Assembly: GCF_003061515.1 (NCBI RefSeq)
Contig: NZ_CP028924.1
Span: forward strand, 62,001 to 126,000
From: Colwellia sp. Arc7-D
GTDB lineage: Bacteria; Pseudomonadota; Gammaproteobacteria; Enterobacterales; Alteromonadaceae
Reading direction: 5' to 3'
DNA length: 64,000 bases
Shown here in pieces: positions 1-64,000 of the stretch. The notes under the pieces are model-generated. The model worked only from the letters and a program-made list of their open reading frames with translations, did no database searches and was not told where the DNA came from. A program made the translations under genes and the position numbers. How positions within the stretch are numbered: position 1 is the first letter of the stretch; every line of letters begins with the position of its first letter.

Positions 1-104
1 TTTATAGCGATTAGCTTTAAGCGACAATAAAATTTTTACTGTTTTATCAAAATATAATTAATAGATTTATTTTTGTAATAACAGGCGTTCGGCAAATATA
101 AAAA

Positions 105-136
105 TATTCCATCGGTATTCCATCGGTATTCCATCG
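105..136. repeat. Short tandem repeat, 11-bp unit, about 3 copies
   Basis: The unit TATTCCATCGG occurs at 105-115 and 116-126, with a third, nearly complete copy at 127-136. It lies about 120 bp upstream of the GGDEF gene at 254. No function can be read from it; slippage-type duplication is the simplest origin. Confidence 0.75.
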
Positions 137-253
137 CGTAATTTATCACTTAATAATAATGACAATATAAAGCCTTCCTAAATGTAGTCTTTTTTGTATA
201 AAAACTTCAAAGTGTCCTAGACTTTAAAGATGCATTAAAGAAGTGAGCGCTAT

Positions 254-1705
254 ATGACAGATTTTTATGGTCTTAATTTAAAAAATTTACTCGAAAAAGC
301 GCATGTTGGAGTGGTTGTTCATCGTTGGGATACTTCGATTGTATATGCAAACCCTACCGCCTTAAAGTTGCTCGGCTTAAGCTTTGAAGAAATAAGTAAC
401 AAAGTTACTTCCGATTTAACGTGGGATTTTGTTGATTATGCCGGTAATAAGTTACTTGAAGAAAACTACCCCGTAAACAAAGTAAAGCTCACTCAAAAGT
501 CAGTTACCAATGAAATTATAGGTATAGTGAATAAAGATAATAAAACACTTTGGTTTATGATAAATGCTTATCCTGAAGGTGAAGTCGGCAGCGACACGCG
601 CTCTATTATTATTACCTTTAATGATATTTCAGATTTTAAACAGCTGTATTTTTTCTCTGATATTGTTGAAAACACACAAGATATTGTCATCGTATGCGAA
701 GCGGATAATATTCAGTATCCAACAGGCCCAAAAATTGTTTACGTAAATAAAGCTTTTGAAACACTTACCGGATATGCCAAAGAAGAGGTTTTAGGAGAAA
801 CTCCCCGAATTTTGCAGGGTGATCTCACTGATAAAGCCGCCATGTCACGCATCAATGTAGCATTATCCAATCATGTAGCCATCACAGAAACCCTGCTAAA
901 TTATGATATTAAAGGTAGGCCTTATTGGATTGAAATGAATATTATTCCGTTAAAAAACAAATTCGGAGAAGTTACTCATTTTGGTGCTATAGAACGAGAC
1001 GTTTCAGAGCGCAAGTTTCATTTAGAGCAATTACAGTTTAGAAACCAAGAGCTAAAATCGTTAAAGAGTGAACTAGAACAACTCGTGTGTGATAGAACGC
1101 TTGAACTACAAAAAGCCAATGAGAAATTAGAAAAAATTGCATTTTTTGACCCCTTAACTAATATTCCTAACCGACGGTTTTTTATCGACCAAGTACATCG
1201 ACTTATTAAGTCGTGCAATAGAAGAAAAGTTTCGATTGCTTTTGGCTTAATCGATATTGATGATTTTAAGCTAGTCAATGACACACATGGACATGATGCA
1301 GGCGATTTGATTTTAGTTGAGTTAGCTAATTACTTAGAAAAGTTTTGCCGAGTTGACGAAGCATTCTGTCGCTATGGAGGAGAAGAATTCGCATTCGCTG
1401 TCGCGATCGAAAACGAGTCTGATCTCGACAGTTTAACATCACGTTTAATTGAAGGTATACGAGGTCTAAAACCGACACTGGGTGGTCATGATTTATCGAT
1501 CACCGCCAGTGCGGGTTTTAAGTTGTGTAAGCCGAGCGATTACCTCGACTTTGAAAAAGCCATGAAACAAGCGGATATAGCGCTTTATCATTCGAAACAA
1601 AATGGCAAAAATAGAGTGACTATTGAAAGCGAAATTGATGATGACTGTTGTAATATTATTAATTTGGTTAAGCCTGATAAAATCACGTCGCTTCATAAAG
1701 ACTAA
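254..1705 (+). CDS. PAS-PAS-GGDEF diguanylate cyclase
   Basis: A predicted soluble sensor that makes cyclic di-GMP from two GTP. Two PAS-like segments (about residues 10-125 and 135-255) precede a short coiled linker and a GGDEF domain (about 290-460). The active-site loop reads RYGGEEF near residue 374, so catalysis is expected to be intact. The inhibitory I-site position six residues before CRY reads RVDE instead of RxxD, so product inhibition may be weakened; this is an inference from position alone. No signal peptide or membrane segment is visible. The gene stands alone, followed by a 285-bp gap before the mechanosensitive channel gene. The input signal is not evident; PAS domains of this type can bind haem, flavin or small ligands. 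Confidence 0.9.
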   Translation: MTDFYGLNLKNLLEKAHVGVVVHRWDTSIVYANPTALKLLGLSFEEISNKVTSDLTWDFVDYAGNKLLEENYPVNKVKLTQKSVTNEIIGIVNKDNKTLWFMINAYPEGEVGSDTRSIIITFNDISDFKQLYFFSDIVENTQDIVIVCEADNIQYPTGPKIVYVNKAFETLTGYAKEEVLGETPRILQGDLTDKAAMSRINVALSNHVAITETLLNYDIKGRPYWIEMNIIPLKNKFGEVTHFGAIERDVSERKFHLEQLQFRNQELKSLKSELEQLVCDRTLELQKANEKLEKIAFFDPLTNIPNRRFFIDQVHRLIKSCNRRKVSIAFGLIDIDDFKLVNDTHGHDAGDLILVELANYLEKFCRVDEAFCRYGGEEFAFAVAIENESDLDSLTSRLIEGIRGLKPTLGGHDLSITASAGFKLCKPSDYLDFEKAMKQADIALYHSKQNGKNRVTIESEIDDDCCNIINLVKPDKITSLHKD

Positions 1706-1990
1706 TTCACTTTCTAGACTCTGTAACTGAATTAGTTAATAAACGATTATTTAAACTATGTACCTATCGAAAATGGAGTACTTAGGCAGTAATGTTGTCA
1801 ATGTGCTGGTATTTTTAACCAGCTTAAACTTATGTTTTTTGTTAAACTACATTTATTCTAAAAGTATCTTTATACTTTTTCACCCTTCAGTTGCTAAACC
1901 AAAAAAGCCTATAAAATCAGCGTTTGTTGAATAGATTAGGTGGGTGGTTTATTCTACTTTCTCATCATCATATTTTCAGCAGGTTTGTGA

Positions 1991-4900
1991 ATGCTTAAAC
2001 AGTTAGTGCGCACGTTATTAAGTGTAGTTTTTATTCTTGTCATTGGCATTACCCAAAGTGGGCTAATCACGAACGTTGAAGCACAAGAGTCAAACCTTGA
2101 AAGTGAGATCAAGACCACTATTGAGCGTGTTCAGCAAACAACTGACTTAGATGAAAAACAGCAAAAAAACACCCTTAATAAGCTAGAAGATGCACAAGAC
2201 ATGTTGGCTACAGCCAAAGAACAACAGCGTCTTACCTTAGATTATGAGGCGCGAGCCGCAAGTGCATCTCAAAAAGTCATTGCTATTAGACAAAGCAACC
2301 AAGCACTGCAAGAGCAAGAAGTGCAAATAGATAAAAGCCAATCGTCTGATAAACTCGAAAACCAACTGCTCTTACAAAGAGCAGAGCAAAAGAATCGGCT
2401 GGCGCAACTTTCAGACAAACAAAGTGAGCAAACAGTACTGAGTTTGCGGGCTAATAAAATTGCTGAGCAATTAAGTGCCGCGCGGGCTGACGAAACGGCC
2501 ATTAATCAAGCGATAGCCAAGAAACCAGCTGATAATATAAGCCTTGATGCAAGAGCCGACTATCTTGAAAAACAAGCCAATGCCCAAAAACTTACTGCGA
2601 CTATTAAGGCTCTTGAAAGCGAGATAGCTACTATTCCCGCTCGCCAATCGTTAGTAGAAGCAGAGTTAAGCCAGCTGCGCACACAAAGTACATTTTATGA
2701 TAAACAGATCGCTTTACTTCAATCTTACTTAGCCGATAACCGAGAGAGTGAAGTACAAAAAACGGTAGAACTAAGCAGTGCCGTTCTGGCCAAATTAGAG
2801 CAACATCCAGCCCTTGAAGCTATAGCAAGTGAAAATTTGTCATTGGCGAATCAGTTGCAAGACTTACAAAGTATCGCGCCAGAAAGTGAAACCAATGTAG
2901 CAGCGTTACAAAAGCAACTTGTTGAAGTTCAACAGTCTGCAGAAACGGTTGATAGAGTGTTAGCTACGGGCCGTGTTACCGATGAGCTAGGTGAGTTGTT
3001 ACGAAGACTTCGTGCGAGCTTACCTGTGGAATCGGTGCTTGAGCAACGTCATGAAAAGCTTAAAGAAACAACCATTCGTCAACAGCTTAATATGATTTTA
3101 TGGCAAGACCAGCTGCGAAATTTAGCCCATATTCCTGATACGGCACAGCGTCTACTGCTTGAAAATAGCCCTCAGCAGAGCAAAAAAAATCAGTTGAGTA
3201 AAAGTGAAGAGACAGATTTATTCACGAGCTTCGAGCTTGAAAAGGCCGAAGAGCTAACTACATCTCGTCGAGATTTACTACGTAATTTGATTAACGCATC
3301 GAACACACAAGCTGATCGTACAACGGATGAAAAATTGGCAATCAGCGAGTTACTTTTAGCGAGCTCTGCACTCAGTGCGTTATTGGAGCGGCGTTTAATT
3401 TGGCTACCATCGTCCAGTTCAGGTATTGCCGGTGATTTTGCTGTAAATATTTTAATCAGCGTTGAATGGTTTTTGTCACCTACAGCATGGTGGAACTTGG
3501 TCAACGATCTTTACAGCGGTGCTCTATCATCGCCTTTTCTCTTATTGCTTTTTGTTACTATACCATTGCTGATTTTGCTAAGCCGTAGAATGATTAAACG
3601 TACCTTGTGGTCGTTATTTGAAAAGGTGGGTGATGTAGAACATGACACTTATTACAGTACGCCCTTTGCGTTACTCTTAACTTTTGCATTAGCTTTACCT
3701 TTACCTGTTTGCTTGTTTACTGTTGCTGGCATGATCTCAGAAGGTGCTTCGCCATTGAGCTTTTCTACCGCCATAGCGAGTGGATTAGCGGCGGTTTCAT
3801 CAGTAAGTTTAATACTATTGTCTTTTCGTTCAATGTGTCGTGAAAACGGCATGTTTGAAAAACACTTTGGTTGGAGTGCCAAAGCGCGACGTAAACTACG
3901 CGCTATGCTGACATGGTTTGTGTGGTTAGAGTCGGTAACCGGCTTTGTATTTGCTACCGCGATTGCTAGTGGTGAAACTGAGCTGAGATACGGCATCGCA
4001 ATTTTAGCGTTTATAATCAGCTCTATTGGTATTGCGGTATTCAGTTATCAATTCTTTCAACCTAAGAGTGGCGTGGCCACCAGCATAGCTGGTGAAACTC
4101 CGGCAAACCTCCTTACGCTTATTGCCTTTCCCATTGCTGTACTGGCACCTTTTGCCATCGGTTCAATGCCACTTTTCGGATATTTTGATACAGCCGTAGA
4201 GTTGCAATCTAAAGTCTTTATGTCAGGCACGTTACTGGTTATGTCAGCTGTTATTTACGGCATTATATTACGTGTTTTTCTAGTGACATTTCGCCGATAT
4301 ATGGTCCGAAAAGCGCAAAAAGAAACCGAAGAGTTAGCGTTAAAAAAGGCCGAGCAACAAAGCGAATCAAACGTTGAAGAAATCGCTACAGCTGAAGAAA
4401 GTCAGAGCATTGATGAAGAAGAAGTGAAACGCCAAAGCCAATCAATTATGCGCTGGTTCACCGGTTTATTATTGTTAGCGGGGCTTTGGTTTATTTGGAT
4501 GCCATTACTACCAGCACTAGGGATTGTTGATGATATTGTCGTTTGGCAACAAGTAAAAATGGTCGACGGTGTAGAACTATCAAGTGGCGTTACCCTGTGG
4601 AATATTATTCTGTCATTGGCGTTTGTTGTTGGTGGCTTTTTAGCAGCGAAAAATATACGTGGCGTAATGGAAATTGGTTTTTTCGAACGATTTGAAATGG
4701 ACGATGGCGCTCGCTATGCCATTATGTCAATTTTGGGTTATGTAATTGTTGGCAGCGGTATCGTCATTGGCTTTTCTCAACTTGGCATAGATTGGTCCAA
4801 ATTACAGTGGATCATAGCCGCGCTAGGTGTTGGTCTGGGCTTTGGCTTGCAAGAAATTGTGGCAAACTTTGTTTCTGGTTTAATCATATTATTTGAACGA

Positions 4901-5437
4901 CCGATTCGTGTGGGAGACTTTGTCACCATCGGTAATTTAAGCGGTACTGTCAGTAATATTAAAATTCGCGCTACAACAGTAACAGACTTTGATAACCGTG
5001 AAGTGCTATTACCGAACAAATCTATTATCACCGAAAATGTGACTAACTGGACATTAAAAGACGCCGTAACGCGCATTGTGGTTAAAGTTGGCGTGGCATA
5101 CGGTTCAGACATCGAAAAGGTAACTGAAGTCCTTATGCAGGCAGTAAAAAGTCAAAAAGACGTGCTTGAACTGCCATCCCCTCAGGTATTCTTTTTGGCG
5201 CATGGCGATAGTTCGTTAGATTTTGAAGTTCGTGCCTTTGTAAGCCAACCAACAAACCGCTTGCCACTAACTCATTTAATCAACATAGCTATTAACAAAG
5301 CATTGGCAGAACACAATATTTCCATCCCATTTCCACAACGAGATTTACATTTGGTTTCTGGTCAACTTATTGAAAATAAAGAACCTGAAGATAAAAACAT
5401 CGAAATAGAATCAGTTGAAAAGCACGAAACGGATTAA
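1991..5437 (+). CDS. MscK/MscM-type mechanosensitive channel (large MscS family)
   Basis: A tension-gated inner-membrane channel of the long MscS subfamily, releasing solutes on hypo-osmotic shock. An N-terminal signal peptide (about 1-31, ending in EAQ) is followed by a long Ala/Gln/Leu-rich periplasmic coiled-coil region (to about 470), a multi-helix membrane region (about 500-900) interrupted by a charged Lys/Glu-rich cytoplasmic loop near 770-820, and the MscS core. The pore-helix region around GVGLGFGLQEIVANF (near 947-961) and the following FERPIRVGD beta-domain start are typical. Length of 1148 residues fits E. coli MscK and MscM (about 1100-1120). The C-terminal tail is acidic. A hairpin terminator follows at 5513-5549. 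MscK and MscM cannot be told apart here, so no symbol is given. Confidence 0.92.
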   Translation: MLKQLVRTLLSVVFILVIGITQSGLITNVEAQESNLESEIKTTIERVQQTTDLDEKQQKNTLNKLEDAQDMLATAKEQQRLTLDYEARAASASQKVIAIRQSNQALQEQEVQIDKSQSSDKLENQLLLQRAEQKNRLAQLSDKQSEQTVLSLRANKIAEQLSAARADETAINQAIAKKPADNISLDARADYLEKQANAQKLTATIKALESEIATIPARQSLVEAELSQLRTQSTFYDKQIALLQSYLADNRESEVQKTVELSSAVLAKLEQHPALEAIASENLSLANQLQDLQSIAPESETNVAALQKQLVEVQQSAETVDRVLATGRVTDELGELLRRLRASLPVESVLEQRHEKLKETTIRQQLNMILWQDQLRNLAHIPDTAQRLLLENSPQQSKKNQLSKSEETDLFTSFELEKAEELTTSRRDLLRNLINASNTQADRTTDEKLAISELLLASSALSALLERRLIWLPSSSSGIAGDFAVNILISVEWFLSPTAWWNLVNDLYSGALSSPFLLLLFVTIPLLILLSRRMIKRTLWSLFEKVGDVEHDTYYSTPFALLLTFALALPLPVCLFTVAGMISEGASPLSFSTAIASGLAAVSSVSLILLSFRSMCRENGMFEKHFGWSAKARRKLRAMLTWFVWLESVTGFVFATAIASGETELRYGIAILAFIISSIGIAVFSYQFFQPKSGVATSIAGETPANLLTLIAFPIAVLAPFAIGSMPLFGYFDTAVELQSKVFMSGTLLVMSAVIYGIILRVFLVTFRRYMVRKAQKETEELALKKAEQQSESNVEEIATAEESQSIDEEEVKRQSQSIMRWFTGLLLLAGLWFIWMPLLPALGIVDDIVVWQQVKMVDGVELSSGVTLWNIILSLAFVVGGFLAAKNIRGVMEIGFFERFEMDDGARYAIMSILGYVIVGSGIVIGFSQLGIDWSKLQWIIAALGVGLGFGLQEIVANFVSGLIILFERPIRVGDFVTIGNLSGTVSNIKIRATTVTDFDNREVLLPNKSIITENVTNWTLKDAVTRIVVKVGVAYGSDIEKVTEVLMQAVKSQKDVLELPSPQVFFLAHGDSSLDFEVRAFVSQPTNRLPLTHLINIAINKALAEHNISIPFPQRDLHLVSGQLIENKEPEDKNIEIESVEKHETD

Positions 5438-5511
5438 CGACTTAGCTATTGTCTACTTGTCGCAACTTATGGTTAAGTGAGCCTGTAGTGAGTTTTAAAT
5501 TTGGAAGTCAC

Positions 5512-5550
5512 TGAACTTGGATAGTTTTCTTAGGTTCAGTGATTTTTAGC
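5512..5550 (+). terminator. Putative terminator after mscK-like gene
   Basis: CACTGAAC and GTTCAGTG form an 8-bp stem (with further pairing inward) followed by ATTTTTAG. It lies about 75 bp after the stop codon of the channel gene. The long loop makes it a moderate prediction. Confidence 0.55.
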
Positions 5551-6200
5551 GGTTAATAAGTAATGCTCCCAAGCAGCACTAAAAATTTTAAACTGACTTT
5601 ACTATGTCGCATTTGACTAATAACACCACCAATAACCTCTGTAAGCTTGCTATCAATAAGCGAAAGCCTACTGACAAAAGTCGTGCTATGGGCTCAATAT
5701 AGCGTTCATGTAGTACAAAATTTTTTGATTAAGCAGCATATCAAAACGAGCATGAATCGAACTAGCTGTTGTAATAAAAATGTAGAGGTTAATCATTTTT
5801 CATTCTCACAAAGCCGACCTAATTATAAGTAATACGTTTAAGACGATGAATTGATTACATTCAAAATTAGAAGGTTACCTAATTACTTTCACAATAGACA
5901 ACAACTACATTCGAGTTTAGGATATGAATTACCCGCTGTGTGGGCGTTAGCCGTAATTTAAAAATGAAAGGTTTCTACTTTTACGGGAGAAAAACAGAGT
6001 AATAATTACTTATCAAATAGACTCATTTTATTATTTGAGATCTTTGGCTGCATTATGCGAAGCGAGTCTTAAATGTTATGCCATTATTTTACAGATATTA
6101 AATACAAAGTTCTTAATATGATAAGTATTTCAACAGATTAATTGTAAGTGATATAAAAAATTATTGAGCATGAAATTAACTCTATAGGGAATAAGAGCAA
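5551..6200. other. Gene-poor stretch with fragments of a degenerate dispersed repeat
   Basis: I see no convincing gene here; a 61-codon open frame at 5647-5832 lacks a ribosome site and recognisable content. Two blocks, AAGCCGACCTAATT (5811-5824) and TTAGGATATGAA (5917-5928), recur in the same order at 36460-36473 and 36506-36517, which suggests remnants of a dispersed element. The TonB receptor gene begins at 6201, and its promoter presumably lies in the last 150 bp, but I cannot define it. Confidence 0.5.
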
Positions 6201-8726
6201 ATGATACATATTAAAAAATTCACATTAAAACTGTCCTTAGTTGCATCTGCAATTGCATTATCAGGCTTGTCAGCAATGACAGTAACTTTTGGTGCTGTCG
6301 CAGAGGAATCTAACGCAGATGAAAATATAGAAAGAATAATGGTTACTGGTTCTCGTCGTAATGATCGTACTGTTGCCGAAAGTACATCGCCAGTTGACAT
6401 AATCGATATTGAAAGTATGTCGGCAACAGGGCAATTGGAAGTAAGTCAAATCTTATCAAACTTGCTGCCAAGCTTTAATTATCCTAAAGCGGCGTTAAAT
6501 GATGGTACTGATCATGCTTCGCCTGCAACGCTTCGTGGCTTAGCGCCTGATCACACCTTAGTGCTTATCAATGGTAAGCGTCGTCACTCTGGTGCGCTTC
6601 TTAATTTAGGTGGGTCAGTGGGTCGTGGCTCAACAGCTGTTGATTTGAACATGATACCAACCTCAGCGATTAAAAATATTCAAGTGTTACGTGATGGCGC
6701 AGCAGCACAATACGGATCGGATGCTATTGCGGGTGTTATTAACATTATTTTAAAAGATGGCGATGAAGGTGGCTCTTTTGCTGTTACTTACGGTAAATAT
6801 GACACTGAAGTTGCCGGCGTTAAAGAAATAAAAAGTAAAACTATTGTTGGTAATGAGCTAGTTTTTGAAGATGGTGGCGACATTCATCGCAGTGATGGTG
6901 AAACTACAACTATTGCGGGCGATATTGGTTTTAGTCTTGGCGAAGATGGCTTTCTACATTTAGCGTTTGAATCACGAGACCGCGCACCTACGAGTCGTAA
7001 TGGCTACGAAGCACGTCAGGTATATAACCCACTTGCTGACGGTTCAGTTGACCCACGCGAGTTAGACTTTGACCATGCCAACAATTTTCGTGTAGGTCGT
7101 GCAGATATTCAAGATTTATCGTTTGTTTATAACCTTGGTTACAGCTTCAACAATACCACTGAATTATATTCTTTTGGTACTTATGGGCAACGTGATGGTG
7201 ATTCAGCAGCATTTTATCGTCAACCTAAGCAAGGTCGTTCATTAGGTATTTTCCCTGATGGTTTCTTACCACATATCACCACCGATGTTGTTGATACAGC
7301 GATAGTGGTCGGCGTTAATGGCGAACTTGATGAGTGGAATTGGGATGCAAGTATTGATTATGGAAAAAATGATTTTGGTCTCGGTAATGAAAATACCGTT
7401 AACTCGTCATTAGGTGATAACTCGCCAACGAGCTTTTATAATGGGGCGTTAATCTATGATCAAACTATTGTTAACTTAACGTTTGATAATATGCTTGATT
7501 TTGGTTTATACGATGACGTGTTTTTTGCTATTGGCGTAGAGTATCGCAAAGAAAATTATGAAATTGTTGCCGGCGAAGAAGCATCATACATTGATGGTGG
7601 TAGCCAAGGGTTTCCAGGTTTGCCTGCATCAACTGCTCAAGGGCGTAATAATTTAGGCCTTTTCATTGAGTTAGATACAGACCTAACCGATAACTTAAAT
7701 GTAGCACTTGCTGGCCGTTACGAAGATTACAGTGATTTTGGAACAAATTTCACAAGTAAGTTAGCCGCACGTTATGTCGTAAATGATAACCTCTCTTTCC
7801 GTGGTGCCATTAGCACAGGTTTTAGAGCGCCATCGCTAGCACAAACGTCTTATACAACAGTTTCAACCATTTTTGTTGATGATGGCTCTGGTGGTCAGAT
7901 CCCACAAGAAAGTGGATTATTTCCTGTAAATACTCCTGTAGCACAAGCCCTTGGTGCTAAAGAGTTAACACCTGAAGAATCAGTTAATATGACCTTAGGC
8001 TTTGTCTATACACAGGGAGCCTTTAACTTTACGGTTGATGCTTACAATATCAAGATTGATGATCGTATCGTATTATCTGAAAATATATCTGGCTCGGCGG
8101 TAGACGATATTTTAACTGCAGCCGATGTAAGTGGTGTAGGCAGTGCAAGGTATTTCACTAATGCAATCGATACTGAAACTCAAGGTATTGATGTTGTTGG
8201 TACTTATGATCTTGATTTAAATGATATGGGCAGCTTAGTACTAAGTGCAGCAGTTAATATTGGCGATACTGAAGTCACTCACTTAAAAGCTAACCCTTCA
8301 GAGTTAAATGTTTTAGGTGATAGTTATATTCTTTTTAGTGAACGTGAAATCGCTCGCTTTGAAAGTAGTGCACCAGACAGTAAGCTTAATTTATCTGCCA
8401 CTTGGCATATGGATGACCTTAAAGTAAGTCTTCGTTCTACGCGTTTTGGTGAGTGGAGAGATCCTCAAAGCGATGGGTATGTAGAAGTGAATGACGCACA
8501 ATGGATTACTGATCTAGACGTGGCTTATCAAGTAACAGATAACATCAAATTAACCTTAGGTGTTAACAACTTATTTGATTCTTACCCTAAAGTGGCCAAT
8601 GAGTTTTTAAATGAAGACGGCAGTGAACGTGTATCTACGTTTGGTCGAATCATTCCATTTTCACCGTTCTCTCCGTACGGTGTTGATGGTCGGTTTGTTT
8701 ATGGCCGTATAAGTATGAACTTTTAA
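6201..8726 (+). CDS. TonB-dependent outer-membrane receptor
   Basis: An outer-membrane beta-barrel transporter that takes up a substrate using TonB energy. The signal peptide is followed by a TonB-box-like stretch ERIMVTGSRR, a plug domain (about residues 50-180, with the typical LINGKRRHSG and VLRDGAAAQYGSDAIAGVIN blocks), and a barrel ending in a C-terminal aromatic residue (RISMNF), as expected for BAM-assembled barrels. Length of 841 residues is normal for the family. No substrate can be assigned: there is no neighbouring siderophore, vitamin or glycan gene. A strong terminator follows at 8751-8776. TonB-type energy transducers occur at 51854 and 53035 but are 43 kb away. Confidence 0.92.
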   Translation: MIHIKKFTLKLSLVASAIALSGLSAMTVTFGAVAEESNADENIERIMVTGSRRNDRTVAESTSPVDIIDIESMSATGQLEVSQILSNLLPSFNYPKAALNDGTDHASPATLRGLAPDHTLVLINGKRRHSGALLNLGGSVGRGSTAVDLNMIPTSAIKNIQVLRDGAAAQYGSDAIAGVINIILKDGDEGGSFAVTYGKYDTEVAGVKEIKSKTIVGNELVFEDGGDIHRSDGETTTIAGDIGFSLGEDGFLHLAFESRDRAPTSRNGYEARQVYNPLADGSVDPRELDFDHANNFRVGRADIQDLSFVYNLGYSFNNTTELYSFGTYGQRDGDSAAFYRQPKQGRSLGIFPDGFLPHITTDVVDTAIVVGVNGELDEWNWDASIDYGKNDFGLGNENTVNSSLGDNSPTSFYNGALIYDQTIVNLTFDNMLDFGLYDDVFFAIGVEYRKENYEIVAGEEASYIDGGSQGFPGLPASTAQGRNNLGLFIELDTDLTDNLNVALAGRYEDYSDFGTNFTSKLAARYVVNDNLSFRGAISTGFRAPSLAQTSYTTVSTIFVDDGSGGQIPQESGLFPVNTPVAQALGAKELTPEESVNMTLGFVYTQGAFNFTVDAYNIKIDDRIVLSENISGSAVDDILTAADVSGVGSARYFTNAIDTETQGIDVVGTYDLDLNDMGSLVLSAAVNIGDTEVTHLKANPSELNVLGDSYILFSEREIARFESSAPDSKLNLSATWHMDDLKVSLRSTRFGEWRDPQSDGYVEVNDAQWITDLDVAYQVTDNIKLTLGVNNLFDSYPKVANEFLNEDGSERVSTFGRIIPFSPFSPYGVDGRFVYGRISMNF

Positions 8727-8750
8727 TCGCTTGTAATACAACGTGAAAAA

Positions 8751-8776
8751 AGCAGCCGCAATGGCTGCTTTTTTTT
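8751..8776 (+). terminator. Rho-independent terminator of the TonB receptor gene
   Basis: AGCAGCC and GGCTGCT form a 7-bp GC-rich stem with a 5-base loop, followed by a run of eight T residues, 25 bp after the stop codon. Confidence 0.9.
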
Positions 8777-8957
8777 GAAAAAAATATTTTGCTATTACTT
8801 ATATAAACAACTTAATAGTTTATATATTACTGATACATTAAGTACATATGATTGAGAGTGCGCTGAATTTCTAGTAGGGTAAATCAGCATTTCCCCTATG
8901 TTGAGATTCTGTTCGAACAATTCAGATTTTGTTCGCTCTAATTATGTCTTGTCATAG

Positions 8958-10142
8958 CTATACCGCTTGCCCACAAGCTACACCACTGCTCCACGCGAAC
9001 TGGAAATTATAGCCTCCGAGCCAACCCGTTACGTCTATCACTTCACCAATAAAATATAAACCTTTGGCTTTTTTTGCTTCAAAGGTTTTGGAAGATAGTT
9101 CGTCTGTGTCAACGCCACCTAAGGTAACTTCAGCTGTTCTGTAGCCTTCAGTGCCATTAGGTTTTATTTGCCAGTTATGCAGGTATTGGCCTAAGTAAGT
9201 AATTTCGTCGTTACTGATTTGGTTGATAGCTTTATCGCTTATATCTTTTTGTTTTACTAGCGCTTCAATAAAGCGTTTGGGTAATACGGTTGCTAACATA
9301 TTTTTTAATGATTTCTGTCCGCTAGTTTCACGCCATTCGCTGATTAATTTATCTATGGGTGTTTCTGGCAGTAAGTTGATTGTTACCGCTTGGCCTGATC
9401 GCCAGAATGATGAAATTTGTAATATTGCTGGGCCAGATAAGCCACGGTGAGTAAATAATATGTTTTCTTTAAATGTAGTACCGTCTTCACTGGTCACTTC
9501 TGTAGCCATGCTGATACCCGATAAACCATCAAATTTTAGTTTGTCGTGATCATGTAAGGTAAATGGCACTAATGCGGCCATTGTCGGCAAAACCTTTAAA
9601 CCAAATTGCTCAGCAACTTTAAAGCCGATCGGGCTAGCGCCTAATTTCGGCATGGTTAAGCCACCAGAAGCAATAACTAACGACTCACATTGATAGCTTT
9701 CGCCGGCGGTAACTATTTCATAACCGATATCATTTTTGTTAACTGAAATTACTTCGCTACGCATTGCTAAATCGACACCGGCCCATTCGCATTCGGTCAT
9801 CAAAATATCAACAATGTCTTGCGCGCTATCATCACAAAATAATTGCCCTAAGGTTTTATGATGATAATTAAGGCCGTGACGGTCAACTAGTTCAATAAAA
9901 TCTTGCGCGCTATAACGGCTCAGTGCTGATTTAGCAAAATGAGGGTTTTGACATAAGTAGTTTTCGGGACTCGCGTTTTCATTCGTAAAATTACAGCGAC
10001 CGCCGCCAGAAATTAATATTTTTCGACCGGGTTTTTTACCCATATCAACTACAGTAACACTTCTACCACGATAGCCAGCAGTTGCTGCGGCCATTAAACC
10101 TGCAGCGCCAGCACCAATAATAACCACATCAGAAAATATCAA
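8958..10142 (-). CDS. HI0933-like (BaiN/YhiN family) FAD/NAD(P)-binding oxidoreductase
   Basis: A flavoprotein of the HI0933/YhiN family, whose physiological reaction is not well established. The N-terminal dinucleotide fold reads GAGAAGLMAAATAG, followed by the family block GRKILISGGGRCNFTN (about residues 39-54), and the C-terminal FAD block ends in DVTGWLGGYNFQFAWSSG. At 394 residues it is full length. The frame starts with a TTG codon, with AGG 8 bases upstream; no in-frame ATG gives the nucleotide fold, so TTG is accepted. It stands alone, transcribed toward the TonB receptor gene. Confidence 0.9.
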   Translation of the reverse strand: MIFSDVVIIGAGAAGLMAAATAGYRGRSVTVVDMGKKPGRKILISGGGRCNFTNENASPENYLCQNPHFAKSALSRYSAQDFIELVDRHGLNYHHKTLGQLFCDDSAQDIVDILMTECEWAGVDLAMRSEVISVNKNDIGYEIVTAGESYQCESLVIASGGLTMPKLGASPIGFKVAEQFGLKVLPTMAALVPFTLHDHDKLKFDGLSGISMATEVTSEDGTTFKENILFTHRGLSGPAILQISSFWRSGQAVTINLLPETPIDKLISEWRETSGQKSLKNMLATVLPKRFIEALVKQKDISDKAINQISNDEITYLGQYLHNWQIKPNGTEGYRTAEVTLGGVDTDELSSKTFEAKKAKGLYFIGEVIDVTGWLGGYNFQFAWSSGVACGQAV

Positions 10143-10270
10143 CGAAATAACCTAGTTTATGCTTTTAATGGCGGCATTATACTTGAGATCGCAAAATAGG
10201 GCGATAAGTTAAAATAACGCATAATTTTTGATAAACCTCGGCCTAAATTTCATGTTATGTAAGGAAAGGT

Positions 10271-10321
10271 AGGGTTAAGTAAAGAAATGCAAAGATGCTG
10301 TGAATCGTTGAACTTAACCCT
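10271..10321. repeat. Inverted repeat, 10-bp arms
   Basis: AGGGTTAAGT (10271-10280) and ACTTAACCCT (10312-10321) are perfect inverted arms separated by 31 bp, in the intergenic region between the divergent flavoprotein and lipoprotein genes. There is no T-run, so it is not a terminator; an operator is possible. Confidence 0.55.
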
Positions 10322-10430
10322 AGAATGCCGCTCTACAAAGTGCTTTTTCAGCTGTTTAACAGGTGTGAGCATAAATTAGCTGCCAGTAAATCCTGTGCAG
10401 TAGTGGCAATAAACTTTTTTGGAAAAATAT

Positions 10431-11951
10431 ATGCGCTTTAAATCCAACCTACTTTCAACGATTTCACCTTCAAAAGTGCTGCTACTATCATCAGCACTTG
10501 TACTTGCGGCTTGTGGCGGCGGCAGTGACAGCTCAAATGTCGGCTATGTTAAATTTTATAACAGCTCAAAAAACGCACCTGACATTATTCTTACCCTTGA
10601 TCAAGATCTTGAGTCAGACGATGATGACGATTCTGATAATTTTGAAGTAACCTTTAATGGTGTTGCATATACAGAAGCTTTAAGCGTATTTGAAATAGAC
10701 ACTAACAGCTATTTTTACGAAATGGGTTGGCAAGATGAAGACAGTAGCGACCGTGATGATCTTGAGAAAGTTGCAGAAGGGCAAATTAACGTTACTACCG
10801 ATACCATTCAACTATTAGTGCTAACAGATGACATTACCGCACCACAAGTTGAGACTTACAGCATTGATGTGCTAGATGATGATGAAGACGAAGATGAAGA
10901 TTTATTCAACTTACGTGTTTTGAATTTACACCCCGATTCAGTCGGCGTTGACTTTTACATGTCAGAGTCTGATGAAACTTTTAATGAAGCAACGCTAGTA
11001 GGTCAATACAACTATAAGCAGTTATCAGATAATCAAAAGTTTGATCAAGACGAATATATTTTTTATATCACGAAGTCAGGTACGCAAGAAGTGCTATTTA
11101 CTTCTGACGACATAGATTACGCATACCCAGCACAATATGTGATGATTATTCGCGAGAACACCGGCTCAGGCACATCGCCTTATGCTATGGATAGAATGTC
11201 TAACTCGTCAATTACTGAATATTTAGATACTGACTCTGAAGCACAGTTTCGCGCATACAATGCGATCAGAGAACATGAACTAATCCCTAACTACACCGGC
11301 ACTTTAGATATATATATTAATGGTGTTGATGATGAAGCAGAAATATCAGCGCTTGAAATTGGTAGCTATAGCGAAACTAAAGTTCAAGATAAAGGTGATT
11401 ACAGTTTAGATTTATTAATTCCGGGTACTACTGAGCGCCTTTTAAGTAATCACTTATTAAGCCTGGCTGAAAACACCAATAAAACCGTATTCTTTTACTT
11501 AAATGAAGAAGATGTTGATCTCGATGGCGATGGTAACGTAGATGAGAACAATGACGGTATTGTTGATGAAATTGAAATAACCATTAAATCACTTGTCGTT
11601 GCAAACAGTACGCGCGAAAGTATCTACGATCATCAAATAACCATGATAGATTTAGTTGATAGTGACGACTTTAATTTTGTGAAATTCTATTTTGTACGCA
11701 GTGATGAAACCATAGAAACAGCATTGTATAACCGCAGTGCAGTATACACTCAACCTGAGTCAATTTACTTACAAAACAATACTTATCAGGTGTTTGCTAT
11801 TGCAGAAGTTGATAGTAGTGAGGTTATTTTATCAAGCTTTCAATTAACCCTTGATGAAGACTCAGACGAGCTATTTTTAATTGTTGAAGCTGATGACGAT
11901 TCGCCAACAGGCTATCGCATTGAAATGATTAAGCAAACAGAAGACCAGTAG
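10431..11951 (+). CDS. Acidic lipoprotein of unknown function
   Basis: I do not recognise a characterised family. The N-terminus is a lipoprotein signal ending LVLAACGGG, with the predicted lipidated Cys near residue 27. The mature protein is very acidic, with Asp/Glu runs such as ESDDDDDSDN near 60 and DDDEDEDED near 150, and DGDGN-type loops near 365 that resemble calcium-binding loops. Repeated segments of the form NLHPDSVGVDFYMS and AYNAIREHE suggest tandem DUF4397-like beta domains; this is tentative. The ATG at 10431 is preferred over an upstream in-frame TTG at 10419 because GGAAAAAT lies just before it. A shared terminator follows at 12014-12040. Confidence 0.75.
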   Translation: MRFKSNLLSTISPSKVLLLSSALVLAACGGGSDSSNVGYVKFYNSSKNAPDIILTLDQDLESDDDDDSDNFEVTFNGVAYTEALSVFEIDTNSYFYEMGWQDEDSSDRDDLEKVAEGQINVTTDTIQLLVLTDDITAPQVETYSIDVLDDDEDEDEDLFNLRVLNLHPDSVGVDFYMSESDETFNEATLVGQYNYKQLSDNQKFDQDEYIFYITKSGTQEVLFTSDDIDYAYPAQYVMIIRENTGSGTSPYAMDRMSNSSITEYLDTDSEAQFRAYNAIREHELIPNYTGTLDIYINGVDDEAEISALEIGSYSETKVQDKGDYSLDLLIPGTTERLLSNHLLSLAENTNKTVFFYLNEEDVDLDGDGNVDENNDGIVDEIEITIKSLVVANSTRESIYDHQITMIDLVDSDDFNFVKFYFVRSDETIETALYNRSAVYTQPESIYLQNNTYQVFAIAEVDSSEVILSSFQLTLDEDSDELFLIVEADDDSPTGYRIEMIKQTEDQ

Positions 11952-12013
11952 CTAATATTTAAAAGCATAGTTCGAATAGTTTATATTCTAGTGCCTTTTA
12001 AATGAACAAAAAT

Positions 12014-12040
12014 AAGAAGGGAGCCTATGGCTCCCTTCTT
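12014..12040. terminator. Bidirectional terminator between convergent genes
   Basis: AAGAAGGGAGCC and GGCTCCCTTCTT form a perfect 12-bp stem with a TAT loop, flanked by A-rich and T-rich sequence, so it can end both the lipoprotein gene (plus) and the peroxiredoxin gene (minus). Confidence 0.9.
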
Positions 12041-12067
12041 TTATATATAGCGGCTAATTACTTTGCT

Positions 12068-12541
12068 TTATAGAAGCTTGATAATAGTCTCTGCATTACT
12101 CACTTCAAATTTTTGCGGCTGTTCAACATTTAATGTTGTGACAACACCGTTATCGATAACCATAGCGTAGCGCTGTGAACGTAATCCACCAAAGGCTGCT
12201 GTGTCCATTTCAAGACCCAATGCTTTCGTGTAGCTACCATCACCATCAGCAAGCATCATTAGGTTTTCAGCATTTTGTGCTTTGCCCCATGACGACATAA
12301 CGAATGCGTCATTAACCGCAACACAAATAATAGCGTCAACGCCTTTAGCTTTAAATTCGTCAGCTAATACAACGTAACCCGGTAAATGTGTTTCCGAACA
12401 TGTTGGTGTAAATGCGCCTGGTACGGCAAACATAACTACTTTTTTGTTCGCGAACAATTCAGACGTTTTGTGGGTGACCATATCACCATCTTTTAATTCT
12501 TGTAGTTGCCCATCAGGCATAGCTGCATTTAATGCGATCAT
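12068..12541 (-). CDS. Prx5-type peroxiredoxin
   Basis: A thiol peroxidase reducing hydrogen and organic peroxides in the cytoplasm. The peroxidatic Cys lies in PGAFTPTCSETHLPGY, the hallmark of the Prx5/redoxin group. It lacks the C-terminal glutaredoxin domain found in the Haemophilus-type fusion. The start is placed at the ATG giving MIALNAAMPDG (157 residues), because GGAG lies 7 bases upstream; a longer frame upstream to 12661 has no family sequence. It is monocistronic, with its own terminator at 12014-12040. Confidence 0.92.
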   Translation of the reverse strand: MIALNAAMPDGQLQELKDGDMVTHKTSELFANKKVVMFAVPGAFTPTCSETHLPGYVVLADEFKAKGVDAIICVAVNDAFVMSSWGKAQNAENLMMLADGDGSYTKALGLEMDTAAFGGLRSQRYAMVIDNGVVTTLNVEQPQKFEVSNAETIIKLL

Positions 12542-12724
12542 AATATCTCCATTGTGGTTGGTGAATGAGTTACCGGAACTTCCGGCTCTCGGGTAATACT
12601 TAATCTGTACATCAGTTATAACGCTGATTATTAGTCTAGAATAAACTTGTGCTAAGCGCACGTTTAAGCACTTTCAGACTATAAATTTGCAAATTTCACC
12701 TAACGATTAATAGGTATAAAGTGC

Positions 12725-13516
12725 TTAGTTCTTTTTTGGAATGGCTTGATTAACATAAACATCGAAGCGATTCTTTTTCATATTAATACTGGTAGACGGT
12801 GTTTTACCGGCTAGTGGTGGTGCATAACTTGGACGTTTAACCACTACGCGATATTTTGCCAGGGCAATCGCTGGTGCGAGTAAATCGTCAGCGTCAAGGT
12901 CTTCACCCACTAGCGACTGAAACACGCGCATTTCTTTTTTGACCGCCGCCGACTTTTCTCTATGTGGGTACATGGGATCAAGGTAAATAACATCGGGTTG
13001 CTGCGCTAAGTTCATATTTTCAATTGATGAAGAGTTGATCAAGCTCATACGCTCGGTAATATCATTAATTTCTGTGCTTAACTGCGCACGCTCTAAACCG
13101 TCTTCAAGCAAAGCCGCTACAATCGGCATACGTTCCATCATGGTTACATTACAACCTAAAGTAGCTAATACAAACGCATCTCGACCTAAGCCAGCGGTAG
13201 CATCAAGTACGTTGGGCGTAAAACCGTGTTTTAAACCAACGGCTTTGGCAATGTCTTGACCTCTGCCACCACCAAATTTACGGCGATGAGCCGTAGCGCC
13301 ATCAACAAAGTCGACACATATAGCACCAAGTTTGGGCTCATCAAGTTTGCTCAGTTCTAGGCGTTGTAGGTTTACTTGTAAAGCAAATAGCAATTCCGGA
13401 TGATTTTTTACTGCGGCGATATCGCCGATATAATCTAGCTGCCACTTTTGAGCAATTTTTTTGGCTTTGTCGACGTCAACAGCATCGACATAGGCAACCG
13501 CAACTTTATTAAGCAT
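12725..13516 (-). CDS. rsmJ: 16S rRNA m2G1516 methyltransferase RsmJ
   Basis: Methylates N2 of G1516 in 16S rRNA using S-adenosylmethionine. The SAM-binding motif [17 protein letters not shown] and the catalytic [10 protein letters not shown] block are clear, and 263 residues matches the family (about 250). The gene overlaps the upstream glycosylase gene by 8 bp, so the two are co-transcribed; prlC lies just upstream in the same direction. The prlC-rsmJ neighbourhood is common in gammaproteobacteria. Confidence 0.95.
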
Positions 13517-14219
13517 TGGCGACTTCTTCTAAATGAACATGATTATCGCCTGTTGCATAAGCAATTAACCGACTAAGTTGACCTAAAGATAAGTCGCATT
13601 GTTGCTGCCAATGATTAAAGCTTGCTTGAATAGCGCTTAAGCTTGATTTTGTTTGAATGCCGCCAGTAATAATGTCATGTGCACGAAAATAAGCTTCAAC
13701 GTCTCTACTAAGCAAAAATGTATCTTTGCCTAACGCACGCAAAGCATAAGGCCCAGTGTTTCCACCTAAGCGTTGGCCATGTTTTTTCAAATACGCCCAT
13801 AAACCGGTAATGTCATCACTTGGCCATTTTGCAATAAACTCTGCAAAGCTTTGACCTTGTTGCTGCTGATCAAAAATCATTTGTGCGTTGGCTTTAATGG
13901 TTTTAACTTTATTAAAGTTTCTAATAATTTTTGGATCGCTGGCTTTTCGTTCCATCATTTCTTCTGGCATCATCAATACTTTTTCAATATTAAAATTGAA
14001 AAAGCTTTCTTCAAAGTTTGGCCATTTATTTTCAACAACACGCCAAACAAAACCCGATTGAAAAACCTTTTTACTAAACTCAGACAAAAATCGGTCGTCA
14101 GGAATTTCAGCCAATAAGTCATCTTGTTGAGCGGGGCCTAACAATAAGTTGAGTTTAGCAGCGCCACCTTTGCGGGCGGCGGCACGTTGATAAATATCGT
14201 CAATCTTTTCTAATGCCAT
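13509..14219 (-). CDS. DNA-3-methyladenine glycosylase I-like protein (HhH-GPD family)
   Basis: A 236-residue protein resembling the DNA-3-methyladenine glycosylase I group, expected to excise alkylated bases. The visible family features are an N-terminal block with [15 protein letters not shown], similar to the FxAGLSW region of Tag, a middle helical region with a [19 protein letters not shown] hairpin-like block, and SRDVEAYF. The canonical Tag zinc ligands are not obvious, so activity could differ. It overlaps rsmJ by 8 bp and starts 5 bp after the prlC stop, forming a prlC / glycosylase / rsmJ operon. Confidence 0.75.
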
Positions 14220-14224
14220 TGTTA

Positions 14225-16267
14225 TTAACCTGTAATGCCGCTGTGACGTAATAATGCGTCAATTTGAGGCTCGCGGCCACGAAAGGCTTTAAATAATTCG
14301 CTTGGTTCATTTGAACCGCCCATTTCTAATACATTAGTTAAAAAGTCATGACCAACACTTTGGTTGAATATACCTTCTTCTTCAAAACGAGAAAAAGCAT
14401 CGCTTGATAACACTTCTGCCCATTTGTAGCTGTAATAACCTGCAGCATAACCACCGCCAAAGATGTGACCAAAGCTGTGTTGAAAACGATTGAATTCAGG
14501 CGCTTTAATTACGGCGTAGTCTTCGCGAACTTGGTTTAATACTTGCTGAATTTCATCACCATTTTCGGGTGAATATTGCGCGTGCATTTTAAAATCGAAT
14601 AAGCTGAATTCAAGTTGACGGATCATTTGCATAGCGGACTGAAAGTTTTTCGCCGCTAACATTTTATCGAGCATATCTTGTGGTAATGGCTCGTTGGTTT
14701 GGTAATGGCCAGAAATAAACGCTAACGCCTCTGGTTGCCAACACCAGTTTTCTAAAAATTGGCTAGGTAGCTCAACCGCATCCCATGGAACACCATTGAT
14801 ACCCGAAACACCGGCAGCATTAATTTGCGTTAGCATGTGATGAATACCATGACCAAATTCATGGAATAAAGTCACCACTTCATCATGAGTAAACAATGCC
14901 GGTTTATCGCCAACAGGGCCGTTAAAGTTACAGGTTAGGTAAGCCACTGGATATTGAATATCGCCATTTGCTAATTCACGGCGGCCAACACAATCATCCA
15001 TCCAAGCGCCACCGCGTTTTTTTGATCGGGCGTATAAATCTAAATAAAAACTGCCGCGTAATTGTTGATTACTGTCCAAAACATCAAAAAACTTCACATC
15101 TTTGTGCCAAGTATCAACGTCTTTTCGTTCACTAATTTGTAAGCCGAATAAACGATGTACCACTTCAAATAAACCGGCAACTACTTTGCTTTCAGGGAAG
15201 TAAGGGCGCAATTCTTCGTCAGAAATGGCGTAACGGTCTTGTTTCAGTTTTTCACTGTAATAAGGTAAATCCCATGCCTGTAAATTACTTTGGTCGAAAT
15301 TTTGTTTCGCAAATGCGGTAACTTCAACTAAGTCTTGCTCGCCTTGCGCTTTTGATTTAACCGCTAAGTCTTCTAAAAATCCTAACACTTCAGCCGTATT
15401 GTTAGCCATTTTTGTCGCTAAAGATTTATCAGCAAAGCTTTCAAAACCTAGCAAGTTTGACAGTTCATGACGTAACGAAAGCAACTCTGCCATAATGGGG
15501 CTGTTGTCATATTCGCCAGCACTTGGCCCTATTTCTGAAGCACGAGTAACATAGGCACGGTACATTTTTTCGCGTAAGGCTTGATTGTCGCAATAAACCA
15601 TTACCGGCAAGTAACTTGGAATGTCTAAGGTAAATAACCAACCTGATTTTTCTTGTGCCTGTGCTAATGCTTGCGCAGCTTCTTTTGCACTTTCAGGTAA
15701 ACCGGCCAGTTCTGCTTCGTCGGTAATGTTCACGCTAAAAGCTTGTGTAGCATCGAGAATATTATTACCAAACGTAGAGCTAAGTTCAGATAAACGCGTA
15801 GAAATTTCTCCATAGCGTTTTTTGTCTTCTTCGTTGAGTGCAATGCCCGATAGTTTAAAATCTCTTAAGGCGTTGTTGATCACTTTTTGTTGCGCGGTGT
15901 TAAGTTTTTTAAAGGCATCGCTTTCGCTTAATTGCTGATAGGCAGCGAATAAGCCAGCATGTTGACCAACAAAAGTACCGTATTCAGATAAAAGCGGTAA
16001 GCATGACTCGTAAGCGTCGCGTAATTTATCGCTGCTAACCACAGAGTTCATGTGCGAAATTGGTGACCATAATTTACCTAAAACATCATCCACTTCATCA
16101 ATAGGAGCCACTAGGTTAGCCCAAGTGAATTCTGTATTGTTGGTTAGCACTTCAGCAATTTTAGTTTTACATTGCTCGATGGCTTGCTCAACCGCAGGTT
16201 TAATATGCTCAGGTTGAATTTTTGAAAATTGCGGCAGTGATGTAGGTTGTAATAATGGATTGGTCAT
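14225..16267 (-). CDS. prlC: Oligopeptidase A (M3 family zinc metallopeptidase)
   Basis: A cytoplasmic zinc oligopeptidase that degrades short peptides, including cleaved signal peptides. The HEXXH zinc site reads HEFGHGIHHML near residue 468, and the C-terminal FQHSFGHIFGGGYAAGYYSY block is typical of M3A enzymes. Length of 680 residues equals E. coli PrlC. It is the first gene of a tight operon with the glycosylase-like gene and rsmJ, and is divergent from gor. Confidence 0.96.
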   Translation of the reverse strand: MTNPLLQPTSLPQFSKIQPEHIKPAVEQAIEQCKTKIAEVLTNNTEFTWANLVAPIDEVDDVLGKLWSPISHMNSVVSSDKLRDAYESCLPLLSEYGTFVGQHAGLFAAYQQLSESDAFKKLNTAQQKVINNALRDFKLSGIALNEEDKKRYGEISTRLSELSSTFGNNILDATQAFSVNITDEAELAGLPESAKEAAQALAQAQEKSGWLFTLDIPSYLPVMVYCDNQALREKMYRAYVTRASEIGPSAGEYDNSPIMAELLSLRHELSNLLGFESFADKSLATKMANNTAEVLGFLEDLAVKSKAQGEQDLVEVTAFAKQNFDQSNLQAWDLPYYSEKLKQDRYAISDEELRPYFPESKVVAGLFEVVHRLFGLQISERKDVDTWHKDVKFFDVLDSNQQLRGSFYLDLYARSKKRGGAWMDDCVGRRELANGDIQYPVAYLTCNFNGPVGDKPALFTHDEVVTLFHEFGHGIHHMLTQINAAGVSGINGVPWDAVELPSQFLENWCWQPEALAFISGHYQTNEPLPQDMLDKMLAAKNFQSAMQMIRQLEFSLFDFKMHAQYSPENGDEIQQVLNQVREDYAVIKAPEFNRFQHSFGHIFGGGYAAGYYSYKWAEVLSSDAFSRFEEEGIFNQSVGHDFLTNVLEMGGSNEPSELFKAFRGREPQIDALLRHSGITG

Positions 16268-16488
16268 AAAATTCGCATGTTTGCTAGATGATGATGTAGA
16301 TGTAATGGCAGATCAGTTGATAATCAAGGTGTAGCTAATACTATTTAGTTGTGCAGATGCTTAAAATTGAAATTTAATTGTTAAATACCATGTCACTTGT
16401 TCTTATAAAGCAGCTTTATATCCGCTCTACTTGAAATTTTATTTTTTAAGTCCAATATAATGAAAGATACTCACACAGGAATTTTAAT

Positions 16489-17841
16489 ATGACACAACAT
16501 TTTGACTACATTTCAATTGGCGCTGGCAGTGGCGGTATTGCTTCAGCAAACCGAGCAGCACGTTTAGGTAAAAAAGCGGCAGTTATTGAAGCTAAACATA
16601 TTGGTGGTACTTGTGTGAATGTAGGTTGTGTACCTAAAAAAGCCATGTGGTATGCCGGACAAATTGCCGATGCATTGCATTACGCCAATGATTACGGTTT
16701 TAAAGCGCCATTACAAAGTTTTAATTGGTCAAAATTAGTTGAAAACAGAGAAGCTTATATTGAACGTATTCATGCCGCTTACGCGCGTGGTTTTGCCAGT
16801 AATGACGTTACTGTAATTAATGGTTTTGCTAAATTTGTAGACAAAAACACCGTTGAAGTTGAAGGTGTTTTATATACCGCCGACCATATTACTATTGCTA
16901 CCGGTGGCCGCCCAAGTCGTCCAAGTATTGAGGGTGCTGAGCATGGCATTGATTCAGATGGCTTTTTTGCCCTCACCGAGCAGCCTGAAAAAGTGGCTGT
17001 TGTTGGTGCAGGTTACATTGCCGTGGAACTTGCTGGTGTGTTGCACGCGTTAGGCAGCGAGTCACATTTATTAGTACGTAAGGAAAAGCCACTACGTGGT
17101 TTTGACGACATGCTAAGCGACACTTTAGTCGAGCAAATGGCGAAGCATGGCCCTACTTTACATACCATGAGCGTACCAACGCGTGTTGAAAAACATAACG
17201 ATGGTAAATTAACTATTCATTTAGATAATGGTAAAAGCATTGGTCCAGTCGACACCTTAATTTGGGCTATCGGCCGTGAACCTGCGACTGACAATATCAA
17301 TATTGAAGCAACGGGGATTAAGCTTGATGAACGTGGCTTTATTCCTACTGACAAATTCCAAAATACCAATGTTGATGGTATTTATGCTGTGGGTGACAAT
17401 ACTGGCCGAGCACAGTTAACGCCGGTAGCCGTTGCTGCAGGTCGTCGTTTATGTGAGCGTTTATTTAATAATAAACCGAATGAGCATTTAGATTATTCAA
17501 ATATAGCTACCGTGGTGTTTAGTCATCCGGTGATAGGCACTGTAGGTTTGTCTGAGGCGGATGCGATTGCTGAACATGGCGCTGACCAGGTTAAAGTTTA
17601 TAGTTCTCAGTTTACGGCTTTATATCAAGCGATTACCGAAGATTATCGTGACCCAACAAGAATGAAATTAGTTTGTGTGGGTAAAGAAGAAAAAATAGTA
17701 GGCATTCATAGTATCGGTTTTGGTAGCGATGAATTATTGCAGGGCTTTGCTGTCGCGATGAAAATGGGCGCAACAAAAGCAGACTTTGATAACACGGTAG
17801 CTATTCACCCAACTTCTGCTGAAGAATTTGTCACCATGTAA
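16489..17841 (+). CDS. gor: Glutathione-disulfide reductase
   Basis: Reduces oxidised glutathione with NADPH. The redox-active disulfide motif [13 protein letters not shown] lies near residues 40-52, preceded by the FAD fold [14 protein letters not shown]. The NADPH fold [13 protein letters not shown] and the C-terminal catalytic His/Glu block HPTSAEEF are present. Length of 450 residues equals E. coli Gor. GGAATTTTAAT precedes the ATG. A strong hairpin at 17913-17956 ends the unit. Confidence 0.97.
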
Positions 17842-17912
17842 AATAGTGATAAAGCATAGATAAATATTCAAACGTTAATTCGACGTGAGTATTTATAACA
17901 ATGTTAATACTT

Positions 17913-17956
17913 AAGCCACATTCAAAATACTAACTGTTGTATTTTAATGTGGCTTT
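17913..17956 (+). terminator. Hairpin terminator after gor
   Basis: AAGCCACATT pairs with AATGTGGCTT, continued after a bulge by AAAATAC with GTATTTT, giving about 17 pairs, followed by TTTGTG. The T-run is short. Confidence 0.7.
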
Positions 17957-18551
17957 TGTGTATTTGTTAATAACCATATTGATAAAATGCTTGTGAGCAC
18001 TGAATTAATTTTAACCCCTCAACCTTAGCGATTATTGTTTTACCACTGCATGATCGGTGAGACTAAAATTGAATGCGTATATTGACAAATAAAAGTTATA
18101 TTTTTAAGAAAAATAAAATCATCGAATTAAGCTAGCCCTTGCCAAATATAGCTTATGTTTTTTTGTTATTTCTAGGTGTCATAAAATGGTAAAAATAGTT
18201 TAATAATTGTCTGGTAATGGCGCAGTTTTCTGGTAATCTCTTAGCTCGCTTATTTCTATTGTTCGTTAATTGAACAAGTAAATCTAAGCTTGGACATTTA
18301 TTTATCCACATAATATAAAAAAAATAATAAATATGTGAAAAGGATTTCTGCCTTACCTTTTTCCTTATAATACAAGCTGTTAAAATTTAGTTGCCGTAAA
18401 GTTCATCAGATCTTTAGGGTCTTTTCCTGTGCTTTTCAACATACTTATCCACAATTTTCGCTATTTTTGTGACTAAATATAATGAATAGCTAGAGAGAAT
18501 TTGCCGATTATGGCATGCTTAGCCCATCTTTCCCCTAGTTATAAAATTATC
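17957..18551. promoter_or_regulatory. polA upstream region with two perfect DnaA boxes
   Basis: No gene is visible. The box TTATCCACA occurs on the plus strand at 18302-18310 and 18445-18453, 143 bp apart in very AT-rich DNA. Only two GATC sites lie in the region, unlike a gammaproteobacterial oriC, and the usual oriC neighbours (mnmG, dnaA) are absent, so DnaA-linked regulation or titration is more plausible than an origin. Confidence 0.5.
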
Positions 18552-21296
18552 ATGCCAACTTCTGACCAATCACCGCTTATTTTAGTCGATGGTTCATCTT
18601 ATTTATTTCGCGCATATCACGTGCCATATTTGCAAGCTTTATCAACATCAGATGGGCAACCTACAGGAGCCATTACGGGTGTCTTGAATATGTTCAGAAG
18701 TTTGAAAAAAGATTATCCCAACGGTAATGTTATTGCGATATTTGACGCGAAAGGTAAAACGTTTCGTAATGACATGTATCCAGAATACAAAGCTAATCGT
18801 CCGCCAATGCCAGATGACCTTCGCACGCAAATTGCGCCAATACATGACATCATTACCGCTATGGGTTTGCCACTATTAGTTGTCGATGGCGTTGAAGCTG
18901 ACGATGTTATTGGTACGCTGTCTCATCAAGCAACGGCCTTAGGTATTGAAACGGTAATTTCTACCGGTGATAAAGATATGGCGCAATTAGTAAACCCACA
19001 TGTGCGCTTAATAAATACCATGACTAATGTAGAAATGGATGAAGCCGGCGTTACTGAAAAATTTGGTGTTCGTCCTGATCAAATTATCGACTACCTTGCC
19101 TTAATGGGCGATAAAGTTGACAACATTCCTGGTGTTGAAAAATGTGGTCCTAAAACTGCCGTAAAATGGTTAACTGCATACCCGAGCTTAAAAGAAGTGA
19201 TGGAACATGCGGATGAAGTAAAAGGCAAAGTGGGTGAGAATTTACGTACCGCGTTGGAGTTTTTACCATTATCTTATGAGCTTGCCACCATCAAACTTGA
19301 CGTCGTACTTGAGCAAAACGTTGCTGAACTCAAACCAAGCGCACCAGATACCGAAACATTAAGAACATTATATAAGAAATACGAACTTAAGCGTTTGTTA
19401 GCTGACTTAGATGGTAGTGATAGCAAAGTAGAATCAGACACTACTGCAGCGAGCACTGTAGTTGCTGATTTACCAGCCGCCGTTGATAGCGAATATGACA
19501 TTATTCTAGATAAAGCTAGCTTTACGACTTGGCTTGAAAAGTTAAAAACCGCTGAGCTATTTGCTTTTGACACTGAGACCACCAGCGTTGATTACATGAA
19601 AGCTAAACTGGTAGGTTTATCAATCTGTATCGAAGTAGGTAAAGCAGCATATGTACCTTTAACGCATGACTATATTGATGCGCCAGAGCAGTTACCGCTA
19701 GATTGGGTGTTAGAACAGCTTAAGCCTTTATTAGAAAGTGAAACCGTATTTAAAGTCGGGCAAAATTTAAAATACGATGCCAATGTATTGTCACATTACA
19801 ACATTACAATGCAAGGTATTCAATTTGATACCATGCTCGAGTCATATTGTTTTAATAGTGTAGCAACACGACATAACATGGACGCTTTAGCGGATAAGTA
19901 TTTAGGTTATCAAACTGTTCATTTTGAAGATATAGCAGGCAAGGGCGCTAAACAGCTGACCTTTAATCAAATTGATATTGATAAAGCTGGGCATTATGCC
20001 GCTGAAGATGCCGATATTACTATGCGTTTGCACGAAGCTATTTATCCACAATTAGCAAACATAAAATCACAATTATCCGTTTTTACCGATATTGAAATGC
20101 CACTATTACCGGTACTTGCTCGCATGGAGCAGCATGGCGTGTTAATTGATTGCGATATGCTAGCAGAGCAAAGCCAATCTATAGGTGTGCGTTTAGCTGA
20201 GTTAGAAATAGAAGCACATAACTTGGCTGGTAAAAGTTTTAACTTAAGTTCTCCTAAGCAGCTACAAGTTATTTTATTTGATGAGCTTAAAATTCCAGTT
20301 ATTAAGAAAACACCTAAAGGCGCACCTTCAACCGCAGAAGAAGTGCTACAAGAATTAGCATTAGATTACCCATTACCTAAAGTGATTTTAGAAAACAGAG
20401 GGTTAAGTAAATTAAAGTCTACTTATACTGATAAATTACCGTTATTGGTAGGCGCTAAAACCAATCGTGTTCATACTTCTTATCATCAAGCGGTTACTGC
20501 GACTGGGCGATTATCTTCAACTGATCCAAACCTACAAAACATTCCAATTAGAAGTGAAGAAGGTCGCAAAATTCGTCTAGCTTTTATTGCTCCGCCTGAG
20601 CATAAAATTGTCGCTATCGATTACTCGCAAATCGAGTTACGCATAATGGCGCACTTATCTGATGATCCGGGTTTAGTTAAAGCGTTTTCAGAAGGTAAAG
20701 ACGTACATAAAGCGACAGCAGCGGAGATATTTGCTGTGCCACTAGATGAAGTGACTAGTGATCAACGTCGAAGCGCGAAAGCGGTTAACTTTGGTTTGAT
20801 TTATGGCATGTCAGCATTTGGTTTAGCAAAACAATTAAACGTTCCTCGCCATACTGCGCAAGCTTATATGGACAAATACTTTGAGCGTTATCCCAATGTT
20901 TCTCAATATATGGAAGATACCCGTCAAAAAGCGACAGAAAATGGCTATGTAGAAACCTTATTTGGTCGCCGACTTTATTTACCTGATATTAATGCAAAAA
21001 ATGGTATGCGTAAAAAAGCAGCTGAACGTGCCGCTATTAATGCGCCAATGCAGGGAACTGCTGCTGATATTATTAAAAAAGCGATGTTAGATGTTGATGC
21101 TTGGATAGAAGAGAAAAACGACCCGAGAATTAAAATGACCATGCAAGTGCATGATGAATTAATTTTTGAGATTCACCAAGACATTGTTGAAGCAACAACC
21201 GCTACTTTAGTGGAAATAATGAATAACGCTATCACCATGAGTGTCCCGTTAATCGCAGAAGCGGGTATGGGCGATAACTGGGAGCAAGCACATTAA
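18552..21296 (+). CDS. polA: DNA polymerase I
   Basis: Repair and Okazaki-fragment polymerase with three domains: 5'-3' exonuclease (about 1-290), a proofreading 3'-5' exonuclease (about 325-510; FDTETTS, NLKYDANVL and HYAAEDADITMRL carry the DEDDy residues) and a family A polymerase (about 515-914; motif A DYSQIELRIMAHLS, motif C QVHDELIFEI). All key residues appear intact. The start is placed at the ATG giving MPTSDQSPLILVDGSSYLF (914 residues; E. coli 928); the frame extends upstream to a TTG at 18501, but that extension is not family sequence. The small RNA gene at 21588 follows. Confidence 0.97.
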   Translation: MPTSDQSPLILVDGSSYLFRAYHVPYLQALSTSDGQPTGAITGVLNMFRSLKKDYPNGNVIAIFDAKGKTFRNDMYPEYKANRPPMPDDLRTQIAPIHDIITAMGLPLLVVDGVEADDVIGTLSHQATALGIETVISTGDKDMAQLVNPHVRLINTMTNVEMDEAGVTEKFGVRPDQIIDYLALMGDKVDNIPGVEKCGPKTAVKWLTAYPSLKEVMEHADEVKGKVGENLRTALEFLPLSYELATIKLDVVLEQNVAELKPSAPDTETLRTLYKKYELKRLLADLDGSDSKVESDTTAASTVVADLPAAVDSEYDIILDKASFTTWLEKLKTAELFAFDTETTSVDYMKAKLVGLSICIEVGKAAYVPLTHDYIDAPEQLPLDWVLEQLKPLLESETVFKVGQNLKYDANVLSHYNITMQGIQFDTMLESYCFNSVATRHNMDALADKYLGYQTVHFEDIAGKGAKQLTFNQIDIDKAGHYAAEDADITMRLHEAIYPQLANIKSQLSVFTDIEMPLLPVLARMEQHGVLIDCDMLAEQSQSIGVRLAELEIEAHNLAGKSFNLSSPKQLQVILFDELKIPVIKKTPKGAPSTAEEVLQELALDYPLPKVILENRGLSKLKSTYTDKLPLLVGAKTNRVHTSYHQAVTATGRLSSTDPNLQNIPIRSEEGRKIRLAFIAPPEHKIVAIDYSQIELRIMAHLSDDPGLVKAFSEGKDVHKATAAEIFAVPLDEVTSDQRRSAKAVNFGLIYGMSAFGLAKQLNVPRHTAQAYMDKYFERYPNVSQYMEDTRQKATENGYVETLFGRRLYLPDINAKNGMRKKAAERAAINAPMQGTAADIIKKAMLDVDAWIEEKNDPRIKMTMQVHDELIFEIHQDIVEATTATLVEIMNNAITMSVPLIAEAGMGDNWEQAH

Positions 21297-21375
21297 TTAC
21301 ACTATCAACCTTCTATTGTTGAAAACGTTAATACGCATGTGAAATTAATTGAGCCTCAGCACGTTCTTATTTAAT

Positions 21376-21441
21376 AACACCAAACGATCCCTTCGTGGTG
21401 TTGTTGTTTTTATAGGCCTCTATACAGAGGCCTTTTTTTTT
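21376..21441 (+). terminator. Double terminator after polA
   Basis: The first hairpin pairs AACACC with GGTGTT (21376-21402) before GTTGTTTTTA. The second, AGGCCTCT-ATAC-AGAGGCCT (21414-21433), is followed by at least eight T residues. Together they isolate polA from the downstream small RNA gene. Confidence 0.85.
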
Positions 21442-21551
21442 GCTTTTTTCATTTAAAGCCGAAACCAGCGCTAATTTAGTGTGACAGCATAAATAAACTT
21501 AATATTTCGTTATTAAATTACCTTTTTATGTAAAATAATTACAAAATGTAC

Positions 21552-21581
21552 TTTACATGCTTAGAGCTCTTACTCTATAAT
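21552..21581 (+). promoter_or_regulatory. Sigma-70 promoter of polA-linked small RNA
   Basis: TTTACA (21552-21557) and a perfect TATAAT (21576-21581) are separated by 18 bp. The twelve bases TTACTCTATAAT are identical in the promoter of the homologous RNA gene at 36122-36151 (minus). Confidence 0.8.
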
Positions 21582-21587
21582 CACCTT

Positions 21588-21682
21588 GTTCCCAAATTTA
21601 ACACTTGTTGTGATAATTTGCATTTTAAGCTTCCCCATATAGCTTTTGAGTCGATAACTTCGTTATCGGCTTTTTTTTTGTT
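21588..21682 (+). ncRNA. Predicted small RNA A, downstream of polA
   Basis: Predicted from a strong promoter (21552-21581) and a strong intrinsic terminator (stem GATAAC/GTTATC with flanking pairs at 21660-21680, then nine T). The RNA would be about 93 nt and has no open frame. Its core TGTTGTGATAATTT followed by AGCTTCCCC is shared with RNA B on the minus strand near 36.1 kb. AAGCT and AGCTT (about 21627-21646) can form a hairpin presenting TCCCCATAT in the loop, a likely pairing site for G-rich ribosome-binding regions. The position after polA is that of Spot 42 (spf) in other gammaproteobacteria, but I see no Spot 42 sequence similarity, so no symbol is given. Start and 3' end are inferred. 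Confidence 0.7.
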
Positions 21683-21837
21683 TAAAATTTGAGTGATATC
21701 ACTATTGAGGGCAGAAATGATAATAGGGGTTAATTTTGTGGTTTGTAATATTATTACAACAAAAGATTTAAACGAGTAGATAAGCCTGATTTTGACTAAA
21801 CATTCGCAGAACTATAACCAGAGCCAGCATCAGAGCT

Positions 21838-23298
21838 TTATTTAGTTTTATGAGAAAGCATAGTTAAGCACATGTTGAGATGGTCAACTAATGCCGAGCA
21901 GTGCTCAAAGTCGGTAAGTGAAATTTCTTTATCATGCTGAAAAACTTGTGCAGTAATAACACCTATAGGTGTTTGCCCCACTTTTATAGGGCAGATTATC
22001 ATCGAACCTTTAACAATGAACTCTGCAATTTCACCAGTAATATATTGATACCACTTAGCTTCTTGGCGATCTTTTATTAAAATAGCTTGGCCATTATCCA
22101 TGGCATAACTAAAAACGTTATTACTACGTCCGAGTGTAAATCTAACTTTTTTATTTACCAGTTGGCTAGTAATGTCATAGGTAAAACGTGACTTTATAGC
22201 CTTTTTATCGTCAACAACTAAAAAGAAGCTGCAATGTTCAAAAGCAAATATTTTTGACATAGCCTGTAAAGTCAACCGAATGAATTCTGTTAAATCGGTC
22301 GATGACTTAATTAATTTATTAAGCGCTATATACGTGCTGAGAATATTAATCTCTTTATCTGGATTCGGTCTTAAAACTTGGTATTTATTACCCTTGAAAT
22401 CGATGTCTTTTGGCAATGGTTTAATGTGTTTTATTAATGCTGTAGCACCGTAAGAGGTTAATAAATCATTCGCTTTTTCACGCATATGTTCAATTTTTAG
22501 CACCAACTGGCGAACACTTAAACCCGTTAACTTCGCTATGTCAGCAAGAAGTTGTTGAAACTCTTCTGCACTACCGCTTGGATTTGCAATCGTGTTACTG
22601 AGCTTGTCGGCAAAATATATTATTTGAACTTCAATAGTTCTACTTTTAGGCTTGTCTAACGCCTTTAGAAGTAAATCACTTAAGCTCCATGTTTTGACTA
22701 ACTCAGTACTAAGTTGCGAAAAATCACAGCCAATTTCACTGATACACTTTTGCCTAAAGCTTTCTGTGGTCATATCATCGTATGCAATTAATTTTTCAGC
22801 AGACTCTCCACCCACTATCCAAAAGGCTGTTTCACCAATACGATAAAGCATGGCGGCTAAATAAAGTTCTTCTTGAGTGTCTTCAGCATATTGTGGAGCC
22901 ATCATTTTTGCTAGCAAACCCGAATAAAAGGAGCTAGCCATTGATTGTGTTAATTGGTGATAAACCGCAGGGTTAAGTTCTTTATTTGCTAAAAGTCCTT
23001 CGACTAATTTAGAAGTAAGACAAATGTTTTTTACTGCTCTAATGCCTAATATTACCGAAGCACGAGATACCGTGTTGACCTTGTTAACACTGAAGTGTTG
23101 TACGTTGTTGGCCACTTTTAGTAGGCATGATGAAAGAGATTGGTCGTGTAAAATTGCCTGACTTAATTTAGGTAAAGACGATTTGTCGTCATTATTAAAT
23201 TTATCCAGCATTTTGGCGGTAGAGGTAATTGCAGGTAATTCACTTTTAGCAATAATATCAACCCAGTGCTCAATTGAGGTATGCGGTGCGTCTTTCAT
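21838..23298 (-). CDS. HDOD domain protein with C-terminal GAF-like domain
   Basis: A predicted cytoplasmic signalling protein. Residues about 15-220 form an HDOD domain (LPKLSQAILHDQSLSSCLLKVANN is its typical start); HDOD proteins keep the HD fold but lack phosphohydrolase metal ligands and act in regulatory pathways. Residues about 320-480 resemble a GAF sensor domain (FEHCSFFLVVDDKKAI, and GSMIICPIKVGQTPIGVI). No catalytic output domain follows. It stands alone with a long 5' gap, divergent from the M16 peptidase gene. Confidence 0.82.
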   Translation of the reverse strand: MKDAPHTSIEHWVDIIAKSELPAITSTAKMLDKFNNDDKSSLPKLSQAILHDQSLSSCLLKVANNVQHFSVNKVNTVSRASVILGIRAVKNICLTSKLVEGLLANKELNPAVYHQLTQSMASSFYSGLLAKMMAPQYAEDTQEELYLAAMLYRIGETAFWIVGGESAEKLIAYDDMTTESFRQKCISEIGCDFSQLSTELVKTWSLSDLLLKALDKPKSRTIEVQIIYFADKLSNTIANPSGSAEEFQQLLADIAKLTGLSVRQLVLKIEHMREKANDLLTSYGATALIKHIKPLPKDIDFKGNKYQVLRPNPDKEINILSTYIALNKLIKSSTDLTEFIRLTLQAMSKIFAFEHCSFFLVVDDKKAIKSRFTYDITSQLVNKKVRFTLGRSNNVFSYAMDNGQAILIKDRQEAKWYQYITGEIAEFIVKGSMIICPIKVGQTPIGVITAQVFQHDKEISLTDFEHCSALVDHLNMCLTMLSHKTK

Positions 23299-23621
23299 CT
23301 ATTTGCTCCGAGCGTATTATTTCTGCTCAACTTAAAGCCATTTTAACGAGCGTAACACATTTTATAAGAAAGTAACTTATAACCCATCAGGCATTTATGG
23401 TTTAAAGGTTTTCGTTATGTGCTTTTATGCGCATGTGATTGTTAACCAGTTTTTAGCTATTTGATACGGCAGAAAATTGTGAAATAGCTTAATTACTGAA
23501 CTTGGCTGTAGAATATTGTTACATTTATAATGCGATATCGGTGCTAATCTATTGTACTTATTATCTATTTAGTTAGTATTGGATTAGCTAAGTATAATTG
23601 ATGTATATAAAGGGGAATATT

Positions 23622-26471
23622 TTGAGTAAATGGATGCTACCGGTGTTATTAGCGGGTTTAACGGCATGTGAAAATACCAAACAAACAGAGTTTGCAGAAT
23701 CAGCAATAACGGTTTCTGGCGTAACGTTTGTTGAGCGTGTTGAAAGTAAAGCAGGTAAAACGGTAATCCCTTATCAAAAGTATGTCCTTGAAAACGGCTT
23801 AACGCTCGTGTTGCATCAAGATAAGTCTGATCCTCTTGTACACGTTGATATGACCTACCATGTAGGTTCGGGCCGAGAAGATATTGGCAAGTCAGGTTTC
23901 GCACACTTTTTTGAGCATATGATGTTTCAAGGTTCAGAAAATGTCGCAGATGATGAACACTTTAAAATAGTGACAGAATCTGGCGGTACCATGAACGGTA
24001 CCACTAATAGCGACCGCACGAATTACTTTCAAACGGTGCCAGCTAGCCAACTCGAAAAAATGTTGTGGCTTGAAGCTGACCGCATGGGGTTTCTAGTTGA
24101 TGCAGTAACTCAAGAAAAGTTTGAAATACAACGTGAAACGGTAAAAAACGAACGAGGTCAAAGCTACGAAAACCGTCCGTATGGATTATTACGAGAGCGC
24201 GTTGCTGAAGCTATGTATCCTGTTGGTCATCCGTATTCTTGGCAAACAATAGGCTATATTGAAGATTTAAATCGTGTAAACGTTAATGACTTAAAAGCCT
24301 TTTTCTTACGTTGGTACGGTCCAAATAATGCCACTTTAACCATAGGCGGCGATTTAGATGTTGCTGAAACCTTAGCGATGGTGAATAAATACTTTGGCAG
24401 CATTCCACGTGGCCCTGAAGTTAACATGCCAGCAAAACCACAATTTACCATTGACGCTGATCGCTATATTTCAATGGAAGATAATGTGCACCTGCCTTTA
24501 GTGTATATGTCTTATCCAACGGTGAGCGTTAGGCATAAAGATGAAGCTGCATTAGATTTATTGTCGAGCATTTTAGGCGGTGGAAAAACCTCATTACTGT
24601 ATAAGAATTTGGTCAAAAATCAGTTAGCGGTTCAAGCATCAGTTAGCCATCCTTGTGCTGAACTCGCGTGTACTTTTAATCTTTTAGCTTTACCGCATCC
24701 GGCTTCAGGTAAAACCTTAACCGATATGGAAAAAGTCATTCGTGACACGTTACTTGAATTCGAAGCCCGTGGTGTTGAAGACGACGACTTAATTAAAGCC
24801 AAAGCTGAAATGGAAGCTGGTTTTATTTTTGGGTTACAAAGTGTTGCCGGCAAAGTAAGCCAACTAGCAGCGAACGAAACCTTCAAAGGTAATCCAAACT
24901 ATATTGAACAAGACATCACCCGTTATGCCAATGTAACTAAAGCTGATGTTATGCGTGTTTATAAAAAATATATTAAAAATAAACATGGCGTGATCATGAG
25001 CATAGTGCCCAAAGGACAAAAGGCATTAGTTGCCGCCCAAGACAACTTTACACCTGCTGCGCGTGTTATTCCTGAGCTGACTGTTACCTCCGATACCGAT
25101 CTACACGTGCGTAAAGCGACAGATAATTTTGACCGTAGCCTAATGCCAGTTACCGGTGCCAATAAAGCGGTTGATGTACCACAAATGTGGCGAGAAACTT
25201 TTGCAAACGGTATTAAGGTGTTGGCAACGCAAAGTAGTGAAACACCTACAACGTCAATGTTGATTAAAATCCCTGCGGGCCATTACTTTGAGCATAAAGA
25301 CAAAGCCGGTACGGCAGCACTTTTAGCGGCAATGTTAAACGAGTCAACTACTCAGCACAGCGCTGAAGATATGAGTAAAGCCTTACAAAAGCTTGGTTCT
25401 TCGGTAAGTATCTCAGCGGGTAATCAGTATTTGTCGGTTAATATAAATGCCTTAACTAAGCACATTGATGCCACACTCGCGTTAGTTTATGAAAAACTTA
25501 CCAAACCAGCGTTCTTGCCAAGTGAGTTTGACCGTAATAAAAACAACGCTATTCAAGGGGCAATTAACGGTAAAAAAGATGCAGGTTATTTAGCTTCAAA
25601 TGCATATCGCCAATTACTTCATGCGAACAACATTGCTGCAACCTCTAGTAATGGCTCAGAAGCCTCATTAGCGAATATTCAATTAGATGATATTAAAGCA
25701 CTTTATCAACAACAATTTAAAGCTAAAGGCAGTGAAATAATACTGGTATCAGATTTAGATAAAAATAGTGTCTTGGAATCATTAAGTATATTTAAGCCAC
25801 TAACCGGTGAAGGAAAGTCGCTGTTATTAAACTTACCTGAATCTAAGGCAAAGCGAGGCGTTATATATTTAGTCAATAAAGATAACGCAGCGCAATCGGC
25901 CATTCGCATTGGTAAGCGGTCACTTACTCAAGACGTTACCGGTGAATACTATCGTGCTTATCTGATGAACTTTCCGTTAGGCGGAGCATTCAATAGTCGC
26001 ATCAACTTAAATTTACGTGAAGATAAAGGCTATACCTATGGCGCACGGTCTTACTTTTATGGCGATAAATTTTCTGGAACATTTACCGCTAGCGCCGAAG
26101 TACGTGCAGACGTAACCGATAAATCGATTGTTGAGTTTGTTACAGAGATCAAACGCTACGCTGAACAAGGTATAAGTGATGAAGAGTTAGCCTTTATGCG
26201 TAATGCGATTAATCAACAGGATGCCTTAAAGTATGAAACCCCTGGCCGTAAATTAGGATTTTTAGCGCAAATTTTAGAACATGGCTTAACGGCTGATTTT
26301 GTGAAAGAGCGTAATAATATTGTCGCGAACATTAGCAAAGCAGAGATTAATGCCTTAGCGAAAAAACACTTAAACTTAAGTGAAATGTTAATGGTAGTCG
26401 TGGGCGATGCTAAAACATTAAAACCGCAACTAGAAGCGTTAGGCTACCAAGTCATTAATTATGAAATTTAG
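23622..26471 (+). CDS. M16 family zinc peptidase lipoprotein (pitrilysin/insulinase type)
   Basis: A two-repeat M16 peptidase anchored as a lipoprotein. The N-terminal half carries the inverted zinc motif HFFEHMMFQGS (HxxEH) and the downstream Glu in RETVKNERGQSYENRPYG; the C-terminal half lacks HxxEH and is the inactive partner domain with REDKGYTYGARSYF. The start is set at TTG 23622, since AAGGGGA precedes it by 5-6 bases and gives MSKWMLPVLLAGLTAC, a good lipoprotein signal; an in-frame ATG at 23601 would add seven residues and lacks that spacing. Length of 949 residues is normal for the two-domain form. A strong terminator follows at 26513-26537. Confidence 0.9.
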   Translation: MSKWMLPVLLAGLTACENTKQTEFAESAITVSGVTFVERVESKAGKTVIPYQKYVLENGLTLVLHQDKSDPLVHVDMTYHVGSGREDIGKSGFAHFFEHMMFQGSENVADDEHFKIVTESGGTMNGTTNSDRTNYFQTVPASQLEKMLWLEADRMGFLVDAVTQEKFEIQRETVKNERGQSYENRPYGLLRERVAEAMYPVGHPYSWQTIGYIEDLNRVNVNDLKAFFLRWYGPNNATLTIGGDLDVAETLAMVNKYFGSIPRGPEVNMPAKPQFTIDADRYISMEDNVHLPLVYMSYPTVSVRHKDEAALDLLSSILGGGKTSLLYKNLVKNQLAVQASVSHPCAELACTFNLLALPHPASGKTLTDMEKVIRDTLLEFEARGVEDDDLIKAKAEMEAGFIFGLQSVAGKVSQLAANETFKGNPNYIEQDITRYANVTKADVMRVYKKYIKNKHGVIMSIVPKGQKALVAAQDNFTPAARVIPELTVTSDTDLHVRKATDNFDRSLMPVTGANKAVDVPQMWRETFANGIKVLATQSSETPTTSMLIKIPAGHYFEHKDKAGTAALLAAMLNESTTQHSAEDMSKALQKLGSSVSISAGNQYLSVNINALTKHIDATLALVYEKLTKPAFLPSEFDRNKNNAIQGAINGKKDAGYLASNAYRQLLHANNIAATSSNGSEASLANIQLDDIKALYQQQFKAKGSEIILVSDLDKNSVLESLSIFKPLTGEGKSLLLNLPESKAKRGVIYLVNKDNAAQSAIRIGKRSLTQDVTGEYYRAYLMNFPLGGAFNSRINLNLREDKGYTYGARSYFYGDKFSGTFTASAEVRADVTDKSIVEFVTEIKRYAEQGISDEELAFMRNAINQQDALKYETPGRKLGFLAQILEHGLTADFVKERNNIVANISKAEINALAKKHLNLSEMLMVVVGDAKTLKPQLEALGYQVINYEI

Positions 26472-26512
26472 TTTAATTTATTTCAACTAGCTCAGCGTTT
26501 TGTATAAATCGA

Positions 26513-26537
26513 CGGCTGCCGATTGGCAGCCGTTTTT
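26513..26537 (+). terminator. Rho-independent terminator after M16 peptidase gene
   Basis: CGGCTGCC-GATT-GGCAGCCG, a perfect 8-bp GC-rich stem, followed by five T residues, 41 bp after the stop codon. Confidence 0.92.
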
Positions 26538-26792
26538 ACATGATGATTTATTGTCTGAATTCTGAACAGCCCAATCAAAAGCTACATTTGCACTAGCAGC
26601 ACTCCAAGAAGACTAAATGCTTGCTCAGGATAAAATATCCTAAACTACTATCACATCACTTCATATAACTTAACTACAAGAAGCTATTTAATTGATGATA
26701 GCTAGCTAGCTAGCTTAATTCATTTGTTGATTTATCATTTAATTATCGTATTCTGATTAAATATAGATATTCGTTCATTTGCAGAGGCTGTT

Positions 26793-26963
26793 TTGAAAAA
26801 AATTGCACAAGGTTTTTTATTTTTTTATGTACTTTTTAGTCTATCAGGCTGTGTTGCGGTTACTGTTGTGTCAGCGGCGGTCAGTGTAACTACAACCGTT
26901 GTGGGTGGCGCTGTCGATGTTGTCGACACAGTTACCCCTGATATTATTGATGACGAAGAGTAA
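26793..26963 (+). CDS. Small lipoprotein (56 residues)
   Basis: A short gene starting at TTG with GAGG 6 bases upstream. The product begins MKKIAQGFLFFYVLFSLSGC, a clear lipoprotein signal with lipobox LSGC, followed by a Val/Ala/Thr-rich segment and an acidic tail DIIDDEE. It resembles the short lipoproteins with C-V-A-V-T-V-V starts found next to various genes in marine gammaproteobacteria; I cannot name a function. The gap from 26964 to 27309 holds nothing I can identify. Confidence 0.72.
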   Translation: MKKIAQGFLFFYVLFSLSGCVAVTVVSAAVSVTTTVVGGAVDVVDTVTPDIIDDEE

Positions 26964-27308
26964 CTAACAGACGACGATAATAACGACAGAGATTTTGTGA
27001 CTTAGTTGCTGTTAAAAAATTCAGACGTATAGATTTGAATATGCTTATCTTAATGATTGAAGTATGCTGATTCATTCTTTCCTTTCTACTTCAGTGGCTC
27101 TCTAATTGTTCACTTACCTCATTTAAGCCTAACTTAAATCCAACTTAACCTCAGCTAAAAATATAAACATAGCTAAACGCAATTAACGTACATCAAGTAC
27201 CTTTAAAGGGCTTTTGTGTTGTAGTGGTTGCAGGGAAAAATGTGTAAGTAAATTGATTTGATTAACTTACTTTAACTAAGCTAAAAACTAAGCTGAGCCA
27301 AAAAACAA

Positions 27309-27340
27309 TAGCGTTGTCAGTCTTGGCACTGACAACGCTG
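27309..27340 (-). terminator. Terminator of the S10 carboxypeptidase gene
   Basis: On the minus strand AGCGTTGTCAG and CTGACAACGCT form a perfect 11-bp stem with an 8-base loop, followed by ATTGTTTTTTGG. Confidence 0.85.
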
Positions 27341-27366
27341 ATTAATAAACCCAGTACTGTTTCAGT

Positions 27367-28890
27367 TTAAGGCTTGCTTTGATATTTCGCTGGTGTGGTT
27401 TTATTGGGTAAAGTTGCTTTTAAAAACTCACGAATATCTTGATTCGATGCTTCTAAATCTTGATAGCGTAAATACATCATGTGGCCACTTTTATAGCCTT
27501 TAAATGAAAGTCTGTCTTTCATTTTACCGCTTGGGTCGAGTTGCGATAAGGTATATTTAGCATCAAAATAATTAGTCGCCCCGTCGTAATAGCCCGATTG
27601 AATCATAACGTTTAAATACGGGTTTTGCGCCATGGCTAAACGTAAGTTTTTACCGGTATTATTGTTAGTTCTATCCCACGGGTGCACATTACCAAACATA
27701 TTATATTTAAGATCAGTTTTATAATTAAGCTCTTCACGTAAGTAGTAATTAATCGCAGGTGTAAAACTGTGCAACCAAGAGGTTAGCTCGGCGTTGTAAT
27801 CAGGTCGACTGCCAGTCACTTTTTCATCAATACCTAAATAACGTGAATCTAAACGGCCGACAGTTTGTTCGCGGTTACGCAGTATTTCTTTCCAAAAGTA
27901 AGAGGCTTCAATATCTAAATTATTACGCAGTACTTCTTGTAACGACAAGCCAGAATATCGAGCTACTTGTTTAGCGATGCGTAGTTTTTCATCTGCTGCA
28001 ATAAAGCCACCTTTTGCAAGTGCAGGTAGGTATTGCTCAAGCGTGAACTTTTCAATTTCAGGTAATATTTCTAATAAGTCTTTATTTTGCAGGTCATCAG
28101 CCAGTGCTTTGTGATACCAGGCTGTTGCTGCGAAATAAGGTAAGCGGTTAGCTGATTTAACCGGTCCTTCACGTTTAATACCAATATCAGTAGGAGACAC
28201 TAAAATAACGCCGTTTAGATACATCCACTGTCGAGACTGTAATTCTAACGCTAAGCCTGAAACACGTGTTGTTCCGTAACTCTCACCAATAAGATACTTA
28301 GGTGACTGCCAGCGGTTATTGCGAGTAACAAAGGTATTAACCCAATCAGCTAAGTACTTAACATCAGCATTTACGCCAAAGAACATTTCTTTTTGCTCAG
28401 CCTTTGATGGCATTTTGCCTTCTTTATTGGGTAAAACTCGTGAATAGCCTGTATTAACAGGGTTAACAAATACGATGTCAGCAGTATCTAAAATTGAAAA
28501 CTCATTGGTTTTTACGCCGTAAGGTTGTAATGGAAAGCCTTCGCTATCTACATTTAGCACTTTAGGACCGGTATAAGCGACATGCATCCAAACAGAAGCA
28601 GAGCCAGGGCCGCCGTTAAAAGATATAAGTAAAGGACGAGCGGCTTTATCTTTTACTTTTGAACGTTGGTAATAGGTATAAAAAAGGCTGGCAATCGGGT
28701 TACCTTCTTCATCCCAAACTGGCTGTGTACCGGTGGTTGCGGTGTAATCAAACTTTTTACCATTAACTTTTGTGCTATGGCTACTGGTTTTGCTTTCATC
28801 AATAACAATTTTGCGCTCAAACTCTGCGTTTGCTATCGGCGATAACAATAAGAGTAAAGCTGTTAAGGTTATAAAGTGTCGACTTGTCAT
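27367..28890 (-). CDS. S10 family serine carboxypeptidase-like protein
   Basis: A secreted or periplasmic serine carboxypeptidase of family S10. A signal peptide (about 1-22, ending IANA) is followed by the oxyanion block FNGGPGSASVW and the nucleophile motif GESYGTTR near residue 198, in place of the eukaryotic GESYAG. The catalytic Asp probably lies in IQSGYYDGATNY and the His in KSGHMMYLR near the C-terminus. Length of 507 residues is normal. It stands alone. The natural substrate is unknown. Confidence 0.9.
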   Translation of the reverse strand: MTSRHFITLTALLLLLSPIANAEFERKIVIDESKTSSHSTKVNGKKFDYTATTGTQPVWDEEGNPIASLFYTYYQRSKVKDKAARPLLISFNGGPGSASVWMHVAYTGPKVLNVDSEGFPLQPYGVKTNEFSILDTADIVFVNPVNTGYSRVLPNKEGKMPSKAEQKEMFFGVNADVKYLADWVNTFVTRNNRWQSPKYLIGESYGTTRVSGLALELQSRQWMYLNGVILVSPTDIGIKREGPVKSANRLPYFAATAWYHKALADDLQNKDLLEILPEIEKFTLEQYLPALAKGGFIAADEKLRIAKQVARYSGLSLQEVLRNNLDIEASYFWKEILRNREQTVGRLDSRYLGIDEKVTGSRPDYNAELTSWLHSFTPAINYYLREELNYKTDLKYNMFGNVHPWDRTNNNTGKNLRLAMAQNPYLNVMIQSGYYDGATNYFDAKYTLSQLDPSGKMKDRLSFKGYKSGHMMYLRYQDLEASNQDIREFLKATLPNKTTPAKYQSKP

Positions 28891-29052
28891 CAGAATATTC
28901 CCAATGTTAGGTGTGTTTTGCTGTATGTATATTGAGCCTACGACAGCAAAAAGAAAAAGTCATATTTAAAAGTTAGAACGAGTAATTATAGCGATTAACA
29001 ACCGTTAACCTGATGAACAAACACTTAAATGCCTCGTTCTAAAAAGGATGGT

Positions 29053-29634
29053 TTAATGTTCGCAACGATTGAGATAAACAATAATTAAATGCTCGCCGGT
29101 TATAGCAACATTATTTGCTTCTAGGTCGGTTATTTTAATTAAATGCTGGCAAGGTAAGGTGATAACTTCCTGTGTGCTTTTAATGGACAGCGTAGCGTCT
29201 TTAAATAGACTGTAGATAAAACATAAGTCGCTTTTTTCTAGCATATGCTTGGTTATATTTTTTTGACAACTGACGTTAGTATTAAACGCTGAGGTACGGG
29301 CAATAATATTAAAGTCAGTTATTTCATTGGTATGTAAGTTGCCAACGGTTTTATTGCCACCATCAAACGTGGCAACATCGAGTAAATTTTTTAGTCGATC
29401 AATTTTGTTATCGTTGTGCTGTAAGTTAATGCCATCGCCGTCAATTAAAATTAAGTTGCGAGTATAGCCAGAGAAATTTGAAAAAATACCGTCTTCTACT
29501 ACGCTTGCCATACTTAAACGCCAGTCAAAATTATCTAAAGTTCCACCAGGGTTTATCGCCATTTCAACCGTTTCGCCTTTACCGTTTTTCCAAGGTACGG
29601 TTTTAAATTGTGAAGGTTGAATAATGTCGATCAT
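29053..29634 (-). CDS. HutD/Ves family protein
   Basis: A cupin-fold protein of the HutD (DUF886) family. The start motif PWKNGKGETVEMAINP followed by FDWRLSMASV is the family signature. HutD is usually linked to histidine utilisation, where a regulatory role has been suggested, but no hut gene is near, so its role here is open. Two candidate ATGs exist; the second (29634) is used because AGG lies 9 bases before it, while the first (29643) has AGG only one base away. Length 193 residues. Confidence 0.85.
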   Translation of the reverse strand: MIDIIQPSQFKTVPWKNGKGETVEMAINPGGTLDNFDWRLSMASVVEDGIFSNFSGYTRNLILIDGDGINLQHNDNKIDRLKNLLDVATFDGGNKTVGNLHTNEITDFNIIARTSAFNTNVSCQKNITKHMLEKSDLCFIYSLFKDATLSIKSTQEVITLPCQHLIKITDLEANNVAITGEHLIIVYLNRCEH

Positions 29635-29869
29635 ATGAGGCATCCTGAATAAAAAAGCGAATAAAAACGTGTGTCGATAATAGCGCGAAATTGCTTAATA
29701 TGCCTGCGATAAGTCATGTTTAATAGCGACTATTTTCGCTAAAGACATAACTTGTTACGTATTGTATAAACTTATAACAAAAAATTAATTGCCTAACAAA
29801 AGTCGCATTGATAGCATGCGCACTTTCCAATTTGATTTAATTTTTGTTTAATAATAAAAGGATATTATT

Positions 29870-30364
29870 GTGTTTAAAAAATCACTCATTGTACTTTCTT
29901 TAGTTGTATTACCTTTAACTGCCTCTGCTAACTGGTCGGCGGGTGCTGGCTATGCAAACTTATCAGATGACGACCTTTCTTTAGGTGTTATCTTTGGCTC
30001 AGTTGCTTATGAATTTGCTCAAGAGGGCAGTAAGTTATCTTTTATACCTGAATTACGTTTAGGTACGGGGATTTCTGACGATAATATGGGCGGTATTAAG
30101 CTTGAAGTTGAAAGGTTCGCAACACTTTCTGTTCGTGGTCAGTATAACTTCGATAATGGCTTTTATGCTTATGCCATGCCTTCTTACGCTAATATAGATG
30201 CGAAGGCTACTTTCAGCGGTAATAGCTACAGCGACGACGAATGGGAGTTTGGTTTTGGTGCTGGTGTAGGTAAAAAACTGAACGAAAAAACCAGTGTTGA
30301 AGCTTCATTTGAAAATTACGACGGACTAGATGTTTTCACTGTTGGCTTTAAATACGCTTTTTAG
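29870..30364 (+). CDS. Outer-membrane beta-barrel protein (about 160 residues)
   Basis: A signal peptide ending TASA is followed by amphipathic beta-strand repeats and a C-terminal aromatic end (VFTVGFKYAF), as in small 8-stranded outer-membrane barrels. Start is GTG at 29870 with AAGGA 8 bases upstream. No pore or ligand function can be assigned. It has its own terminator at 30392-30418. Confidence 0.8.
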   Translation: MFKKSLIVLSLVVLPLTASANWSAGAGYANLSDDDLSLGVIFGSVAYEFAQEGSKLSFIPELRLGTGISDDNMGGIKLEVERFATLSVRGQYNFDNGFYAYAMPSYANIDAKATFSGNSYSDDEWEFGFGAGVGKKLNEKTSVEASFENYDGLDVFTVGFKYAF

Positions 30365-30391
30365 GTTTTTAAACTCTACTTGATTACTGAA

Positions 30392-30418
30392 AAGGGAAGC
30401 CATAGCGCTTCCCTTTTT
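30392..30418 (+). terminator. Rho-independent terminator after barrel gene
   Basis: AAGGGAAGC and GCTTCCCTT form a 9-bp stem with a 6-base loop, followed by TTTAT. Confidence 0.85.
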
Positions 30419-30583
30419 ATATGCCTAACGTAAATAACTATATATTTATTGGCATTACATTCAACGGCTAAAATCAACCAACCTAAAACATATGTAATGA
30501 AAGCGCTTTGAGCGTTAATAACCTTAAAATTCTCAGAGCTAGCTTACCAATGTAACCTAAGCCATTTTTAAAAAAGCCAAGAT

Positions 30584-30609
30584 CAAAAAAGCAGTGATAA
30601 ACACTGCTT
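30584..30609 (-). terminator. Terminator of the cytochrome c4 gene
   Basis: On the minus strand AAGCAGTG-TTTAT-CACTGCTT is followed by a T-run (30584-30590), 40 bp past the stop codon. Confidence 0.85.
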
Positions 30610-30648
30610 AATTTATACGTTTAAGTGCGAATTAATTCGCAAACGCTA

Positions 30649-31269
30649 TTACTTCAAAGACGACATATACTGCGATAGCGCAGCAATTTCATCATCAGTT
30701 AAATTCGCCGCAACACCTTGCATCATGCCGTTAAGATCATTATTACGTGAGCCATTACGAAATTTTTCTAATTGAATTTTTAAGTAAGCAGCATTTTGGC
30801 TAGCTAGAGCAGGGAAGCCAGCACTTGGCATGCCTTTACCGTTAATACCATGACAAGCAACACATGCAGTAACTTCCATTTCTGCGTTGCCGCCTAAGTA
30901 AAGTTTTTTACCTAATGCTTCTGCCTTGCCAGTACCTGCGGTTATTTTTTGGCTAGCATAAAATGCAGCAACGTCGGCCATATCTTGTTCACTAAGTGCC
31001 ATCGCCATGCCACCCATTACTGGGTCAACACGACCAGATTTACCACCTGAGGTCATGCCTTGTTTAAATTCAACTAGCTGTTTTACTAAGTAACTAGCGC
31101 TTTGGCCTGCTAATTTAGGGTACATAGGTACAAGGCTATTGCCGTCAGAACCATGACAAGCAGCACACATTGCTGATTTGTTTTTACCTGCTTCAGCGTT
31201 ACCTTCCGCTGCATTGGCGGTAATGACTGCACTTAATCCTAATAAAATAGTAATGATAAATTTTTTCAT
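30649..31269 (-). CDS. Dihaem cytochrome c4
   Basis: A periplasmic electron carrier between the bc1 complex and terminal oxidases. The signal peptide (about 1-20, ending ANA) is followed by two class I cytochrome c domains with haem sites CAACHGSDG (near 35) and CVACHGING (near 137). Axial Met candidates lie in MGGMAMAL and MMQGVAANL. The 206-residue length is normal for c4. A second, doubled c4-type gene lies just upstream in the same direction, with engB divergent beyond it; c4 beside engB is a frequent arrangement in gammaproteobacteria. Confidence 0.93.
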   Translation of the reverse strand: MKKFIITILLGLSAVITANAAEGNAEAGKNKSAMCAACHGSDGNSLVPMYPKLAGQSASYLVKQLVEFKQGMTSGGKSGRVDPVMGGMAMALSEQDMADVAAFYASQKITAGTGKAEALGKKLYLGGNAEMEVTACVACHGINGKGMPSAGFPALASQNAAYLKIQLEKFRNGSRNNDLNGMMQGVAANLTDDEIAALSQYMSSLK

Positions 31270-31423
31270 TGGTTTAGTCTCTGCTTGTCGTAAACACGAT
31301 AAAGGTTTACGGCTAAAATTTGTTAAGGTATTGCTTCTGCATTCTACACGAATTTAATGATTGTGAAATAATGAGGTGAAAAAAATCAATTAAATGTCTC
31401 ATAACTCACCGTATAAAAACAAA

Positions 31424-31447
31424 AAAACCGCAATTAATGCGGTTTTT
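31424..31447 (-). terminator. Terminator of the tetrahaem cytochrome gene
   Basis: AACCGC and GCGGTT flank an ATTAAT-type loop and, on the minus strand, are followed by a run of T residues. It sits between the two cytochrome genes, so they are probably separate transcription units. Confidence 0.8.
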
Positions 31448-31468
31448 ATCATTAGCTTTAGGTTAACG

Positions 31469-32695
31469 CTATTTCATTGACGCCATGTATTTTGCAAGCT
31501 CAGTCATATCGCTTTCTGAAAGCTTAGAAGCAACACTTTGCATCATGGTATTGTAATCGTTATTACGCTCACCTTTTTTAAAGTTCATCAATTGAGCTTT
31601 AAGGTACGATTCGTTTTGACCTGCAATCGTTGGGAAGCCAGCTTTATTCATGCCTTTACCGTTAGCACCGTGACATGCAACACAAGCCGTGATTTTACGC
31701 TTAACGTTACCACCAAAATACAACTTTTTACCGATATCAGAACCAGCTAACTCTGCCGTTGCTATTTTTTGTGCGGCATAATAACTCGCAATTTCTAACA
31801 TGTCTTGATCGCTTAACGCTGAAGCCATTGGTCCCATAACTGCGTTTTCACGTGTTCCGGCTTTAAATTCTTGTAACTGCTTTATGAGGTAATCAGCACT
31901 TTGACCAGCAAGTTTAGGGTAGATAGCAACAGGGCTGTTACCGTCAGCGCCATGACAAGCAGCACAAGTGGCTGATTTAGCTTTACCTGCAATTACCTCT
32001 GCAGTAATTGGTGCTGCAGGCGTTACTCTGCGTGGTACTACGTTTGCAACGGCAGCGGGGTCAGCAAAATAAGCGGCCATATCGGCAATGTCATCGTTGG
32101 TCATATTGCCAGCAAATTGATTCATTGCGTAGTTGTTACGACTTTTGTTTTTAAAGTTCATTAACTGTTTAGCAATATACTCTGGGTGTTGATTAGCTAA
32201 ATTAGGGTAAATCAGTACTTCGCTATTACCTTCATTGCCGTGACAACCGATACAAGATGCAATATTTCGAGAAGGGTCGCCAAGTTCATATAAGCTTTTA
32301 CCTGCTGCTGGGCTAGGTATATAGGCTGCAGGGGCAGCACTTCCTGTTGAAGCAGCATCAGCAGAGTCGCCATCTTGGCTTGATCCATCGTGCGGTAAAC
32401 CTGAAAAATATGCCGCTAAGTCAACCATATCTTGTTCAGATAAAGGTGCTGCCATTGGACCCATTAATGGGTTTTTACGATCACCCGATTTAAAAGCCTT
32501 TAACTGTTTAACAATGTAATCAGCATGTTGACCTGCTAAGTTGGGAAATGTATCGCTAGCGCCAATACCGTTAGAACCATGACATGCAGCACAAGTTGCT
32601 GCTTTAGTTTTACCTGCATCAGCATCGCCGGATGCAGCTACAGCAAAATTAATACTCAGTAGTGTTAAAATCAAAGAAGTTAAAATATGTTTCAT
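31469..32695 (-). CDS. Tetrahaem c4-type cytochrome (fused tandem c4)
   Basis: A secreted c-type cytochrome with four CXXCH sites: CAACHGSNG (near 35), CIGCHGNEG (near 142), CAACHGADG (near 242) and CVACHGANG (near 338). At 408 residues it is twice the length of ordinary c4, and its second half resembles the neighbouring 206-residue c4. A low-complexity Ala/Ser/Asp linker (about 107-130) follows the first domain. It most likely arose by duplication and fusion of a c4 gene and should carry electrons in the periplasm; partner unknown. It is divergent from engB. Confidence 0.9.
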   Translation of the reverse strand: MKHILTSLILTLLSINFAVAASGDADAGKTKAATCAACHGSNGIGASDTFPNLAGQHADYIVKQLKAFKSGDRKNPLMGPMAAPLSEQDMVDLAAYFSGLPHDGSSQDGDSADAASTGSAAPAAYIPSPAAGKSLYELGDPSRNIASCIGCHGNEGNSEVLIYPNLANQHPEYIAKQLMNFKNKSRNNYAMNQFAGNMTNDDIADMAAYFADPAAVANVVPRRVTPAAPITAEVIAGKAKSATCAACHGADGNSPVAIYPKLAGQSADYLIKQLQEFKAGTRENAVMGPMASALSDQDMLEIASYYAAQKIATAELAGSDIGKKLYFGGNVKRKITACVACHGANGKGMNKAGFPTIAGQNESYLKAQLMNFKKGERNNDYNTMMQSVASKLSESDMTELAKYMASMK

Positions 32696-32853
32696 AACTA
32701 AACTCTCAACATGCTTTTGTGTTTTTTATTGAATGCATTCAATAAGCCGGAAAATCGGCAACATCATACACCATTAACGCACTTTAGAGGTGTTTTTAGC
32801 TAATTTTTTTAGCAAAAATTGAATACAATTGCATCTTTAATGTGAAAAAACGA

Positions 32854-32859
32854 TATAAT
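32854..32859 (+). promoter_or_regulatory. Probable -10 element of engB
   Basis: A perfect TATAAT overlaps the first in-frame ATG (32858-32860), which therefore cannot be in a transcript started here. This favours the downstream TTG at 32891 as the engB start. The -35 is weak (TTGCAT, 19 bp upstream). Confidence 0.45.
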
Positions 32860-32890
32860 GCCGTTTTTACTTATACAGTTGGATCTAAAC

Positions 32891-33547
32891 TTGTCATCTA
32901 CAGCCATTCATCTTAGCAAAGCGACCTTTACACTTAGCGCACCCGATATCCGTCGTTTACCCGCAGATAGTGGTATTGAAGTGGCATTTGCAGGTCGCTC
33001 TAACGCAGGTAAATCAAGTGCGTTAAATACATTAACTAATCAAAGAAGCCTTGCGCGTACCAGTAAAACCCCTGGCCGTACTCAACTGATAAATATTTTC
33101 GAAATTGCCGAAAATAAGCGCTTAGTTGATTTACCCGGCTATGGCTTTGCCAAAGTACCCATGGAAATGAAAAAAAAGTGGCAAAAAGCATTAGGTGAAT
33201 ACCTAGAAAAACGCGAATGCCTAAAGGGTTTAGTTATATTAATGGATATACGCCATCCGTTGAAAGATCTTGATATGGACCTTATTCAATGGGCTGCAGA
33301 CGGTGATCTACCTGTGTTAGCGTTGTTAACAAAAAGCGATAAGCTTTCTCAGGGTAAAGTCAGTGCACAAGTACTTGCCGTTAAAAAAGAACTCGCAAAA
33401 TTAAACGCTGATATTAAAGTGCAGGCGTTTTCGTCATTAAAGCGCAGTGGATCAGAACAAGCAGATAAAGTTATTTGTGATTGGTTTCAAGATGAAAATA
33501 TTCAAGCGTTAAATGAGCTTAGCGATGAGCCGTTAATCGAAGAATAA
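32891..33547 (+). CDS. engB: Ribosome biogenesis GTPase EngB (YihA/YsxC)
   Basis: An essential GTPase needed for assembly of the large ribosomal subunit. G-motifs are visible: [12 protein letters not shown] (G1), the TPGRTQ segment (G2), [10 protein letters not shown] (G3), TKSDK (G4). Length of 218 residues from the chosen TTG compares with 210 in E. coli. TTG 32891 has GGAT 6 bases upstream, whereas the ATG at 32858 overlaps a -10 element. A weak hairpin terminator (GCGCCTCGA with TCGGGGCG, about 33572-33592) follows. Confidence 0.95.
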
Positions 33548-33661
33548 TTACCACATAATTGATTATACAAGCGCCTCGAATTATCGGGGCGTTTCTATTT
33601 TATAAGTTTTATCTTTTGAACTCGTTGGTCAATTTAATATCAATGTTGAAAACTCTACAAG

Positions 33662-34189
33662 TTACTTTTTCGACAAATTGATAGCTGAATCGTTTAACTT
33701 TTCATGGTTTACATGTTGAGTAAAACGCTGCAATAACAGCGTTAACTTTGGGTGAATGTAACGTTGGTAAAAAGGACGGTTTGGTGAGCTATAAAGGTAA
33801 TCAGTAAGCTCGATTTTGTTGGCTTTAAACGCACAAAAGGTCAGAACCTGAGTTATAATTTTTTCATTAAAATCGGTTTGTAATTGGCGTAAAACTATAT
33901 CAACTTTACTCGCCTGTTCAGCACTATAAGTATAAATAGCAGAGCGATATTTGTGACGCATTGAGTGATCAGCAGTACACGCATGTGTATGTAAATGTAT
34001 GCTGACCAAATTAGCGAGTGAAATAACATCAGGCTCAAAATATACTTCAATAGCTTCAGAAAACTGACTATTTGAACCAGATGAAGATATCCAGCCTTGA
34101 TTGATTTTAACAATGCCGTTCAAAGATGCAAAAACACCTTCGGTACACCAATGACAACCACCACCTAAACCTACTTTACTTATTGCCAC
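33662..34189 (-). CDS. Divergent MsrA-like peptide methionine sulfoxide reductase
   Basis: A second MsrA-family protein directly after msrA. The active-site region reads GGGCHWCTEGVF instead of GCFWG, and later blocks (FSEAIEVYFEP, HKYRSAIYTYSAEQ) align with MsrA. An extra Cys three residues after the first could act in resolving. The start is set at GTG 34189, eight bases after the msrA stop and preceded by GAGG; the frame is open further upstream, but that part is out-of-frame msrA sequence. Length 175 residues. Probably translated from the same mRNA as msrB and msrA. Confidence 0.8.
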   Translation of the reverse strand: MAISKVGLGGGCHWCTEGVFASLNGIVKINQGWISSSGSNSQFSEAIEVYFEPDVISLANLVSIHLHTHACTADHSMRHKYRSAIYTYSAEQASKVDIVLRQLQTDFNEKIITQVLTFCAFKANKIELTDYLYSSPNRPFYQRYIHPKLTLLLQRFTQHVNHEKLNDSAINLSKK

Positions 34190-34196
34190 TTTAGCC

Positions 34197-34694
34197 TCAC
34201 TGTTCAGGCAGTACCCAATCAGCTCTTGGAAAATGGCAAGTGTAACCATTTGGCACGCGTTGTAAGTAGTCTTGATGCTCAACTTCAGCTTGCCAAAAAT
34301 CGCCAACTGGTTCAACTTCAGTAACCACTTCACCCGGCCACAAACCAGAAGCATTAACATCAGCAATGGTTTTTATCGCAATGGCTTTTTGCTCTTCACT
34401 AGTATAATAAATAGCGGAGCGATACTCACTGCCTAGATCATTGCCTTGTCTATTTTTTGTAGTAGGATCATGTATTTGAAAAAATAATTCTAAAATTTTT
34501 CGATACCCGATCACAGTATTATCAAAATAAACTTCAATACCTTCTGCATGATTACCGTGATTGCGGTAAGTGGCATTTTCAACATCACCACCGGTATAAC
34601 CCGCACAGGTTTCTGTAATGCCAGGCAATCGGCGAATTAAATCTTGCATACCCCAAAAACAACCACCGGCTAGTACGGCTCGTTCAATGGTCAT
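34197..34694 (-). CDS. msrA: Peptide methionine-S-sulfoxide reductase
   Basis: Reduces the S-epimer of methionine sulfoxide in proteins. The catalytic GCFWGMQD is near residues 11-18, with [12 protein letters not shown] and the C-terminal QDYLQR block typical of the short bacterial MsrA. At 165 residues it is complete but lacks the long C-terminal extension with resolving Cys residues seen in E. coli. It starts 3 bp after msrB ends. Confidence 0.94.
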
Positions 34695-34697
34695 ATG

Positions 34698-35141
34698 TTA
34701 TCCCTCTACTTGTGGTAAATACGCTTCATAGCCTTCATCGATCATATTGTCACGGTGAATAAATTTGAGTGAAGCAGAATTAATGCAGTACCTTAAGCCA
34801 CCTTGTGCAACCGGACCATCGGTAAATACATGGCCTAAATGACTATCACCATGTGTAGACCGAACTTCTGTTCTCACCATGCCATGAGTATCGTCGGTAA
34901 GTTCATTTACATTGGTATTTTCAATCGGTTTACTAAAACTTGGCCAGCCACAGCCAGCGTCAAACTTATCTGCTGAGGCAAACAATGGCTCTCCTGAAAC
35001 AACATCAACATAAATTCCAGGTGCGGTGTTTTCTAATAGCTCACCAGTCCAAGGGCGCTCAGTGCCGCTTTCTTGTGTAACTCTATATTGTTCAGCGGTT
35101 AAGCCCGCAATAGCATCGTTTGATTTTGTATATTGAGACAT
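34698..35141 (-). CDS. msrB: Peptide methionine-R-sulfoxide reductase, zinc-free type
   Basis: Reduces the R-epimer of methionine sulfoxide. The catalytic Cys lies in RYCINSASLKF and a candidate resolving Cys in FDAGCGWPSF. The two CxxC pairs that bind structural zinc in E. coli MsrB are replaced (VVSGEPLF in place of CxxC), so this is the zinc-free form. First gene of the msrB-msrA-msrA2 operon; GAGG-type ribosome site upstream. Confidence 0.94.
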   Translation of the reverse strand: MSQYTKSNDAIAGLTAEQYRVTQESGTERPWTGELLENTAPGIYVDVVSGEPLFASADKFDAGCGWPSFSKPIENTNVNELTDDTHGMVRTEVRSTHGDSHLGHVFTDGPVAQGGLRYCINSASLKFIHRDNMIDEGYEAYLPQVEG

Positions 35142-35503
35142 AAGAACTCCTCATTGTTTGATGACGATTAATAATTTATTAAAGCAATAAATGAATGAAA
35201 TATTATCTTGTACATTACTGCTTAACAATAGACCGGAAAGTTAAGTATTAATTCGTCAATGTATTGAAACTATATTGAGTAAAATTTCCATATAACAAGG
35301 TTTACAAGCGTTAATACTTGTCGAAGTAAATAATAGATCATTATAAGTAAGTCTTAATAACATTAAAGAATCGCGTTAATTCCAGTATAAATCAGCCTAA
35401 AAATATATAGCTGCTATATTTAATGGGCGATAATCGCAAATTCGAGTTTACTTAGAAGTAAGTTGTTTAGTAGGCCTTGTCGAAACATTACAAGGAAAGA
35501 AAA

Positions 35504-35965
35504 ATGAATTTTAAACTTACCATAGCATTTATAGTCACTATTGCCGCTTTTAACGCGCATGCCGAAAGTTGGAATAAACAACAAACCGAAGTGTGGGATG
35601 TTGTTTTAGCTTCGTATGAAGATATAGATAAACGTGATAACAACTGGACTGATAAATGGGTCACCGAAGACGCCATAGTTTGGGGCAACAGTACACCAAT
35701 GCCTCGAACTCGAAGTGCAATAAAACGCTGGGAAAAATTTAGTCTTGGAGATGGAACCATCAATAATGTTGCAGAGTATAGCCCAACTGCAATTGTTGTA
35801 CATGGCGACACCGCCGTTGCTCATTATTACTATTCTAATGGTACTACCTCAAAAAAAGGCGATCAAAAAATTACTCATGGTCGCTGTAGTGATGTGCTAG
35901 TAAAAGATAAAAAATCATGGAAGTTTGTCTCTTGGCATTGTGCAGACGAGCATAAAAAGCATTAA
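35504..35965 (+). CDS. Secreted NTF2/SnoaL-like protein
   Basis: A 153-residue protein with a signal peptide (MNFKLTIAFIVTIAAFNAHA) and one NTF2/SnoaL-like (DUF4440 type) fold: a helical start with SYEDIDKRDNNWTDKW, and conserved beta strands around TAIVVHGDTAVAHYYYS and WKFVSWH. Members include small-molecule binders and isomerases; no function can be assigned. The ATG at 35504 is chosen over an in-frame TTG at 35477 because AAGGAAAG sits 6 bases upstream. Confidence 0.75.
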   Translation: MNFKLTIAFIVTIAAFNAHAESWNKQQTEVWDVVLASYEDIDKRDNNWTDKWVTEDAIVWGNSTPMPRTRSAIKRWEKFSLGDGTINNVAEYSPTAIVVHGDTAVAHYYYSNGTTSKKGDQKITHGRCSDVLVKDKKSWKFVSWHCADEHKKH

Positions 35966-36027
35966 CGGCTTGATTAGGTAGTCTGAATAAATTTTTCAAG
36001 AGACGGTTGATGTCGAATTTTAGGCAT

Positions 36028-36115
36028 AAAAAAACCGATGGCTAAATTGGCCATCGGTATAGAAGCTTGGGGAAGCTAGAATTCAAAATTATTACAACAG
36101 GTCTCAAAAGAGAAC
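36028..36115 (-). ncRNA. Predicted small RNA B, homologous to the polA-linked RNA
   Basis: On the minus strand a promoter (TTTACT, 18 bp, TATAAT; 36122-36151) is followed about 80 bp later by a strong terminator (ACCGATGGC/GCCATCGGT, 36034-36058, then a T-run). No coding frame lies between, and no other minus-strand gene could use this terminator. The RNA shares TGTTGTAATAATTTT and TAGCTTCCCC with RNA A (21.6 kb); the core lies 53-55 bases after the -10 in both. AGCTT-CCCC-AAGCT (36063-36076) is a perfect 5-bp hairpin with CCCC as its whole loop. The terminators of A and B differ in sequence, so the core rather than the 3' end is conserved. Confidence 0.72.
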
Positions 36116-36121
36116 GAAGCA

Positions 36122-36151
36122 ATTATAGAGTAACCACTCTATAAAAGTAAA
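36122..36151 (-). promoter_or_regulatory. Promoter and dyad of small RNA B
   Basis: Minus-strand TTTACT (36146-36151) and TATAAT (36122-36127), spacing 18. A perfect dyad TTATAGAGT-N4-ACTCTATAA (36123-36144) covers the -10, so a dimeric repressor could bind there. A second dyad, AGTAAAG-N-CTTTACT, overlaps the -35 at 36146-36160. Confidence 0.65.
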
Positions 36152-36159
36152 GCCTTTAC

Positions 36160-37026
36160 TCTAAAAAAAGTTAAAGTTAATTATATTTGGTGTTTTTTTT
36201 ATGTGTGGAGGAGCCATAAATAATTAGAAACGCGTCACCGGATGAGAAAATTTAAATATTAATTAGGTTTGTGACTGCCCTTACTATTTGAAATAACCTT
36301 CAATATATTCACTATTGCCACTTTGCGGACTGTAAAAAATCCTGACACTTGAACATATTTATTTCCGCTTTAGCGCGCCAAGGGGACATTAGCACCAACA
36401 AATATTAGTGCAAAAAACTAAGCTGATTGGAGGTTTGTTTGACCGTCACTTATGACAAAAAGCCGACCTAATTTATCGTTTGAATTCATTCTGTTCTACG
36501 TTAACTTAGGATATGAAAGCGGACGTTGTTAAGCTCAAGGCTAAGGTGTGTTCTGTTGCAGAACACAATCGTTTTATCCAGGAATTAAACAACTTTAACG
36601 GTGAAGTTTTTCATTGCTGTCACTTGGACATTAATGGAAATATAGAAGGCTAATAACAATTTTAGGTCTGTTCACTCATTCTACACCGTTTCAAATTAAA
36701 GTTAGTGAAGGAGTGTGAGTGTTTTTACATATTTTGGCATTGGAGGGAATCTCGGAGAATTAAAATAAATTACGAGTAACTGGTTCCTAAGATCTATAAC
36801 ACATGGAAAGTGTGAGGTGTTTGTATAAATATATACCTAAATGCTACTAAATTGTCTGTTCTCTTTGGTTATTTTTGATTACTAACGTTTTTTTATTAAA
36901 TAAATCAACTAATTGATGACCAGTTCTGTGTCGGAATAATTTACACCTTTTCATTATTTTGATTTCCCTCCTTGTTGCTGTTAGCTAAGCGACTGAATTT
37001 GTTGCTTATATTTTATTTACATTATA
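36160..37026. other. Gene-poor stretch with degenerate repeat remnants
   Basis: No recognisable gene. The blocks AAGCCGACCTAATT (36460-36473) and TTAGGATATGAA (36506-36517) are shared, in the same order, with 5811-5928. A 46-codon frame at 36513-36653 is listed separately. The rest shows nothing I can interpret. Confidence 0.45.
36513..36653 (+). CDS. Possible 46-residue open frame
   Basis: ATG with TTAGG immediately upstream, encoding a Cys-containing product (MKADVVKLKAKVCSVAEHN at the start, ending NGNIEG). It lies inside a stretch with degenerate repeat blocks and resembles no family I know. It may be a fragment of a lost gene. Confidence 0.2.
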   Translation: MKADVVKLKAKVCSVAEHNRFIQELNNFNGEVFHCCHLDINGNIEG

Positions 37027-37042
37027 TGGCACATTATTTGCT
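37027..37042 (+). promoter_or_regulatory. Sigma-54 promoter of the PEP-CTERM gene
   Basis: TGGCAC-ATTAT-TTGCT matches the sigma-54 consensus TGGCAC-N5-TTGCW with GG and GC exactly 10 bp apart. It is 90 bp before the PEP-CTERM start codon. Control of PEP-CTERM genes by RpoN with the PrsK/PrsR system is known in other proteobacteria. Confidence 0.82.
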
Positions 37043-37108
37043 TGATATCTTTTGTAAAATAAACAACCATCTTACCGAGCCGCAAAGGAATGCAGTATAT
37101 CCCGAGTG

Positions 37109-37124
37109 GCCTTTTTAAAAAGGC
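37109..37124 (+). promoter_or_regulatory. Leader hairpin overlapping the ribosome-binding site
   Basis: GCCTTTTTAAAAAGGC is a perfect 16-base palindrome whose 3' arm contains the only AAGG before the start codon at 37133. In RNA it could hide the ribosome site; this is inference. Confidence 0.4.
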
Positions 37125-37132
37125 TTCAATGA

Positions 37133-37909
37133 ATGAATATAAGTAAACGTCTGAAAGCATCAGCTATTTTTAGTAGTATCATAATAACAACCTTCGTAGG
37201 TATGTCTTCAGCACAAGCAGGGGCTATATACCTCACTGGTCACGATATCTTATCCCACAGTAATCAAAACAATTATGATGATGTCGTTTTGAACTATTTA
37301 CGAGGTGCAGGAACAACTAACGAGATAGCTGCTGCTGATTACAACATAGGGCTAGTTAGTTCTGGCAACCTGAGTGGCTTTGGTACTGTTACTACTCACA
37401 GTAGCAGTTTTGCTACTGGTACTGACTTCAGCAACTATTTATCTGGAATTGATGTTTTAGTTGTAAGAGAAAATTTGGCAGATGATTTCTTGATCACCTA
37501 TAAAAGCATATTTACTGATTGGTTTAATGGCGGCGGTGATATTTGGGCAGATACAAGCAATGGTGCATCTGGGTATTATGATTGGTTGCCTTTAGGTGTC
37601 GCAGCAGACGGGCAAGGCATAAATCAAAGTACAGGGTTTACTGCCACAGCGGCTGGAACAGCAATTGGCATAACTAGTAATATGATTAATGGCTTTCCAA
37701 CTCATAGTCGTTTTACTTCATGGGATCCTACGTTTACAGTATTAGAAACACATACAAGTTTCCCTAACGATGCTGTTTCATTAGGAATCCAAGAAGCCAA
37801 AATCATAAATGGTAGTATCATAACCGATGTTCCAGAACCATCAACCCTTGCAATTTTCGCACTTGGCATGATGGGCCTAATGTCACGTCGTTTTAAGAAA
37901 ATATCTTAA
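37133..37909 (+). CDS. PEP-CTERM sorting domain protein
   Basis: A secreted protein (signal peptide about 1-29, ending AQA) with a C-terminal sorting tag: DVPEPSTLAIFALGMMGLM followed by a basic tail SRRFKKIS. The PEP motif, hydrophobic helix and Arg-rich end are recognised by an exosortase, which in known systems exports proteins linked to exopolysaccharide. The middle (Gly/Ser/Thr/Asp-rich, with FTDWFNGGGDIWADTSNG) has no domain I can name. No exosortase or EPS gene lies in this window, so the sorting machinery must be elsewhere. Promoter is sigma-54 type. A terminator with stem ACATCAAT/ATTGGTGT and seven T follows at 37937-37966. Confidence 0.88.
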   Translation: MNISKRLKASAIFSSIIITTFVGMSSAQAGAIYLTGHDILSHSNQNNYDDVVLNYLRGAGTTNEIAAADYNIGLVSSGNLSGFGTVTTHSSSFATGTDFSNYLSGIDVLVVRENLADDFLITYKSIFTDWFNGGGDIWADTSNGASGYYDWLPLGVAADGQGINQSTGFTATAAGTAIGITSNMINGFPTHSRFTSWDPTFTVLETHTSFPNDAVSLGIQEAKIINGSIITDVPEPSTLAIFALGMMGLMSRRFKKIS

Positions 37910-37936
37910 TTTAGTTTTTAAGTTATCTCCTAGAAA

Positions 37937-37966
37937 ACATCAATTGTAATGATTGGTGTTTTTTTG
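37937..37966 (+). terminator. Terminator of the PEP-CTERM gene
   Basis: ACATCAAT pairs with ATTGGTGT (one G-U) around a 7-base loop, followed by seven T residues. The stretch from here to 38593 contains no gene I can support. Confidence 0.75.
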
Positions 37967-38593
37967 TTTATTCTCATTGGTAAGAGAAGTGATTTGTTCA
38001 CTAAAGCACCACCATGGAATTAATATCCTTTGCTATACCATCTGAGAAAAGCCCTCATACAATACACATTAGATATCAACACTACGAGTGACAATTTTAG
38101 TGTTTTTAAGAAAATATTAATTTTCACAAAACGTCAGCTTAGGAGATAAACGAAAGGTATGTGATCATCACCGCTCGTTTCCGCTTTGCGCACTTACTTG
38201 TCTTTATTTTTGGTGGTTTGTGACGATTGTTATAGTTTTCTCATGATTTTTGATGTGAAAGTTTAAACTGATTTATCCTTATCTAGCTATAGCCCTTAAA
38301 ACTATCGAACAAGAATTTTTACTTTATTTGAAGATCCACATAACTGTTTTATGTTACTGGACATTAGCAATGAGATTAAGGTGTATTACGTAATAGTCAT
38401 TAATTTCTAACCACTGCTGATAGGCAGCTAATCCACAGAAGGGGTCATTGATACGTTTAAATTTATAAGCGTACTAACCAACGAGTAGAGGATGATTTTA
38501 TTTTGGAACGAAGTGGGTGTTTTTTTGAGGCTCTTAATTTAAATAAACTAAAAAGCGATGATAAACGACTCAGGGTTTTCATTACTACCCTGA

Positions 38594-39526
38594 TTAATCT
38601 TCAAATAACATGAAACTATATTCAGGATTTTTTTTGGCTTTATACATGGCGCTATCTGCGTTCTTCATTAGCGTTTTTTCGTTGTTACCATGTGCTGGAA
38701 ACATCGCTATTCCAATACTTGCTGAAATGGTGATGTTATTTTTTTCAATACAGAATGGCTGATTAAGTGCGTTGCAAATCTTTTCTGCAAGTTTGATGGC
38801 ATCTTCAGTTTGGCTGATCTGAGGAAGTATGATGACAAACTCATCACCACCTAGGCGTGCAACCGTGTCAACTTCTCGGTGAATAATACCTTTAATACGT
38901 TGTGCAATCTCTATTAATAATTTATCACCTATACAATGTCCAAAGGTATCATTTACAGGTTTGAACTTGTCTAAATCAAGCATAAGTAAGGCGAGTAACT
39001 TTTTGTTTCGTTTACATTGAGCCAATGATTTCTGCAAGTTTTCTGATAATAGACGGCGGTTGGGTAAATTAGTTAAAGGGTCATATAAGGCGAAATGTTC
39101 TAATTTATGTTCATATGCTTTTTGTTTAGTAATATCTTCAATAATACCTAAAACAACTTGTTTACCATCAATATCTGTTAATGCAACACCACTGATACTG
39201 ATCGGATATTTTGTACCATCTTTTCGTATATATTCTTTTTGATTTGGACCAAAACGTCCAGTTGCTTCCAAGTCTTTAAGTTGCTGTTGTTCCTGCGCTT
39301 CATATTCTCTTGGCGTAATATCCCAGTAGCTTAAATTAATAAATTCCTGTTTTGCGTAACCTGTAGATTTTAAAATGGAATCGTTTACTTCCAGGAACTT
39401 GCCTGTGTTGGCATCAACTACTGCCATACCAACAGGTGATAATTGAAAAAGGGTTGAGAATATTTTTTCTGAACGCAGTAGTTTTAGTGCTAGTGCATTG
39501 TCTGGACTATCGATCAGCTTTGTCAT
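38594..39526 (-). CDS. PAS-GGDEF diguanylate cyclase
   Basis: A cytoplasmic sensor making cyclic di-GMP. The PAS domain (about 25-140, LSPVGMAVVDANTGKFLEVN) is followed by GGDEF (about 150-305) with an intact active site RLGGDEF and an intact inhibitory site REVD (RxxD) six residues before ARL. It follows the periplasmic binding protein gene with a 119-bp gap in the same direction, so the two may share a transcript. Confidence 0.92.
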   Translation of the reverse strand: MTKLIDSPDNALALKLLRSEKIFSTLFQLSPVGMAVVDANTGKFLEVNDSILKSTGYAKQEFINLSYWDITPREYEAQEQQQLKDLEATGRFGPNQKEYIRKDGTKYPISISGVALTDIDGKQVVLGIIEDITKQKAYEHKLEHFALYDPLTNLPNRRLLSENLQKSLAQCKRNKKLLALLMLDLDKFKPVNDTFGHCIGDKLLIEIAQRIKGIIHREVDTVARLGGDEFVIILPQISQTEDAIKLAEKICNALNQPFCIEKNNITISASIGIAMFPAHGNNEKTLMKNADSAMYKAKKNPEYSFMLFED

Positions 39527-39645
39527 TTTCAGATGTACTCTATTGATACATTAAGCCATTTTTAAATGAAATTATATAAGTTAAATGATAACTTTTTTAA
39601 TTTTTGATTCTATTATTTATATTAGTTGAGATATTCCTAAGCGCG

Positions 39646-40410
39646 TTACTTATTATCGTTAATGCCAAACTGCGCTAGTGCTTGTTGCCATTCGGATGAT
39701 GATTTTAAAACACCTATTTGCTGCTCTACAAATTCAATTAATTGCGGATTTGATTTTGGCAGCAACACTGAACGTTCAAATGTGGAGGTTGTGTTTTTAC
39801 TCAAGTAAACCTTGTCTTGAATCTGATGTTTATGGATTAAATATTGCACCGGAATTTCCCCTGAGACAATAAAGTCAATTCGTTTACGTGCAACCATGCC
39901 GACACTGTTTTCTAGCGATAAGCTATTGAATGCACTTACTGTGTTGTCTTCGATTAATGCGCCTACTTGCTCATCAAAAAAACCTATCACTTGGCTAGTG
40001 CTCATACCTGCTACTCGTTCTTTTGCAATGCTTTCTAATTTTTTATCCTGAGAAGATAATATGATATTAGCGTCATTTAGTAGCGGCTGACTCCAATAGT
40101 ACAGCTGCTTACTGGGATCAAACCATTTATAGGATACAAAAGGCACAATACAATGATTGGTCAATTTTAGCTCTAATAACAAACGAGAACGGGGTAATAC
40201 TAAAACCTCAAAGCTATATTTGTTCTGTGCTTTTTTATTTAAGAAGTCTGTAAAAGTATAGAGCAAACCTAAACGATCGTTTTCGTCGGTAACGAAAGGC
40301 CCAGATAGATACGCAGAACACACGTAGAACTTTTTCGCCAAAGTACTTTGGCTGAACGTCGAGAATAGTACGAGTAGTATGCTTAATTTTATAAACTTGT
40401 TAAAAAACAT
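39646..40410 (-). CDS. Periplasmic substrate-binding protein, family 3 type
   Basis: A secreted protein (signal peptide about 1-25) resembling the amino-acid-type binding fold, with FTDFLNKKAQNKYSFEVLVLPRSR, a GMSTSQVIGFF hinge strand and the C-terminal WQQALAQFGIN. No ABC permease or ATPase gene is nearby. Stand-alone proteins of this kind in marine gammaproteobacteria often sit beside GGDEF or histidine kinase genes, which fits a sensory role with the cyclase downstream; that link is inferred. Confidence 0.78.
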   Translation of the reverse strand: MFFNKFIKLSILLVLFSTFSQSTLAKKFYVCSAYLSGPFVTDENDRLGLLYTFTDFLNKKAQNKYSFEVLVLPRSRLLLELKLTNHCIVPFVSYKWFDPSKQLYYWSQPLLNDANIILSSQDKKLESIAKERVAGMSTSQVIGFFDEQVGALIEDNTVSAFNSLSLENSVGMVARKRIDFIVSGEIPVQYLIHKHQIQDKVYLSKNTTSTFERSVLLPKSNPQLIEFVEQQIGVLKSSSEWQQALAQFGINDNK

Positions 40411-40810
40411 GAGGAAGTATTCCTTATTTACTCAATGTTATAGCTAATAACAATCATAAAATTTATTTAATAATCGGTCATAATCTTATAAAGATAGTAC
40501 TTACTTTTGAGGTGTGTCAAATTTTAATTGTCAGCTAAAATGCGGCATTCATAAGTTGATAACGGGTTTTTATTATGACTAATAAAGCACACTCAATTAC
40601 CTTTTAAGTGCCCCAATTGCTAATCCTAAAGCTTACTCATAACAAATTATTCTAGTCTAATAAGTCGTATGTTCATGGTCATATTTTAAGCCGTATCATG
40701 CGAAAAGCTTTTTTGTGCGGAGTTGGGAGTAACAAGTATAAGTTAAGGTATAGACGATGTATTTTTCAAAGGTTTAAATTTTGCCATCGAAGTTTGTACT
40801 TCTGGCATTT

Positions 40811-40859
40811 TGTTAGCCGTTTCGATAAGTACTTATGAACTTAATCAAAACGGCTAACA
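40811..40859. repeat. Perfect 12-bp inverted repeat
   Basis: TGTTAGCCGTTT (40811-40822) and AAACGGCTAACA (40848-40859) enclose 25 bp that contain the palindrome ATAAGTACTTAT. It lies downstream of the DUF5666 gene. No T-run follows on either strand, so it is not a classical terminator. Confidence 0.65.
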
Positions 40860-40916
40860 CTACTCTTATAACAACTTTAGGTTAAGTTGTGACAGTTATT
40901 AACGACGCGATAGGTG

Positions 40917-42599
40917 TTATTCAAGCTCAATATAGTTCGCGGTAATAACGCCTTGTTGATCTAAAGTGCCTTTAATTTTCAGTTGAGTATCAATTGCGAT
41001 TGAAGACCAAAACTGTTCAGCTGCAACCCGTACGTCATCGATTTTAAATATTGTTGTTTGACCTACTAAAACTTGATGACCTGAAACAACCAGAGTGCCC
41101 TCATTTATCGCTTCAACAATTCCTTTAAACTCTGTACGGTTACTATCATTATCATCGTCCTTTTCTTCAATTTCAACGGACAGGGCGACAAAAACACTAT
41201 CTATCAGTTGGCCTTTTACCTCGACTTGCATATTATTTTCAAGTTGTTCAAAAAATACCTCTTGGTTTACGTCGTCGCCATTTTTCCCTTCAAACTCGGT
41301 GTTTGCGTCGGTAATAACCGTTACACCAACAAGGCTAAAGCTAAAGTTTAAAATATTACTTACATGACCTTTTAGCTCTACTTCAGCGTTTTCATCTTCA
41401 TTTTCACGTTGCATTTTAGTGGCAATATTTTTGCCATCGCTATCTACAAAACCTTTGAGTTCGACAAACTCACCAATGGCTACATCAGCCAAATCAAAGA
41501 AGCGTTCGCCGTTATCGGATTCATCTTTCATTTTGGTTTGATTATTAATTTCAAATTCAACACCAAGAACGGTTACTGTGCTTAAGTCTAAATTAATGGC
41601 TTCAATAGCGCCTTCAATACTCAAATTTGTCTTTTGTTCAATACGTATTTTTTTCGCCAACAAGCTACCATCAGCGTTGAACTCACCTTTAATTTTAACT
41701 CGTACATTGGCCATTAAAGCGCTAGCGTCGCCATATTTAAACTCAGTATTATCATCCAGAATAATGGCAATACCATCTACTTTAAAATTACCTGAAGATT
41801 CAAAGTCAGTGATAAAACCTTCTACATGTCGGTTATCTCCTTCTTCATTATTTTCATTTTTTTCTTTAAGCTTTACTTCGCTAACCACTAATACACCAGC
41901 ATTTAAGGCTGTATATTCACCTTTAACACGAACTTGTTGTCCATCTACTAAGTCAGCCTCAAGAAAGTCTTTAAATATTGCTGAACTATAATCGATAGTT
42001 AAACCATTTAGCTCGAATGTTTTATTAACGCTATCTAGTAATGTGATGCGAGCTTGAATTTTTAACTGTGTTTGTTCTGTTTCTTTTTCTATTCGTGTGG
42101 CGTATAAAGTGCCATCGGTATGGAAGTAACCACTTATCTCGAGAATATCTCCCGGTATAAGATCAGCTAATAGAAAGTTTTCAAAACTGGTTAAATCGTC
42201 AAACACTATGGTTTGGTCAAGTATTGTTATCGTATTTGCGAATAAATCTATACTAGCTATTGGGCCTTTTAATTGTTCGTCATAATGAATAGCATTGGCG
42301 TTACCGGTTGTGCCATCTTCGTTTATTTCCCCACTGAGCGTTACAACCATACCTACCTGAAGATCTGATTCACTTGCGCCACCGTTATCATCTGTTGTTA
42401 CGGTGGTTGCATCAGTTTCATATTCAACACCATTGATAAATACACTGCCAAAACCGGTGATAACACCTGTCGTTGCCGTTATCGTTGTCGTTGGTTTTGG
42501 TGGCGCTGGATCTGCAGGCGCAGTTGCACTTGTAGATGAACCACCACAAGCGGTTAATACTGAAGCTGCTATTAATGATAAAATAAGTTGATTTGACAT
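40917..42599 (-). CDS. DUF5666 repeat lipoprotein
   Basis: A 560-residue lipoprotein (signal ending ASVLTACGGS) built from about seven to eight repeats of a small beta fold; each repeat has a form like G-x-I-x-x-I-(8-15)-F-x-V-x-G followed by V-x-V-x-G. This matches the DUF5666 type, related to OB-like folds; the function is unknown. GAGGATTT gives a good ribosome site. The protein is acidic with Asn/Asp-rich linkers. It is monocistronic. Confidence 0.82.
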   Translation of the reverse strand: MSNQLILSLIAASVLTACGGSSTSATAPADPAPPKPTTTITATTGVITGFGSVFINGVEYETDATTVTTDDNGGASESDLQVGMVVTLSGEINEDGTTGNANAIHYDEQLKGPIASIDLFANTITILDQTIVFDDLTSFENFLLADLIPGDILEISGYFHTDGTLYATRIEKETEQTQLKIQARITLLDSVNKTFELNGLTIDYSSAIFKDFLEADLVDGQQVRVKGEYTALNAGVLVVSEVKLKEKNENNEEGDNRHVEGFITDFESSGNFKVDGIAIILDDNTEFKYGDASALMANVRVKIKGEFNADGSLLAKKIRIEQKTNLSIEGAIEAINLDLSTVTVLGVEFEINNQTKMKDESDNGERFFDLADVAIGEFVELKGFVDSDGKNIATKMQRENEDENAEVELKGHVSNILNFSFSLVGVTVITDANTEFEGKNGDDVNQEVFFEQLENNMQVEVKGQLIDSVFVALSVEIEEKDDDNDSNRTEFKGIVEAINEGTLVVSGHQVLVGQTTIFKIDDVRVAAEQFWSSIAIDTQLKIKGTLDQQGVITANYIELE

Positions 42600-42735
42600 G
42601 TTTAAATCCTCAGAAAATTAATCATATATAAACTATTATTAGTTTTAGTTAGATTGATAATTTAACTTAGGAAGATGACTATGGTATGAGTGTTTTATCC
42701 ATTATAAACAACATGATAGACTTTCTTCTAGAAAA

Positions 42736-42762
42736 TAGGTATTGATTAAAAATCAATACCTA
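42736..42762 (-). terminator. Hairpin after the cytochrome b gene
   Basis: TAGGTATTGATT-N3-AATCAATACCTA, a perfect 12-bp stem; on the minus strand it is followed by TTTTC. It lies 165 bp past the cytochrome b gene. The weak T-run lowers certainty. Confidence 0.55.
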
Positions 42763-42927
42763 CGATTGTTTTATATTCCATCCGATGCTCGGTTAGTGTG
42801 TAAAACAATTTATCAATGCAAAAAAACTTTATCAAGAAACACAAAATATAGCTATTAAAATAAACAAGAGGAGTATACTTTTTGTACTGCCTAGGTTTGT
42901 TTACGTATTCATGTAAGTTTTATTAAA

Positions 42928-43647
42928 CTAATGCTCATCAGTATTATTTTTTGGCAGATATTTATAACCATTGACCATGGCGGATACTAGGGCACTTTTT
43001 TCTCGCCTTTCTGCGATAACTACGCCAATGATATGCAGTGGAATCAGAAATAACAGACAGTAAAAAACATAAACATGTGCAGTGATAAAAGGGTTTCTGA
43101 TATCTCTCATCGCTTGATAAGCGACCTCATCAACGTTCTCTTTGGAATAAGGCTGTATTGCGGCTAAATTATCTTTATCAATAGCGATGCTTTCAGCAAA
43201 ATAGTGGCCAAAAGGTGGATAATAAATATCAGTACCCGCAATAACAAGGCCAGAAATCATTTGTGCAGTCATTGTTGCAAGTAAAGCTAATACCATTAAC
43301 TTACCCGCAGGATTATGTCCTTTGTATGCTTGTTTTTTACCTGCTTTAAATTCAGTAAATTCAGTTTTAAAGCCACTGTTAAAGGGCAGGGTTTTATGCC
43401 AACGCTCATAACCTTTACCAACAAAACCAATAATTAAACGAAATATTAAATTACACGCAAACACGTAACCTACAAGCACATGGATTGTTTTTAATAAGAC
43501 TTTTCCATCGCCGGCAATACCAAATGTTTTACTATGTAGAATCATCGAACCAAGCGCAATGAGTAAGAGAATAGCAACAACATTAATCCAATGAAAAAGC
43601 CTAATATTTCGACTCCAAACGAAAACTTGCCCTTTAGTTATTTGCAT
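42928..43647 (-). CDS. Cytochrome b561 / hydrogenase-type cytochrome b
   Basis: An inner-membrane dihaem cytochrome b of the Ni/Fe-hydrogenase cytochrome b / b561 family. Four hydrophobic helices are visible (about 20-40, 50-72, 110-130, 185-210), with candidate haem ligands in IRLFHWINVV, IHVLVGY, AHVYVFY and LIPLHIIGVV. A periplasmic loop (about 135-180) lies between helices 3 and 4. No hydrogenase or cognate dehydrogenase gene is nearby, so its electron partner is unknown. Confidence 0.85.
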   Translation of the reverse strand: MQITKGQVFVWSRNIRLFHWINVVAILLLIALGSMILHSKTFGIAGDGKVLLKTIHVLVGYVFACNLIFRLIIGFVGKGYERWHKTLPFNSGFKTEFTEFKAGKKQAYKGHNPAGKLMVLALLATMTAQMISGLVIAGTDIYYPPFGHYFAESIAIDKDNLAAIQPYSKENVDEVAYQAMRDIRNPFITAHVYVFYCLLFLIPLHIIGVVIAERREKSALVSAMVNGYKYLPKNNTDEH

Positions 43648-43929
43648 TTCAACTCCTGCTATCGAATAGGTTCATTATATTGATATTATAGCGTGGCTTT
43701 GGGCTAAAATGTAACTTACTGGGGCTGTAAAAAAAATTGTTTTTACGCGTTAAGTTGTTCTATATCATTAAAAAATTGTTTTAATTGGCCAGTTAACCGT
43801 ATGGTCAGCCAAATTTATTAATCAACCATTTTTGCTTTTAGGTCGAGTAGTTAGCATTACATATTCACATTCCAATATAAAACAAATTACCTTACACTCT
43901 AACTATCTGACATTAAATGATATTGTGCT

Positions 43930-45165
43930 ATGGCTGCCGATCGGTTTATACCTTATAGAAAACAAGACATTATTGAAATGTGTTTACGAGAGCTTCAACT
44001 AGATGATTCAGAATTATCGTTTCGGCAGTTTTCTGATTTGCTATCGAATTCGCTGCATGTTGAATATCATCAAACCTTAGAATCGTTAAAGAACGACTAT
44101 GCGCCATTTGATCCTAATGCAGATACTAAGCAGCTTGACCCTTATACAACAGAGCAAAAAGCGGATTGTCAGGCAAGTTTTGCTAATAATTTTGCCAGTG
44201 TTTTAAATGCCGCCAACTTTGAAAAAATTACTGAGCAAGACTTACAAGATGCTTTAACAGAAGAATCATTATTTAAAGTTAGATTAGAGGTTGAATTTGA
44301 TGACTTCGAACAAGTTGTTTTTTACCGACGAGGCGAGTCGCAATTAACCGAAACTATTACTTCATTATTTGGCCTGCGAAAACAAACGATTAACTTTACT
44401 AACTATGATCGCGTAGCAATATTTATAACCTTTAAAGATAAAGCTCATTTTGACGCCAAGAAAAAGACCCTGTTTGGTTTTGAGCCCGGTTCAACCATAG
44501 TGAAACTTTTTCAGAATGTTCCTAAAGCCGATCTAGAAATGCTATTTCCGAACAGCGAAGTACGTATGCGCCCCATTGATAAAGCCTTTATCGGTGCTTC
44601 GGCAGTAGTGGGTGGTGCGGTAGTGTTAGTGACTAAACTTGGCGCATCCATTTTATTGCTGGCAGCATTAATGGGCTTTTGGATAGGTTGGCGCGAAGAA
44701 GCAGTAGAAATGACTCAACAACACTTTATCTCTTTTGCGATTGGCTTAGGGGTATTTGCTGGTTTTATTTTTAAAGAATGGAGTAAATTTAAAAATAGAA
44801 AAATTAAATTTATGAAAGCGCTTTCTGACAACCTGTATTTTAAAAACCTTGATAATAACGCGGGTGTTTTTCATACCTTGATTGACGCTGCAGAAGAAGA
44901 AGATTTTAAGGAGGCCATTTTAGCTTATAGCTTTTTACTGAACAATAAAGACGGTTTAACTGCTGAAGCCTTGGACGAAAAAATAGAATATTGGTTTAAA
45001 GTAAAGTATCAATGTGAGCTTGATTTTGAAATTGTTGATGCCTTAAGTAAGCTTGAGCGAATGGAGTTAGTTGAGCTTAATAATAATGTTTACCAGGCTA
45101 TTGCTTTAGACGAAGCTAAAATAATATTAGACACACATTGGGATAATATTTTTAATTATGCTTAG
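43930..45165 (+). CDS. TMEM143/DUF3754 family membrane protein
   Basis: A 411-residue protein of the DUF3754 (TMEM143) family. The family block YRRGESQLTETITSLFGLR (about residues 136-154) is followed by NYDRVAIFITF and two membrane helices (about 218-240 and 248-265), then a cytoplasmic C-terminal region with winged-helix-like character. The molecular function is not known. It is monocistronic and divergent from the cytochrome b gene. Confidence 0.85.
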   Translation: MAADRFIPYRKQDIIEMCLRELQLDDSELSFRQFSDLLSNSLHVEYHQTLESLKNDYAPFDPNADTKQLDPYTTEQKADCQASFANNFASVLNAANFEKITEQDLQDALTEESLFKVRLEVEFDDFEQVVFYRRGESQLTETITSLFGLRKQTINFTNYDRVAIFITFKDKAHFDAKKKTLFGFEPGSTIVKLFQNVPKADLEMLFPNSEVRMRPIDKAFIGASAVVGGAVVLVTKLGASILLLAALMGFWIGWREEAVEMTQQHFISFAIGLGVFAGFIFKEWSKFKNRKIKFMKALSDNLYFKNLDNNAGVFHTLIDAAEEEDFKEAILAYSFLLNNKDGLTAEALDEKIEYWFKVKYQCELDFEIVDALSKLERMELVELNNNVYQAIALDEAKIILDTHWDNIFNYA

Positions 45166-45622
45166 TGTTAGTGCTTTATTCCTTTTCATTCATTATAAAA
45201 CCTTATTAATTGAGCTTTAGGTGTTGCTGAAAATACAATGCCGTTCAATTAACACCTGTGGAAAACATCTTAAGCTTCAAAAGTTTATACAACATTAATA
45301 TCAATCTATAATTGATGTAAAACGATTAATAGTTGTTTAACTTTGCTAGTAAGTAACTTTGCATGAAGCCTGCTTCTTTTTTTAAATCCCTTAAAACAGT
45401 GCCAGTAAAAAGGGCCATAAATATTTTGGTTTTGATTACAATTAGTTAGGTTTTAGAAATCTGATATGAAGTGGAAAATAATCTTTAGCTATTTTGTACA
45501 ATTAATTACCTTAATCTTCAAAATATTACCTACAACCTAAGCAGTGCGTTCACCCGATTTTCTTACATTGTGATATGCTATTTATAAGTGATATACATAA
45601 TTAATAGAGTTGGATTGAATAA
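45166..45622. other. Intergenic stretch, no identifiable feature
   Basis: A weak inverted repeat (AGGTGTT/AACACCT, about 45220-45256) is the only structure I see. No coding frame or promoter is convincing. Confidence 0.5.
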
Positions 45623-46668
45623 GTGACGTTACTTTTTATTTATTTAGCAGTTGCCATTGGCGTATCTTTTTTGTGCTCAGTACTCGAAGCAGTACTATTA
45701 TCAATAACGCCTAGCTTTGTTGAGCAATTGCAAAATAAAAAACCGAAAAACGGTGCGGTATTAGCAAAAGTCAAAGCGCGATTGGAAGAATCTCTTGCTA
45801 GTATTTTAATTCTTAATACCTTTGCTCATACCATGGGGCGGCAGGCGTTGGTGCGCAGGCTATTGGTATATTTGGAGAGAAATGGGAAACCTTAATTGCC
45901 GTATTACTGACATTGGTTATTTTGTATTTTTCAGAAATTATTCCTAAGACCTTAGGTGCTACTTTTTGGCGCAATTTAGCCATACCTTCTGCTTATGTAA
46001 TTTCTTGGTTGGTCAGAATAGTTTATCCACTGGTTTGGCTGTCAACTCGGCTCACCCGTTCGTTCAAGCAAGGTAAAGAAAGCGAAATCACACGAGAAGA
46101 AATTATCGCTTTAGCGTCGCTAGGCTATAAGGACGGTAGTTTGTTTTCACAAGAAAACGAATATTTATCGAATATCCTTAATTTACGTGAGTTGCGCACA
46201 GGAGACGTTTTTACACCAAGAACCGTCGTACACATGTTGCACCAAGATACTACCGTAACTGCCGCACTTGATCATGAGCAAACGCGACAATTTACTCGAA
46301 TACCTGTTTACGGTAATACCATTGATGATATTACGGGTAAAGTCATTAAAGGTGACTTGTTTGAAGCTGAGCGAAGCGGTCACGGTGACCAGCCTATCAG
46401 TAAATTTGTTATTCCGTTATCAGCGGTATCTGAAAAACTACCCGTTCAGCAATTACTCGATATGTTCATCAAAAACCATATACATATTTATTCTGTAGAA
46501 GATGAGTATGGTCAAACATCGGGCATAGTTACGTTAGAAGATGCCATTGAAACTCTGCTAGGGCGAGAAATTGTTGATGAAAGCGATGCCGTAACCGACA
46601 TGCAGGCACTTGCACGCGATAAATACCGTGAAAGGTTAAGAGAAGTGAAGCAAAACAATAATGATTAA
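45623..46668 (+). pseudogene. CNNM/CorC-type membrane protein with CBS pair, frameshifted
   Basis: Two overlapping frames together encode one complete CNNM (DUF21) plus CBS protein. Frame one (45623-45895) gives the first membrane helices up to NTFAHTMG; frame two resumes with AAGVGAQAIGIFGEKW and covers the remaining DUF21 helices, then the CBS pair (FTPRTVVHML, ending LGREIVDESD). The break is in the G run at 45835-45838: one extra G restores a continuous frame of about 348 codons. Family members are transporters or regulators implicated in Mg2+ or Co2+ handling. The loss could be a real frameshift or a sequencing error; both halves look under coding constraint, which favours a recent event or an error. 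GTG start. Confidence 0.85.
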
Positions 46669-46818
46669 GTTACCTAATAAGCCGCTTTAATAGCGGTATT
46701 TAATGCCTGTTATAGCAATATAAGATGTCCATTTAAAAATATTAAGTTTATTTATTAATAATGTGAACCCAAAGCACATTTTATACGTATGAATCCTCAT
46801 GTATTAAGGAGTTGTAAA

Positions 46819-47346
46819 ATGCGTACAAAAATTTATATATTTGCTTTATTGTTACTTACCGGTTGTAGTACTCAGTATGCGAATAAAGATATAACCGGAC
46901 AAATATTTCCCTCTGTTGTAGGTACCACGCTAGAAAAAAAATCAGTATCTATTCCTGGTGATTTTAATGATGACTTAACGTTATTGTTGATTGGTTATAA
47001 GCAGAACTCACAATTTGATATTGACCGTTGGTTGATCGCTTTAGATGTTACCGAAACCCAAGTGAAGGTTTATGAAGTGCCCACTATTCAAGGGTTATTT
47101 CCGGAAATGTTTAGCACGGTTATTGATAACGGCATGCGAGCTGGAATACCAAAACCTTTATGGCAAGGTGTAGTAACTATTTATGACGATGGTGAGAGAA
47201 TTCAGGCTTTTACGGGTAACGAAAATGCATCCAATACCCGTGTGGTATTGTTAAATAAAAATGGTGTAATACTATATTTTTATGATCAAGGCTTTGCCGT
47301 AGATGCATTAAATAAATTAAGAATGGCGTTAGCCGAATACCAATAA
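46819..47346 (+). CDS. Lipoprotein of unknown function
   Basis: A 175-residue lipoprotein with signal MRTKIYIFALLLLTGCSTQ and a mature part containing IFPSVVGTTLEKKSVSIP and DLTLLLIGYKQNSQFDIDRW, which resembles a thioredoxin-like fold without a CxxC motif. The start at 46819 has AAGGAG 7 bases upstream; an in-frame upstream ATG at 46789 would spoil the signal peptide. A shared hairpin follows (about 47371-47416). Confidence 0.75.
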   Translation: MRTKIYIFALLLLTGCSTQYANKDITGQIFPSVVGTTLEKKSVSIPGDFNDDLTLLLIGYKQNSQFDIDRWLIALDVTETQVKVYEVPTIQGLFPEMFSTVIDNGMRAGIPKPLWQGVVTIYDDGERIQAFTGNENASNTRVVLLNKNGVILYFYDQGFAVDALNKLRMALAEYQ

Positions 47347-47370
47347 TTATTTATCACTAGAACTAGATTA

Positions 47371-47416
47371 CAAAGCCTCGACACAGAATATAATATAACT
47401 TGTGTGGAGGCTTTAA
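47371..47416. terminator. Bidirectional hairpin between convergent genes
   Basis: AAAGCCTC and a 3' AGGCTTT, with inner ACACA/TGTGT pairing, sit between the convergent lipoprotein and LptA-like genes. Confidence 0.55.
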
Positions 47417-47466
47417 AAATTTAGTTTATCAGTTAGAATAACTTACCTGCATTGAACTTAAGTTGA

Positions 47467-47808
47467 TTATTTATAGGTAAAAGTAACTTTATCCATTTTT
47501 GCGATCAAACCTTGTTGCGAAGGTATAAAGGTAACTCGCTCAGTTTTAGCAATAGCATTGCTAAGAATAATTTCTACATCACCTTCCATGATAGTTTGAC
47601 CATTTTGAAAAGATGCCTGGCTTGATTTAGTTGATAAATTTCCGTCAGTAAAGGCTATTCTAACGTTGCCTGTATACGTATGAAATTTACTGTCAGGTGA
47701 GATTTTTTGTGATTTTGCGGTTATTTCCATTTCATTTGCTATTGAAATATTAGAAAAAACACCAGATAAAACAAAGGTTGATAGCACTAATTCTTTAAAT
47801 AATTTCAT
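47467..47808 (-). CDS. LptA/OstA-like periplasmic protein
   Basis: A 113-residue secreted protein (signal peptide ending SIANE) resembling one half of an OstA/LptA-type beta jelly-roll: YTGNVRIAFTDGNLSTKSSQ, NGQTIMEGDVEIILSN and AKTERVTFIPSQQG. True LptA is about 185 residues and sits next to lptB and lptC; here there are no lpt neighbours, so this is a short paralogue of unknown role. The ATG at 47808 is preferred because AGGGGAA lies 6 bases upstream. Confidence 0.7.
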   Translation of the reverse strand: MKLFKELVLSTFVLSGVFSNISIANEMEITAKSQKISPDSKFHTYTGNVRIAFTDGNLSTKSSQASFQNGQTIMEGDVEIILSNAIAKTERVTFIPSQQGLIAKMDKVTFTYK

Positions 47809-48086
47809 CTTGATTCCCCTACCTAGATTCATTAAATACTGCTAAAGCTCACAGACACCTTACTAAATTTTTAACACATTGACATGGTTAATTTTCAACA
47901 TTCATAATAACTTCACAATCGACATTTCGTTGATTAGCTTACGGCGCTTATTCTCAAAGTGCTTACGATAATTTATTCTGCTAAATTATTTATTTTGTCC
48001 TAAGCGTAAATAAATTTTTAGACTTCAGGTTTATTTTAAGACCTAAGTTTAGCGTTATATTTTGCGAGTATCCTTAGCTTTAATTT

Positions 48087-49727
48087 TTAACCTAGTTGGG
48101 CGGTAAAGCCAATTCTAAAGCCGCCCCAGTGTTTACCATTAACATAAATGGGCGCTGAAACATCATGCATTACTTCTCCAGTATCACGTTTGTAAGTTTG
48201 TAATAGAAATCTACTCGTGTGCTGACCACAACGAATACCGGTACTATCGTCAAATATTCGTTTAGTACGATTGTTGATAGTATCGGTTGTGATATTACCC
48301 GTTAATGGCTTGGAAAAGCACAGATTATGAGTAGGGAAATAACCATTAATATCAACGGCACCTGCATAAATAATATCAGGATTATTTTGTAAAATTGGCT
48401 CTTGAATAGCGGGTAAGTATTTGTCGGTTATGCGATCAAAACTGCTGTGATATTTTTGCGGAGAGGTGTCGGCAATTTCATGATAATTAAAATCAAATAG
48501 GTCTTTCTGACTAATCACCTCAGCTTTAATTTTATCACTAAACATTTCTCCTACTTGTTGGGCAGCGATTTGAGCTTGCTGACAAAACTTTTCAATATGA
48601 GAGCCGGTTTTAAACTGAGCGAGTTCAATAAATATTGATTCTGTACTCTGGCAAAGTTCTGCAGCTTTATCTGAAACGATGTGAGTTTCTTTACTTTTTT
48701 CAACTAAAAAATTATGTAAATTTGTGATCGCTACAGAAATTTCATTACTCGTTGTATTATGTTCTTGAAGTGCTGTACTAATATGATTGCTGGCGTCAGA
48801 AGACTCCTTCATTTGTTGATTTACATCGCTTAATGAAGTCGCTAGTGGTCCCATGCTTTTTACAATGCGATGACTTTGTTCCACTACTTGCGCCATAACA
48901 TGCGTTGTTTGTGAGGTTTCTTCGTTAATTTGATTCAACATGGTACCAATTTTTTCAGTCGCTTCAGCCGTTTTTGAAGCCAGTGCTCTTACCTCATCAG
49001 CCACGACAGCAAATCCTCGGCCTTGTTCTCCTGCACGAGCCGCTTCAATAGCTGCGTTTAAAGCTAATAAGTTAGTTTGCCCCGAAATGCCATCGATAAC
49101 ATTGGTGATATTTTGAATTTCAGCAGCGCTTTGAGACAGTGATTTTATTTTCTCGGCTGCATTGTTCACGTCAGCATTTAATTGATTAATGACTTCGACA
49201 TTGTCATTAAGCTGCTTTGAACCTGCCGAAGCTTCGGTCATTGCTTGGCTTGATTGTTGCGATGCAATAATAGAGTTTTCGTTCATGACTTTAATGCTAA
49301 CCGACATTTGATGCGCTGAACTTGCAAGGCGCTCAACATCTTCACTAGATAATTCAATAGCATTACTGAGTTGTTCAAGAAAATAGCCTACTTCAGCAGA
49401 GTTAATCGCGAGTTTACTGGCTTTGTTGTCAATATTTTTTCCTGCAAGGCGTGTTTTATTTGTTTGTTCAAGAAGCGTGTTTTGCAGGGAGTCGTTTGCT
49501 GAAATATCTAACTCTAAGCTTGCTATAAGCATTTGTTGTTGTGCTTTTAAGCTTTTTTTAATAGCAAAATTTATACAGGTTAGAAAAACAATAAAAGTCG
49601 CTATTAGTATAATAACAAGTTGCCAATTAATGCTCTCGGTAAGTTTAGCTAGTGAGAACACTAGAAGCGTGATTAAGCAGGCGCTTATTAACGCTAATAA
49701 AGTGGTTAGATGTCGAGATGTAAACAT
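48087..49727 (-). CDS. Methyl-accepting chemotaxis protein with C-terminal sensor
   Basis: A chemoreceptor with two closely spaced N-terminal helices (about 8-28 and 34-55) and almost no periplasmic loop. The cytoplasmic signalling hairpin is standard: its tip reads [20 protein letters not shown] followed by [18 protein letters not shown]. The sensor is at the C-terminus (about 410-546), a Cache/PAS-like fold with [15 protein letters not shown] and WGGFRIGF, so the ligand is likely cytoplasmic. Start ATG 49727 has GGTGA upstream; the frame continues three codons to a GTG. No other che gene is nearby. Confidence 0.9.
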
Positions 49728-49846
49728 GTTATTCACCGCATATTATTAAATATATACCTTATTATAGTCTTAAGATAATAATTGCCGTTGCCAATAGCAA
49801 TTATACTTTAATCTAAGGTTAATTATTATAAATGCAGTGGGGCTTG

Positions 49847-50503
49847 CTAATGTTCAAACTTACCTTGTTGAAGGTAATGAATAACTTGCTCTATTACCGC
49901 GTCATTACGCATCATAAAAACATGTGTAGTCGGCATTTCAATATGATCATTCATGCCGTCAATTTTAGTGCTTTCTACTGAAACTTTTCCATCATCAGTA
50001 TCAGGAATAAGAGATGATAGTATTAAATTTATACTTTGTGTGCCGGCGATTATACCTACATCAAAGTTGGCTTTGCCCAATTGATTTGGCACGCTCAATG
50101 CGCCAGTACCTAACTGCATGCCAGCATCACCATTGACCAAGTGAAACCCAGGTATATTTCCTAGCTTATCAACTATTTCAGTGCCTTTATTTGGTGGGCC
50201 TAACATCACTACTTTATTCAAGTGTTTAACGGTATGATTACTTAAAAACTGACGAACTAAAATACCGCCCATTGAATGAGTTACAAAGCTTACAGACATA
50301 CCTTGGCATTGTGTTAATGCATCTGAAATGGTTTTTTCTGCCAGTTGTTCAATAGAATATGAGCGAGAAGGGTAGTCAATGTTTAGTACTTTATAACCTT
50401 GCTCTGTTAAGCGCTCTGCCATTTTATCCATTGAATGCGCTGAACGGGCTAAACCATGTAATAGAATTACACATTCATTCGCAGGATTAATTTTATCGTT
50501 CAC
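49847..50503 (-). CDS. Alpha/beta hydrolase (lipase-like)
   Basis: A serine hydrolase with the nucleophile motif THSMGG (GxSxG-like with a Thr first), oxyanion region LLHGLARSAHSM, and a C-terminal His region ending PTTHVFMM. It resembles short triacylglycerol-lipase or PGAP1-like hydrolases (about 218 residues). The GTG at 50503 is chosen, having GGAA 6 bases upstream; a TTG at 50539 lacks a ribosome site. No signal peptide. It lies downstream of the endonuclease-like gene but after a terminator-like hairpin. Confidence 0.8.
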   Translation of the reverse strand: MNDKINPANECVILLHGLARSAHSMDKMAERLTEQGYKVLNIDYPSRSYSIEQLAEKTISDALTQCQGMSVSFVTHSMGGILVRQFLSNHTVKHLNKVVMLGPPNKGTEIVDKLGNIPGFHLVNGDAGMQLGTGALSVPNQLGKANFDVGIIAGTQSINLILSSLIPDTDDGKVSVESTKIDGMNDHIEMPTTHVFMMRNDAVIEQVIHYLQQGKFEH

Positions 50504-50577
50504 TGGTGGTTCCAACTTAATGGTCAGTAACTTGAGCAAAAAGTAGCTACATAACCGAGGTAAAATTTAAATTTAAC

Positions 50578-50606
50578 AAAACCAATATTAGCAATAATGT
50601 TGGTTT
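50578..50606 (-). terminator. Terminator of the endonuclease/phosphatase gene
   Basis: On the minus strand AAAACCAACATTATT pairs imperfectly with AATATTGGTTTT and is followed by GTTAAATTT. It separates the two hydrolase genes. Confidence 0.6.
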
Positions 50607-50617
50607 TGTTAGATAGC

Positions 50618-51517
50618 CTAAAGTGCTAACTGTATTGAAATAGGGCAATGGTCGCTAAGCGTTTGACTCAGTTCACGAGTGTATTTCTGTTCGAATACTA
50701 ACTGATCAAATGAATTTTCAACATAACGAGCTTTTGCTTTTGGATCAAAAATTATATGGTCGATATAATCTTTGTAATAACCACCCCAACATTTTGACTC
50801 TGCGTTAATCGTAGGAGCCCAAAGTGCCTCTGCGCCTTCGTCATTAATGGTTTGCCATAAACCTTGTATTTCGCTGTAATTTAATGAAATATCTTTGACA
50901 AAACGACGATTAAAATCACCTAATAATATAAATGGAACACCTTCTTTAGCGCGAGCGTCAACCCAAGCTTCTAACGGTATAGCTTGCTTAGCAAGTTCAG
51001 CACAGGCTGTTTTTGCATAGACTTCTTTTTCATTAGCGTTTGGCATGCTAGCAATGCTAGTTTGATCTAATGCTTTATCAAAACAGCCAGATTTCATATG
51101 TACAGCTAATAAGCGTACGCTTTTACCGTTCTTAGTTAATGTAACGTCCATGCCTCTGCGTGCAAGACCTTGATCAAGTTCTCGATACTCAACCGCTGTA
51201 GCTTTATAGCCACTGCTTTTTCTTACGGCAACGCCAACACGTTGAACCCAATCTTTAGTGGTAAAAAAATAGTCGTATTCATCACCAAATACTTTTGCGG
51301 CCCACTTTGCGCTTTCTACTTCTTGCAATGCGATAACATCAGCATCTAATTCACGTGCATAGCGTGCTAATTTTTGATAATCGGTATCTTTGCGTTGATT
51401 ATATTCATGAGAGCCTAACCAGGCGATATTCCATGAGGCTACTTTTAACGTTTCAGCAAAGGTTGCCGTGCTTAAAATAGTTAGTATTACTGCAAACAGG
51501 CTAATTAATTTTGTCAT
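50618..51517 (-). CDS. Secreted endonuclease/exonuclease/phosphatase family protein
   Basis: A 299-residue protein with a signal peptide (about 1-21, ending TFAET). EEP-fold motifs are present: SWNIAWLG, ALQEVES (metal-binding Glu), the AVHMKSGCF strand, LLGDFNRR and the C-terminal SDHCPISIQL (catalytic His). Substrate could be nucleic acid or a phosphoester; it cannot be told apart from sequence. Confidence 0.88.
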   Translation of the reverse strand: MTKLISLFAVILTILSTATFAETLKVASWNIAWLGSHEYNQRKDTDYQKLARYARELDADVIALQEVESAKWAAKVFGDEYDYFFTTKDWVQRVGVAVRKSSGYKATAVEYRELDQGLARRGMDVTLTKNGKSVRLLAVHMKSGCFDKALDQTSIASMPNANEKEVYAKTACAELAKQAIPLEAWVDARAKEGVPFILLGDFNRRFVKDISLNYSEIQGLWQTINDEGAEALWAPTINAESKCWGGYYKDYIDHIIFDPKAKARYVENSFDQLVFEQKYTRELSQTLSDHCPISIQLAL

Positions 51518-51681
51518 GTCATTATTCTAAAATATACATTGGGCAGCTATAGTAACCGTTGGTTAACCAAATTCAAATTAACAGTTTAAAAAAATTGTAA
51601 TATTATTTTACATTGCTAATTAATATTGAATTCTTAGCTTTTAGCCAATCGTCAGTCCGCTGGATTTTTATACTTTTTGAA

Positions 51682-51735
51682 TTTATTTTATTTTATTTTA
51701 TTTTATTTTATTTTATTTAATTTTATTTAATTTAA
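51682..51735. repeat. TTTTA microsatellite
   Basis: Six perfect TTTTA units (51686-51715) continue into imperfect TTTAA/TTTTA units to 51735. It lies about 120-170 bp upstream of the tonB-like gene, in the intergenic region between divergent genes, and could change promoter spacing if the copy number varies. Confidence 0.85.
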
Positions 51736-51853
51736 CCCCATTACTTCTTGTTCATCGTTTTACTAGTAAGTCAGGAGTTGGCCGCTGGCTTTGCGTGTGT
51801 ACACACCTCTTTAATTTACATTAATTTTAGTCATAAAATATTGAGGAAAAACG

Positions 51854-52462
51854 ATGAAGAAAATCATAACGATTACAACTCTAGCGGGAGCAACGACCTT
51901 TGGTTTATTTGCTTTTATGGCATATTTAGTAAGTAACGATCAGGTATTGCCCCCTGAAGTGATGCCTAATTTAATTGTTGAAGTTGCGCAATTACCTGAC
52001 GAGCGCCCGGCTGAAATTAAGCCCGTATTTAAGAATGATCCACCCCCAACACCTAAGCCTATGCCAAAAACTTTTGAACCAGTGGTGGAAACAAGTGTTA
52101 TAGGTGATTATCATTACGATACTCAAGGGATTAAAATCGCAAGCTCTTCGCCTAACCTACTATTAGGTAATAATACTCGTGATAATGATGCTCGACCTAT
52201 TGTGCGAATTAATCCTAAATATCCAACGGGTGCTGCCAGAGAAGGAATAGAGGGTTGGGTTAAATTACGTTTTGATATTAACGCGCTAGGTGGTGTTACC
52301 AATATTGAGGTTATTGACGCTGAACCGAAGCGGGTATTTAATCAAGCAGCTAAACAGGCATTAAAAAAATGGAAGTATCGGGCCAAGTCAGAAGCTGGAG
52401 AAACAGTTACTCAGCAAGGTTTAACCGTGCAGTTAGCGTTTAATATGGATCAACAAAGTTAG
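51854..52462 (+). CDS. TonB family energy transducer
   Basis: A 202-residue TonB-like protein: an N-terminal membrane anchor (about 5-27), a Pro-rich periplasmic linker (KNDPPPTPKPMPKTFEP), and a C-terminal TonB domain (about 110-200) with the YP motif in INPKYPTGAAREGIEGWV and AAKQALKKWKY. First gene of an operon with an ECF sigma gene (9 bp downstream) and a second TonB-domain gene. No exbB or exbD is nearby. It presumably powers outer-membrane receptors such as that at 6201, but its partner is unknown. Confidence 0.88.
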   Translation: MKKIITITTLAGATTFGLFAFMAYLVSNDQVLPPEVMPNLIVEVAQLPDERPAEIKPVFKNDPPPTPKPMPKTFEPVVETSVIGDYHYDTQGIKIASSSPNLLLGNNTRDNDARPIVRINPKYPTGAAREGIEGWVKLRFDINALGGVTNIEVIDAEPKRVFNQAAKQALKKWKYRAKSEAGETVTQQGLTVQLAFNMDQQS

Positions 52463-52471
52463 GGAAATAAT

Positions 52472-53038
52472 TTGCAGTTACCTTCGATGATAAAGGGTTG
52501 GTATAACCCAAACGCTAGTCCTGAAGTGTTACTGACAAACTATAGGGCAACCGGTAAAAATAAGTACCTTTCTTTGCTGGTTGCGCAATTTAATTTGTCG
52601 CTATATCACTATGTTTTGAGCCAATCTAATAAAGAAATAGCGGAAGATGTTGTACAAACGACATGGCTAAAGGTGATACAAACTCAACAACAAAATAGCG
52701 TACAAACCAATGTAAAAAGTTGGATTTTCACTATTGCTCGCAACAGCTTAATTGATGAATTTCGTCGTCAAAAAAAGTGGCAAATTCAGTTGTTAGATGA
52801 AAATAAAATGCTTACGGTAAACCTTGAAAAATCAATACAGAGTGCTGACAGATTAACACAATTTAATGCTGCGCTTGAGCAATTACCCTTTTTACAAAGG
52901 GAGGCTTTTATCTTTCAACAAGAAGGTTTTTCAGTGTCAGACATATCAACGTTAACCAATGATAGCTTTGAAACAATTAAAAGCCGTTTACGCTATGCCC
53001 GCAATAATTTAAATCATTTGCTAGGAAGCCAATCATGA
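52472..53038 (+). CDS. ECF-type RNA polymerase sigma factor
   Basis: A 188-residue sigma-70 family protein with region 2 (about 25-95; NKEIAEDVVQTTWLKVIQ and FTIARNSLIDEFRRQKK) and region 4 (about 125-185; LPFLQREAFIFQQEGFSVSDIS, then SFETIKSRLRYARNNL). Start is TTG at 52472 with AGGGAA upstream. It overlaps the next gene by 4 bp (ATGA), the usual coupling of an ECF sigma gene to its anti-sigma factor. Its target promoters are unknown; a candidate ECF-like promoter set lies 3.2 kb downstream. Confidence 0.9.
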   Translation: MQLPSMIKGWYNPNASPEVLLTNYRATGKNKYLSLLVAQFNLSLYHYVLSQSNKEIAEDVVQTTWLKVIQTQQQNSVQTNVKSWIFTIARNSLIDEFRRQKKWQIQLLDENKMLTVNLEKSIQSADRLTQFNAALEQLPFLQREAFIFQQEGFSVSDISTLTNDSFETIKSRLRYARNNLNHLLGSQS

Positions 53039-53745
53039 GTACCGATAATTTTGATAATGAGCTTTCGAGACTTTATCAACAAAGAAAAAATCAAACCCAA
53101 GCGACCGATATTACTCTAGATTTAGACAAAGGTATTAAGTTAAAGCGTTCGCCTTGGCATGTTGTCGCTATATTTTTAATGGGAGGTGTGGCGTCTTTTG
53201 GCATAATGGCTATTGTTACCCATTTTGCAAAACCAGCTGTACATGGCATTAGTGAACAATATATTCAGCATACTGTTCGCATCGTTGAATTAGGTGAAGT
53301 TATATCTCAAGAGCAAGGTTTAACTATCGTTAATCCGGAGTTGCCTCCTCAACCGTCGAGTTTATCACCAAAAAACTCACAAAACCGTCATGTTAGCCTA
53401 GATGAAATTGTATTGTTAAAGCCACAATTACCTGTTCAAAAAGCACTAAAAAATTCGCTTAAAGTACCAAAAATCAACGCCCAGTTAATTGACATAAGAC
53501 CCATTCATCGTGTGATGCCCGAATACCCTAAGTCGGCCCTGCATGCGCGAAAATTTGGTACAGTTAAGCTTCAATATCGCATTTCAAATGAAGGTAAAGC
53601 AGTCGATATTGCTAGCTTGAATAAGCAAGTTGATCGTGTGTTAGAACGCTCGGCTAAAAAGGCATTAACACAATGGCGCTATCCTTTAGAAAGCAGCAGT
53701 GATCAGCTACGAGAAGTTGAATTTGAATTTAATTTGCCACAGTAA
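53035..53745 (+). CDS. Membrane protein with C-terminal TonB domain, possible anti-sigma factor
   Basis: A 236-residue single-pass protein: a short cytoplasmic part (about 1-40, DNELSRLYQQRKNQTQ), one membrane helix (about 42-64), a periplasmic linker, and a TonB-like C-terminal domain (about 150-235; RVMPEYPKSALHARKFGTV, then SAKKALTQWRYPL). It is translationally coupled to the ECF sigma gene. Two readings are possible: a second energy transducer, or an anti-sigma factor whose periplasmic sensor is a TonB domain. The position favours the second; the sequence of the cytoplasmic part shows no known anti-sigma domain. Confidence 0.8.
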   Translation: MSTDNFDNELSRLYQQRKNQTQATDITLDLDKGIKLKRSPWHVVAIFLMGGVASFGIMAIVTHFAKPAVHGISEQYIQHTVRIVELGEVISQEQGLTIVNPELPPQPSSLSPKNSQNRHVSLDEIVLLKPQLPVQKALKNSLKVPKINAQLIDIRPIHRVMPEYPKSALHARKFGTVKLQYRISNEGKAVDIASLNKQVDRVLERSAKKALTQWRYPLESSSDQLREVEFEFNLPQ

Positions 53746-53802
53746 CGGGTTTGTTCAGTGGCAAATAGGCATTGTTGTTCAATTATTCGAGTTTATCCGG
53801 CT

Positions 53803-53839
53803 ACATAGCATGAATGTTTAGCGAAAATTCATGCTATGT
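53803..53839. terminator. Perfect 13-bp inverted repeat between convergent genes
   Basis: ACATAGCATGAAT and ATTCATGCTATGT enclose 11 bases, between the convergent TonB-domain and PepSY genes and touching the stop codon of the latter. No strong T-run follows, so it may block convergent read-through as a hairpin rather than as a canonical terminator. Confidence 0.55.
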
Positions 53840-54555
53840 CAGCGTTTTATACGATACTGGCCTTTGCGAAGCAAATGTATCGTCCATAGTAATCCCGAAA
53901 GCGTTAGCCACAGTGTGACAAAAGCGAATAACATAATTTGAATTGTGTTGAAGTTACCGGCGCTACCATAATCCATAAAATGCAGCATAAAGAAAAAATC
54001 GGCAAAGCGTTTGTTGCTATTGCTGTGGCCAATAATGCGTCCTGAGCCTTGTTCAACGTAAACACTGGTCTCTAGGTTATCATCAAAATTTATTTGCCAA
54101 CTTGGGTTTTTATCCTTCAGAAAGTCTTCATTCGGTGGGGCTATTAAGTTGACTGAGCCAATGCTACCAGGTCCAGAATAACTTGCTTGAGCAATCGTTG
54201 TTGCGAGCTGTTTATCAACTATTGTGAGTTGGCCCGTGATGGCATTAACAATATGGTATCGATTTGTGAAATGACGATATAAACCTTGTTGTTGAGTTAG
54301 CAGGTAATAAGGTTGTGAGAGAATAGTGGCTTGATTAAGTTCAATAGTTTCAGGGTAAGCTTTGAGTATACGTTCAACGGGCAACAAGTCTGTGTTTGTT
54401 GTTGATGGCGCTGCTATTGCTTGGCGATAAGTATTACCGCGTGCTTTTTCACGATCAATTACATTAAATGTTAAGCCACTGACTACCCAAATAAGTAATT
54501 GCAAACCGATGAGTAATGAAGCCCATTTATGGATTTTTCTTATCCAAATAATCAT
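53839..54555 (-). CDS. PepSY-associated membrane protein
   Basis: A 238-residue protein of the PepSY_TM type: an N-terminal helix starting IRKIHKWASLLIGLQLLIWV, a periplasmic PepSY-like segment (about 60-170), and a C-terminal helix (FNTIQIMLFAFVTLWLTLSGLLW). Conserved His in KIHKW and in MLHFMDYG are possible haem or metal ligands. It overlaps the upstream PepSY gene by 4 bp. Similar pairs are often near iron-uptake genes; here they converge with the TonB/ECF operon. Confidence 0.82.
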   Translation of the reverse strand: MIIWIRKIHKWASLLIGLQLLIWVVSGLTFNVIDREKARGNTYRQAIAAPSTTNTDLLPVERILKAYPETIELNQATILSQPYYLLTQQQGLYRHFTNRYHIVNAITGQLTIVDKQLATTIAQASYSGPGSIGSVNLIAPPNEDFLKDKNPSWQINFDDNLETSVYVEQGSGRIIGHSNSNKRFADFFFMLHFMDYGSAGNFNTIQIMLFAFVTLWLTLSGLLWTIHLLRKGQYRIKR

Positions 54556-55403
54556 CGATTATCTCCATTTGGCAATTGATTCTCTCGTTGCTTGTCTAGC
54601 TGATTATATCGCTGATTTTTTTTGCGCTTATTACCGCGCTTATTGCGGGAATTTATGATCGGTTTAATGACTTTAAAATATGTCAGCATTAAGCCACTTA
54701 GCGCAGCTAACAGTGCAAAAGAAGCTATAAAAAATAATAACCAATTACTGGTATCTTCATCATCGCCATAATCCATAATATGAAAACGGAACATCCAATC
54801 AAATAGATACCAAAACTGGTGACGCTTGCTAACAACTTTACCGTTATTGGCTGAAATATAAAGTGTTGGCGAGGTAAAGTGGTCAAATTCAACCTCCCAT
54901 ACCGGTAAGTGTCGAGCACTGAGTCCAAATGATGGATTTGATGAAATTAGCACTGTATGAGTAATGTTGTCATTGCCAGAATAGTTATGTTTGGCTATAG
55001 CCATTGCTCTGGATTGATTTAAAGGTGATAACGTTTCGCCAGTTTTAGCATCGACAATATATTGTTGTTTGGCGATGTTAAAGCGATAAACTTCACGGTC
55101 AACTAATAAGCCAACACTCAAATTTTTTGCTTTCGGGTATTGCTGAAATAGTTTTTCTGTTGGGTAGGTTAAATTTTCAGGCTTTATGCTATTTTGATGA
55201 GATATGACCAAACTATTACCGTGAATATAGTCGATATCAAAAAACACCATATAGGCGCCAGTAACCGACCATATTACAAATTGCGCGCCAATTAATAACA
55301 TTAACCACCGATGAACTTTATGGCTGATATTAAAAAGCTTTAAACGCTTTTTTCTGGTGGCTTTAGTGTTAGTGTTTTTCGTATTAATGGTGCCGTTCTC
55401 CAA
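54552..55403 (-). CDS. PepSY-associated membrane protein, second of pair
   Basis: A 283-residue relative of the downstream gene with the same plan: SHKVHRWLMLLIGAQFVIWS helix, periplasmic PepSY segment, FRFHIMDYGDDED block and C-terminal helix (LLFFIASFALLAALSGLML). The C-terminus is a Lys/Arg/Asn-rich tail. The frame starts at TTG, 55403, without a clear ribosome site, so the start is uncertain. Confidence 0.8.
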   Translation of the reverse strand: MENGTINTKNTNTKATRKKRLKLFNISHKVHRWLMLLIGAQFVIWSVTGAYMVFFDIDYIHGNSLVISHQNSIKPENLTYPTEKLFQQYPKAKNLSVGLLVDREVYRFNIAKQQYIVDAKTGETLSPLNQSRAMAIAKHNYSGNDNITHTVLISSNPSFGLSARHLPVWEVEFDHFTSPTLYISANNGKVVSKRHQFWYLFDWMFRFHIMDYGDDEDTSNWLLFFIASFALLAALSGLMLTYFKVIKPIINSRNKRGNKRKKNQRYNQLDKQRENQLPNGDNR

Positions 55404-55683
55404 GAATTACTTTCATAAGCATTCATCTGTAATATTTGTGCTGCAATACTAGCGCTATCACTTAGCTAATTCTTCACAAGCTATATTTAAAATACAGCCA
55501 ATCATAATAGCGGAGTAGCTTATATGCTTTTTTCAAAAAATTCAGCTAAATCTACCCGCGAATAGTTTAGAAAGTTAGTTATGATATTGATATAGTTACT
55601 TTGTCATTGCCAGAAAAATCAAATTAAAGCGGTAGTGTTCATCATTTTCCTACCCACTCATTATCATAAAGGTGACAATCATC

Positions 55684-56100
55684 ATGGATATTATGAATGA
55701 AGCTCTGCCCATTTCTATTAACGTAAGTGATGCTCTAGCTGCCGAAATAAAAAATATATTATCTATTAGCAATAAGTTATCAGCACAATTAAATTTTCAT
55801 ACAATGACAGCAAATTGGTATGGAGAAGAAGAGAATGTTTTGTCGATTAATTTTTATCTTGTATCTTTTGTCGAACTTAATAATTTAGCCAAAAATATTG
55901 ATAAAGCTGATGTTGATAAACTTGCTGACGATGTGTTACTCAGCTCAATACAACGTGTATTAGATTGTCATGTTGCTATTACTGATACAGAGTTAGTATT
56001 AATAGAAAAACAACCTAAGCTATTGTCGGGGTATCTGGCTAAAAAGCTTACAAAAGTACTTAACTTAATTGCCGATAGACAGGGGTTTGTGCATATATAG
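55684..56100 (+). CDS. Hypothetical protein, 138 residues
   Basis: I do not recognise a family. The product is acidic, without signal peptide or membrane segment, and looks like a mixed alpha/beta protein (ALAAEIKNILSISNKLSAQL, VLSINFYLVSFVELNNLA). ATG 55684 is preferred over a GTG at 55672 because AAGGTGA precedes it by 8 bases. The stop codon is about 85 bp before the first unit of the tandem small RNA array. Confidence 0.65.
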   Translation: MDIMNEALPISINVSDALAAEIKNILSISNKLSAQLNFHTMTANWYGEEENVLSINFYLVSFVELNNLAKNIDKADVDKLADDVLLSSIQRVLDCHVAITDTELVLIEKQPKLLSGYLAKKLTKVLNLIADRQGFVHI

Positions 56101-56184
56101 TGCTATGGCAATGTAATTTTTATGCATCAAAAATCAATAAAAGACCTAAAAACTATAATTAAGTTATATTAATTTAAAATAAAA

Positions 56185-56213
56185 TTGAACTAAAGCTGAA
56201 TATGATGCTCTGA
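56185..56213 (+). promoter_or_regulatory. ECF-sigma-like promoter, unit 1 of RNA array
   Basis: TTGAACTAA (from 56185) and TCTGA (56209-56213) have the arrangement of GAACTT / TCTGA sigma-E-type elements with 15 bases between GAACTAA and TCTGA. The same elements recur at 56476/56500 and 56685/56709 with identical spacing, while the spacer sequence of unit 3 is different. Confidence 0.5.
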
Positions 56214-56218
56214 CTTAA

Positions 56219-56311
56219 TAAGAGATTCTCCCCTCGGTTTTGTTTTTATTATTGTTTTATATTAGTGTTTTTATATTGTTATACGCTCCTCATTTGAGGG
56301 GCGTTTTTTTT
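56219..56311 (+). ncRNA. Predicted small RNA, unit 1 of tandem trio
   Basis: About 92 nt. The 5' part is AGAGATTCTCCCCTCGG, followed by a U-rich, structure-poor middle and the terminator CGCTCCTC-ATTT-GAGGGGCG (56284-56303) with eight T. The U-rich middle and terminal poly-U are features of Hfq-bound RNAs. No open frame. The 5' CCCCTC is complementary to GAGGGG of the terminator, so two alternative foldings are possible. Start point is inferred from the promoter-like elements. Confidence 0.72.
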
Positions 56312-56475
56312 GTTTATTTTTTACCTAATAGGTATTGGTTTATTCAGCACTTAATTTACTTCATTTCACCAAGTATAAAATACTGACTTTATATTTTATA
56401 AATTAAACAAAACAACACAATTAATTGTTTAAGGTGAATAGAAAAAAACACTATGAAATTTTATGTTAAATAAAA

Positions 56476-56504
56476 TTGAACTAAAGCTGAATATGATGCT
56501 CTGA
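56476..56504 (+). promoter_or_regulatory. ECF-sigma-like promoter, unit 2 of RNA array
   Basis: TTGAACTAA from 56476 and TCTGA at 56500-56504, spacing as in units 1 and 3; the spacer is identical to unit 1. Confidence 0.5.
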
Positions 56505-56509
56505 CTTAA

Positions 56510-56614
56510 TAAGAGATTCTCCCTCGATTTTGTTTTTATTAGTGTTTTATATTGTTGTTTTATATTAGTGTTTTTATATTGTTATACGCTCCTCACATGA
56601 GGGGCGTTTTTTTT
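56510..56614 (+). ncRNA. Predicted small RNA, unit 2 of tandem trio
   Basis: Same plan as unit 1, but the C-rich segment reads TCTCCCTCGA (one C shorter, G to A) and the U-rich middle is longer. Terminator CGCTCCTC-ACAT-GAGGGGCG (56587-56606) plus eight T: the stem is unchanged while the loop has changed, as expected for a selected hairpin. Confidence 0.72.
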
Positions 56615-56684
56615 GCCTGCGAAAACGTTCTTCATAGGTGTAGTGCTTATGTCTAAAAAAAATGACATTTTATTTTTATCCCAA

Positions 56685-56713
56685 TTGAACTAATTTTAAT
56701 TAAGTTACTCTGA
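56685..56713 (+). promoter_or_regulatory. ECF-sigma-like promoter, unit 3 of RNA array
   Basis: TTGAACTAA from 56685 and TCTGA at 56709-56713. The 15-base spacer differs from units 1 and 2 in most positions, yet both elements and their distance are preserved, which is the best evidence that they are functional. Confidence 0.55.
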
Positions 56714-56718
56714 CTTAA

Positions 56719-56798
56719 TAAGAGATTCTCCCCTCGGTTTTGTTTTATTAGTGTTTATGTTTTTATTATACGCTCCTCATTTGAGGGGCGTTTTTTTT
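56719..56798 (+). ncRNA. Predicted small RNA, unit 3 of tandem trio
   Basis: About 79 nt, the shortest unit. 5' AGAGATTCTCCCCTCGG and terminator CGCTCCTC-ATTT-GAGGGGCG (56771-56790) with eight T are identical to unit 1; the U-rich middle is shorter. It ends about 150 bp before the OxyR operator of ahpC, so it is a separate transcript. Confidence 0.72.
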
Positions 56799-56946
56799 GT
56801 TTAAATTTTAAGTCAATCTGATCTAATCGGCATTAAGCATTTTGAGCAACACCTTTTATTCAATGTAATGTCCGAGAACAATTAATGCTTTCAAATCGAT
56901 AAAATATGACGTTAACCGCGGCGACACCTATAACTTTTTTATAGCC

Positions 56947-57012
56947 ATAGGTTTTTCCTATCAAGATGATAAATTCAAACGATTGTTCCTATTTAAAATG
57001 TCGACGTATCAT
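56947..57012 (+). promoter_or_regulatory. OxyR operator and promoter of ahpC
   Basis: ATAG-N7-CTAT-N7-ATAA-N7-CGAT (56947-56983) matches the OxyR consensus ATAG-N7-CTAT-N7-ATAG-N7-CTAT with two mismatches and exact spacing. It abuts a promoter TTGTTC (56983-56988), 18 bp, TATCAT (57007-57012), the normal position for activation by OxyR. Confidence 0.8.
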
Positions 57013-57060
57013 TCTCCCAACTTAACAAGCACTCATATTTTTAAACAAGTGGAGATACAC

Positions 57061-57630
57061 ATGTACCAATCAATTATCAATTCAACTATTCAACCATTTA
57101 ACGCAACAGCATTTAGTAAAGGCGAGTTCGTAGAATTGTCAGAAGCTGACGTAGCAGGTAAATGGGCAGTATTTTTCTTCTACCCTGCTGATTTTACTTT
57201 TGTATGTCCTACAGAGTTAGGCGATATGGCTGACCATTATGCACAGTTACAAGAAATGGGCGTTGAAGTTTACTCAGTATCAACTGATACACACTTTACA
57301 CACAAAGCGTGGCACGGAAGTTCAGACACCATTGGTAAAATTCAATATCCAATGATCGGCGATCCAACGGGTAAAATTACTCGCAATTTTGGTGTCATGA
57401 TCGAAGACGATGGTTTAGCACTTCGCGGTACCTTTGTTGTTAACCCTGAAGGCGAAATAAAAATTGCTGAAATACATGACTTAGGTATAGGTCGTTCTGC
57501 AAAAGAATTAGTACGTAAAATTCAAGCAGCACAATATGTAGCTGACCATGACGGTGAAGTTTGTCCAGCAGCTTGGCAGCCAGGTGCAGAAACATTAACA
57601 CCATCTTTAGACTTAGTAGGCAAAATTTAA
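57061..57630 (+). CDS. ahpC: Alkyl hydroperoxide reductase subunit C (peroxiredoxin)
   Basis: A 2-Cys peroxiredoxin reducing hydrogen peroxide and organic peroxides. The peroxidatic Cys is in YPADFTFVCPTE (near 48) and the resolving Cys in GEVCPAAWQPG (near 167). Length of 189 residues compares with 187 in E. coli. The ATG at 57061 is chosen, with GGAG 7 bases upstream; the open frame continues 26 codons upstream but overlaps the promoter. Regulated by OxyR (56947-57012). ahpF, its reductase, follows 113 bp downstream. Confidence 0.97.
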   Translation: MYQSIINSTIQPFNATAFSKGEFVELSEADVAGKWAVFFFYPADFTFVCPTELGDMADHYAQLQEMGVEVYSVSTDTHFTHKAWHGSSDTIGKIQYPMIGDPTGKITRNFGVMIEDDGLALRGTFVVNPEGEIKIAEIHDLGIGRSAKELVRKIQAAQYVADHDGEVCPAAWQPGAETLTPSLDLVGKI

Positions 57631-57643
57631 ACTAAGACAAATA

Positions 57644-57674
57644 TTGCCGCGATTGAAAATGTATATCGCGGCAA
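57644..57674 (+). promoter_or_regulatory. Intercistronic hairpin between ahpC and ahpF
   Basis: TTGCCGCGAT and ATCGCGGCAA form a perfect 10-bp GC-rich stem with an 11-base loop. No T-run follows. It may protect the ahpC 3' end or reduce read-through, giving more AhpC than AhpF. Confidence 0.6.
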
Positions 57675-57743
57675 CGTTTACACCCAAGTATTAAAATCAA
57701 AGAACCTTGAATCCTATTCATCATCTTTCTCGAAGGAATAACC

Positions 57744-59342
57744 ATGTTAGATACAAACTTAAAGCAACAACTAACAACCTATTTGCAAAATTTAACATCG
57801 GCTGTTGAATTGTCAGTATTTTTAGGTGACGACGTAAAATCAAAAGAATTAAATGCCTTGGTGGCAGAAATTGCACAAATGTCAGCATTAGTAACGGTTG
57901 TTGAAGCTGATGCAAGTAACGAACGCGTGCCATCAATGTTAGTAAAGTCAGTTAAAACAGGTGGCGAAATGCGTTTTGCCGGAGTACCTATGGGGCATGA
58001 ATTCACTTCATTAGTACTAGCCTTGTTGCACAGCGGCGGCCATCCAATAAAACTTGATAAAGCGGTTATTGAGCAAGTGGCAGCACTGGAAGGCAACTAT
58101 AGCTTTGAAACCTACATCTCTTTAAGCTGTCAAAATTGTCCTGATGTAGTGCAAGCTTTGAATATGATGGCAGCAATTAATCCACAAATTCAACATGTGA
58201 TGGTGGATGGCGCTTTATTCCAAGAAGAAGTGTACAAACGCGATATTTTATCGGTTCCTGCCGTATATCTAAATGGTAAAGCGTTTGGGCAAGGCCGTAT
58301 GACAGTAACCGAAATTTTAAATAAAGTAGATACCAATGCGGGTGCGAGACAGGCAAAAACCATAAACAATAAAGCCGCTTTTGACTTATTAGTGATTGGT
58401 GGCGGACCTGCAGGCGCAGCATCAGCGATATATAGTGCACGTAAAGGTATTCGCACGGGTATAGTTGCCGATAAATTTGGTGGCCAAGTGCAAGATACTA
58501 TGGCAATTGAGAACTTTATCTCAGTCAGTGCGACTGAAGGTCCAAAGTTAGTCGCGAGTTTAGAGGCGCATGTTAACGACTACGATGTTGATATTATGAA
58601 TAATCAGCGAGTAAAAAACATTATCGAAAGCGATGTTGAAGGTGGTCTAATTACTGTGGAACTAGAAAATGGTGCCACCTTACAAACACGTTCTACCATA
58701 ATTGCCACAGGGGCAAGATGGAGAGAAATGAACGTAACTGGCGAGCAGGAATATCGTGGTAAAGGCGTGGCTTATTGTCCTCATTGTGATGGTCCTTTGT
58801 TCAAAGGTAAATCAGTTGCGGTGATCGGCGGCGGAAATTCAGGTATAGAGGCGGCAATTGATCTAGCCGGACTTGTTGAACACGTAACGGTATTAGAGTT
58901 TGATAGTAAATTACGTGCTGATGCAATATTGCAAAATAAAGCACGTTCGATGTCGAATATTGACATCATTGTTAATGCTCAAACCACGGAAGTATTAGGT
59001 AATGGCAAGCATGTTACTGGGCTAAACTACCTTAATCGTGCCACCAATGTGCAAGAAACCATAGAACTTGCCGGTATATTTGTTCAAATTGGTTTGGTAC
59101 CTAATTCTCAATTTTTAAAAGGTAGCGTTGATTTAACCGAGCGTGGTGAAGTTATTATTAATCAAAAGGGTGAAACTAATCTCGCAGGTGTTTATGCCGC
59201 TGGAGATGTAACTAACACACCTTTTAAACAAATTATTATTGCCATGGGAAGTGGCGCAACAGCTGCGTTAGGTGCATTTGATTACTTAATAAGAACACCA
59301 AATCCACTTGAAGATAAAGGTATTAACGACGTTGCCGCATAG
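57744..59342 (+). CDS. ahpF: Alkyl hydroperoxide reductase subunit F
   Basis: NADH-dependent flavoprotein that regenerates AhpC. The N-terminal double thioredoxin-like domain has the disulfide site [11 protein letters not shown] (near 130); the C-terminal thioredoxin-reductase part has FAD motif [15 protein letters not shown], redox site [11 protein letters not shown] (near 345) and NADH fold [14 protein letters not shown]. Length of 532 residues compares with 521 in E. coli. GAAGGAATAACC gives a good ribosome site. Confidence 0.97.
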
Positions 59343-59363
59343 TTTTGGGTAGCTTTAGTTATA

Positions 59364-59397
59364 AAAACGCTATTGTGATAAGCAATAGCGTTTTTTG
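59364..59397 (+). terminator. Terminator between ahpF and oxyR
   Basis: AACGCTATTG-N7-CAATAGCGTT, a 10-bp stem followed by TTTTG; flanking A residues let it also act on the minus strand for oxyR. Confidence 0.85.
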
Positions 59398-59489
59398 TTG
59401 TCTAGTTTTTAGCTAGCGAGTGATCACAGAAAACCTTTGCTCAAAAATTGTTAAATAAAATTATTAAGCAAAGCCTTTAAATAAAATTA

Positions 59490-60389
59490 TTAATCCAATA
59501 AGCCCTTTACGGCAAAGCGAATATGACTAACAACGGCTCTAACACTCTCCATTCTTGCGTAGCCAGTTCGGCAAAGTAAGACAATTTCGCGCATAGGTTG
59601 TGGATGTTGAAACGGAATATAATGTATATGTTTTTGTGGTGCATAATTCATAGTCGCTAGCTGCGGCATTAATGTAATTCCCATATTACTTGCCACCATG
59701 TAACGCAAAGTTTCAAGGCTAGTAGCTCGAAAACTATGATCTTCTTCAGCCCCAGCACTAAAACAATAACCCATAGCTTGGTCTCTTAAACAATGCCCAT
59801 CTTCTAAAGTAAGAATTTTTTGATTGTGTAAATCATCAAACGTTACGGTAGATCTATTAGCCAGAGGATGTGATGCAGACGTTGTCATGACTAAAGGCTC
59901 GGTAAATAAATCATATCGTTCAAAACGTGCCATTTCTGGTAGCCAAGGCAAAATTAAAATATCGAGCTTGCCTGTTTCCAACTGTTGTAATAAATCTTGC
60001 GTTCTATTTTCATGAAGATAGAAGTTTATTTTTGTTAGGTTACTGTTCAGCGCTGGCATAATATGCGGCAGTATATAAGGTGCTAGCGTGGGGATTAAAC
60101 CTATGTGCAAATCACCCGAAAGGGGATCTAATAAAGCTTTAGCCGCTTCTTCAAAGTTATTTGCTGCGTTTAGTACTTGCTGGGCTTGTTGAACGAGTTT
60201 CTCGCCTGCCGGCGTTAGCATTACGTTACGAGGTTGTCGCTCAATTAGCGTTAACTTAAGTCGTTGTTCTAACTTCTGAATTTGCCCACTTAAGGTAGGC
60301 TGGCTTACAAAGCAAGCATCTGCTGCATGTCCAAAGTGCTTGTATTGCGCGATAGCTGTTAAGTATTCGAGATCTCGTATTTTTATCAT
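59490..60389 (-). CDS. oxyR: Hydrogen peroxide sensor and activator OxyR
   Basis: A LysR-type regulator that senses peroxide by disulfide formation. The N-terminal winged helix begins MIKIRDLEYLTAIAQYKHFG with YFVSQPTLSGQIQKLE-type recognition helix; the redox pair is in GHCLRDQAMGYC (near 200-211), matching C199 and C208 of E. coli OxyR. Length 299 residues. Convergent with ahpF, which it is expected to control through the site at 56947. Confidence 0.96.
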   Translation of the reverse strand: MIKIRDLEYLTAIAQYKHFGHAADACFVSQPTLSGQIQKLEQRLKLTLIERQPRNVMLTPAGEKLVQQAQQVLNAANNFEEAAKALLDPLSGDLHIGLIPTLAPYILPHIMPALNSNLTKINFYLHENRTQDLLQQLETGKLDILILPWLPEMARFERYDLFTEPLVMTTSASHPLANRSTVTFDDLHNQKILTLEDGHCLRDQAMGYCFSAGAEEDHSFRATSLETLRYMVASNMGITLMPQLATMNYAPQKHIHYIPFQHPQPMREIVLLCRTGYARMESVRAVVSHIRFAVKGLLD

Positions 60390-60390
60390 T

Positions 60391-60437
60391 GTTAAAATCT
60401 ATGGCAATAAGAAATTTAATAGTTAATAGATTTTAAC
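60391..60437. promoter_or_regulatory. Perfect 12-bp inverted repeat abutting the oxyR start
   Basis: GTTAAAATCTAT (60391-60402) and ATAGATTTTAAC (60426-60437) enclose 23 bp; the first arm is one base from the oxyR start codon. It could be an operator for autoregulation or an mRNA hairpin covering the translation start. The four-block OxyR spacing is not met. Confidence 0.55.
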
Positions 60438-60683
60438 TTAAGCACATAGCTTTGGCTACATTGCACTAAAATATGCAATGAGCTCAAAGCGCTGTAGGCA
60501 TTTATTTAAAAAGAGTGAATGCAGAGAAGTAAACTTTCAGTACAAAATATGTTAATTCTTACAATGAATTTGTTCGTTTTGAATGAACTAAACGTCATCA
60601 TTAGCTTTATCTGGTCTTGTCTGTTGAAAATCCATGATACTCAATCCATCACTCATTAAAAAACTCATCATCAGTCTGATAAA

Positions 60684-61049
60684 TTATACCCATAGGTTAT
60701 TTTGAGCGGTGAGGTTAGTGGTTTCATCACCCGTATTAACGACACCTTTGGGCTCTATTATCATAATTTTACATTCTTTATTAGCAACGGGCTTATGTTC
60801 AATACCTTTAGGTATTACAAATAATTCGCCCGAGGATAGGGTGACAACACCATCTGGTAATTCGATATTAAGTTCACCTTCAATCACAATAAAAACCTCA
60901 TCAGTATCAGGGTGGTTATGCCAAACAAACTCACCTTCAACTTTAACTAATTTAAATTGGTAATCATTCATTTCAGCGATTACACGAGGGGACCAATGGT
61001 CGGAAAATTTAGTAAACTTATCTTTAAAATTAATGACTTTAGATAGCAT
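60684..61049 (-). CDS. Cupin-domain protein
   Basis: A single-domain cupin of 121 residues. Cupin motif 1 is FVWHNHPDTDEVFIVIEGE (metal-binding His, His, Glu) and motif 2 is VIPKGIEHKPVA (His). Small cupins of this type are of unknown or varied function. The ATG at 61049 has GGAG 6 bases upstream; an in-frame ATG at 61073 has none. Confidence 0.85.
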   Translation of the reverse strand: MLSKVINFKDKFTKFSDHWSPRVIAEMNDYQFKLVKVEGEFVWHNHPDTDEVFIVIEGELNIELPDGVVTLSSGELFVIPKGIEHKPVANKECKIMIIEPKGVVNTGDETTNLTAQNNLWV

Positions 61050-61251
61050 TTTTACTCCGATGGAATTTAGCACTATGGCAATACTACATTATTCAATAAT
61101 CTTAAAACCATCAATGCCTGAATTAATCTATTTATCATTGATAAAATTGATTTGTCGATGGCATGTTTAAACAATAAAAAACGCTAACTTTCATTAAAAT
61201 CAGCTGACTCGATTATTCATTGAACAATAAGATCTTGCGTTTACTCTAAGC

Positions 61252-61288
61252 CTGTATACAATAACAGTAATACTGTTTAAAAATACAG
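61252..61288 (+). promoter_or_regulatory. Two LexA (SOS) boxes upstream of lexA
   Basis: CTGTATACAATAACAG (61252-61267) and CTGTTTAAAAATACAG (61273-61288) both fit CTGT-N8-ACAG, centred 21 bp apart, as in the E. coli lexA operator pair. They imply autorepression of lexA. Confidence 0.93.
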
Positions 61289-61318
61289 GCTTAACCTTCA
61301 GTCGCTTAAGGAATATAA

Positions 61319-62008
61319 ATGCGCCCTTTAACACCAAGACAACAGCAGATATTTGATCTGATTAGAGAAAAAATTTCAGATACAGGTATGCCACCAACGC
61401 GAGCTGAAATTGCGACTAACTTTGGCTTTAAGTCAGCCAATGCAGCAGAAGAGCATTTAAAAGCATTAGCTAAAAAGGGCTATATAGAAATGCTGCCCGG
61501 TACATCACGCGGTATTCGCCTTGCAGAAGAATTTATACAAGAAGATGGATTACCACTTGTTGGACGAGTTGCAGCAGGGGAGCCTATTTTAGCGCAAGAG
61601 CATGTAGAGCAGCACTATAAAATTGATGGCAGTCTATTTCATCCTGCGGCTGATTATTTATTACGTGTTAGCGGCGAAAGTATGAAAAATATAGGTATTT
61701 TTGATGGTGACCTACTAGCGGTTCATCAAACAACAGATGTACAAAATGGCCAAGTAATTGTTGCTCGTGTTGAAGATGATGTTACGGTTAAGCGCTTTAA
61801 ACGTGAAGGCAATGTGGTTTATTTACATGCTGAAAACGACGATTTTTCACCTATTAAAGTGGATTTAACATCTCAACAATTTAATATTGAAGGATTGGCA
61901 GTGGGTGTAATTCGATCGGGCCGATTGGATGTAATCACTTATTCATCTACTTTAATTATTTTCTCTTCATTTCCCGTAACATTAAGCAGATTTAAACTAA
62001 GCGTTTAA
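61319..62008 (+). CDS. lexA: SOS repressor LexA, apparent frameshift at the C-terminus
   Basis: Represses the SOS regulon and self-cleaves with RecA. Winged-helix DNA-binding domain (about 1-70), cleavage site RVAAGEP (Ala-Gly near 88), catalytic Ser in SGESMKNIG and Lys in DVTVKRF. After [10 protein letters not shown] the open frame runs on for about 28 residues (RLDVITYSS...), to 62008. Removing one C of the GGGCC at 61918-61922 gives SGDWM and a stop at 61932-61934 (204 residues; E. coli 202), the normal LexA end. The extended frame also runs into the terminator hairpin at 61984-62016. So the extension is an artefact of a one-base insertion, either a sequencing error or a real mutation. 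Confidence 0.93.
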
Positions 62009-62020
62009 ATCTGCTTTTGC
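61984..62020 (+). terminator. Rho-independent terminator of lexA
   Basis: AAGCAGATTTAAAC-N5-GTTTAAATCTGCTT, a perfect 14-bp stem followed by a short T-run. It begins 49 bases after the expected lexA stop (61934). Confidence 0.85.
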
Positions 62021-62458
62021 TTATATTTGGTCATACATTATCCCACTTACTTTTTTAAACTGAGTTATTGTGCTATTCGCTCGTAAAATCGGCTTTATGC
62101 AGGTTTTTTATACAGCGCATTGTGTGGCTGATTATTTATTATTCAGTACAAAAAAACATCTCAGAACAAAAAACAAACATTCTACATACCCTTTTAAAAA
62201 TGGACGCTTCGCTTAGTTTAGGGTTAATACTCTATTGTATTTATTGGTTTTTATTTTTCATGCTTTTGAAATTTTAATTTGACCCCGATCAAGTTTTAAG
62301 TAATTCTAGTCTAGAAAACGTACAAACATAACAATAGGGCGTAATTGACGGTTGTCTGTTAATGCGTCACTTAAATAATAATAAATGTATGCGCAAAACA
62401 GTCAGCTTTCATGATGAATCTGTGTTGTTTTGCCTCAAAAGGGTGAAGGAGATGTCGA
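62021..62458. other. lexA-coxB intergenic region
   Basis: An open frame at 62068-62277 (TTG start, 69 codons, two hydrophobic stretches) lacks a ribosome site and I do not accept it as a gene. The cox operon promoter should lie in the second half, but I cannot define it. Confidence 0.45.
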
Positions 62459-64000
62459 GTGAAGAGACGTAACCTAGGTTTGCTGTTGCTAGGGGGCTTG
62501 TTGTCCAGTTCGGTTTGGGCAGATATGCCACTGAATTTGACCAAGGGCGTTACGGATGTCAGTAGAGACGTATATGATTTACATATGCTGGTACTCTATA
62601 TCTGTACTGCTATTGGTGTTGTGGTATTTGGTGCCATGTTTTGGTCTATGGTTTTTCACCGTAAATCAAAAGGCTTTAAACCATCAACCTTCCATGAAAG
62701 CACAAAAGTTGAAATTCTTTGGACGGCAATTCCTGTCGTTATTCTAATCGCGATGGCTGTTCCTGCCACTATTACGCTCATTGATATGGAAAATAACGAT
62801 GATGCGGATTTGACGATTCAAGTTACTGGTTCTCAGTGGAAATGGCATTATAAGTATTTCGATCAAGATCTCGAATTCTATTCAGTACTTTCTACTCCGC
62901 GCGAGCAGTATGAAAACCAAGACGGTACTTCAGCAGAGAAAGGTGAAAACTACCTGTTAGAAGTTGATCGTCATTTAGTTATTCCAACCAATAAAAAAGT
63001 ACGGTTTGTTATTACTTCTGATGATGTTATTCACGCTTGGTGGGTACCGGCATTTGCGGTTAAACAAGATGCTAACCCTGGCTTTATTAATGAAGCTTGG
63101 ACGAAAGTAGATGAACCTGGTATTTATCGCGGTCAATGTGCTGAGTTGTGTGGTAAAGATCACGGTTTTATGCCGATTGTGGTTGAAGTTAAATCAGAAG
63201 CTGATTATGCGATTTGGCTTGATGAACAAAAACAATTGAAGGCAAACGCAGCAGCTGCTGAAGCGGCTTCGTTAAATGCTTCTGTTCCTCTAGAAGAGCT
63301 AATGCAACTCGGTGAAACAACTTACACTGCTTATTGTGCTGCTTGTCATCAAGTTAGCGGTCAAGGTTTACCTCCAGCATTTCCTGCCCTTAAAGGCAGT
63401 GCTGTTGCTACAACAGGTCCAGCAAGTGAGCACATAGATATAGTGTTTAACGGTAAAGCTGGTACAGGTATGCAAGGTTACGGCAAGCAATTAAGCTTAA
63501 AAGAAATTGCTGCAGTCGTTACTTACGAGCGTAATGCTTGGGGTAACAATACGGGTGATGCTGTGCAAGCTGCTGACGTAAAAGCAGTGTCGGGCGCCGC
63601 AAGTACCGGTATTTTAGATGTTGTTGAAGATGTAGTAGAAGATGTAACAGAGCAAGTTACTGACGTTATTGACGACATTATGCCTGAAGAAGATTTAGCC
63701 AAGGTTTATAGCAAAGATGAATTAATGACCATGGGTGAAGAAGTTTACATGACCGCATGTGCTGCATGTCATCAAGCGAGTGGAGCTGGTATGGCACCAG
63801 TATTTCCAGCACTTAAAGATAGTGTAATTGCTAAGGGCGACGTAACAGTTCATATCGACATGGTTCTCAATGGTAGCAAGAAAAATCCAGCAATGGCTGC
63901 ATTTTCTGGCCAATTAACTAAAACGCAAATTGCTGCGGTTGTAACTTATGAGCGTAATGCTTGGGGTAACAACACCGGTGATTTAGTCCAGCCAGCAGAT
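62459..64000 (+). CDS. coxB: Cytochrome c oxidase subunit II with two fused cytochrome c domains (3' end outside window)
   Basis: Accepts electrons into the CuA centre of an aa3/caa3-type oxidase. A signal peptide (about 1-21) precedes two membrane helices (about 43-66 and 90-112), then the CuA domain with CAELCGKDHGFM (near 226-237; Cys, Glu, Cys, His, Met ligands). After an Ala-rich linker come two class I cytochrome c domains with CAACHQVSG (near 294) and CAACHQASG (near 434), separated by an acidic VVEDVVEDVTEQVTDVIDDI linker. 514 codons are visible and the frame is still open at the window end. Start is GTG with AAGGAG 7 bases upstream. The rest of the cox operon should follow. Confidence 0.95.
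   Translation, partial: MKRRNLGLLLLGGLLSSSVWADMPLNLTKGVTDVSRDVYDLHMLVLYICTAIGVVVFGAMFWSMVFHRKSKGFKPSTFHESTKVEILWTAIPVVILIAMAVPATITLIDMENNDDADLTIQVTGSQWKWHYKYFDQDLEFYSVLSTPREQYENQDGTSAEKGENYLLEVDRHLVIPTNKKVRFVITSDDVIHAWWVPAFAVKQDANPGFINEAWTKVDEPGIYRGQCAELCGKDHGFMPIVVEVKSEADYAIWLDEQKQLKANAAAAEAASLNASVPLEELMQLGETTYTAYCAACHQVSGQGLPPAFPALKGSAVATTGPASEHIDIVFNGKAGTGMQGYGKQLSLKEIAAVVTYERNAWGNNTGDAVQAADVKAVSGAASTGILDVVEDVVEDVTEQVTDVIDDIMPEEDLAKVYSKDELMTMGEEVYMTACAACHQASGAGMAPVFPALKDSVIAKGDVTVHIDMVLNGSKKNPAMAAFSGQLTKTQIAAVVTYERNAWGNNTGDLVQPAD

Follow-up and report, generated by a model that had tools for sequence, protein, structure and literature searches.

The window (the whole 64,000-nucleotide stretch of Colwellia sp. 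Arc7-D that was analysed) contains three small RNA (sRNA) units in tandem, judged here to belong to a new sigma E small RNA family that is unusual in its tandem amplification and in the sibling seeds of its copies. The units are probably separate genes for trans-acting sRNAs, transcribed by sigma E under envelope stress and repressing outer-membrane protein mRNAs, above all those of TonB-dependent receptors.

Layout of the array

All three units lie on the plus strand and share one order of elements: TTGAACT (starting at 56185, 56476 and 56685 in units 1, 2 and 3), TCTGA (56209, 56500 and 56709), the segment AAGAGATTCTCCC(C)TCG (56220, 56511 and 56720), then a U-rich middle, and finally a terminator whose nine-pair stem (56283-56304, 56586-56607 and 56770-56791) is followed by a T run. 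An earlier note on this DNA had described three such tandem units free of any coding frame, and both descriptions hold: every element that it listed is present at its place, and no credible coding frame covers the units, the longest listed plus-strand ORFs being 48 and 34 aa, with TTG starts, and reading through the terminators. In the feature list below, E values refer to two covariance models, R1, built from 26 units, and R2, built from 34 diverse units with the window's type excluded; promoter ranks refer to a matrix made from rpoE promoters only, and RNA start sites are placed by their distance from the -10 element.

55684-56100, plus strand: hypothetical ORF directly upstream of the array (listed with a GTG start at 55672; its first ATG is at 55684)
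56184-56311, plus strand: sRNA unit 1, from its promoter through the T run of the terminator (R1 E 8.1e-22, in the training set; R2 E 2.1e-8)
56475-56614, plus strand: sRNA unit 2 (R1 E 4.4e-18, in the training set; R2 E 2.2e-8)
56684-56798, plus strand: sRNA unit 3 (R1 E 1.7e-20, in the training set; R2 E 9.4e-9)
56185-56213, plus strand: unit 1 promoter of sigma E type, with GAACT and TCTGA 17 nt apart (rpoE-only matrix, tied rank 1)
56476-56504, plus strand: sigma E type promoter of unit 2 (rpoE-only matrix, tied rank 1)
56685-56713, plus strand: sigma E type promoter of unit 3 (rpoE-only matrix, tied rank 1)
56220-56237, plus strand: C-rich seed of unit 1, AAGAGATTCTCCCCTCGG, at the putative 5' end of the RNA (between-genome identity 0.887 in 39 units)
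56511-56527, plus strand: seed of unit 2 at its putative 5' end, with one C fewer (sequence, alignment)
56720-56737, plus strand: seed of unit 3 at its putative 5' end (sequence, alignment)
56283-56311, plus strand: terminator of unit 1 (terminator scan, folding)
56586-56614, plus strand: terminator of unit 2 (terminator scan, folding)
56770-56798, plus strand: terminator of unit 3 (terminator scan, folding)

Aligned with their flanks, the three unit stretches have a mean column identity of 81%. A terminator scan of 2.2 kb returned four terminator-like sites against 1.2 +/- 1.1 in shuffles, and three of the four belong to these units. Folded from AAGAG on, the predicted RNAs beat their shuffles (z -3.4, -3.3 and -2.8), with the terminator as the strongest element. 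Over 26 units, 99.1% of the terminator cells pair, with changes on both sides in two of the nine pairs; a U-G pair in the 5' arm is kept in 22/26 units. The seed CCCCUC (56230-56235) is complementary to the 3' arm of its own terminator, GAGGGG (56296-56301), which could reflect seed sequestration or chance. Around the start site, the dyad CTCTT...AAGAG was tried as a structure and rejected (75% of cells pair, a level reached by 161/500 shuffles; its covariation score was reached by 20/500 shuffles and other measures by 150-359). The corresponding CTCT...AGAG at 56208-56224 overlaps the -10 element and the presumed start, shows little covariation over 34 units, and is possibly an operator or a product of chance.

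Conservation and distribution of the family

Within the genus, R1 lists 39 units in 16 genomes, one to five per genome, of which 25 were in the training set of the model and 14 outside it; the 17th genome (G007) has no row in the R1 listing, yet it was the source of one training unit. An exact 13-base search for the 5' segment found it in 17/17 genus genomes (own included), in 0/19 genomes from the family's other genera, and in 2/24 genomes from other families, both times without promoter and terminator. As the first 26 units were biased by this exact search, the conservation figures rest instead on the 39 model-listed units and on pairs from different genomes only. Identity so measured is 0.985 for the -35 element, 0.893 for the -10 element, 0.887 for the 18-nt 5' segment, 0.93-0.95 for the terminator arms and 0.70 for the loop, against 0.391 for the spacer and 0.449 for the middle. 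The contrast that had been noted among the three window units, a conserved 5' segment and stem beside a changing spacer and middle, thus extends to 16 genomes. AAGAGA followed by a run of three to six C is present in 39/39 genus units, and the sibling seeds vary among them (UCUCCCCUC, UUUCCCCCUC, UUCCCCCCUC and others). Since the nearest neighbour lies in the same genome for only 7/37 units, most copies are not recent duplicates. A degenerate pattern run over named genomes, a search that possibly left out records near the window's own, matched 13 stretches with titles that are all Colwellia or Cognaticolwellia.

Three further units, with the seed ACUUCCCUGAG, lie elsewhere in the genome of the window (G000:C1:1299613-1306640) and form a second set. 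In the extracted locus (L081, units at 3614-3999 and 10525-10641), one nearby ORF is, by eye, a YSC84-like lipoprotein and another is catalase-peroxidase-like, and a large lipoprotein-like ORF stands between units of the set. The reverse complement of the seed of the window array, with up to two mismatches, occurs at four places in this genome, two of which are that array itself.

Related units are found across the family. R1 matches 81/295 genomes at E <=0.01, in 28/52 genera; about three chance matches are expected at this threshold and 12 candidates were scored per genome, so errors run both ways. In 20 regions, R1 detects 80 units with E no higher than 0.05, and a single 3.7-kb region (G085, L099) contains ten of these. 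TTCCCTTAGTGTTTCATG is a common core of such units, and a third unit type carries CCTCCCTGG within a GAGAGC/GCUUUC hairpin. Judged by sequence, then, arrays of related units exist beyond the genus, with up to ten units per region. The covariance-model search that the earlier note had suggested accordingly yielded both the 39 genus units and arrays in other genera. R2, which was trained without the window's type, recovers the window's units in a search of their own genome (E 1.7e-7, 4.2e-7 and 1.3e-6), and this supports common descent, promoter included. Repeating the search with laxer filters on 22 family genomes listed as having no R1 or R2 match (one of them, G096, did have an R1 match) gave weak matches in 6/22 genomes at seven places (E 0.014-0.074), and four of the seven loci show, by eye, a single-copy promoter, pyrimidine-rich segment and terminator.

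Order-wide, R2 matches 39/394 genomes, 12 of which belong to the family. The 27 out-of-family matches are weak (E 2e-4 to 0.01), many on the promoter alone, and two of their loci (L149 and L163) show tandem units with other RNA bodies. Another family of the order has GAACT-type promoters before CATCATCTCCCT-like RNAs (L146, L149, L150, L162 and L164), with about five such units in tandem at L149 (G573) 885-1746; we take the CATCATCTCCCT-like segment to be reminiscent of MicA, and Rfam assigned no sRNA family at gathering score to loci of this type. On the reverse strand of L163 (G383), a four-unit tandem array at 1503-1961 has the body TTGGAATAGTG...TTTTTAGAAT and similar terminators.

Promoters and genomic neighbourhood

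By sequence and spacing, the array promoters are of the sigma E type. RpoE is present in 17/17 genus genomes, and the region upstream of rpoE carries GAACT-17-TCCTACTT in 16/17 of them and the two-base variant TCTCACTT in the remaining one. A matrix built from these 17 rpoE promoters alone, which comprise six different sequences, and covering GAACT and seven -10 positions with the spacing fixed, places the three unit promoters in a tie for rank 1 among 127,928 window positions, at 14.2 bits, the next-best position scoring 12.6 bits. The promoter-like pairs of the earlier note are thus present at all three units, with the correction that they are of sigma E type and absent from the list of sites of a sigma-70 type scan of the array region. 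PMC1804206 gives the published sigma E motif as a -35 of GGAACTTTT and a -10 of GTCAAA; the unit -35 agrees with it, whereas the unit -10 (TCTGA/TCTTA) is unlike GTCAAA and represents a local type. The sigma E pattern was also tried on its own as a regulon definition and discarded, with 17 own-genome sites against 37 for a reversed control; six of the 17 are the units of the two arrays.

The immediate neighbourhood of the array is conserved on one side. The hypothetical ORF at 55684-56100 adjoins the array in 16/17 genus loci; it has no Pfam family, and named organisms among its 92 listed homologues are all Colwellia or Cognaticolwellia. On the other side, ahpC lies within the examined flank of 8/17 loci, with lexA next in some others, so the peroxide operon is not a conserved neighbour in the way that the hypothetical ORF is. 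Upstream of the array, a gene trio (TonB-like, ECF sigma, TonB-like) occupies 51854-53745 of the window.

Two other regulators of the units have to be weighed. ECF factors commonly recognise GAAC-type -35 motifs, and the ECF gene of the window (52472-53038) sits 3.1 kb upstream of unit 1, which would fit transcription of the units by that or another ECF sigma factor. However, among 13 named 8-kb loci, several of them too short to reach that far, the ECF gene is present in three (L071, L072 and L077), and two loci that cover the interval from the endonuclease gene to the array (L069 and L073) lack it, whereas the promoter of rpoE itself matches the units in sequence and spacing; this reading is accordingly very improbable. 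An equally slim chance is given to peroxide-response sRNAs controlled by OxyR together with ahpC-ahpF, a link implied by the location in the earlier note. Unit 3 does end 0.2-0.3 kb before ahpC in the own genome, an oxyR-like LysR gene follows ahpF, and the second array has one unit about 1 kb from its catalase-peroxidase-like ORF (by eye). Yet the conservation of ahpC in the flank is the partial one just given, the units have an rpoE-type promoter, and the second-array region has no ahpC, ahpF or oxyR match; the implied peroxide link is not supported by these results.

Predicted targets and relation to known small RNAs

Plug matches number 32 in the own genome, 51 in G085 and 43 in G033. The own-genome receptor set comprises 30 TonB-dependent receptor genes of the 32 matches, a receptor being the longest ORF of its locus and the remaining genes its neighbours; the background, 581 other ORFs with a minimum length of 150 aa, was drawn from the window and from 39 stretches, each of 20 kb, across the first 2.8 Mb, one stretch (L166) being dropped for its overlap with the window. 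No other of the 157 4-mers present in the receptor SD zone (-20 to -4) is as enriched as GGGA (11/30 vs 29/581, p 5e-7), even with a choice of starts that favoured AGGA-type sites and so worked against GGGA. GGGGA follows the same trend (6/30 receptors vs 8/581 background ORFs), and neither AGGA (4/30 vs 156/581) nor GGAG (5/30 vs 95/581) is enriched in the own receptors. The GGGA excess holds among ORFs with an SD-like site (11/23 vs 29/348) and against neighbouring ORFs (11/30 vs 3/31, p 0.013), with 19/30 receptors lacking GGGA. Seed duplexes are also stronger at receptor sites, with 0/100 (seed A) and 1/100 (seed B) shuffled seeds as low. The UCCC seeds match the GGGA sites of receptors, which may point to receptor repression. 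All the target tests, here and below, are exploratory and uncorrected across seeds, and receptor paralogues are not independent.

Two further genomes both add to and qualify this picture. In G085, where the main seed is UUUUCCCCUUGUA and 30/51 receptors were read, GGGA occurs in 12/30 receptors vs 0/31 neighbours. Of five sequences tried in duplex tests, this main seed is the one that best separates the G085 receptors (medians of -11.25 against -4.30, p 3.3e-5, 0/100 shuffles), a second G085 seed does so more weakly (p 0.006, 5/100 shuffles), and seed A also separates the receptors of G085 (p 8e-4, 1/100 shuffles) and of G033 (p 0.003, 3/100). Neither R1 nor R2, the latter with laxer filters included, finds an array in G033, and the same GGGA excess is present there (12/30 vs 2/33 neighbours, 30/43 receptors read), so that G033 failed as a negative control. 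The GGGA excess may be a general feature of receptors, or the RNA of G033 may have diverged. Because of this excess, and because seed A fits the receptors of both genomes, co-evolution of seeds and receptors is not proven. Target prediction with the C-rich segment, as the earlier note had proposed, thus divides: the excess in the own receptors speaks for the segment, and its presence in a genome without a detected array speaks against.

A related reading keeps the sigma E sRNAs and moves their main targets from receptors to other exported proteins, or to a broad anti-SD effect. We consider it unlikely, though it is the strongest of the alternatives. Signal-peptide-like non-receptor genes do show some GGGA excess over other genes (10/93 vs 20/499, p 0.011, one gene being counted twice through the overlapping window and L166 sequence), and the best single partner of seed A in the sample is an 805-aa lipoprotein-like ORF whose start carries GTGGGGAGATAAAATG (own genome, reverse strand of L201 at 6777); non-receptors make up most of the 30 top-ranked seed A genes. 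However, receptors exceed exported genes in GGGA (11/30 vs 10/93, p 0.002), and an assumed 16S 3' end separates receptors from neighbours poorly in the three genomes (8, 27 and 37/100 shuffles as low). Far less probable is that the units are a decoy or sponge titrating another RNA or a protein, or terminator-bearing repeats without function. Such a role would suit their high copy number, the differences between sibling seeds and the complementarity of CCCCUC to the terminator 3' arm. Unlike a passive repeat, however, the units keep promoter, seed and terminator while spacer and middle drift, and the scarcity of nearest neighbours within the same genome again argues against recent duplication. 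Trans-acting repression of outer-membrane protein mRNAs remains the preferred reading.

A sigma E sRNA is a known kind of regulator, and to our knowledge those described are few single genes in model bacteria; what is new here is the family-wide tandem amplification with sibling seeds. Rfam returned nothing at gathering score for the window or for nine array loci, a permissive search of the array region gave ten matches, all far below gathering, and only tRNAs (in L150) passed gathering among ten further loci. The tandem multi-copy sRNA family proposed by the earlier note therefore stands as new to Rfam, minus the peroxide link. Titles and abstract openings among the matches listed in one open library do not contain these RNAs. 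Like the units, Qrr RNAs of Vibrio are multi-copy siblings in one genome; they belong to quorum sensing and sigma 54, and the window units gave no Rfam match. Anti-hemB (RF02837) and suhB/mmgR (RF00519), which we take to be cuckoo-type RNAs with C-rich anti-SD loops, likewise gave no Rfam match on the window units; a third-type relative (L144, G027) reaches sub-threshold scores for both (27.4 vs 49.5 bits and 24.9 vs 41 bits, respectively).

Closer parallels come from envelope-stress RNAs. RybB and MicA have sigma E promoters with an GGAACTTTT-like -35 and repress outer-membrane protein mRNAs (PMC1804206). The units resemble them in combining a sigma E type promoter, a short predicted intergenic RNA and its own terminator; they differ in being tandem copies with another 5' sequence, whereas RybB and MicA are two genes at separate loci (PMC1804206). 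Neither Rfam family matches at gathering or among the ten permissive matches. VrrA of Vibrio is sigma E dependent and pairs with the ribosome-binding region of ompA (PMC2628432). At 140 nt, it shares the sigma E link with the window units (on their side, by promoter type), and they are not members of its family (RF01456; 16.9 bits vs gathering 50, E 4.8). LhrC1-5 of Listeria are multi-copy and envelope-stress-induced, with UCCC motifs that pair with targets and are linked to SD binding; they differ in LisRK two-component control, a Gram-positive host and three motif copies per RNA (PMC4132741). Each window unit has one UCCC-type site (by eye) and a CUCCUC terminator arm, without the multiple UCCC sites of LhrC. 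In its combination of multiple copies, UCCC and presumed envelope-stress control, the array appears nearest in style to LhrC, an analogy for which we claim no homology.

Under the preferred reading, each unit would be its own gene for a trans-acting sRNA of ~80-105 nt. Outer-membrane stress would free sigma E, and every copy would then be transcribed from its own promoter. Through its C-rich 5' segment (UCUCCCCUC or a variant), the RNA would bind the ribosome-binding site on mRNAs encoding outer-membrane or exported proteins, chiefly TonB-dependent receptors, in which the SD is often GGGA or GGGGA; pairing would block translation and lower the envelope load, as with RybB, MicA and VrrA. The U-rich middle and T tail, both compatible with Hfq use, would serve Hfq, the gene for which was not found in the ~1.0 Mb searched of the 4.3-Mb own genome. 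With several tandem copies the response would be strong and fast, and differing C-run lengths among siblings would widen the target set. A bolder version, which we put forward only tentatively and hold to be rather doubtful as a whole, is a family-wide sigma E control of marine TonB-dependent receptors through sibling arrays growing to about ten copies, in which seeds diversify and co-evolve, genome by genome, with receptor GGGA sites (replacing AGGA-type sites); further families of the order would have sigma E arrays of their own, built on different RNA bodies.

The sigma E logic of the RybB/MicA type thus seems to have been amplified, in receptor-rich marine bacteria, into tandem arrays with diverged siblings. 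If true, this would add a family missing from Rfam, would show receptor ribosome-binding sites to be shaped by RNA pairing, and would open a direct route to testing why bacteria retain many similar regulatory RNAs.
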